Shown: one piece after another, positions 1 to 32,820 of the stretch
How the letters are laid out: each line of letters opens with the position of its first letter
How positions within the stretch are numbered: the first letter of the stretch is position 1
Source of the DNA: an uncultured Candidatus Nitrosopumilus sp.
Lineage (GTDB): Archaea; Thermoproteota; Nitrososphaeria; Nitrososphaerales; Nitrosopumilaceae
Direction: 5' to 3'
Length of the DNA stretch: 32,820 bases
Assembly: GCA_905612275.1 (NCBI GenBank)
Contig: CAJQRM010000003.1
Coordinates: 41,305-74,124 of the forward strand
The notes under the pieces: generated by a model
What the model was told of the DNA's origin: nothing
Database searches by the model: none
The model's input: only the letters and a program-made list of their open reading frames with translations
Translations under genes and position numbers: made by a program

Positions 1-269
1 TGGATAATCAATGGAATTTTTTCCTTAATTGCGTCTAATCCAAAATGTCTTTGTCTATCTACTAAAATAATACTAGGTTGAAATTCTTTTATTAATTTTT
101 TAAATGTATTTTTTGGTTTTATCCAATGTTTAATTTTTCTACTAGGGAATCCATCAGAAAAATCTATATCAAAAACAACTTTTGTTTCGATTCCAAGATT
201 GATTAGTTCTTTAGCAAATTCATTAAGATGAAATATTTTTGAACTGGATCCTCCAATTAAAATTCTCAT
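1..269 (-). CDS. GT4-like glycosyltransferase, N-terminal part (cut by window edge)
   Basis: Reading the minus strand from an ATG at 269 gives about 89 codons that stay open to the window edge, so only the N-terminal domain is visible. It begins MRILIGGSSSKIF and contains the segments DGFPSRKI and VDRQRHFG. The same segments, in the same order, occur at the start of the GT4 glycosyltransferase at 4161-5219 (NGFPSKNI, VDRQTQFG). By eye the two are about 40% identical over this stretch, so they are paralogs. The ATG overlaps the stop of the upstream epimerase gene as ATGA (266-269), which suggests translational coupling in one minus-strand operon. The donor-binding domain with the E-x7-E motif would lie outside the window, so family membership rests on the paralog. 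Confidence 0.75.
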   Translation of the reverse strand, partial: MRILIGGSSSKIFHLNEFAKELINLGIETKVVFDIDFSDGFPSRKIKHWIKPKNTFKKLIKEFQPSIILVDRQRHFGLDAIKEKIPLII

Positions 270-1168
270 ATTTTTAATGTTTCCTCTAACCACTCTGTAA
301 CCATTTTTTTAGGTTTCCAATTAAAATTTTCATTTGCTAACGTAATGTCTGCTTGACTTTTTTGAATATCTCCATCTAGGGAACTTTTAAAAATTGGTTT
401 TAATTTTAATTTTGAAAATTTTATCATTATATTTGCTAATTCTAATATGGTAATTGGTTTACCACTTCCAATATTTACTAATAAATTTTCTATTTTACTT
501 TCCATAGATAATAAATTTGCTACAGCTATATCTTCAACAAAAATAAAATCTCTAATTTGTGAACCATCCCCAAAAATTATTGGTGCTTTATTCTGTTTAA
601 TTCTGTCTAGAAATTTTGTAATTACTCCTGCATATTCAAGTGTTTGACCTTTTCCAAAAATATTGAAATATCTTAACCCAATTATTTTTACTCCCATTTT
701 TGAATATTTTTTAACAAGATATTCATCATCTAACTTTGTTTGACCATAAGGATTGATTGGATCTCTTGATTCAGTTTCTTTAATTGGAATATTATTTTTA
801 TGTCCATATACACTGGAACTACTTGCATATACCACTTTGAAATTATTTTTATGTGCTAATTTGAATATATTTTCTGTTCCTACTACATTTACGTCATGAT
901 ACTCTTTTGGTTTATTAAATGAATCTTGTACTACTGTTAATGCAGCTTGATGAAAAACCCCGTTAATATTTTTCAAATTTTTTTCTAATAGTTCATAATC
1001 TCTAATATCTATATTTTTAAATTGTATTTTTTTATTTACTGAATCTAAATTTTCTTTTTTACCTGTATGTAAATTATCTATAACTGTAACATCATGTCCT
1101 TGATTAACTAATAATTTTACTAAATTACTACCTACAAATCCTGCACCCCCTGTTACTATGTATTTCAT
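266..1168 (-). CDS. NAD-dependent epimerase/dehydratase, UDP-glucose 4-epimerase-like
   Basis: This is an extended short-chain dehydrogenase (SDR) of 300 residues, close to the usual 300-340. The N-terminal Rossmann motif TGGAGFVGSN (6-15) is intact, and an acidic residue follows strand 2 (D31), which favours NAD. The catalytic set is present: SSSSVYG (116-122) and Y141-xxx-K145 in NPYGQTK. The sequence LRYFNIFGKGQ resembles GalE-type UDP-hexose 4-epimerases, so interconversion of UDP-sugar epimers for glycan synthesis is the best guess. It could also act on UDP-N-acetyl sugars or be a decarboxylating relative. The ATG at 1168 faces the dehydrogenase at 1261 across a 92-base divergent intergenic region. 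The 3' end overlaps the start of the next minus-strand glycosyltransferase by four bases. Confidence 0.88.
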   Translation of the reverse strand: MKYIVTGGAGFVGSNLVKLLVNQGHDVTVIDNLHTGKKENLDSVNKKIQFKNIDIRDYELLEKNLKNINGVFHQAALTVVQDSFNKPKEYHDVNVVGTENIFKLAHKNNFKVVYASSSSVYGHKNNIPIKETESRDPINPYGQTKLDDEYLVKKYSKMGVKIIGLRYFNIFGKGQTLEYAGVITKFLDRIKQNKAPIIFGDGSQIRDFIFVEDIAVANLLSMESKIENLLVNIGSGKPITILELANIMIKFSKLKLKPIFKSSLDGDIQKSQADITLANENFNWKPKKMVTEWLEETLKI

Positions 1169-1260
1169 GATATTTTTTTATAAAACCAATCTCTGTTTAA
1201 GTTTTGATTAATAAAACAAGAATATTAAGAAGCTCAATTTTGTTGTATATGTAAGGACTA

Positions 1261-2646
1261 ATGGAACATACATCAAAAATTATAGAGTTAAATGAACATG
1301 ATTTAATTCAATCAATTCAATCAAATACTATTTCTGTTTGTGTGATTGGAATTGGTAGAATTGGATTACCTACAGCTTTATCTTTTGCAAATTCAGGAAT
1401 ATCTACAATTGGAGTAGATATTAATTCAAAATTAGTTGAAATGATTAATTCAAAAATATTTCCACTTAAAGATGAGCCCGGTTATGATGTAATATTTGAT
1501 AAAGTCATCAATGAAAAAAAATTTAGAGCTACTACTAATTTTAGTGAGGGTGTAAATTCTAGTGATATTATTGTACTATCTCTTCCTACTCCTATGAATG
1601 ATCAAAATATTCCTGATTATTCTGCATTACTCTCTGTTGCTAAAAGACTTCATGATGAAATGTTTAATGGAAAATTAATTATTCTAGAAAGTACTGTTGA
1701 ACCTGGTTTTGTTGAGACAGATTTCTTAAAAATTTTAGAAGGAAATGATGAGAAACTAAAACTTGGTAAAAACTTTAGTTTAGGTGTTTGTCCTGAAACA
1801 GCAAATCCTGGACAAATTCTAAATGATTTTGAAAGATTGCCTAGATTAGTTGGTGCTATGGATGAATCTACTCAAAAATTAATTATAAAAATCTACAAGC
1901 ATGTATTTACAGTTGATTTACTTCCAATGCCAGATTGTAAAACAGCAAATGCAGTAAAATTAACAACTAATGTATTTCGTGATCTTAATATTGCATTTGT
2001 AAATGAATTAGCATTAATTTTCGAAAAAGCTGGTATTGATATTATGACCGTTCTTGAAGCAGCTAAAACAAAATATAATTTTCAAGTACATTATCCTAGT
2101 GCAGGTGTTGGTGGTCCTTGTTTACCTGTAAATTCTTATCAAATGATAAATTTTGCAAAAAACTTTACATCAAAAACTTTTGAATTAGTTGAAAAAGGAA
2201 GAAAAATTAACGAAAAAATGCCTTATCATACAGTAGATCTTCTTGAAGATGCATTAAACGAAATCAACAAACCCTTGTCAGGCTCATTTATTCTTGTTTT
2301 GGGTGTTTCATACAAACCCGATGTAAAAGATATTCAAATTTCTCCAATAGAAAAAATTATTGATATACTCAAAGAGAAGGGTGCAAATATCTTAATTTAT
2401 GATCCTTATTTCAAAAATTCAGAAGTATTTGGAATAAAAACACTTGATGATTTTGTTCAAAATCTAGGAATTTTGGATGGCTTGATTATTGGTACTGCAC
2501 ATAAAGAATTTCATAATATAGATCCAGAATTTCTAAAATCTAAAATGAAAAACCCTATAGTCATTGACTCCAAAAATATCATCGATCAACATTTGGCAAA
2601 AAAAGCTGGATTAATTTATCGAGGAATTGGCAGAGGAAAAATATAA
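1261..2646 (+). CDS. Nucleotide-sugar dehydrogenase, UDP-ManNAc/UDP-GlcNAc 6-dehydrogenase type
   Basis: Members of this family oxidise the C6 hydroxyl of a UDP-sugar to a carboxylate in two NAD-dependent steps, giving a uronic acid donor. All three domains are visible in 461 residues. The NAD-binding motif VIGIGRIGLP lies at 28-37 and STVEPG at 144-149. K233 and N237 sit in KLTTNVFRDLNIAFVNE. The catalytic cysteine is C287 in GVGGPCLPVN. The C-terminal signature GVSYKPDVKDIQISP is followed by the third domain. The NIAFVNE helix and CPETANPG segment fit the UDP-N-acetylhexosamine branch (WecC/WbpA) better than UDP-glucose dehydrogenase, but the exact sugar cannot be read from sequence. It is followed after three bases by an asparagine-synthetase-like gene, which suggests that the new carboxylate is amidated. 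Confidence 0.9.
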   Translation: MEHTSKIIELNEHDLIQSIQSNTISVCVIGIGRIGLPTALSFANSGISTIGVDINSKLVEMINSKIFPLKDEPGYDVIFDKVINEKKFRATTNFSEGVNSSDIIVLSLPTPMNDQNIPDYSALLSVAKRLHDEMFNGKLIILESTVEPGFVETDFLKILEGNDEKLKLGKNFSLGVCPETANPGQILNDFERLPRLVGAMDESTQKLIIKIYKHVFTVDLLPMPDCKTANAVKLTTNVFRDLNIAFVNELALIFEKAGIDIMTVLEAAKTKYNFQVHYPSAGVGGPCLPVNSYQMINFAKNFTSKTFELVEKGRKINEKMPYHTVDLLEDALNEINKPLSGSFILVLGVSYKPDVKDIQISPIEKIIDILKEKGANILIYDPYFKNSEVFGIKTLDDFVQNLGILDGLIIGTAHKEFHNIDPEFLKSKMKNPIVIDSKNIIDQHLAKKAGLIYRGIGRGKI

Positions 2647-2649
2647 TCA

Positions 2650-3816
2650 ATGAACCTCAATTCTATTAAATCAATCCTTACTCTTAGATATGATTATACT
2701 CAGATACCAACTCTTCCACGATTAAAATGGGAAGATCTAGAAAAAAAAAAAAAATTTTCAGTAGAAGATATTAGCAATCACTTAACCTCTTATCTGTACA
2801 AACAAATACCTGAAAATTATTCTGGACCCATCTCAATTTCGTTAAGTGGTGGTGTTGATTCATCATTAGCATTATGTCTCTTAAAACAAAACTTTCCTGA
2901 AAATCAAATTGATGCAATTTCTATAAAATTCTCTGATAGTCCTGATGAAACAGAAACTGCATCAAAAATTGCAAAAAAGGTTGGAGTTGATCATCACATA
3001 ATTGAAATTGATAATTTTCTTGAAAAACTCTCAGATGCAATTTCAATCACAAAGCTTCCATTTTGGGATATTCATTGGATATATGTTGCTGAAAATGCAA
3101 AAAACTTTTCAAATTATCTTGTTTCGGGAGATGGAGGAGATGAATTATTTGGTGGATATGTTTTTCGTTATTCAAAATTTTTATCAAAAATTAACTCTAA
3201 TTCTAGTCCCAAAGACAAAATTCAGGCATATCTTTCTTGCCATGAGAGAGATCATGTACCTGAACAAGAAAATATTTTTGACAAAAAAATGCAATTTAAT
3301 TGGAAGGATATCCATGACACACTTTATCCATTTTTTAATAATCCATTATCTCCTATTGAACAAGTTTTTTTAGCTGATTATAATGGAAAATTACTTTATA
3401 ATTTTTCTATTATTAATAATTCCATTGCAAAATATTTCAATCTTAATTCCGTTACTCCTCTTCTATCAGATAAAATAATTCAAAAATCAATGAAAATACC
3501 CACAATTCAAAAATTTAACTCTTCATTAAATATTGGAAAACTACCACTAAGAAAAATTTTAAAAAAATTTGGAATTGAAGAATTAATTCTAAAACAAAAA
3601 CTAGGATTTTCTGTTAACACTGAAAATTTGTGGAAAAACTATGGATTAGAAATGGCAAAAGAATATCTTTCAGATGCCAAAATTATTCAAGATGGATGGG
3701 TTAAAAAAAATTGGATTAAATTAAATTTGAATGATAAAAATATTGATATTCGTCATATTAACAAGCTTTTTGGTTTATTAGCATTTGAAATTTGGTATAG
3801 AAAATTTTATACCTAA
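2650..3816 (+). CDS. Asparagine-synthetase-like ATP-dependent amidase, synthase domain only
   Basis: This has the PP-loop ATPase domain of class B asparagine synthetases: the ATP-binding SGGVDSS at 66-72 and the SGDGGDELFGGY signature at 159-170. These enzymes adenylate a carboxylate and then transfer ammonia to it. The usual N-terminal glutaminase domain is missing. The protein has 388 residues, the SGGVDSS motif comes after only about 65, and there is no Cys at position 2. It must therefore use free ammonia or a separate glutaminase. It starts three bases after the nucleotide-sugar dehydrogenase and is surely co-transcribed, so amidation of a uronic acid (for example ManNAcA to its amide) is a reasonable inference. 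Codons 31-35 contain a run of 14 A (2741-2754), a likely slippage site. Confidence 0.85.
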   Translation: MNLNSIKSILTLRYDYTQIPTLPRLKWEDLEKKKKFSVEDISNHLTSYLYKQIPENYSGPISISLSGGVDSSLALCLLKQNFPENQIDAISIKFSDSPDETETASKIAKKVGVDHHIIEIDNFLEKLSDAISITKLPFWDIHWIYVAENAKNFSNYLVSGDGGDELFGGYVFRYSKFLSKINSNSSPKDKIQAYLSCHERDHVPEQENIFDKKMQFNWKDIHDTLYPFFNNPLSPIEQVFLADYNGKLLYNFSIINNSIAKYFNLNSVTPLLSDKIIQKSMKIPTIQKFNSSLNIGKLPLRKILKKFGIEELILKQKLGFSVNTENLWKNYGLEMAKEYLSDAKIIQDGWVKKNWIKLNLNDKNIDIRHINKLFGLLAFEIWYRKFYT

Positions 3817-3835
3817 AACTCCAATTCAATATCTA

Positions 3836-3845
3836 GTTTTTTCTT
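3836..3845 (+). terminator. Possible T-rich terminator after the dehydrogenase-amidase pair
   Basis: A T-rich tract (six T, then C, then three T) lies about 20 bases after the stop of the asparagine-synthetase-like gene, with further T runs at 3854-3860. Archaeal RNA polymerase terminates at such U tracts without needing a hairpin, and the next gene fragment is convergent. In a genome this AT-rich, T runs are common, so this is only suggestive. Confidence 0.3.
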
Positions 3846-3865
3846 TCATCATTATTTTTTGCTAT

Positions 3866-4174
3866 TTATTCTATTATTTCAGTTACATCATCAAAATCCC
3901 ATGGTGCACCTCCATGATTCCAATAATTTCGATCTTCTAAAATTTTGTAACTCCCATTAAAATAATCATTAAAAATAATTCTAAATGAATTAACAGGTGT
4001 TATGTTTTCATGGAATCTATTTTCGGATATTTCTAGAGCATAATAAGCATTCAATATTGATAATCTTTGTAACATCATTGATTCATCTAGATTTTTAAAA
4101 TTTACATCTAATCCTGACCCATGATCTGATTGAAGAATTATTATTGATTTTTCATTTTTTTTAAAGACAATCTT
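3866..4174 (-). pseudogene. C-terminal remnant of a sulfatase/LTA-synthase-family protein
   Basis: The minus-strand frame is open from 4174 down to a TAA at 3866. Read from before its first ATG (4078) it encodes IIILQSDHGSGLD, then SILNAYYALE, then ITPVNSFRIIFNDYF, LLED-like KILEDRNYW and a final DVTE. This order matches the C-terminal end of sulfatase-fold phosphoglycerol-transferase-like membrane proteins: the metal-binding SDHG, the ITPVN-x-FR-x-IFN signature, and a closing DVT. The N-terminal membrane part and the nucleophile half (about 400 residues in full-length relatives) are missing. The frame is closed by a stop inside the 3' end of the upstream glycosyltransferase gene. It is therefore a 5'-truncated pseudogene, probably left when the glycosyltransferase replaced its front part. 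A 70-codon product from the internal ATG is possible but would lack catalytic residues. Confidence 0.7.
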
Positions 4175-5219
4175 TTATATCTTGAATAAATTTCTTAGTT
4201 GAATTCTCCCAACTAAAATTTTCTATAACAAATTTTCTTCCTTCATTTCCCATCTGTTTTGAAAAATCTTTATCATTTAATAACAAAGTAATATTTTTTT
4301 CAATTTCCTTAATATCCCCCTGATTAACTAAGAATCCTGTTTTCCCATCGATCATTGTTTCTGATATTCCTCCAACATTTGTAGCAATTACTGGTACTTG
4401 CATTACTTCTGCCTCAACAATGGTCATTCCAAAAGTATCATATCCTGATAATAAAAGATATAGATCAATTGAGCTAAGAAATTTTCTAACTTTATTTGGA
4501 TACTCTAAGTTTCCTAACCATTTAAAATTCTCATATTTTCCTAGTACATCAAGAACTTTTTGTCGATAAATTCCATCACCAGCCCAATAAAATGTAACAT
4601 TTGGAAATTTTTCTAAAATATTTTTTAATGAAAGCATTTCTTGAGTTTTTATCCATATTGATGCATTTTGTAATAATCCTACACAAGGATGTTTGAGATT
4701 CATTGGTTCTTCTTTATACCAATCATCAATTTCTAATCCATCATGAAATACTCTGATTTTTTTATTAGGATATTTTTTACTTACAATTTCAGATAAATGT
4801 TTAGAAAATGGTAAGATCATTTTTGATTCTCTAAAACAATCTTCTGCTATTTTCTCTCTAATTGATAAAATTGTTTTATCTTTGATAGAGAAATTTTTCT
4901 TTGCCCATTTTACTTCATCCCAATAATTTCCTCTTAACTGCATTAAAAGTGGAATTCCTGCTTTTATTGCACCAATACCAAATTGAGTTTGTCTATCTAC
5001 AAAAACTGCATCAGGTTTGAATGATTCTACCAACAAATTAAATTTTTTAAGAGGGTTAATCCATTGAGTGATATTTTTACTTGGAAACCCATTACACGTT
5101 TCAACATCTATGACTAATTTACAATTTATTCCAAATTTTTCTAAATACTCTGAAAATTTTTTCACATATTGCACTTTATTTGTACCTGCACCAATTAGTA
5201 ATTTAATATTATTTGACAA
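4161..5219 (-). CDS. GT4 family glycosyltransferase
   Basis: A GT-B fold retaining glycosyltransferase of 352 residues. The C-terminal donor-binding domain carries the family signature TFGMTIVEAEVMQVPVIAT followed by NVGGISE and DGKTGFLV; the two glutamates of the E-x7-E motif are visible. It would transfer a sugar from a nucleotide donor on the cytoplasmic side of the membrane during lipid-linked glycan assembly. The start is TTG at 5219: a stop codon lies seven codons upstream in frame and no ATG exists near the N-terminus. A GGGAG ribosome-binding site (plus 5224-5228) sits four bases before the TTG. The N-terminal domain is a paralog of the partial gene at 1-269. The 3' end abuts the sulfatase-family remnant. 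Confidence 0.88.
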   Translation of the reverse strand: MSNNIKLLIGAGTNKVQYVKKFSEYLEKFGINCKLVIDVETCNGFPSKNITQWINPLKKFNLLVESFKPDAVFVDRQTQFGIGAIKAGIPLLMQLRGNYWDEVKWAKKNFSIKDKTILSIREKIAEDCFRESKMILPFSKHLSEIVSKKYPNKKIRVFHDGLEIDDWYKEEPMNLKHPCVGLLQNASIWIKTQEMLSLKNILEKFPNVTFYWAGDGIYRQKVLDVLGKYENFKWLGNLEYPNKVRKFLSSIDLYLLLSGYDTFGMTIVEAEVMQVPVIATNVGGISETMIDGKTGFLVNQGDIKEIEKNITLLLNDKDFSKQMGNEGRKFVIENFSWENSTKKFIQDIKDCL

Positions 5220-5223
5220 TTTT

Positions 5224-5228
5224 CTCCC
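5224..5228 (-). promoter_or_regulatory. Ribosome-binding site for the TTG start at 5219
   Basis: On the minus strand this reads GGGAG, four bases before TTG. It is the only plausible start signal for the GT4 gene, because the frame is closed just upstream and has no ATG nearby. Confidence 0.6.
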
Positions 5229-5289
5229 GTATCTAATTCATTATTTATTCAAGTATTAAATTTTAAAAGTAACTGAAAATAGCTAAAAT

Positions 5290-5294
5290 GAGGT
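5290..5294 (+). promoter_or_regulatory. Ribosome-binding site for the TTG start at 5300
   Basis: GAGGT lies five bases before a TTG codon. The in-frame codon at 5294-5296 is TAA, so the WbqC-like gene cannot start earlier, and the family's N-terminal motif begins directly at this TTG. Confidence 0.6.
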
Positions 5295-5299
5295 AAACC

Positions 5300-5983
5300 T
5301 TGAAAATAGCTATTCATCAACCAAATTTTTTCCCATATTCTGGATTTTTTCATAAATTAATCAATGTAGACACATTAGTACTTCTAGATGATGTCCAATT
5401 TGAATTTGATTTAACAAATAGAAATAAAATTATTAGTAAAAATAATGATTGGATTAGAATTTCAATTCCAACAAATAAATCTAATAAATTTTACCCTATT
5501 AACAAGGTTGAAGTAAATAATGAAATCAATTGGAAAGAAAAAAATTGGAAATTAATTTTAGATTCATATTGTGACTCCCCTTTCTTCTATATTTATGAAG
5601 AATATTTAAAAAATTTATTTTCCAAAGATTGGAAATTTTTATTTGATATTAATTACGATACATTAATGAAAACATTAAACTGGTTAGATCTTAAAATTAA
5701 CATCGTTCTTTCTTCAACTTTAAACATTGCAGGTTCTGGAACTGAAAGGTTAGTAAATATTTGTAAAATCTTAGATTCAAATGAATATGTTTCTGGAATT
5801 GGTGGAAAAAGATATTTGGATGAGAATTTATTTAATTCAAACAATATTAAACTTAGTTTTCAAAATTATTCTCCTATTGCATATACTCAGCATAATTCAA
5901 AACAATTTATTGAAAATCTTTCAATTTTAGATCTTTTGATGAATATGGGTCCAAAAAGTTTAGAACAAATAAAAAAATATTAG
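5300..5983 (+). CDS. WbqC-like family protein
   Basis: The N-terminus KIAIHQPNFFPYSGFF, then LVLLDDVQFE and NRNKI, and W-x-x-I-SIPT further on, match the WbqC-like family (usually 210-240 residues; here 227). WbqC proteins are found in O-antigen and capsule loci of bacteria and archaea. They are suspected to modify or transfer groups onto amino sugars, but the reaction is not established. The start is TTG, supported by a GAGGT ribosome-binding site and by an in-frame stop just upstream. It is divergent from the GT4 gene at 5219 and followed by a 340-base non-coding stretch, so it appears to be transcribed alone. Confidence 0.85.
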   Translation: MKIAIHQPNFFPYSGFFHKLINVDTLVLLDDVQFEFDLTNRNKIISKNNDWIRISIPTNKSNKFYPINKVEVNNEINWKEKNWKLILDSYCDSPFFYIYEEYLKNLFSKDWKFLFDINYDTLMKTLNWLDLKINIVLSSTLNIAGSGTERLVNICKILDSNEYVSGIGGKRYLDENLFNSNNIKLSFQNYSPIAYTQHNSKQFIENLSILDLLMNMGPKSLEQIKKY

Positions 5984-6323
5984 AACATTTCTTTATTGAT
6001 AAAAATACATAATATTCTAATGCTTCATAGTGATAAATTAATTATTTCTGCTTTTAATTAGATAAATTCTTCCTTAATTCAATCCTTATTTTTATCCATT
6101 GCCAAAACTTCTAAGGAATTAACTTCATTGACACATAACTATCTCCAGTTTTAAAAACTTCTTATACGTTTCATTGAATTTTATTCTCATTTTTGTATCG
6201 TTTTACTCCTTACTTGATAAGATTCTTTTAATTTGAGCATTGAAGTTCTTTCTGATTCATATACAAAACCGGCATATGAATAGCAAATAAAAATAGATTT
6301 ATCTCTATAAATTAAGGCATTTT
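5984..6323. other. 340-base intergenic stretch, possibly decayed coding DNA
   Basis: No intact gene is visible. On the minus strand a 40-odd codon open stretch runs from about 6320 to a TGA near 6190 (containing GFVYESERTSMLKLKESYQ). It is followed by short open pieces in shifting frames, such as KKFLKLEIVM and KFWQWIKIR. It has no start and no recognised family, so it may be a worn-out gene or chance. The region must also hold the promoter of the dehydratase at 6324; A/T-rich candidates lie at 6288-6297 and 6305-6313, and neither is clear-cut. Confidence 0.35.
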
Positions 6324-7340
6324 ATGAGCAAAAAATCAGAAGATGACATTAAGCGTCAATTTAAGAACAAAATAATACTAATCTCCGGAGGAACTGGTTC
6401 AATAGGAACTGGTATTGTAAAACAACTTCTCCAATGTAAACCAAAAATGATCAAAATTCTTACAAATGATGAAAACTCTATTTTTGAATCAAGAAAATTG
6501 TTGGGTGAAATTTCTCAGATTAAATATATTGTAGGAGATATTCGTGATAATGATAGATTACGTTTAGCTATGAGAAATGTAAATATTGTTTTTCATGCTG
6601 CTGCTATGAAACACATTGATATTTGTGAACAAAATCCATTTGATGCTGTCAAAACTAATGTAGTTGGAACTAGCAATATACTTGAAGCATCTATAATTGA
6701 AGGTGTATCAAAATTCGTTTTAATTAGTACTGATAAAGCAACAAATCCAACTACCACATTAGGTGCAAGTAAATTATTAGCTGAAAGACTTACACAAGAT
6801 GCAAGTTCTTATGTTGAAGGAAAAAAAACAATTTTTTCTATTGTAAGATTTGGAAATGTAATAGATTCAAGAGGTTCTGTGTTCCAAATTTTTTATAATC
6901 AATTAAAAAATAATCTTCCTATAACTGTAACCGATTCTCAAATGACTCGTTTTATAATGTCGATTTCAGATGCCGCATCAATGATATTAAAAATATCTTT
7001 GATTGCACAAGATGGTGAAACTTTTATTCTAAAAATGCCATCAGTAAAAATTGAAGAACTTGCAAAATCTATGGTGGAAGTTTTTAAAAGGAGAACTAGC
7101 CAAAAAAATATTCCAAAAGTAAAAATTTCAAAAGTTAGAGAATATGAACGGTTTTATGAAATACTTGTAACAAGTGATGAAACACCTTTTTGTTATGATC
7201 TAGGCGATATGTACAAACTCTCAAAAAAACAATCTAAAAGTATACTTTCTGACACACAATTTAATTCTGAAACTGGCAAAAAAATATCTAAGATTAAACT
7301 TGAAAAAATCATCAATGATTTAATGGATGAATATCTATAA
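6324..7340 (+). CDS. CapD/FlaA1-type UDP-GlcNAc 4,6-dehydratase-like SDR
   Basis: A soluble SDR of the polysaccharide-biosynthesis CapD family, 338 residues. Landmarks are the Rossmann motif SGGTGSIGTG (21-30), HAAAMKHIDICEQNP (91-105), and the STDKA-xNP signature with catalytic D137-K138. Relatives remove water from UDP-GlcNAc to give a 4-keto-6-deoxy sugar, the first step to bacillosamine-, pseudaminic- or FucNAc-type sugars. It lacks the N-terminal membrane domain of WbpM/PglF-type enzymes. The catalytic Tyr position of the Y-xxx-K motif is Leu (L146-xxx-K150); FlaA1/PseB enzymes have Tyr here and some CapD/CapE-type enzymes have Met. A DegT aminotransferase follows 41 bases downstream, the expected partner for a 4-keto sugar. 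Confidence 0.88.
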   Translation: MSKKSEDDIKRQFKNKIILISGGTGSIGTGIVKQLLQCKPKMIKILTNDENSIFESRKLLGEISQIKYIVGDIRDNDRLRLAMRNVNIVFHAAAMKHIDICEQNPFDAVKTNVVGTSNILEASIIEGVSKFVLISTDKATNPTTTLGASKLLAERLTQDASSYVEGKKTIFSIVRFGNVIDSRGSVFQIFYNQLKNNLPITVTDSQMTRFIMSISDAASMILKISLIAQDGETFILKMPSVKIEELAKSMVEVFKRRTSQKNIPKVKISKVREYERFYEILVTSDETPFCYDLGDMYKLSKKQSKSILSDTQFNSETGKKISKIKLEKIINDLMDEYL

Positions 7341-7381
7341 AGTTAATCAAAGATTAAAAGTTAGATGAGTAACAGCATAAC

Positions 7382-8512
7382 ATGAAATGGAAAATTCCTC
7401 TTTACAAAGTAGATTGGGATAAAGAAGACGTTAGAACCGTAACAAATGTAATCAAACGAGGAATGGATTGGGCAATCGGTCCCGAAATAGAAGAATTTGA
7501 ACAATCTCTTGCTAATTATCATGGCTCTAAATATTGTGTAGTTTTTAATTCTGGAACTTCAGCTGGACATGCTGCTTTACTATCTCTGAATCTTAAACCA
7601 TCAAGTGAAATTATAGTCCCTTCTTTTACTTTTATTGCTACAGCAAATTGGCCACTAATGGTTGGTGCAAAACCAATTTTTTCTGAAATCGAAGAAGAAA
7701 CTCTAGGTATGGATCCTTCATATCTGGATTCCATTATTTCAAAAAAGACTAAAGTTCTAATGCCCATTCATTACGGGGGTATGCCTTGTAAAATAATTGA
7801 AATTAAGAAATTTGCAGAACAACATAAATTGATACTGATTGAAGATTCTGCTGAATCTATTGGTTCAACGATAGGAAATAAAAAAACTGGTTCATTTGGT
7901 GATATGTCTATTCTTAGTTTTGCAGGAAACAAAGTATTGCCAACTGGAGAGGGTGGTGCTGTAATTGTAAATTCTAAAAAAATTTATGAAAAATTAAAAC
8001 TAATTCGTTCACATGGAAGACAAATAAATTCAAATTATTTTCAAACTAATGAAACACCAAATTATATTTCACTTGGTTATAATTGGAGAATGTCTAGTAT
8101 GACAGCTGCTTTAGGTATTTCACAACTATCTAAACTTGATAAGTTAATTTCAAAAAGAAGAAAAAATGCACAATATTTATCCTCAAAATTAAATAAACAT
8201 TCAAAAATTATTTTACCCTTTGATTATAAAAATCATAAAAGTGTCTTCCAACTTTTTTCTATTCGTGTTACTGATAATCTTAGAGATAATTTGATGGCAT
8301 TTCTTACTAACAAAGGAATTATGTCGAAAATATTTTTTGAACCTGTACACTTGTCTAAATTTTATTCTAAAAATATGAATGAAAAAATTTCATTACCTAA
8401 AACAGAAAAAATATCTCAACAAATATTGACACTTCCAATGTATCCTAGTTTAACAAAAAATGACATGAATTTTATTAGTGATTCAATTAATGAATTTATG
8501 GAAACACTGTAA
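7382..8512 (+). CDS. DegT/DnrJ/EryC1/StrS family PLP-dependent sugar aminotransferase
   Basis: A fold-type-I PLP enzyme of 376 residues, the normal family length. It carries the PLP phosphate site NSGTSAGHAAL (56-66), VPSFTFIAT (79-87), the ring-stacking and charge-pair region IEDSAES with D155, and the internal-aldimine lysine K184 in SFAGNKVLPTGEGG. It transfers an amino group, normally from glutamate, onto a keto sugar nucleotide. Placed directly after a 4,6-dehydratase, it most likely makes a UDP-4-amino-4,6-dideoxy sugar, like PseC, PglE or the perosamine synthases. The specific product cannot be decided from sequence. The ATG at 7382 precedes the conserved start IPLYKVDW. Confidence 0.9.
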   Translation: MKWKIPLYKVDWDKEDVRTVTNVIKRGMDWAIGPEIEEFEQSLANYHGSKYCVVFNSGTSAGHAALLSLNLKPSSEIIVPSFTFIATANWPLMVGAKPIFSEIEEETLGMDPSYLDSIISKKTKVLMPIHYGGMPCKIIEIKKFAEQHKLILIEDSAESIGSTIGNKKTGSFGDMSILSFAGNKVLPTGEGGAVIVNSKKIYEKLKLIRSHGRQINSNYFQTNETPNYISLGYNWRMSSMTAALGISQLSKLDKLISKRRKNAQYLSSKLNKHSKIILPFDYKNHKSVFQLFSIRVTDNLRDNLMAFLTNKGIMSKIFFEPVHLSKFYSKNMNEKISLPKTEKISQQILTLPMYPSLTKNDMNFISDSINEFMETL

Positions 8513-8717
8513 GTTTTACATAATATTTGATTATATGACTAAAACATTTGATAATAGAACTATAATGAATACAAGAATATTAAATTACATGAATCTATAA
8601 TTAATTGAAGTATTATACATAATTTTATATTGTTTTTATTTAATTTGTTAAAAAAGTGACTAGTTTTTCAATTAAAAAGTATAATAAAGAAATATTATTA
8701 GTCTGATTTACAAGTCT

Positions 8718-9362
8718 ATGATGAATATTCTAATTACTGTAGCCCACCCTGATGATGAAACAATAGGTATGGGAGGGACTATAAAAAAATTATCAAAAAA
8801 CAATGAAATTACTCTTTGTGTGATGTCAGATGGGGCTTCTGCTCAATATGATGACAAAAAAATGATTAAGGTAAGACAAGATGCATGTAAAAAAGCTGGA
8901 AAAATTTTGGGAATTTCTAAATTTCATTTTCTTAATTTTCCTGATATGAAATTAGATTCAATTCCACATGTTGAAATGAATAAAGAATTAGAAAAAATTA
9001 TTAAAAAATTTAATCCTAAAATTCTTTATTCCACTTCTTATAATGATCTTAACAAAGATCATCAAAAAGTATTTGAATCATGTTCAGTAATTTCTAGACC
9101 TATTTCTAGTAAAATTAAACAATTTCTTTGCTTTGAAATGGGTGGTAGAAATAAAACTCCATTTAATCCAAATACGTATGTGGATATTTCCAAAGAATTA
9201 TCATTCAAATTAAAAGCATTAAAACAATACAAAAGTGAAATCAATCCTTTTCCACATGAACGTTCCCTAAAATTTATTGAAAGTCTTTCTCATGTAAGAG
9301 GTGTTGAATCTGGTTTCAAAAATGCAGAAGCATTTCAATTAATTAGAAATATTATTAATTAA
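8718..9362 (+). CDS. PIG-L/LmbE family zinc-dependent N-acetylglucosamine deacetylase
   Basis: The N-terminal AHPDDE motif (H10, D12, D13 as zinc ligand and base) followed by GMGGTI is the hallmark of PIG-L deacetylases. A second conserved NDLNKDHQ segment supplies the other metal histidine. Family members remove the acetyl group from GlcNAc in a lipid- or nucleotide-linked substrate. Length is 214 residues, typical for the family. Two ATG codons stand in tandem (8718 and 8721) and either could be used. The next gene starts one base after the stop, so the two form an operon. In this setting the enzyme probably frees an amino group on a glycan sugar, which could then be re-acylated. Confidence 0.88.
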   Translation: MMNILITVAHPDDETIGMGGTIKKLSKNNEITLCVMSDGASAQYDDKKMIKVRQDACKKAGKILGISKFHFLNFPDMKLDSIPHVEMNKELEKIIKKFNPKILYSTSYNDLNKDHQKVFESCSVISRPISSKIKQFLCFEMGGRNKTPFNPNTYVDISKELSFKLKALKQYKSEINPFPHERSLKFIESLSHVRGVESGFKNAEAFQLIRNIIN

Positions 9363-9363
9363 A

Positions 9364-10686
9364 ATGAAACCAAATATACTTTTTTTAGTAGTTGATTCAT
9401 TTCGTGCTGATCGATTTTATGGAAAAGAAAAATCATCTTCTACTCCCACCTTAGATAAATTGAGAGATGACGGTGTATATTTTTGCCAAAATATTTCATC
9501 TGCTGATGGAACTATTCTTTCATTAAATTCAATCTTCAATGGTGTATTCCCATCTGTAACAGGACCAAGACAAATAAAATTAATTCTTAAAAGTCCAAAT
9601 TATCTTTCATCTCTTATTGATGAAGACTATTCTATTTACACGGTTATGCCTAAAGTAACTTCTTTATCACCACTTTTGAACATTAGCTCAAAAGGATATT
9701 CCTATTTTGTGGGACCTCCTGCAGAATCATTATTTGATGGTGTGGGTGAAAAAATTCTTGAAATACTTAATTCATCTATGAAATCACCCTGGTTTTTCCA
9801 TATTCATTTAATGGATTTACATTGGCCTTTAATTGTACCCCAAAAATTTGAAGATGAAAAATTTGGTAAAGACAAGTATGACCGAGTAGTATCTTCAATT
9901 GATTATTATCTTAAAAAATTCCTTGACGTGCTAAATTTGAAAGACACTTTAATCATTATAACATCAGATCATGGACATCCAATTCCTTTTGATGAAAAAG
10001 ATACAACATCATTTGAACCTGATTTAAAATTAGGATTAAAAGTTGGAAAAAAATTTATGCCAAAATTTTCTCATAAATTTGGTGCTAGAATTTTTAACAA
10101 AACTAGAGAAACTGTAAAAAATAAAAGATTACAAGTAGCAAATCAGAATTTAAGTGAATATGAAATACGTTCAAGGCTTCCACCATTTATTCAATCATTA
10201 TTTGATGAGCTTGTTAAAACACCATTACTTTTTTCTGGTTATAACATGGAATCATTGATTATAAAAAAACAAATTAGGAGTCTTGATATTTTTCCTACTG
10301 TTTTTGATCTCTTAGGATTTAATTATTCTGGAAAAATTCAAGGAAAATCATTATTACCATTAATTCGTGGAGATGACTATGAGGAAAATTCTTGTTACAT
10401 GCATACCATACCTCATGAGAAACTCTCAGATAATGATCAAGTGGGAATAAGAACTTCAAAATATAAATATTTTAGACATGCACGAAACCCATCATCAAAC
10501 ATACATTTGTATGATCTTACTCAGGATACTCTAGAAAATAAAAACATCTACCAAGAAAATCCGGAAAAAATTCAAGAAATGGAAGAAATTATTGCTGAAT
10601 TTTCAAATTTTGAAAATAAGGAAGTTATTGATGATGAAGAAGAAGCAAAAATCCGAGAAGAATTGAAAAGATTAGGATATCTATAA
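9364..10686 (+). CDS. Sulfatase-fold (alkaline phosphatase superfamily) enzyme, no classical sulfatase signature
   Basis: 440 residues with the superfamily's metal-binding elements: VVDSFRADRF (9-18), DLHWP (151-155) and SDHGHP (201-206, D202 and H203). These are followed by RSLDIFPTVFDLLG and GKSLLPLIRG, as in sulfatases. The formylglycine-precursor motif C-x-P-x-R is absent; the equivalent region reads SSADGTILSLNS, with T50 as a possible nucleophile. A true sulfatase is therefore unlikely, and phosphotransfer or phosphodiester cleavage (as in phosphoglycerol or phosphoethanolamine transferases) is the better guess. No signal peptide or membrane segment is visible, so it is probably cytoplasmic. 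The gene follows the PIG-L deacetylase by one base. Confidence 0.8.
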   Translation: MKPNILFLVVDSFRADRFYGKEKSSSTPTLDKLRDDGVYFCQNISSADGTILSLNSIFNGVFPSVTGPRQIKLILKSPNYLSSLIDEDYSIYTVMPKVTSLSPLLNISSKGYSYFVGPPAESLFDGVGEKILEILNSSMKSPWFFHIHLMDLHWPLIVPQKFEDEKFGKDKYDRVVSSIDYYLKKFLDVLNLKDTLIIITSDHGHPIPFDEKDTTSFEPDLKLGLKVGKKFMPKFSHKFGARIFNKTRETVKNKRLQVANQNLSEYEIRSRLPPFIQSLFDELVKTPLLFSGYNMESLIIKKQIRSLDIFPTVFDLLGFNYSGKIQGKSLLPLIRGDDYEENSCYMHTIPHEKLSDNDQVGIRTSKYKYFRHARNPSSNIHLYDLTQDTLENKNIYQENPEKIQEMEEIIAEFSNFENKEVIDDEEEAKIREELKRLGYL

Positions 10687-10733
10687 AAGTAAATTTTTAT
10701 TCATTTTAACAAAGTCAATTTAATCGAGATGTT

Positions 10734-10740
10734 GATATAT
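10734..10740 (+). promoter_or_regulatory. TATA-like promoter element before the small membrane protein gene
   Basis: GATATAT is centred about 24 bases before the ATG at 10761. This is the spacing expected when an archaeal transcript begins at or next to the start codon (leaderless mRNA). Confidence 0.4.
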
Positions 10741-10760
10741 CTAGTTTCTTTAGTGTCTTT

Positions 10761-11255
10761 ATGGGTAAACCCAAAGGATTTCGAGGTTGGTATTATTTTA
10801 GAATGGGATGGTCTACTTATTTTGCATTTATTTTTGCTGCTGTAAACACTTTAACTGTAACTTATTATTTAGCGATTGAAAAAATTCCTGCTTTAATGTC
10901 TATTTTTCCAACTTTTGTTCAATATGTTTTAATTGTATCTGGACTTGGAATTCCAATCTTGGTATTAATTGGATATGTTCACTTTAAACGATCAAAAGCT
11001 TTTCAATCTGAAGTAGAGATAATGATTGAAAGTAACCCAGTTGCATCTAGAAATATTGCTAACAGTGAAATGAATTTAGAAATAAATCTAAAACTGTTGG
11101 ATATTATACTTAGATTTTACCAAAATGACAAAATTTCTGACTCTGAATTAAAAGAAATTAGAGAACTGCATGAAAAACTATCTAATTTTAAAAATATTCG
11201 TACTATTGAAAACCATAAAGATATAGATTTTGTTAGAAAACAATTAAAACAATGA
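10761..11255 (+). CDS. Small membrane protein of unknown function, two transmembrane segments
   Basis: A 164-residue protein I cannot assign to a family. The basic, aromatic N-terminus (GKPKGFRGWYYFRMGW) precedes two hydrophobic segments at about 17-40 and 52-75. Both ends are then likely to lie on the same side of the membrane, cytoplasmic by the positive-inside rule. Residues 80-164 are charged and mostly helical, with a DKISDSELKEIRELHEKL stretch that could form a short coiled coil. It may be a scaffold or partner for the glycan enzymes, but nothing in the sequence proves this. A TATA-like element about 24 bases before the ATG suggests it has its own promoter. It is convergent with the glycosyltransferase remnant, with a five-base gap. 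Confidence 0.75.
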   Translation: MGKPKGFRGWYYFRMGWSTYFAFIFAAVNTLTVTYYLAIEKIPALMSIFPTFVQYVLIVSGLGIPILVLIGYVHFKRSKAFQSEVEIMIESNPVASRNIANSEMNLEINLKLLDIILRFYQNDKISDSELKEIRELHEKLSNFKNIRTIENHKDIDFVRKQLKQ

Positions 11256-11260
11256 AATTT

Positions 11261-11662
11261 TTAAATTTTAATTAATTTTTTAATTTTTCCCCAATAGAAT
11301 CTATTTCCAATTAGAAATAATCCCATTCTTATTTTAATTGAAATACTGGAAGAATTTTTATGAATTTTTCCATATTTTTGGGAGTATTTTTCAAACAATT
11401 CATCCCACCAATTTGATATCCATTCTTTATCTGTTGAATTGGTTACAAATGTTCTTTCATTTTCAAAAAGTTCATCTCTAAATTCTTTTGATGAAACAAT
11501 TTCATCAATAATTTTTGCAATATCTTCAGGTTTATTTGAATGAGGTAGAAATGCTGATTTAGTATAATTCCCCTTTATCAATAATTTGTGGTTTGGATCA
11601 CTAAAAGATAATACTGGTTTTCCACACATAACGCCTTCTAAATCTACAAAAATTAAGAATTT
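11261..11662 (-). pseudogene. C-terminal remnant of a glycosyltransferase (GT4-like)
   Basis: The minus-strand frame is open from 11662, just after an in-frame TAG, down to a TAA at 11261. It encodes FVDLEGVMCGKPVLSF, which resembles the E-x7 region of GT-B transferases (as in LEAMACGKPV). An ordinary C-terminal tail follows, with LPHSNKPEDIAKIIDEI. The acceptor domain and most of the donor domain are missing, since intact enzymes of this type have about 350 residues. The fragment begins about nine bases from the stop of the dehydratase at 11672. It looks like a gene whose 5' two thirds were replaced by that neighbour. Translation from the internal ATG (11629) would give 122 residues without catalytic capacity. 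Confidence 0.6.
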
Positions 11663-11671
11663 CTATGCCTG

Positions 11672-12739
11672 TTAATTTCGTCTAAAATTAGTTTGGGCTT
11701 TATTTGATTCGTATTGTTTTACTGTTCTTTTTTTCTTTTTACCGTTACTTTTTGATACAAATCCATCAAAAGCATTTTTAAAGTTTATGGGGTTTTCTTT
11801 TGCCCACATTATGGTTTGTTCTAATCCTTCTCTAAAACTCACTTCTGGTTTCCACGATAATAATTTTTGAGCTTTTTTGTTATCACAAATTAATAAATTT
11901 ACATCAAATGGTCTAATTCGCTTTTTGTCCATCTTGATAGATACTTTCGTATTAAGTATTGAGCTAGCAATATTTACAATGTCTTTTATTTTATACGTTT
12001 TTCCACTTCCAAGATTTATTGTTTCTCCAATTGCTTTATCTACAAAAAGTGAAGTAATAATTCCACGTGCTGTGTCAGATACAAAAGTAAAATCTCTGCT
12101 ACTCTCTATATTTCCCAATTTTAGTATTTTATTACCTTGCAGAAACTGTAAAATTATTTCAGGAATGATGTATGGTTGTGTAATTTTTGGCCCATAGGAA
12201 TTAAAAGGTCTAATAATAACAGCAGGAAAATCATGTTCTTTATGGATAGTGAAAATAGCTCTATCAGCTGCTAATTTACTTACAGCATATGTGGAATGAG
12301 GCAAAGTGGGATGATCTTCATTCATTGGATTTATTTTTGAGGTTCCATAAACTTCACTTGTAGAAATATGTACAAAATTTTTAATTTTCTTTTGATTTTT
12401 TGCTTCGAGTATTACATTTAATGAACCATTAGTATTTACATCAAAAAATTCTTGAGGGTAGTGATATGAATCTGGAATAAATGGATATGCTGCTAAATTA
12501 ATTACATACTGACAATTTTTCATACTTTTTGATAAAAGTGATTTATTTTTGAGATCTCCGTTAATTATTTTTACATTAGGAATATTTTTTAAATATGTTT
12601 TTTTTCCAGATGAAAAATTATCATAAACAATAACATTGCCCCCAGAATTAGATATTTGCTTTGTTACTTCTGAACCAATGAAACCGGCACCGCCAGTAAC
12701 AAAAAATGTATTATTTTTACATTCTAACAACTTTCTCAT
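11672..12739 (-). CDS. NAD-dependent 4,6-dehydratase/epimerase, LegB/GDP-mannose-dehydratase-like
   Basis: An extended SDR of 355 residues. It has TGGAGFIGSE at 15-24 and the STSEVYG segment (T127, S128, E129, Y131). It also has Y151-xxx-K155 in STYAVSK and ends in the family's FREGLEQTI closing helix. The T-S-E triad, in place of the T-D-E of dTDP-glucose 4,6-dehydratase (RmlB), is typical of LegB-type UDP-GlcNAc and GDP-sugar 4,6-dehydratases. A 4-keto-6-deoxy sugar nucleotide is the likely product. About 35 residues beyond the normal end form a lysine- and arginine-rich tail with a KKKKR run, unusual for the family and possibly a membrane or partner contact. The ATG at 12739 faces the gene at 12853 across a divergent promoter region. 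Confidence 0.85.
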   Translation of the reverse strand: MRKLLECKNNTFFVTGGAGFIGSEVTKQISNSGGNVIVYDNFSSGKKTYLKNIPNVKIINGDLKNKSLLSKSMKNCQYVINLAAYPFIPDSYHYPQEFFDVNTNGSLNVILEAKNQKKIKNFVHISTSEVYGTSKINPMNEDHPTLPHSTYAVSKLAADRAIFTIHKEHDFPAVIIRPFNSYGPKITQPYIIPEIILQFLQGNKILKLGNIESSRDFTFVSDTARGIITSLFVDKAIGETINLGSGKTYKIKDIVNIASSILNTKVSIKMDKKRIRPFDVNLLICDNKKAQKLLSWKPEVSFREGLEQTIMWAKENPINFKNAFDGFVSKSNGKKKKRTVKQYESNKAQTNFRRN

Positions 12740-12852
12740 GAAACATAGAAAATTATAGTTAATTAAAAGATTTAGGATTTAATGTATGTTTTATCATACA
12801 ATTGAATTTTAGATTAAGTAAAATTAAAATATCTGATACCTAATATTTTGTT

Positions 12853-13782
12853 GTGAACTGGGATTGTAAAAATGTTTTGGTTACTGGTTCTTCAGGATTT
12901 TTAGGTTCACATTTAATTTCATTATTAAAAAAGAAAAATATAAAAAAAATTATTACTCCTCGATCAAAAGAATGTGATTTACGTAAAAATTTGGATTGTA
13001 AAAAAATCTTAGAAGATATAGATATTGTATTTCATTTAGCTGGAATGGGTAATGGCATTGGATTCATAAAAGAACATCCAGGTACAATTTTCTATAATAC
13101 AATTCTTATGGATTCTACAATAATTGAAGAATCAAGAAAAGCCAATGTTGAAAAAATTATTTCAGCTAGTACTGTAAATGTATACCCTCATAATTTGACA
13201 CCGCCTTTCAATGAATCGGATATTTGGTTAGGATTTCCAGAAGAAATTATTGCACCATTTGGAATTGCAAAACGTTTACAAATTATGCAATCGATAACAT
13301 ATAGAAAAGAATATAATTTTAATTCTACAACATTAATTTTATCTAATCTTTATGGATCAGGAGATAATTTTAATTTAAATTCTTCTAATGTTATTCCTTC
13401 GTTAATATTAAAAATTTTTAATGCTAAAATTAATCATTCTAAAAAAATTGAATTATGGGGAAATCCAACCACCACTAGAGATTTTCTTCATGTTGAAGAT
13501 GCAGCAAATGCATTTATTTTAACTGCAGAAAATTCTAATACATCTGAATCTCTAAATATTGCTAGTGGGGTTGAAACTTCTATTTTTGAGTTAGTAAATA
13601 CTTTGATGGATATAATGGATTTTAAAGTAGAAATAATTTGGAATAAAGACAAACCAATTGGAGCATCAAGACGCGCCTTAAATATAGATAAAGCTAAATC
13701 TGAATTAAAATTTACTCCAAAAATAGATTTACTATCTGGATTAAAAGAAACTATTGATTCATATGAAAAACAAATTGAGTAA
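12853..13782 (+). CDS. GDP-fucose-synthase-like SDR lacking the catalytic tyrosine
   Basis: An extended SDR of 309 residues resembling GDP-L-fucose synthase and related epimerase-reductases. The Rossmann motif VTGSSGFLGSH is at 10-20, HLAGMGNGIGF at 61-71 and SASTVNVYP at 104-112. The Y-xxx-K active site reads F136-G-I-A-K140: the codon is TTT, so the proton-donating Tyr is Phe. Without it, ordinary SDR redox chemistry should be weak, and the protein may be a partner, a pseudo-enzyme or an epimerase with another acid/base. The start is GTG at 12853, since no ATG precedes the Rossmann motif. It shares the GASRRAL-type ending with the SDR at 15089 (GGQSRRVL), so the two are related and may work together around the methyltransferase. 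Confidence 0.8.
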   Translation: MNWDCKNVLVTGSSGFLGSHLISLLKKKNIKKIITPRSKECDLRKNLDCKKILEDIDIVFHLAGMGNGIGFIKEHPGTIFYNTILMDSTIIEESRKANVEKIISASTVNVYPHNLTPPFNESDIWLGFPEEIIAPFGIAKRLQIMQSITYRKEYNFNSTTLILSNLYGSGDNFNLNSSNVIPSLILKIFNAKINHSKKIELWGNPTTTRDFLHVEDAANAFILTAENSNTSESLNIASGVETSIFELVNTLMDIMDFKVEIIWNKDKPIGASRRALNIDKAKSELKFTPKIDLLSGLKETIDSYEKQIE

Positions 13783-13830
13783 TTAAAAATTTATAGATCC
13801 AGAAATACCATAATTATAATATAGATTATC

Positions 13831-15084
13831 ATGATTTTAAAACCTCGTACGACTTGTAGAATTTGTAACTCAACTCAACTTTCTACGATAATGTCTTTAG
13901 GTCAACAACATATTGCAGCATATACGCCAAGAGACTCTGATCCCAATCCAGTTTTGGACAAGTTTCCATTAGAATTGATTAGATGCACTGAACCTCATTG
14001 TGGTTTAGTACAACTTCGTCATTCTACACCTTCTGATATTTTGTATGAACGTTACTTTTACAGATCTGGAATTAATAAAACTATGACTAAAAATCTTAAA
14101 GAAATTGTTATACAAGCAATATCAAAAGTTGAATTACATGATAATGACATTGTTTTGGATATTGGTTGTAATGATGGAACTTTATTAAAAAATTATCAGG
14201 GAAAAAATTTACGAGCTGTTGGTATTGATCCAGCAAAGAATATGGCTGAATTTTCAAAAGAATGTGGAGCTGATATCATCGTTGACTATTTTAATTCAAA
14301 ATCATTTACTAATCATTACAATGATGAAAAAGCAAAAATCATTACTAGCATTTCAATGTTTTATGATTTAGAAGATCCAAATGAATTTGTATCTGACATT
14401 GTAAATATATTGGCAAAAGATGGTGTCTGGGTAATTGAATTAAAATATTTACCAACTATGATTTTTCAAAATGCATTTGATAATATTGTACATGAGCATA
14501 TTGAATACTATCATTTTTCAGTACTAGAGTATATGCTAAAAAAGCATGGTTTGAAGGCTGTAGATGTATCTCTTAATGATTCTAATGGTGGAAGTATCAG
14601 AGTTTTTGTTAAACATGCAAATCAATTAATGGATGAAAATTCAGAAAAACATTTGTTAGATTTAAGATCTTCTGAAAAAAAATTACATCTAAATACGGAA
14701 CAACCTTATCAAGAATTCCTTCAAAGATGTAATGAATTAAAAAATAAAACAATGTCTTTTATTAAAAATGAAGTAAAAAAAGGTAAAAAAATTCATGCAT
14801 ATGGTGCTTCAACAAAAGGTAATACAATTTTACAATATTATGAGTTAGATGACAATTTAATTGATGCAATAGCTGATAGAAATCCAGATAAATGGTATAG
14901 AAAAACTATAGGTACTAATTTAGAAATAATTTCAGAAGAAAAATCACGTTCATTAAAACCTGATTATTTTTTGATTTTACCTTGGCATTTTCTAGAAGAG
15001 TTTAGAGAAAGAGAGCAAGAATTTTTCAAAAATGGTGGAAAATTTATTGTTCCTTTACCTGATTTTAAAATAATTGAGAATTAA
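13831..15084 (+). CDS. SAM-dependent sugar C-methyltransferase (NovU/TylC3-like)
   Basis: 417 residues with the three parts of this family. The N-terminal zinc-binding region has C9, C12, C52 and C57. The SAM-binding domain has DIGCNDGTLL at 110-119. The C-terminal domain contains YGASTKGNTILQYY. Known members (TylC3, NovU) add a methyl group to C3 or C5 of a 4-keto-6-deoxy nucleotide sugar, making a branched sugar. The SDR enzymes on both sides could make the keto substrate and reduce the product. The next gene starts a few bases after the stop, so the pair is co-transcribed. The sugar and carbon position methylated cannot be read from sequence. Confidence 0.88.
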   Translation: MILKPRTTCRICNSTQLSTIMSLGQQHIAAYTPRDSDPNPVLDKFPLELIRCTEPHCGLVQLRHSTPSDILYERYFYRSGINKTMTKNLKEIVIQAISKVELHDNDIVLDIGCNDGTLLKNYQGKNLRAVGIDPAKNMAEFSKECGADIIVDYFNSKSFTNHYNDEKAKIITSISMFYDLEDPNEFVSDIVNILAKDGVWVIELKYLPTMIFQNAFDNIVHEHIEYYHFSVLEYMLKKHGLKAVDVSLNDSNGGSIRVFVKHANQLMDENSEKHLLDLRSSEKKLHLNTEQPYQEFLQRCNELKNKTMSFIKNEVKKGKKIHAYGASTKGNTILQYYELDDNLIDAIADRNPDKWYRKTIGTNLEIISEEKSRSLKPDYFLILPWHFLEEFREREQEFFKNGGKFIVPLPDFKIIEN

Positions 15085-15088
15085 TGCT

Positions 15089-16048
15089 ATGTTTGAAAAT
15101 AAAAATATCTTAATTACTGGAGGAACAGGAATGATTGGTTCTCATCTTACAGAATTATTACTAGATTCAGCAAATATTAGATTAATTTCACATAAAAGAA
15201 AAATTCCAACTGAATTTAATTCAAAAAAAATTGAAATTCTTAATGGAGATTTAACAAATAAAGAATTTGCTATCAAGGCAGTTAAAGGAATGGATTATGT
15301 CTTTCATTTAGCTGCATATACTGGAGGGTTGGGAAGAACTGCTGTATATCCTGCTAGTACATTAACTCCAAATTTAGTTTTAGATGCTAATGTTATTGAT
15401 GCTGCAAAAAATGAAAATGTTGAAAAATTTTTGTATGCCAGTTGTTCATGTGTATATCCTGATTTAGAAAAAGATTTTTCAGAAGATGATGCATGGATTG
15501 CAAATCCTCCTAAAATACATGCCTCATATTCTTGGTCAAAGAGAATGGGTGAATTGCAAGCAATTTCATATTCTAAAGAATATGGAATGAAAATTGCTAT
15601 AGTAAGACCTGCAAATTCTTATGGTCCTAGAGAAATTATAGATCCACAAAATTCTCACGTAATTGGAGCACTAATCTTAAAATCATTATCTAAAACAAAC
15701 CCATTCGTTATTTGGGGTGATGGAAGCCCTATTCGTGAATATATTTTTGCAAAAGATGCTGCAAGAGGTATGATTTTAGCACTTGAAAAATATTGTAAAT
15801 CTGATCCTGTAAATTTATCAAGTGGCGAATATGTCACTATTAATGAATTGGCTCAAAAAATTCTAAAAATTTGCAATTATGAGCCTGATATTACATTTGA
15901 CAAATCAAAACCAGGAGGGCAATCTAGGAGAGTACTAACAAATGATAAGGCAGAACAAGTTCTTGGGTTTAAAGCTCAAACTCCATTAAATGAAGGATTA
16001 AAAACTACTATTGATTGGATTAGAAATAATATGAAAATTATTGATTGA
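15089..16048 (+). CDS. NAD-dependent epimerase/reductase, GDP-L-fucose-synthase-like
   Basis: An extended SDR with a full active site: TGGTGMIGSH (10-19), YASCSCVYP (116-124) and Y147-xxx-K151 in ASYSWSK. The SCSCVYP segment resembles the SSCIYP of GDP-L-fucose synthases, which epimerise and reduce 4-keto-6-deoxy sugars. I place the start at the ATG at 15089 (319 residues), four bases after the methyltransferase stop. An in-frame TTG at 15074 would add five residues and overlap the upstream gene, which is less likely. It is a paralog of the SDR at 12853 but keeps the catalytic Tyr. It probably completes the methylated sugar nucleotide made with its neighbour. The following minus-strand gene is convergent. 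Confidence 0.85.
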   Translation: MFENKNILITGGTGMIGSHLTELLLDSANIRLISHKRKIPTEFNSKKIEILNGDLTNKEFAIKAVKGMDYVFHLAAYTGGLGRTAVYPASTLTPNLVLDANVIDAAKNENVEKFLYASCSCVYPDLEKDFSEDDAWIANPPKIHASYSWSKRMGELQAISYSKEYGMKIAIVRPANSYGPREIIDPQNSHVIGALILKSLSKTNPFVIWGDGSPIREYIFAKDAARGMILALEKYCKSDPVNLSSGEYVTINELAQKILKICNYEPDITFDKSKPGGQSRRVLTNDKAEQVLGFKAQTPLNEGLKTTIDWIRNNMKIID

Positions 16049-16126
16049 AAAAATATTTCAATGGACTACAGTAAATCGAATTACTTTTCAAGCATCGTTT
16101 AAAACATTTTATTATAAAAACTCACA

Positions 16127-17065
16127 TTAGTTTTCTTCGTTTAAGGAAAAACCACCAGAAATTTTTAGTGCAATAAATCCCACAATTACTGTATACCATG
16201 AAGTAAATATTCTGATTATCACAGCTGCAATTAATGCAAAACTAAATTCAATTCCATGAAGCGACAAAAGACCTCCCATACTTCCTTCAGTAATTCCAAG
16301 TCCTCCTGGCATAAATGATAATGCCCCTATTAAAACAGAAATTGCATTAGCTGATGTTGCCATAAGAAAATTTAGTTGATTTATTTCTAATGCTAATAAT
16401 ATAAAATATACTGCTACACCTTGAATAACCCAAAAAATAATAGAAAGGGTACCTGTTTTTAAAGCAATTTTTGTTTTTAAAGAATTACGTAATACATTAT
16501 ATGATTCAAGAAAATTTTTTTGATATTTTGAAAAAAACCTTATTTTACAAATTAATAATAAAATCCTTTCAAAAATATTTCGTGATAAGATTAGTACAAA
16601 AATTAATGCTAGTAAAATTATTCCAATACTAATTAAGTATAATCCACCTTCAAAATACCATATTCCAATTATTGATGCAATTAAAGCTCCCATTAGATCA
16701 TAAAATTTTTCTATGAAAATAATTGGCAAAGTTTTTGAACGTGGAATTTTGAATTGTTTTTTAAGAAATTCTGATTTAATTACCTCTCCAATTTGACCTG
16801 GAGTGATAGATAATGATAAACCCGCTAGATATATTACAAAATTATTTTTAATTGGAATATAAATATTTGAATTTTTTAATAAAAGATGCCATCTGTAGAA
16901 TCTTACTACCCAATTAACACTGATTAGAGATAGAATAACTGGTACAAATATAATTTTAAAATTAGTTATTTTTTCATATGCTAAATTGAAATCTGAAATA
17001 AAAAGGAAACCAGCATAAATTATTATTGCTATAATTATAACTATGAGAAATTTATCAAATTTCAT
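16127..17065 (-). CDS. AglD-like / UPF0104 (lysylphosphatidylglycerol synthase transmembrane family) membrane protein
   Basis: A 312-residue integral membrane protein with about seven to eight hydrophobic segments. Two signatures of the family stand out: SITPGQIGEVIKSEFLKK in the first half and FMPGGLGITEGSMGGLL in the second. Members include the membrane region of MprF and the C-terminal part of haloarchaeal AglD. They have been linked to lipid flipping or to glycosyl transfer at the outer membrane face. Here the protein stands alone without a fused synthase. Given the GT2 gene divergent from it at 17203, a role in handling polyprenyl-phosphate sugars is plausible but unproven. Confidence 0.85.
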   Translation of the reverse strand: MKFDKFLIVIIIAIIIYAGFLFISDFNLAYEKITNFKIIFVPVILSLISVNWVVRFYRWHLLLKNSNIYIPIKNNFVIYLAGLSLSITPGQIGEVIKSEFLKKQFKIPRSKTLPIIFIEKFYDLMGALIASIIGIWYFEGGLYLISIGIILLALIFVLILSRNIFERILLLICKIRFFSKYQKNFLESYNVLRNSLKTKIALKTGTLSIIFWVIQGVAVYFILLALEINQLNFLMATSANAISVLIGALSFMPGGLGITEGSMGGLLSLHGIEFSFALIAAVIIRIFTSWYTVIVGFIALKISGGFSLNEEN

Positions 17066-17171
17066 ATTATAGTAATTATCTATTAGATTCTTCTTTATTC
17101 TTTACTAGATTTTATTGAAAGACTGCCAATTTCAGATGAAATTAAATCATTTTTTTTCAGAAATCTTGATG

Positions 17172-17179
17172 TTTATATA
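17172..17179 (+). promoter_or_regulatory. TATA box of the GT2 gene at 17203 (leaderless promoter)
   Basis: TTTATATA matches the archaeal TATA-box consensus. Its centre lies about 27 bases before the ATG at 17203, so transcription should start at or within a few bases of the start codon. No ribosome-binding site is present, which fits a leaderless transcript. Confidence 0.65.
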
Positions 17180-17202
17180 TAGAAAAATTTTTTTGTCAAT
17201 TC

Positions 17203-17889
17203 ATGTCCACGGTAGTCATAATTACAACATTAAATGAAATAATTGGTGTAAAATCCATTGTACCAAAAATTAAGAAAGAATGGGTTGAAGAAATTGTTTT
17301 TGTTGATGGTGGTTCAACAGATGGAACTATAGAAGAAGCAAAAAAAATGGGTTTTAGAGTTATCCTGCAACAAGAAAAAGGTGTATATTCTGGTGGTCAT
17401 GGAGCTGCAGTTCTTGAAGGAGTGAATGGAACAACTTCAGATAATATTATTCTTTTTGGTCCAGATGGAAATGATGAGCCAGAAAAAATCCCAGAGTTAA
17501 TTGAGAAGCTGAAAGAGGGTTATGATCAAGTTCTTGTTACAAGATTTGGAAAAGGTTCAGTAAATCTTGATGCTGGGATTGTTGATGGGTTTGGAAATAA
17601 AATGTTTGCATTTTTAGCAAATGTGTTTTTTGGAGGCCATTGGACTGACACCCTTAATGAAAGTCGAATTATTTCTAGAAATGCCTTTAATGAATTAAAT
17701 TTTGATGCTATGGGTATGTCATCTACTCAACAAATGAGTATTAGAGGATTAAAAAGAAAACAAAAAATTTGTGAAATTATTGGAAATGAAGGAGAAAGAA
17801 TTGGTGGGAAAAGAAAAATGCGACCTTTATCAACAGGTGCAGAGTTAAGTTTGGGAATAATTAAAGAATTTATTTTCTGGAATCGGTAA
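17203..17889 (+). CDS. GT2 family glycosyltransferase (polyprenyl-phosphate-sugar synthase-like)
   Basis: A 228-residue GT-A fold enzyme. The N-terminal nucleotide-binding stretch VVIITTLNE and VFVDGGSTDGT (33-43) are clear. The metal-binding DxD region reads FGPDGNDEPE, resembling the DADGQH loop of dolichol-phosphate-mannose synthases. It has no membrane segment and would work on the cytoplasmic face, probably transferring a sugar to polyprenyl phosphate to feed the GT-C enzyme encoded next (five bases downstream). A strong TATA box suggests a leaderless mRNA. The substrate is unknown. Confidence 0.85.
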   Translation: MSTVVIITTLNEIIGVKSIVPKIKKEWVEEIVFVDGGSTDGTIEEAKKMGFRVILQQEKGVYSGGHGAAVLEGVNGTTSDNIILFGPDGNDEPEKIPELIEKLKEGYDQVLVTRFGKGSVNLDAGIVDGFGNKMFAFLANVFFGGHWTDTLNESRIISRNAFNELNFDAMGMSSTQQMSIRGLKRKQKICEIIGNEGERIGGKRKMRPLSTGAELSLGIIKEFIFWNR

Positions 17890-17894
17890 TTTTT

Positions 17895-19517
17895 TTGAAC
17901 AAATCTACTATCATTATTTGTTTAATAATAATTTCTGTAATATCTTTAGGTCTAAAGTTATCTGTTACAAACTTTTCAACTTTTCCAGGTGAAGATGCAA
18001 CGGGTTACATCTTTAATGCCATAGGACATACTAATGGGGATTTTTCACCTAGTCCCTCTAAAACATTAGGTTGGTCTCTTTTCTTAAGCCCATTTTTTGA
18101 ATTAGTAAATTCAGAAAATTTTCTAGATTATTCTAATACTGCAAGAACAATAAGTATTGTCATTTCACTATTTAGTATTTTTATAATGTATAAACTATCT
18201 CGAAAATTTTTTCCAGAAAAATATTCTTTAGTTGCAGCTTGTTTGTTTGCATTTGAACCTCACTTAAACTATAATTCAGGACAGGCTTTATCTGAACCAC
18301 TTTATATTTTAATTTTCATGATTTCATTTTATTTTATTTTAAATCAAAATTCAAAATTATTTTATTTATCCTTCTTATTTACTGGATTACTAGTATGGGT
18401 AAGATTACCAGGAGCAATTATGCTTTTAGCTATATCTATAATCTTTTTCTACCATTCTAAACTTTCATCAAAAACATTTGTAAAATTTATTCTTGGCTTA
18501 AGTATTTTCTTTTTAATAATTACACCAATCTTAGTTAATAGATATGATACATATGGTGATCCGTTATATTTTGAATTAGGATCTTCACTTTTTACAGGAG
18601 AATTTGGTACACTTCAATCTATAGACACAATTGATTTAGAATATTCTGCAATTGATTATATTGATGATCATAGTGTACCAGAATTTATTCATAGGTTCAT
18701 TTTAACTGGAATTTTTAATATTGTTGAACAATTAACCAAAATCTCTTTCCCATACTTAATAATTTTAATTCCTATTGGTATTTTATTTTCATTTAGAGCA
18801 TTTGATCAACGTCAAAAATCTATTAATGCCAATTGGATACTAATTTTAACTACAATTAGTTTAATGATAATTACTTTTTCAGTAATTCCAGAAAGAAGAT
18901 TTCTATATTATCTACTACCATTTTTGATAATTTTTGCTACCATTCCAATTCAAAGATTAATAGAATATGGATTAAGCACATTTTCGTTTACCAAAAAGCA
19001 AAAACATTATTCATTAATTCTTATTTTAGGTGTAATAATTGTACTTTCATCTTTATTTATGATGCGATATGATGTTATGGATAAATTTGAGGAACAAGAA
19101 CAAATCGAATTAGCTCAATTATTAAAAAATAAAATTTCAGGTAATATTCTTGATGCCGGAAATGCATTACGGGGAATAAGTTTTGCAGAATTATCTGAAT
19201 TTAATATGAAATTAAATTTAAATGAACAGAATTATCCAAGTTCATCTATACCCATAACTAAAGATATTAAAATTATTAATATTTCTGGAGCATCATTAAA
19301 TGACTTTATTTTAAATGGTGAGAAAGAAAATTTGAGGTATATAGCAATTAATCAAGATGGTGCCACTGAAATTTGGTATCCTTTCTTGTCTGATATTTAT
19401 TATAATGAACAACAATATAGTTATTTGAAGAAAATTATTGATACAAATGAATTAGGATTTACAAAATTTAAGGTTAAAGTTTTTGAAATTGATTATGATA
19501 AATTTAGGAATCCATAA
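17895..19517 (+). CDS. GT-C type membrane glycosyltransferase (PMT/ArnT-like)
   Basis: 540 residues with about ten hydrophobic segments in the first 390 and a soluble C-terminal domain of about 140. The first loop carries an acidic motif (FPGEDATGY, residues 29-37), where GT-C enzymes place their catalytic acidic residue. FEPHLNYNSGQALSEPLY resembles the conserved loop of PMT/ArnT-family enzymes. Such enzymes use polyprenyl-phosphate sugars on the outer side of the membrane. The start is TTG at 17895, five bases after the GT2 stop; no ATG occurs in the first membrane segments. It is a paralog of the convergent gene at 19504-21105 and their 3' ends overlap by 14 bases. Confidence 0.82.
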   Translation: MNKSTIIICLIIISVISLGLKLSVTNFSTFPGEDATGYIFNAIGHTNGDFSPSPSKTLGWSLFLSPFFELVNSENFLDYSNTARTISIVISLFSIFIMYKLSRKFFPEKYSLVAACLFAFEPHLNYNSGQALSEPLYILIFMISFYFILNQNSKLFYLSFLFTGLLVWVRLPGAIMLLAISIIFFYHSKLSSKTFVKFILGLSIFFLIITPILVNRYDTYGDPLYFELGSSLFTGEFGTLQSIDTIDLEYSAIDYIDDHSVPEFIHRFILTGIFNIVEQLTKISFPYLIILIPIGILFSFRAFDQRQKSINANWILILTTISLMIITFSVIPERRFLYYLLPFLIIFATIPIQRLIEYGLSTFSFTKKQKHYSLILILGVIIVLSSLFMMRYDVMDKFEEQEQIELAQLLKNKISGNILDAGNALRGISFAELSEFNMKLNLNEQNYPSSSIPITKDIKIINISGASLNDFILNGEKENLRYIAINQDGATEIWYPFLSDIYYNEQQYSYLKKIIDTNELGFTKFKVKVFEIDYDKFRNP

Positions 19518-21105
19518 TTCCTTTTAACTTATAAAATTCATTATAATCTATTACAAAAATTTTAGCATGATAATCTTTGTATCCGTTATCAAACGTATCA
19601 AATATTTTTGTTAAATACGTATATTTCTCTTCGTTTAGAAAAATATCATCAAAAATACCTGTTCTTGAATCTCCTTTATCTACAATTATGTGTGTTAAAC
19701 CATTAATTCTATTTTTTTCTATAAATTCTTCTATGTTGTCATATTTTACTTCTTTAAATGTATAAAATATGGATATGCCTATTGGCAAATCATTTCGTAA
19801 AATTGGGAATTCTTCTAAAGATTCTATTCTCAAGTTATCCAGATATTCCGCATGTGAAAAGTAATTTGTTCCTGAAACTGTTGAATATGCTACCTTTGAA
19901 AATTCATAAACTTCAACTTGATTTACATCATCTACATTTTTGTATTCTATGAATCCTATTGTGGAAAAAATGATTATACCAATAAATAGAATTAGGAATG
20001 ATTTTTTATATTTTATTTTTTCAATAATGTTTCTAATAAAAAATGATGAAAATATGCAAAATATGGGGAAAATAGCAAGTAAATATTTCACTTCTTGAAA
20101 ATTTCTTGAATATGCATAAAATGCAGGTATTAGCAAGACAAGAACAATACTAAACAAAATAAGAAATTCTGATAATTTCCTTTTTGAAATCATTGTGTAT
20201 ATTCCAAGTGGTATCAAAAAAGTTAGTAATGGTAGAGTTGCTAATCCTAAAAATTTAATCATGTTGGTAATGCCAGTTTTTAAGAAATTAATTATTGCTT
20301 CATTAGGATCTTCTGTCTCATCAATTATCTTACTATAATAAGTTGGACCAGATGATATATGACTTGTTATTCCATCACTACCTGTCAAATCAATTTTCAT
20401 CGTGCCCCAAGAAATTATAATCAAAAGAAATACTGTGATGGCAATAAAATATTTTAAAATTATTTTTTTTGAAAATTTAAATCTATAAAAATATAGTAAT
20501 GAAATTGGGATAAATAATAACACTCCTTCATATCTTATTGTTGAAATAATTCCTATAATCGCAAATGTGATATATGGATAATTTTTTCCGTGTTGAAAAA
20601 ATGTATACAGCATTAATACTATGGCAAAAATATACATTGGTTCTGCAATTCCTAAAATTGAATTTTCAATAATTCTTGGATTAAAAGTAAAAAGTATGGT
20701 GGCGATCATTGCATATTTTTTCTCAATGAAAACCTTAGAAAGATAATACATTGGAATGATTGTAATAACTGACATAATTACTCCCAAATATTTTTGCAAA
20801 TTCATATAATCTATATAATTATCAAATGAAAAAATCGTGAAAAATACTGAAACAAAAGATGGCCATCCTGTATTTGGAAAAGTGCATCTCCACACACATT
20901 CTGAATTTGGAAAACTACCTGTAATTGAAGTTTCAATTGCATACCAAAAATATCCATCACTGTCTGCTACCAATGGTAATTCATGTTGAATCCAAATTAC
21001 TCTTAGAAGAAAACCTACTGTACAAATTACTGCTAAAATAACCCAGATATTATTAAAATAACTTGGAATATTTTGTTTAGACTTTTTTGTATTGTCTTGA
21101 TTCAA
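19504..21105 (-). CDS. GT-C type membrane glycosyltransferase, paralog of the convergent gene
   Basis: 533 residues, about ten membrane segments, then a soluble C-terminal domain. The first outer loop has VADSDGYFWYA with the D-x-D likely to be catalytic, and FNPRIIENSILGIAEPMY mirrors FEPHLNYNSGQALSEPLY of the paralog. The final domains also align (IFDTFDNGYKDYHAKIFVIDY against IDTNELGFTKFKVKVFEIDY). The start is TTG at 21105. It overlaps the stop of the flippase gene as TTGA and is preceded by a strong AAAGGAG ribosome-binding site. It is the last gene of a minus-strand operon GT2 - flippase - GT-C, so it probably acts on the unit exported by the flippase. Confidence 0.82.
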   Translation of the reverse strand: MNQDNTKKSKQNIPSYFNNIWVILAVICTVGFLLRVIWIQHELPLVADSDGYFWYAIETSITGSFPNSECVWRCTFPNTGWPSFVSVFFTIFSFDNYIDYMNLQKYLGVIMSVITIIPMYYLSKVFIEKKYAMIATILFTFNPRIIENSILGIAEPMYIFAIVLMLYTFFQHGKNYPYITFAIIGIISTIRYEGVLLFIPISLLYFYRFKFSKKIILKYFIAITVFLLIIISWGTMKIDLTGSDGITSHISSGPTYYSKIIDETEDPNEAIINFLKTGITNMIKFLGLATLPLLTFLIPLGIYTMISKRKLSEFLILFSIVLVLLIPAFYAYSRNFQEVKYLLAIFPIFCIFSSFFIRNIIEKIKYKKSFLILFIGIIIFSTIGFIEYKNVDDVNQVEVYEFSKVAYSTVSGTNYFSHAEYLDNLRIESLEEFPILRNDLPIGISIFYTFKEVKYDNIEEFIEKNRINGLTHIIVDKGDSRTGIFDDIFLNEEKYTYLTKIFDTFDNGYKDYHAKIFVIDYNEFYKLKGIMDS

Positions 21106-22262
21106 TTTATACTCCTTTCATACTTTTTTACCATTAATCCCAAATAGATTGCTTTTGAAATAGCTGTTAAAACAAAAGAAATGGCTATTCCCATAGTTCC
21201 ATACATTGAGCCTAAAATGAGAATTCCTGACACTAGGACAAATAATCCTAAAAGACCTCCTATAAGCACAACTTTACTTTTCTCTTGTGATAACAGTCTT
21301 GAAGTACAAATTGTAGTTATAGTTACTGGAATAATACTTAGACTCATAATTTGTATAGCTACTCCTGCATCAACATACTTTGGGAAAAAATTTGGAATTA
21401 CCAAAGGAGATAAAAATATTCCTACAAGTGATATTATTACAGAAATAATAATTACAATTTGAATCAATGATCTATTCTGTATTCCACTTGATTCTTGTGG
21501 TAACAAAAATTTGAATAATATTGTTGTAAATATTGTAAATACTGTAATTACCTGAAGTGCTAAACTGTAATTTCCAAGTACTGCACTACCAAGCAAAGGC
21601 ACCACAATAATTTTATCTATTTGACTTCCAAAACTCCCAACCAAATACATAATATAATTATGTGATAGAAAATTTGATTTTTCTTTAATTAATTTAAAAT
21701 TTATTGGAACCTCTTGGAAAGTTTTGATAATTCGTATTAAATATGCTGCATATGAAATTGCTAATGCGTATATAATTCCAGATGGACCAAATGCATAAAG
21801 AAATCCAATTCCTAAAACTAATGTTAAAATTTTTTGTAAAATATTGTATTGTGCATATTTGAAAAATTGCTTTTTTCCTAACAGTTCTCCTATAGATAAA
21901 GTATTGATAACAAATGCAATGGCAATGATTCCTATATCGATTCTTTGGAAAAAAATAATTAAACATAGTGATGTTATTGAACTAATTCCAAGTGAAATTA
22001 CATTTAATCCCGATTGAATTTTGTGTCCTTTTGCAGTTAACACTGTAATGGAATCTTGTGTTCCAAATAATGCAATTGATGATCCAATAGTAGCAATTGA
22101 CAAGAAAAAATGAATATCTCCATATTCAGACGGTTCAATTACTGATGCTAAATAAAACCAGAAAATTGATGATATAATTACTCCTGATATATCTCCAAAA
22201 CCAATTAATCCTAGACCTCTTACTTGTTCGAGTTTTTGACGTAAATTATTCAAAAAATCCAT
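21102..22262 (-). CDS. Wzx-like polysaccharide/oligosaccharide flippase
   Basis: A 386-residue membrane protein with roughly eleven to twelve hydrophobic segments and short polar loops, as in the MATE/Wzx (polysaccharide biosynthesis) family. The N-terminus GFGDISGVIISSIFWFYLA followed by EPSEYGDIHFFLSIATI is typical (family pattern of 'eyG' after the first helix). It should move a polyprenyl-linked glycan from the inner to the outer side of the membrane. It is slightly shorter than most Wzx proteins (400-480). It lies between a membrane-anchored GT2 and a GT-C enzyme in one minus-strand operon, with a four-base stop/start overlap downstream. Confidence 0.85.
   Translation of the reverse strand: MDFLNNLRQKLEQVRGLGLIGFGDISGVIISSIFWFYLASVIEPSEYGDIHFFLSIATIGSSIALFGTQDSITVLTAKGHKIQSGLNVISLGISSITSLCLIIFFQRIDIGIIAIAFVINTLSIGELLGKKQFFKYAQYNILQKILTLVLGIGFLYAFGPSGIIYALAISYAAYLIRIIKTFQEVPINFKLIKEKSNFLSHNYIMYLVGSFGSQIDKIIVVPLLGSAVLGNYSLALQVITVFTIFTTILFKFLLPQESSGIQNRSLIQIVIIISVIISLVGIFLSPLVIPNFFPKYVDAGVAIQIMSLSIIPVTITTICTSRLLSQEKSKVVLIGGLLGLFVLVSGILILGSMYGTMGIAISFVLTAISKAIYLGLMVKKYERSIN
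21112..21118 (-). promoter_or_regulatory. Strong ribosome-binding site for the TTG start at 21105
   Basis: On the minus strand this reads AAAGGAG, six bases before TTG, inside the last codons of the flippase gene. The TTG overlaps the flippase stop (TTGA). This decides the start of the GT-C gene and points to translational coupling. Confidence 0.7.
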
Positions 22263-22280
22263 GATATTAAATAATGAAAA

Positions 22281-23165
22281 TTATGTATTTCTTTTATCTT
22301 GTACTACACTTACTAATGAATATAACAATATTGCAGAAATCATTAATACGGCTCCTAGTAATAGAGTTCCAATTCCTACCAGTACAATATTTGTAACTAC
22401 TCTTGTTTCTTCTGCATAAATTTGAAAAGTCCAAATCATAAATGACATACCTATTAAAAGAAAAATTATTGCTGGAATCCCATAAAATTTCAATGGGTGT
22501 TGTATTGAAGTATATTTTATTGTACTTAATAAAACAGATGTTCCGTGGGATACTGGATTATGAGTTGATGTATTTTTACCATATAGAATTTGTATTGGAA
22601 CTTCAACAATTCTAAATTCTTTTTGATGACTTTTAATTAATATCTCAGTAGAGATACCCATCCCACTATCTGTTAAACTAATATTTTGTAAAACTTTTTT
22701 TTGATATGCTCTTAATCCACTTTGAGAATCAGTAAGATTTTCTTTAATTGACATATTGGTTACTTTTGTTAAAACCTTAACTCCGATCTTTCTATACTTT
22801 GGCATATTTGTTTCATTTTTCAAAAATCTAGATCCAATCACTACTTCTGCTTCTTGATTTATAATTGGCTTAGTAAGACTCATGATATCTTCTGGTCTAT
22901 GTTGACCATCTGCATCAAATGTTACTAAAATATCTGCTTCTTTTTTCCTTGCTTCATTAAAAATAGATTTTATTGCTTCACCATAGCCCATATTTTTTGT
23001 ATGGGAAATAACTTTAGCACCTAGTCCTTCTGCAATTTCTTTTGTAAGATCACTTGAACCATCATCACATACAATAATGTCATTTGTGATTTTTTTAAGA
23101 GTGACTATCACTTTTCCAATGTTTTTCTCTTCATTAAACGCTGGAATGCCTATGGTTATATTCAT
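22281..23165 (-). CDS. GT2 glycosyltransferase, dolichol-phosphate-mannose-synthase-like with membrane anchor
   Basis: 294 residues. The catalytic GT-A domain shows IGIPAFNEEKNIG (5-17), CDDGSSDLT and the metal-binding DADGQHRPED. A C-terminal region with two membrane segments (around 228-252 and 260-288) anchors it. This layout matches archaeal polyprenyl-phosphate glucose/mannose synthases that load a sugar from a nucleotide donor onto the lipid carrier. It is the first gene of the minus-strand operon leading to the flippase and a GT-C enzyme. It probably makes the lipid-linked sugar used outside the cell. The sugar is unknown. Confidence 0.88.
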   Translation of the reverse strand: MNITIGIPAFNEEKNIGKVIVTLKKITNDIIVCDDGSSDLTKEIAEGLGAKVISHTKNMGYGEAIKSIFNEARKKEADILVTFDADGQHRPEDIMSLTKPIINQEAEVVIGSRFLKNETNMPKYRKIGVKVLTKVTNMSIKENLTDSQSGLRAYQKKVLQNISLTDSGMGISTEILIKSHQKEFRIVEVPIQILYGKNTSTHNPVSHGTSVLLSTIKYTSIQHPLKFYGIPAIIFLLIGMSFMIWTFQIYAEETRVVTNIVLVGIGTLLLGAVLMISAILLYSLVSVVQDKRNT

Positions 23166-23265
23166 ATTATTAGATCAGCTTTTTTTCAAAATTTGATTAT
23201 TTAACACTTATCTAATTTTTTAAAATTTTAAAGGTAATTATTTAACTAAAATCTTAATTAAAACA

Positions 23266-24984
23266 ATGGATTTATCGGAATTAATTTTCTTTTCAATAAT
23301 ATTCTCTATTGGATTATTTGGTACTGCTTACGCACAAGAGCCTATTCAAGAAATTGTAGAAATTAACCAAAATTCTTACAATCCTGGCTGTGAATTAATT
23401 GATTCCTGTTTTAATCCCACAATTTTACATATTGATAAGGGTGATTCTATAAAATGGATCAACAATGATGATGCATTACACAATATTGTCAGTGGTACAC
23501 CTGGAGATGGACCTAGTGATATTTTTACAAGTCCTCTTTTACAAAAGGGAGAATTCTTTGAATTTAATTTTGAATTAGATAATTCAGTACAATCCTATTT
23601 TTGTAGTATTCATCCATGGATGGTTGGTTATGTTATTGTAGGTGATGTTGAATTTGAAAAACCAATTTTGGAGAAAATAATTGATGAACCAATTATTTTT
23701 GATGATTTTAAATTTGAAAAATTTATTTCAGGATTATCTACTCCAATATCAATAACTTTTTTAGATGATACTCTTTTAATATTACAAAAAAATGATGGAA
23801 AGATTTTATCCTTTAAAGATGGGGAACTAAATACTGTTCTTGATCTTGAAGTTAGTAATTATGGTGAACAAGGATTGTTAGGAATTACAAATGTTGATTC
23901 TACAGTATATGTTTTTTTAACAGAAGCATTTCATGATGGAGGATTAGCATTAGGTAATAAAATATACAAATTTGAATGGAATGGAGAATTTTTAACACAA
24001 AAAAAATTACTTAAAGAATTACCTGCAGATGAAGTAACTTATAATGGTGGTGCAATGGTAAGTGATAATTCTGGAACTGTTTTTGCAGTAACAGGTGAAG
24101 ATTATAAAGCTGGAGTTTTACAAAATTATTTACCTGAAGATAGCTTTAGACATTTTAGTGAAGGTGCACGTTCTGATGAAAAAGTTAAAAGAGGAATTCA
24201 GGATAGCATAAAAGATACTATATCTTGCATTAATGTATCATTCAAATATTACACTACAAATCCTTCTGGTTGGGGAGAGAAGACTAAAGCTCAAGAAAAT
24301 AAACTTGAATCCAATCCATTAAACATTATTCAAAATATTGGTGAATGTGTTGAACGATTTTTCTTTAATGAGTTTTCATTTGGACATTGGAAAGATACAG
24401 GTGTGATACTTCAAATCGATCCTCCTGGTAGTTATGCTGCAATTGGAATTCGAAATAGTTTTGGATTAGCAGTTGATCCTATTACAGGTTATTTATGGGA
24501 TACAGAAAATGGGGCCGATAAATTTGATGAAATAAATTTGATAAATAAAAAATTCAACAGTGGATGGGCTAAAATTATGGGTCCTTCTGATGTAGTAATT
24601 GTTCCACCTCCTGGATATGAAGAATATGTATACGATGATCCAAAATTTAGCTGGGAACTACCAATAGGAATAACTGCATTGGATTTTGCTGATTCATCAA
24701 TGTTTCAAAAATATGAAAATTGGTTATTTGTGGCTGATTCCAACAATGGTAATATTTACAAATTTCAATTAAATGAAAATAGAACAGATTTTGTATTTGA
24801 AAGTGAACTCCTTCAGGATAAAGTTGTAAATCTATCACAAAAAGACTCTATTGAAAATGACTCGATGGAAGAAATTTTGTTTGGTTCAAATTTTGGTCTA
24901 ATATCTGATATTGAATTTGGTCCTGATGGTAGTCTTTATGTTGTCTCACTTGTAGATGGAACTATTTATAGAATTTATTCTTAA
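23266..24984 (+). CDS. Secreted cupredoxin - PQQ-type sugar dehydrogenase (GDH propeller) fusion
   Basis: A 572-residue exported protein. A signal peptide is visible at 1-23 (hydrophobic core, then AYA-QE cleavage site). Residues 30-126 form a plastocyanin-like domain with complete type-1 copper ligands: H72 in ALHNI, C113, H116 and M119 in YFCSIHPWM. Residues 145-572 match the soluble glucose/sorbosone dehydrogenase beta-propeller: FISGLSTPISITF at the start, EQGLLGI, then GIRNSFGLAVDP, DTENGADKFDEINL and NSGWAKIMGP. Such propellers oxidise sugars with PQQ, and the fused copper domain could pass on the electrons. Actual PQQ use is not proven by sequence. It is flanked by glycan genes on the other strand, and its last 23 bases overlap the convergent GT2 gene. 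Confidence 0.85.
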   Translation: MDLSELIFFSIIFSIGLFGTAYAQEPIQEIVEINQNSYNPGCELIDSCFNPTILHIDKGDSIKWINNDDALHNIVSGTPGDGPSDIFTSPLLQKGEFFEFNFELDNSVQSYFCSIHPWMVGYVIVGDVEFEKPILEKIIDEPIIFDDFKFEKFISGLSTPISITFLDDTLLILQKNDGKILSFKDGELNTVLDLEVSNYGEQGLLGITNVDSTVYVFLTEAFHDGGLALGNKIYKFEWNGEFLTQKKLLKELPADEVTYNGGAMVSDNSGTVFAVTGEDYKAGVLQNYLPEDSFRHFSEGARSDEKVKRGIQDSIKDTISCINVSFKYYTTNPSGWGEKTKAQENKLESNPLNIIQNIGECVERFFFNEFSFGHWKDTGVILQIDPPGSYAAIGIRNSFGLAVDPITGYLWDTENGADKFDEINLINKKFNSGWAKIMGPSDVVIVPPPGYEEYVYDDPKFSWELPIGITALDFADSSMFQKYENWLFVADSNNGNIYKFQLNENRTDFVFESELLQDKVVNLSQKDSIENDSMEEILFGSNFGLISDIEFGPDGSLYVVSLVDGTIYRIYS

Positions 24985-25591
24985 TTTTCTCTCTATTTAT
25001 TGCTAAATTATATGAAAATATTTCATCTGCATTAATAGGTAAATTTTCTAAAAATTGAATTTTATTTTCTTTAATGTCATTTATTCTATAAATTATTGAT
25101 TCAATAGTTCCAAATGGAAATAATCCTCTGCAAATAGAATCATTTGAAAAACCTTTTGAATCACAAAGTATGTTATCATCAAAATACTCCTTTTTAATTT
25201 TCTCTCCGTTTTTTTCTTTTTTAATTAATGCTGAAATACATAATGATATAGTTTGATTTTCATCAAGAATTTTAAGAATTTTTTCAATGTTATTTTTTCC
25301 ATATATCTTATCATTTGTAAATAATAAAATCAAATAATCTCCCTCAGCTTTTTCTAAAACTACATTCCAATTACCAATTCTTCCTACGTTTGTTGAATTT
25401 TGCCACAGTCTTATGTTTGGAATTTTTTTACCTAGTTTTTCTATGGTGGAGATAGAATCATCTGTAGATTTATTATCTACAATGAGAATTTCGATATCTT
25501 CTTTTGGTAGTTTAATATGTTGACATGACTCAATAGCTTCTTTTAGATTATTTCCTCCATTAAAATTTGGTATCCCTATTGTTAATTTCAT
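24962..25591 (-). CDS. Short GT2 family glycosyltransferase
   Basis: 209 residues with a recognisable GT2 catalytic domain: IGIPNFNGGNNLKEAI (5-20), VDNKSTDDS and NSTNVGRIGNWN. The metal-binding position reads LLFTNDK, where only one Asp of the usual DxD pair remains. Relatives usually have 260-330 residues, so the C-terminal acceptor region is short, ending just after INADEIFSYNLAI. The final 23 bases lie inside the 3' end of the cupredoxin-dehydrogenase gene, which suggests truncation when the two were joined. It begins four bases after the upstream kinase-nucleotidyltransferase gene, in one minus-strand operon. Activity is uncertain. Confidence 0.75.
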   Translation of the reverse strand: MKLTIGIPNFNGGNNLKEAIESCQHIKLPKEDIEILIVDNKSTDDSISTIEKLGKKIPNIRLWQNSTNVGRIGNWNVVLEKAEGDYLILLFTNDKIYGKNNIEKILKILDENQTISLCISALIKKEKNGEKIKKEYFDDNILCDSKGFSNDSICRGLFPFGTIESIIYRINDIKENKIQFLENLPINADEIFSYNLAINREKIKNKFYK

Positions 25592-25594
25592 ATT

Positions 25595-27247
25595 CTAAAT
25601 TTTTGAAAAATCAATTTCATTTAATCTTTGTACTCCAACAGCATAAAATGCTAGTTGCTTTTTAATATCTTCATTGTGCAATGGTATCATAGATATGAAT
25701 AACAAACCTTCTATCATCTTAATTTGTTCTAAATTCCAACTTTTTGAAATCCATAAATCAAAATCATTTGAAATTTTTTCATGTTGAGTTGGTTTTAATA
25801 TATTTATTTTTAATGAATTATCTTTCTGATCAATTGAGAATAACCCATTGTTAATCGAGTCGTATCCTCCCACAATTGAATGTCTTAATTTTGCCAAGTC
25901 ATACTTTATGTCCCCAAATATTGAATTTCCCCACTTTCCTCTAGGATCAATTATTCTATATTGATTATTTGGAATATCGTATAAAATATTTGAAAAGCAT
26001 AAATCCCCATGTATTAAACAATTATCATCTTTACAAAATAATTTATTTATTTTAGGAAAAACTTTCTCACTTAATTTGCCCCAATTATCATATAACTTTC
26101 CATTAATTTTTACATATTCATAATTAAACAATTTTTTAAATATTGGATTTGATGAAATTAATTCTTGCATTCTGTCTAGAGTTTTGGTAATATAGATTTG
26201 TTCATAATCCATTTTCTGTACTAATTTTTTATATGTTTGAAATGTATTTATGATATTTTTTAAATCATCTAATATGGACTGCCAATTTTTATAACTAATA
26301 TTTCCATAAAGCCAAATTTCAGTTAATGTTGAAAAATCAATATGTTCCATTACTAAATTAGGATTCTTGTTAATCTTTGAACTTATTATTCTTGGAGTCA
26401 TGATTTTTATTTCATTTGGAATTAAATTGTACCAGTTGATCTCATTTTTTAATTTCTGAATATTTTGACTTTTCTTTGTAACAATTCCATTTTTTTTATC
26501 TAATTCTAAATAATTAAAAAATCTACTTTGAAGTAATTCCTTCTTTGAACTGAAATAATTATTTCGATGTCCAACATCATACCAGTTTGGTTCTATTTTT
26601 ACTGTAATTTTATTAATTTTTTTATATTCTTCTAAAAGTGAGCTTATTTCTATTTTTTTATGATGCAGATATTTTTTTGAAATATTTTTTAATATTTTGA
26701 CACTAGAAAAAAAATATACACCTACTAATGCAGAAAAATTAATTCCTACACTCAATTCTTTTTTCTTATCATAAATTGATTTTATTTTCCCATTTTTTGT
26801 TTCAACGATACACCATTTACTACTATCTGAAAATTTTTTTGAAGATATAACAAAATCTTTCTGTTTATCTATGAATCTGAAATAATCCTTGTTGATTACT
26901 GTATCTCCAAGAACTACTAATAATTTATCTTCCTCAATCTTTTTCAAAGCTTTTATAATTGAATTTCCTGGAGATTTTTTCCAATCTATTTCAATAAAAT
27001 CAATTTTTAATTTATCATTATATCTATAGTTTAGAATTTTCATTAAATTATTTTTATTATATCCTACTGTTATTGCAATTTTATTATATCCATGACTAAT
27101 TAGATTGTCAATTGTATTGAAAATTACTGGCTTTCCATTAATGGGAATAAGGCCTGAAGAAATTTTTCCAAAAAATTTCTTCATTTCTTTTGGAATTTCC
27201 CCTCCAGATAAAATTAACACTTTAGTGTCATTCTTATTTTTTTCCAA
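25595..27247 (-). CDS. Nucleotidyltransferase - APH/choline-kinase-like fusion protein
   Basis: 550 residues, two domains. Residues 1-235 resemble sugar-phosphate nucleotidyltransferases: LILSGGE at the start, LGDTV with D115 as metal ligand, and NWYDVGH with D224. The usual G-x-G-x-R loop is altered, with no Arg. Residues 255-550 form an APH/choline-kinase fold with the catalytic HGDLCFSN (H413, D415, N420) and IDPRG (D434, metal). The kinase could phosphorylate a small molecule or sugar that the other half then activates with CTP or UTP, in the manner of LicA plus LicC for phosphocholine. The substrate is unknown. The start is TTG at 27247 with GAGG eight bases upstream; no ATG precedes the first motif. 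Its upstream neighbour is another fused nucleotidyltransferase. Confidence 0.78.
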   Translation of the reverse strand: MEKNKNDTKVLILSGGEIPKEMKKFFGKISSGLIPINGKPVIFNTIDNLISHGYNKIAITVGYNKNNLMKILNYRYNDKLKIDFIEIDWKKSPGNSIIKALKKIEEDKLLVVLGDTVINKDYFRFIDKQKDFVISSKKFSDSSKWCIVETKNGKIKSIYDKKKELSVGINFSALVGVYFFSSVKILKNISKKYLHHKKIEISSLLEEYKKINKITVKIEPNWYDVGHRNNYFSSKKELLQSRFFNYLELDKKNGIVTKKSQNIQKLKNEINWYNLIPNEIKIMTPRIISSKINKNPNLVMEHIDFSTLTEIWLYGNISYKNWQSILDDLKNIINTFQTYKKLVQKMDYEQIYITKTLDRMQELISSNPIFKKLFNYEYVKINGKLYDNWGKLSEKVFPKINKLFCKDDNCLIHGDLCFSNILYDIPNNQYRIIDPRGKWGNSIFGDIKYDLAKLRHSIVGGYDSINNGLFSIDQKDNSLKINILKPTQHEKISNDFDLWISKSWNLEQIKMIEGLLFISMIPLHNEDIKKQLAFYAVGVQRLNEIDFSKI

Positions 27248-27250
27248 TTT

Positions 27251-28327
27251 TTAAGCCTCAAATTTTTTTATGTCTTCTGGTGTTCCTAAAGCAACAAATT
27301 CATCTGCAACATCCACTGTAATTTTTTTTCCTTCTTTTATTAAAATATTATATAATTCTGAAATATAAAATTCATTTTTTATTAAAATATTTTTTTCTAT
27401 TGCATATTCTGCAGATTTTACAAAATCACTACCTTTAGAAAAAATATACATACCTGTAGATGCAAAATTTGAAATCACTTTTTTTTCTTTAGTTCTTATA
27501 ACCTTGTCATCATTATCTATTTCAACAAAACTATATTTTGGGTCTTTTGAATTAAAAATTCCTAAAATACCATCAATTTTTTGATTTCTCATTGACAATA
27601 ATCTTGATTTTAATCTAACTGATTTGAAATAAGTGTCGTTGTTAAAAATTAATAATGCTCTATCGTTATTAATTTCTTTTTTACAACTCAAAACAGTTTC
27701 TGCTTGACCTCTTGTATTCTTTGATAATAGTAGTATTTCGAATTTTATGTTGGAGAATTTTTCTTTCATAATTTTTTTAATAAATTCTTTTACTCTAAAA
27801 TTTTGTTCATCATTTTTTCTTATTATAAAAAATATTTTATGTGCAAAATCTAATGGTAAACTTTGAATTGCCCATTCTAATAATGTCTTATTTTTTGTTT
27901 CTATCATAAATTTTGGTTTATTGAACTTAGAATTTTTAAATCTTTTTCCTTCTCCACCCATTGGTATGATAAAATTTAATTTAATACCATTCATTTTTTC
28001 TTTTAATTTATCTGCAGAATCAAAAGATAATCCCAAATCATCAATATACATATCTGCATGTGGTTTTCCAAAAATTAATTCATCATATTTTACATTATTT
28101 GTTTTTAACCAATCTTTTGTAATTTTACCCACTTTTTTTATAACTTCATCAACATTACCATTACATGTACGCATATGTCTTCCTGTATGGATAATAATAT
28201 GATCTCCATTACTATGTAATTCATTTACTAGTTTTATAACATCTAATTTTGGCTTAACTTCTCCATATGACTCATTTGGTTTTTTTAATTCACAAATAAC
28301 CCCATCTAAATCAAAAACTATACGCAT
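27251..28327 (-). CDS. HAD phosphatase - nucleotidyltransferase fusion protein
   Basis: With the start at the ATG at 28327 the protein has 358 residues. Residues 1-110 are a HAD-type hydrolase: FDLDGVICE (D6 nucleophile, D8), HTGRHM (T48), K88 and YIDDLG (D96, D97). From about 117 a nucleotidyltransferase follows, with IPMGGEGKRF, the KPKFMI lysine, and NNDTYF as metal site. A GAGGG ribosome-binding site lies about eleven bases before the ATG. The frame is open for 47 further codons upstream but only with a TTG, so I reject the longer form. Such fusions suggest successive steps, dephosphorylation and NDP activation, on a sugar or polyol. The next gene starts three bases after its stop. Confidence 0.8.
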   Translation of the reverse strand: MRIVFDLDGVICELKKPNESYGEVKPKLDVIKLVNELHSNGDHIIIHTGRHMRTCNGNVDEVIKKVGKITKDWLKTNNVKYDELIFGKPHADMYIDDLGLSFDSADKLKEKMNGIKLNFIIPMGGEGKRFKNSKFNKPKFMIETKNKTLLEWAIQSLPLDFAHKIFFIIRKNDEQNFRVKEFIKKIMKEKFSNIKFEILLLSKNTRGQAETVLSCKKEINNDRALLIFNNDTYFKSVRLKSRLLSMRNQKIDGILGIFNSKDPKYSFVEIDNDDKVIRTKEKKVISNFASTGMYIFSKGSDFVKSAEYAIEKNILIKNEFYISELYNILIKEGKKITVDVADEFVALGTPEDIKKFEA

Positions 28328-28464
28328 ATCAGTAAATCCCTCTTCATGTTTTAAGAATTTTGTTGTGGATAGTTCTGAAGTAAAAAGCCTTGTTGGAGAA
28401 CCCCTAACCTGATTAAACAAGGAATCAATGAAATATCTAATTATTTTTAAATTAGGTATTTGAA

Positions 28465-29295
28465 TTAATTATTTTTCAAATATCTTTCAAATGAGGTAAA
28501 TTGAAAATTTGATAGTAAGTAATCCATTCTATCAACCACTTTATCCAAATTATGATATGTAATGAAATTATTTTTTACTGAAAGTTTAATTTTAGGCATA
28601 AATTCAGGAGTTAGTTCCCAAGAATGAATGTAAAATACTCCGGGGATATTTGCTTCATCATATGTTCTAAGTGCTTTTTTTGTTGTACTAAATGGCAATG
28701 TTCGTAAATAAAATCCACCTCCAACAGGAACTGTTTTTCCTAAAAATTTTGTTGTCATTAATGGGAATTCAATAATTTTTCCTTTTGGATTATCAGAATC
28801 TAACGAATTACTAGTTATTTTATAAGGTTTTTTTGGTGCATTTGGAGTTCCATATAGATTAGTTTTAGCTGGTACAATACTACTATCATAAACATAGCCA
28901 TGTTGTTCAAGAGTATCAATTGCCCATGAGGATTTTTCATTTAAAGAAAATGTAGGAGCACGAAATCCTTTACTTTTGTTGTTAGTGAGTATAGCAAAAT
29001 TATCTAATTCCTTCGAAAATTTTTCTTGAAAATTATTTGAATCTAATCTAGAATGATACATTGTATGAAATCCAATTTCATGACCATTTTCTAAAATTTT
29101 ATCTAAAATATCTGGAAATTTTTCAAGAATTTCTCCGACCATAAAAAAAGTAGCATATGTATCATGTTTTCTAAGAAGTTCTAAAATTTTATCAATACCT
29201 TTTACAACTTGAAAAGTTTTTTTTTCATTTTCTAATACTTTTTGGATCAATTCTGGGTGAAACCATTCTTCAAAATCTATTCCTAGTAAATTCAA
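28465..29295 (-). CDS. Polysaccharide deacetylase family protein (NodB domain)
   Basis: 276 residues with carbohydrate esterase 4 motifs: GIDFEEW at 5-11 (D7), the zinc motif H77-xxx-H81 in GFHTMYH, RAPTFS with the conserved Arg, YDSS, and FYIHSWEL near the end. The DFEEW start and YIHSWEL ending are typical of the subgroup found in exopolysaccharide loci (with the DUF3473-type end). These enzymes remove N-acetyl groups from sugar polymers or lipid-linked sugars. No signal peptide is visible. The start is TTG at 29295; a stop-free ATG alternative before the motif is not present. It follows the beta-helix acyltransferase by about 38 bases, so removal and replacement of an acyl group by the pair is plausible. 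Confidence 0.85.
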   Translation of the reverse strand: MNLLGIDFEEWFHPELIQKVLENEKKTFQVVKGIDKILELLRKHDTYATFFMVGEILEKFPDILDKILENGHEIGFHTMYHSRLDSNNFQEKFSKELDNFAILTNNKSKGFRAPTFSLNEKSSWAIDTLEQHGYVYDSSIVPAKTNLYGTPNAPKKPYKITSNSLDSDNPKGKIIEFPLMTTKFLGKTVPVGGGFYLRTLPFSTTKKALRTYDEANIPGVFYIHSWELTPEFMPKIKLSVKNNFITYHNLDKVVDRMDYLLSNFQFTSFERYLKNN

Positions 29296-29333
29296 TTTAA
29301 TTCCGTACCTTTAATAAAATCATCTTTTTTAAT

Positions 29334-29876
29334 TTATTTTTTTTCAAAATCAAGTTTTTTTATCACCCGTGCAGGATTTCCTAAAACAACACAATTGTCT
29401 GGTATATCTTCAAAAACTGCACTACCTATTGAAACAATTGCATTTTTGCCAATTGTAATACCTGCAGTAATTATTGCTCCAGGATTAATTACAGCTCCAG
29501 ATTTTATTGTAACTTTACCAACTTTTCGTGGATAATGTGTTTTTTTTAAAATTAAATTTGCAGTTGGATTAATGTGTGCAAAAATCATAGCATTTGAACC
29601 TATTGTAACATTATCTTCAATTTCTATTAATTCAGGATATACTAAATCTATCAACACATATGGTGAGATATGACAATTTTTTCCAATTTTTACACCTCTA
29701 GATTTTTGTAGATTAATTACAAAATTTGACAATGGTGATGAATATGCCCATTTATGTAGGATCCATGAGCGCAACATTTTGATTTTTAGTTTAATTTTCC
29801 CAAATTCCCCTTCAAATCCGTAAAATTCCATTACTTCGTGCTCATTAATTGAGAAAACGTCTTCAGATTTTTCCAT
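29334..29876 (-). CDS. Left-handed beta-helix (hexapeptide-repeat) acyltransferase
   Basis: 180 residues. From about residue 64 the sequence has hexapeptide repeats of the [LIV]-G-x4 type: VKIGKNCHISPYVLI, IEIEDNVTIGSNAMI, VTIKSGAVINPGAII and ITIGKNAIVSIGS. It closes with the NCVVLGNPARVIKK motif of the LbetaH acetyltransferases. H100 in IFAHINPT could be the catalytic base. Members transfer acetyl from acetyl-CoA, and some (LpxA, LpxD) transfer acyl from acyl-ACP. Because the gene is divergent from an ACP-forming operon starting at 29996, it is a candidate for the enzyme that uses the ACP-bound group. The evidence for that is position only. Confidence 0.85.
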   Translation of the reverse strand: MEKSEDVFSINEHEVMEFYGFEGEFGKIKLKIKMLRSWILHKWAYSSPLSNFVINLQKSRGVKIGKNCHISPYVLIDLVYPELIEIEDNVTIGSNAMIFAHINPTANLILKKTHYPRKVGKVTIKSGAVINPGAIITAGITIGKNAIVSIGSAVFEDIPDNCVVLGNPARVIKKLDFEKK

Positions 29877-29960
29877 TTAAACACTATAAAATTTCTGTTT
29901 TTGGCTTTAAGCTTTCTGGAGAAAAGATTAGTCTATTTTGTTTGGAATAAGCACATCAAG

Positions 29961-29970
29961 TAAATATTTA
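29961..29970 (+). promoter_or_regulatory. Possible TATA-like element of the FkbH-ACP operon
   Basis: TAAATATTTA is centred about 30 bases before the ATG at 29996, within the range for an archaeal TATA box with a very short leader. The high AT content makes chance matches common. Confidence 0.3.
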
Positions 29971-29995
29971 AGTTAAAATTGAAATATTTGAATTG

Positions 29996-31750
29996 ATGGA
30001 CAACGAAGAATCACTATCAAAATATATTTTAGATTCAGAAAAATTAGAAATAAATAATTTTAATAAAAAAATTAAAGTGGCTTTTTTATCTAGTTTTACA
30101 ATTAATGGATTATCTGAATCATTAAAAGTTAAATGTTCAAAAAAACAAATTTCATGTAATCCCTATGTTGCTGGTTATAATCAATATAATCAAGAAATTT
30201 TAGATAAAAAAAGTGGACTATATTCTTTTTCACCTGATATTACATTCTTAATTTTAGATACAAGGAGTATTTTTGGTGATTTATTTCATTTTCCTTATTC
30301 AGTAACAAAATCAGAAAGAGAAAATTTTGTAAATCAAAAAATTACTGAAATAATTAATTTAATTACTAAATTTAATGAAACTAGTGATTCTAAATTAGTA
30401 ATAACAAATTTATCATTACCTCATTATTCACCACATGGAATTGCAGAAACAAAAACCAATTACAGTTTTCATGATGCAATTATAGACTTTAATAAAAAAT
30501 TAAAAGAAAAATTACTTAATATTAATTCTGCATATGTATTTGATTTTTTTAAATTTATTATTAAACATGGTGAAAATAATGTATTTAATTTCCAAAATTA
30601 TCTTTTTGGTGATATTAAAATTTCACTTGACTATATTCCATATTTAGCAAATGAATTTATGCCTTACATTATATCATTTTTGGGTTTAACAAAAAAATGC
30701 ATTGTTGTAGATTTGGATAACACTCTTTGGGGAGGTATTGTAGGTGAAGATGGATTTGATGGTATACGTTTAGGTCCCCAACCTCCTGGAAATGCATTTG
30801 TAGAATTTCAAAAATATCTAAAAGCTTTATCACAGAGGGGAATATTACTTGCAATCAATAGTAAAAATAATTTTGATGATGCAATTCAAGTTATTCGTGA
30901 ACATCCTTTTATGATTTTAACAGAAAGTGATTTTTCTTGTATCAAAATAAATTGGAATAATAAAGCATCAAATATGCAAGAGATTTCTAAGGAATTGAAT
31001 ATTGGATTAGATAGTTTTGTTTTTTTTGATGATGATCCCATTAATAGAGAATTGATTAGAGAAAGTATGCCTGAAATAACTACTCCTGAACTTCCTCATG
31101 ATCCATCACTTTACTCTGAAGTAATTCAATCATTACATGACTTTAGTACTTTTCAAATTACTTCTGAAGATACTAATCGTGGACAAATGTATTTAGAGCA
31201 AAAACAAAGAACTGAATCCCAAAATTCTATATCTGATATTTCTGAATTCTTAAAAAAACTAAATTTAGAAATAGAGATTAAAAAAACAAATAGTTTTACA
31301 ATTCCTAGAATATCTCAACTAACTTTGAAAACAAATCAATTTAATCTAACAACAAAAAGATATCATGAGGATCAAATTAAAAAATTTTCAGAAGATAAAA
31401 ATATTTTGATTGGTTGTGCACAGATTAGAGATAAATTTGGTGATAATGGAATTACAGGTGTTTTCATTGTTGAAAAAACTAATTATGATGAATGGTTCTT
31501 AGATACTTTTCTTTTAAGTTGTAGAGTGATGGGACGCGAAGCTGAAAAAGCAATTTTATATTTTATTCTTAATGAAGCAAAAAATAATAACATAAAAAGA
31601 TTGAAAGCAAAATTTATTCCTACAAAAAAAAATAAACCTATTGAAAATTTTCTTCCTGATTGTCAATTTTATGAAAAAGATGGTGTTTGGATTTATAATT
31701 TAGATAAACCTTTCAATATGCCTGACTTTTTAACATTGAGTGAAGAATAA
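29996..31750 (+). CDS. FkbH-like HAD-IIIC family protein (acyl loading onto ACP)
   Basis: 584 residues from the ATG at 29996; a TTG directly before it would add one residue. There are three regions. Residues 25-230 resemble the SGNH-like N-terminal part of FkbH proteins. Residues 233-370 form a HAD domain with VVDLDNTLWGGIVGEDG (D239, D241), INSKNN and FFDDDPINREL. Residues 400-570 resemble a GNAT fold, with LTLKTNQFNLTTKRY and SCRVMGREAE. FkbH-type proteins of polyketide pathways take the glyceryl group from 1,3-bisphosphoglycerate and load it onto an acyl carrier protein. The next gene, overlapping by one base, is an ACP, which supports that role here. Whether glycerate or another acid is loaded is unknown. 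Confidence 0.88.
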   Translation: MDNEESLSKYILDSEKLEINNFNKKIKVAFLSSFTINGLSESLKVKCSKKQISCNPYVAGYNQYNQEILDKKSGLYSFSPDITFLILDTRSIFGDLFHFPYSVTKSERENFVNQKITEIINLITKFNETSDSKLVITNLSLPHYSPHGIAETKTNYSFHDAIIDFNKKLKEKLLNINSAYVFDFFKFIIKHGENNVFNFQNYLFGDIKISLDYIPYLANEFMPYIISFLGLTKKCIVVDLDNTLWGGIVGEDGFDGIRLGPQPPGNAFVEFQKYLKALSQRGILLAINSKNNFDDAIQVIREHPFMILTESDFSCIKINWNNKASNMQEISKELNIGLDSFVFFDDDPINRELIRESMPEITTPELPHDPSLYSEVIQSLHDFSTFQITSEDTNRGQMYLEQKQRTESQNSISDISEFLKKLNLEIEIKKTNSFTIPRISQLTLKTNQFNLTTKRYHEDQIKKFSEDKNILIGCAQIRDKFGDNGITGVFIVEKTNYDEWFLDTFLLSCRVMGREAEKAILYFILNEAKNNNIKRLKAKFIPTKKNKPIENFLPDCQFYEKDGVWIYNLDKPFNMPDFLTLSEE

Positions 31751-31989
31751 TGTCTGAAAAATTATTTAAAATTATTTCAAAAGTAATGAATGTAAATTAT
31801 GAAAATATAACCGATGAATCTAATCCTTCAACAATTCCTTCTTGGACTTCCTTTAATGGATATGTACTTTTGTATGAATTAGAATCAAATTTTAATGTAA
31901 AATTTTCTATAGATGAAGCAATGGATGTAAAAAATATTGCAGACATTAAACGTCACTTAAAAAATCATGGTGTAAATCTAAATGACTAA
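31750..31989 (+). CDS. Acyl carrier protein
   Basis: 79 residues, the normal ACP size, with an acidic four-helix pattern. The phosphopantetheine site is S34 in IPSWTSFNGYVLLYELE. It aligns with the WDSLNHLNLI-type helix II of carrier proteins from FkbH clusters, but the usual Asp-Ser-Leu is Thr-Ser-Phe. The second half (VKFSIDEAMDVKNIADIKRHL) fits the family ending of helices III and IV. The start overlaps the FkbH stop as TAATG and its stop overlaps the MaoC gene by eight bases, so stoichiometric, coupled translation is likely. With a holo-ACP synthase two genes downstream, it should carry the acyl group made or modified by FkbH and MaoC. Confidence 0.85.
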   Translation: MSEKLFKIISKVMNVNYENITDESNPSTIPSWTSFNGYVLLYELESNFNVKFSIDEAMDVKNIADIKRHLKNHGVNLND

Positions 31990-32407
31990 TTCTTTAAATG
32001 ACTATTCTTATGATGATATTTTTATTGGTCAAAAAGAAAGTTTTATGATAAAAATTACTGAGTCAATGGTTCAAACATTTGGTAATTTCTCTGGAGATTT
32101 AAATCCATTACATATGGATACTAAATTTGCAGAATCTAGTTCATTTAAAAAAAGAATAGTTCATGGTATGCTTTTATCCACATTTTTTTCACAATTAGTT
32201 GGAATGCATCTACCTGGGAAAAATGCTTTATATTTTTCTCAAACATTGAATTTTCGTTCCCCATGTTATATTGATGATGAAATTGAAGTAGTTGGTGAAG
32301 TAACTGAAAAAAGTGATTCCACAAAAATGATAACAGTTACTACATCAATTTTTAATAAATCAAAAATTTGCTTAATTGATGGTGTTGCTAAAATCATTGT
32401 CAGATAG
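31982..32407 (+). CDS. MaoC-like (R)-hydratase/dehydratase
   Basis: A single hot-dog domain of 141 residues. The hydratase-2 catalytic motif is clear: FSGDLNPLHMDTKFAESSSF followed by RIVHGML, with the Asp and His of the D-x4-H dyad and the conserved GML helix. LNFRSPCYIDDEIEV is the typical next strand. Such enzymes add or remove water at the 2,3 position of acyl-CoA or acyl-ACP. Position between the ACP and holo-ACP-synthase genes, with overlaps on the upstream side, suggests an ACP-bound substrate here. It would act on a 3-hydroxyacyl or 2-enoyl group, which implies that chain-extending or reducing partners are encoded elsewhere, perhaps just past the window. Confidence 0.88.
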   Translation: MTNSLNDYSYDDIFIGQKESFMIKITESMVQTFGNFSGDLNPLHMDTKFAESSSFKKRIVHGMLLSTFFSQLVGMHLPGKNALYFSQTLNFRSPCYIDDEIEVVGEVTEKSDSTKMITVTTSIFNKSKICLIDGVAKIIVR

Positions 32408-32414
32408 TAATAAT

Positions 32415-32768
32415 ATGATTGAAAAACTGGGAGTTGGAATTGATATTACTGATATAACTGATTTTAAAATAACTCCATATCAAAAAAAACCTGGATTTTA
32501 TCAATCAATTTTTCAATCATCTGAAATTGATTATTGTTTGAAATTTCAAGATTCTTCATCCCATTTTGCTGGAAAATTTGCTTTAAAGGAAGCTGTAAAA
32601 AAATCAATTAATGATGATATCTATATTTCTAAAATAGAAACTTTTCATGTTAACTCAAAACCAATGATAAAATTATTAGATTCTGAAAAAAATTATGTTT
32701 TTCGTGCTAGTATTAGTCATGAGGGAAATTATGCTATAGCAATTGTTATTTCTGAATTAATTAATTAA
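32415..32768 (+). CDS. Holo-ACP synthase (AcpS-type 4'-phosphopantetheinyl transferase)
   Basis: 117 residues, close to bacterial AcpS (about 120). Metal and CoA-binding residues are conserved: LGVGIDITDI with D10 and FAGKFALKEAVKK with E59 and K63. The C-terminus ASISHEGNYAIAIVI is the standard AcpS ending. It transfers phosphopantetheine from CoA to the serine of the ACP encoded upstream. I choose the ATG at 32415, eight bases after the MaoC stop. An upstream ATG at 32376 would add 13 residues that do not resemble AcpS and overlap MaoC. A dedicated activator within the operon makes this a self-contained carrier-protein module. Confidence 0.88.
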   Translation: MIEKLGVGIDITDITDFKITPYQKKPGFYQSIFQSSEIDYCLKFQDSSSHFAGKFALKEAVKKSINDDIYISKIETFHVNSKPMIKLLDSEKNYVFRASISHEGNYAIAIVISELIN

Positions 32769-32820
32769 TTTTTCTTTTTGCTTTAATACTTAATTTTTCT
32801 AAAATTGAATTAAAAATTTT
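32761..32820 (-). CDS. Possible 3' end of a convergent gene running out of the window
   Basis: On the minus strand a frame is open from the window edge to a TAA at 32761, encoding FNSILEKLSIKAKRKIN. This is a plausible basic C-terminus, and its end would overlap the AcpS gene by eight bases. Only 19 codons are visible, so it may be chance in AT-rich sequence. Confidence 0.3.
   Translation of the reverse strand, partial: KIFNSILEKLSIKAKRKIN

Follow-up and report, generated by a model that had tools for sequence, protein, structure and literature searches.

Introduction

The carrier proteins that serve fatty-acid synthesis in bacteria are generally absent from ammonia-oxidising archaea. In bacteria, FkbH and an acyl carrier protein (ACP) form part of the glycerate-utilisation operons (PMC7489565), and the ACP GmACP3 of Geobacter metallireducens is given a putative role in lipopolysaccharide synthesis by the title of a paper cited in PMC4847154. 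ACP and its activation are reported to be missing from most archaea and, where present, to have been acquired from bacteria by transfer (PMC3533463). The surface of these archaea is glycosylated in at least one case: in Nitrosopumilus maritimus each S-layer subunit was seen to bear 17 glycans, none of them chemically identified (PMC11153153).

The DNA analysed here (the window) is a stretch of 32,820 nucleotides from an uncultured Candidatus Nitrosopumilus sp. It forms the final part of a contig of 74 kb, which stops at window position 32820, in an assembly that is 54% complete. A first-pass annotation had described overlapping or abutting genes for FkbH, ACP, MaoC and AcpS at 29996-32768, and their positions, strand and families were confirmed. 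These genes and their neighbours are:

28465-29295, minus strand: polysaccharide deacetylase, NodB/CE4-like with DUF3473 (PF01522 58 bits, PF11959 116 bits)
29334-29876, minus strand: hexapeptide (left-handed beta-helix) acyltransferase, PF00132, divergent from FkbH; proposed to transfer acyl from ACP to sugar
29996-31750, plus strand: FkbH, ATG at 29996; FkbH_N domain, HAD phosphatase and C-terminal GNAT-like domain; predicted ACP loader
31750-31989, plus strand: ACP, 79 aa, TAATG overlap with FkbH; predicted pantetheinylation at Ser34 in W-T-S-F
31982-32407, plus strand: MaoC-type (R)-specific enoyl hydratase/dehydratase, 8-base overlap with ACP; exchangeable tailoring slot
32415-32768, plus strand: AcpS-type holo-ACP synthase, ATG at 32415, stop at 32766-32768, 7-base gap after MaoC; predicted ACP activator
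32761-32820, minus strand: C-terminus of a GT2 glycosyltransferase, encoded convergently and truncated where the contig stops

The analysis below indicates that all but the last of them probably belong to a cassette dedicated to the ACP-dependent acylation of a cell-surface sugar.

Results and discussion

The FkbH protein scored 300 bits against TIGR01686 (cut-off 146.65) and 55 bits against PF21211, and its structural model was similar to 3slr and to GNATs; the HAD DxD motif and the GNAT-like C-terminus of the family are both present. Residues D239xD241, S289, K323, D345-D346 and S508-C509-R510 were invariant, and the catalytic residues were unchanged even when compared with seven bacterial FkbH proteins.

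The small protein that follows is, judged by its sequence, a divergent ACP. It fell below all curated ACP cut-offs, giving no Pfam match and 23.8 bits against the NCBIfam model (cut-off 66, E 3.8e-05); many of its kin in other genomes exceed the PF00550 cut-off. The serine of the DSL-like motif was conserved in 14 of 14 aligned rows, and the aspartate before it is replaced by threonine (TSF) in the window protein and two of its kin. The best solved relative was 2lml, which we take to be a Geobacter ACP, with an E value of only 5e-4.

AcpS scored 43.3 bits against PF01648 (cut-off 25), with the active-site G-I-D and F-A-L-K-E-A motifs conserved, and was short of the TIGR00516 equivalog cut-off (45 against 59.8). 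It is the sole PF01648 match in the window's own partial assembly. MaoC scored 75.4 bits against PF01575 (cut-off 27), including the Asp/His hydratase motif; a GDxNPxHxD-like motif was present in all full-length kin and the best PDB match was PhaJ (1iq6, E 1.7e-25). Compared with the locus in a sister species, dN/dS was 0.17 for FkbH, 0.12 for ACP, 0.17 for MaoC and 0.27 for AcpS. This purifying selection shows that all four are real, maintained genes.

Linkage was examined in 38 loci with a full-length FkbH, the window excluded; 29 of these had adequate flanks, of 3 kb or more to either side. The cassette was first defined using archaeal FkbH loci found by searching the genus and the phylum, and additional loci, obtained by another search, then served as a replication. 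ACP was close to FkbH in all 38, at 11 bases or less in all but G070, where MaoC and a short-chain dehydrogenase/reductase (SDR) lie between. AcpS was within 6 kb of FkbH in 28 of the 29 full-flank loci. The genes are thus not scattered in relatives, which the first-pass annotation had named as a refuting outcome, and its proposal that an archaeal glycan locus holds a load-carry-modify-activate module is supported.

The module had also been called self-contained. This is not supported, because the neighbouring acyltransferase (28/29 full-flank loci within 6 kb) and deacetylase (26/29) are conserved about as well as AcpS; both belong to the cassette, which extends upstream of 29996. The locus of G009 has neither nearby.

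AcpS goes with the module: all nine FkbH-bearing genomes of the genus sample were among the 13 in which AcpS was present. In the phylum sample AcpS was found in 16 of 17 FkbH genomes (p 7e-17), and the seventeenth, G228, has AcpS on inspection. About two dozen other genomes of that sample (families f18, f20, f22, f24, f25, f42, f43, f71) encode AcpS-type proteins but gave no full match to FkbH. A scan of genome contigs gave one relative only, and the cassette is missing from most of the genus. Two copies, in G045 and G502, have apparently decayed. Broken-up, apparently decaying cassettes were seen at L046:7833-11252 and L111:178-1934, where assembly errors are possible; these suggest that the cassette is perhaps dispensable in some species.

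The hexapeptide acyltransferase was modelled by AlphaFold with a pLDDT of 94, and its His101 was invariant in 22 sequences. Foldseek neighbours of the model were galactoside and maltose O-acetyltransferases and AntD, a hexapeptide sugar N-acyltransferase for a dTDP-amino sugar. As these nearest structures use acetyl-CoA, it is the linkage to the cassette that points to use of ACP by this enzyme.

MaoC proved to be exchangeable. Across the 38 loci MaoC was present in 24, a PF13669 VOC protein (Glyoxalase_4, glyoxalase-fold) in 11, neither in three and both in none; the zero overlap would have a chance of 3e-7 under independence of the loci, an assumption that does not hold. The 11 include three f27 loci in which VOC does not directly follow ACP but adjoins the deacetylase, at a distance of about 1.5-1.6 kb from FkbH. 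An extra FabG-like SDR was found in the cassettes of G070 and G191. Fourteen of the 38 loci thus do without MaoC, 11 of them with VOC in its place, so it is not essential to the module.

The loader can be exchanged too. No FkbH was found in four species (G052, G059, G017 and G047), where an AMP-binding acyl ligase stands in for it alongside ACP and AcpS; in G017 the ligase is a contig-end fragment. G052 and G059 also hold a hexapeptide acyltransferase 63-64% identical to that of the window. The variant cassettes (AcpS, ACP, ligase) are:

L047:9840-12463: with acyltransferase
L048:9875-12510: with acyltransferase
L050:9707-11827
L049:2-796: ligase fragment

Taken with the MaoC/VOC/SDR slot, these swaps indicate that carrier, activator and transferase are constant while the loader and the tailoring enzyme vary. 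As a separate observation, G120, in which the FkbH cassette is present, encodes at L052:5493-10369 a 1357-aa NRPS-like protein (AMP-binding, PP-binding and hexapeptide regions) followed by a 268-aa PPTase.

Chain-extending partners had been suggested to lie just beyond 32820. The window's final 60 bases are instead the end of a convergent GT2 gene: their translation, KIFNSILEKLSIKAKRKIN followed by a stop, matches the GT2 end of the sister species, ...LFNSILEKLSKKTKASIFQKN and stop. In 23 cassette genomes, most of them near-complete, there was no full ketosynthase and no ACP_syn_III (KAS III) match above cut-off. Matches to PF00109 in these genomes were partial, covering only about 47-97 of the model's 252 positions; most lay in ORFs of 369-416 aa, and they were read as thiolase-like. 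Chain extension is therefore not supported, the next gene being a glycosyltransferase and no ketosynthase having been found in the 23 genomes.

Genes beyond GT2 in the sister species are RmlA, RmlB and FdtA, and in many Nitrosopumilaceae NDP-sugar genes of these types and GT2 adjoin the cassette; of the 38 loci, 22 have RmlA within 6 kb and 22 have GT2. A DegT aminotransferase is nearby in many. The f27 genomes G165 and G500 have an STT3/AglB oligosaccharyltransferase gene beside the cassette, and in the f9 genome G120 topA, the cassette and an STT3 homologue share one neighbourhood. One report counts against a glycan role: a Nitrosopumilus species that was examined had no apparent N-glycosylation (PMC12153357).

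A single fixed acceptor sugar was considered and dropped. FdtA, RmlA and RmlB are common neighbours, but the set in G087 is of the rhamnose type, and the acceptor is therefore likely to vary. Synthesis of a 3-amino sugar was not established either: for the aminotransferase near the g31 cassette, the closest matches are ArnB/perosamine-type enzymes, and no solved relative of the FdtA-like protein was found.

In two species, G696 and G690, an MBOAT and an SGNH-like protein are inserted in the cassette:

L146:8006-10693: MBOAT/SGNH-like insertion, with a second ACP (G696)
L150:4381-6787: MBOAT/SGNH-like insertion

The SGNH-like membrane protein has an N-terminal hydrophobic stretch and no Pfam match, its motif being read by eye. 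The pair presumably resembles an acyl export branch of the Dlt or Alg type.

Further proteins in the window may be mentioned. Two apparent fusions, read by eye, lie beside the cassette at window positions 25595-28420, one of a nucleotidyltransferase with a kinase-like C-terminus and the other of HAD with nucleotidyltransferase; similar neighbours recur in L136, L137 and L150. At 23266-24984 is a 572-aa protein with, by eye, a cupredoxin-like N-terminus and a sugar-dehydrogenase-like beta-propeller.

The likeliest use of the cassette would be decoration of a surface glycan with an ACP-bound short hydroxyacid. AcpS would attach phosphopantetheine to Ser34 of ACP. By analogy with family members, FkbH would accept a three-carbon acid in phosphorylated and activated form, 1,3-bisphosphoglycerate being the likeliest, from which the HAD domain would take off the phosphate; the acyl group would probably be kept on Cys509 and then handed to ACP to form glyceryl-ACP or a hydroxyacyl-ACP close to it. 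Other acids may be used by some loaders of the FkbH type, and the chances that the loaded unit is glyceryl appear evenly balanced. MaoC here, and VOC or the added FabG-like SDR elsewhere, would change the short acyl group without lengthening it. For MaoC this may be dehydration towards a pyruvyl or enol unit, or hydration of an enoyl unit; dehydration is chemically awkward on glyceryl-ACP since the product would be an enol-pyruvyl unit. The hexapeptide acyltransferase would then shift the acyl group to a nucleotide- or lipid-linked sugar, at an amine or a hydroxyl group, and the deacetylase may expose the amine beforehand.

A different source for the acyl group is unlikely overall but is the alternative that best survives. 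ACP would carry (R)-3-hydroxybutyryl or 3-hydroxypropionyl, formed as MaoC hydrates the crotonyl or acryloyl thioesters of the 3HP/4HB carbon-fixation cycle. FkbH would act on a hydroxyacid that is phosphorylated, and the acyl group would then be N-linked to an amino sugar. The closeness of MaoC to PhaJ, an (R)-specific enoyl-CoA hydratase, agrees with this, as do AntD among the structural neighbours of the acyltransferase and the DegT and FdtA/RmlA/RmlB genes near many loci. However, no enzyme was identified for transfer of acyl from CoA to ACP, and MaoC is not the acyl source in the 14 of 38 loci in which it is replaced or absent while FkbH stays.

It is improbable that the genes make a stand-alone secondary metabolite, such as a small tetronate- or lactone-like molecule or an ACP-made signal, in place of a glycan decoration. 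FkbH with ACP in the bacterial glycerate-utilisation operons (PMC7489565) provides a precedent, but KAS III was lacking above cut-off in the 23 genomes, and glycosyltransferases, NDP-sugar enzymes and the deacetylase are often alongside, with AglB in two families. A short-chain polyketide or fatty-acid-like pathway with its ketosynthase beyond the contig end would account for MaoC, for the FabG-like SDR of G070 and G191 and for the occurrence of FkbH-ACP in bacterial polyketide-type clusters, but with only partial PF00109 matches and no ACP_syn_III above cut-off in the 23 genomes, and GT2 as the next gene, it is very improbable indeed.

The age of the cassette was considered using a tree of FkbH. 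The archaeal proteins group apart from the seven bacterial plasmid ones, and the order f27, f9, Nitrosopumilaceae is the order of kinship (support for the f9 fork 87/81). The tree and the shared synteny favour an old cassette with many losses. The bacterial comparison consisted of plasmid records only, a thin sampling that makes it a weak test of origin, and repeated transfer may be the alternative. Tentatively, and with somewhat more doubt than belief, the cassette can be seen as an old, mostly vertical archaeal ACP system that is unrelated to fatty acids, was in place before several families of the phylum diverged and adds a small hydroxyacid to S-layer N-glycans; its carrier, activator and acyltransferase would be constant, and its loader (FkbH or an AMP-ligase) and tailoring enzyme (MaoC or a VOC protein) exchangeable.

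Comparison with known systems

The conserved ACP/AcpS pair in several families and an FkbH tree that follows kinship challenge, for this lineage, the view that archaeal ACPs are bacterial acquisitions (PMC3533463). The cassette would be a case of ACP apparently functioning without fatty-acid synthesis, and it offers a testable way into the glycan coat of abundant ammonia oxidisers.

The closest described systems are the bacterial FkbH-ACP operons that load glyceryl units, for methoxymalonyl-ACP or in glycerate utilisation and tetronate formation. The invariant FkbH residues are common to both, a stand-alone ACP is adjacent in both and the first step is expected to be the same. The archaeal cassette differs in that it has no KAS III or PKS but encodes an AcpS of its own and a hexapeptide acyltransferase of the sugar type; no counterpart of the KAS III-like (FabH-like) partner of the glycerate-utilisation operons was found in the 23 genomes.

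Bacterial plasmid loci of Rhodobacteraceae SC52, Sinorhizobium pSymB and Paroceanicella also contain ACP, FkbH and a PF13669 VOC protein, with MBOAT in two of them and a hexapeptide acyltransferase in SC52. They differ in that no linked AcpS or deacetylase is annotated, and their FkbH proteins are about 29-36% identical to that of the window. Among the specialised ACPs of bacterial surface-glycan clusters, GmACP3 offers a parallel through 2lml, the solved ACP closest to that of the window at its modest E value; the GmACP3 system is bacterial.

Nod factor is made with the deacetylase NodB, the ACP NodF and the acyltransferase NodA. The archaeal cassette follows a similar logic, with a NodB-superfamily deacetylase beside putative ACP-dependent acyl transfer, as an analogy of working only; here the acyltransferase has a hexapeptide fold and the acyl group would be short.

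No paper was found in the literature searched that ties FkbH to O-antigen, or usefully to archaea. The kinds of enzyme are known from bacteria, and what is new, as far as the literature searched shows, is their assembly into an archaeal cassette with its own AcpS, the swapping of its parts and its apparent age.
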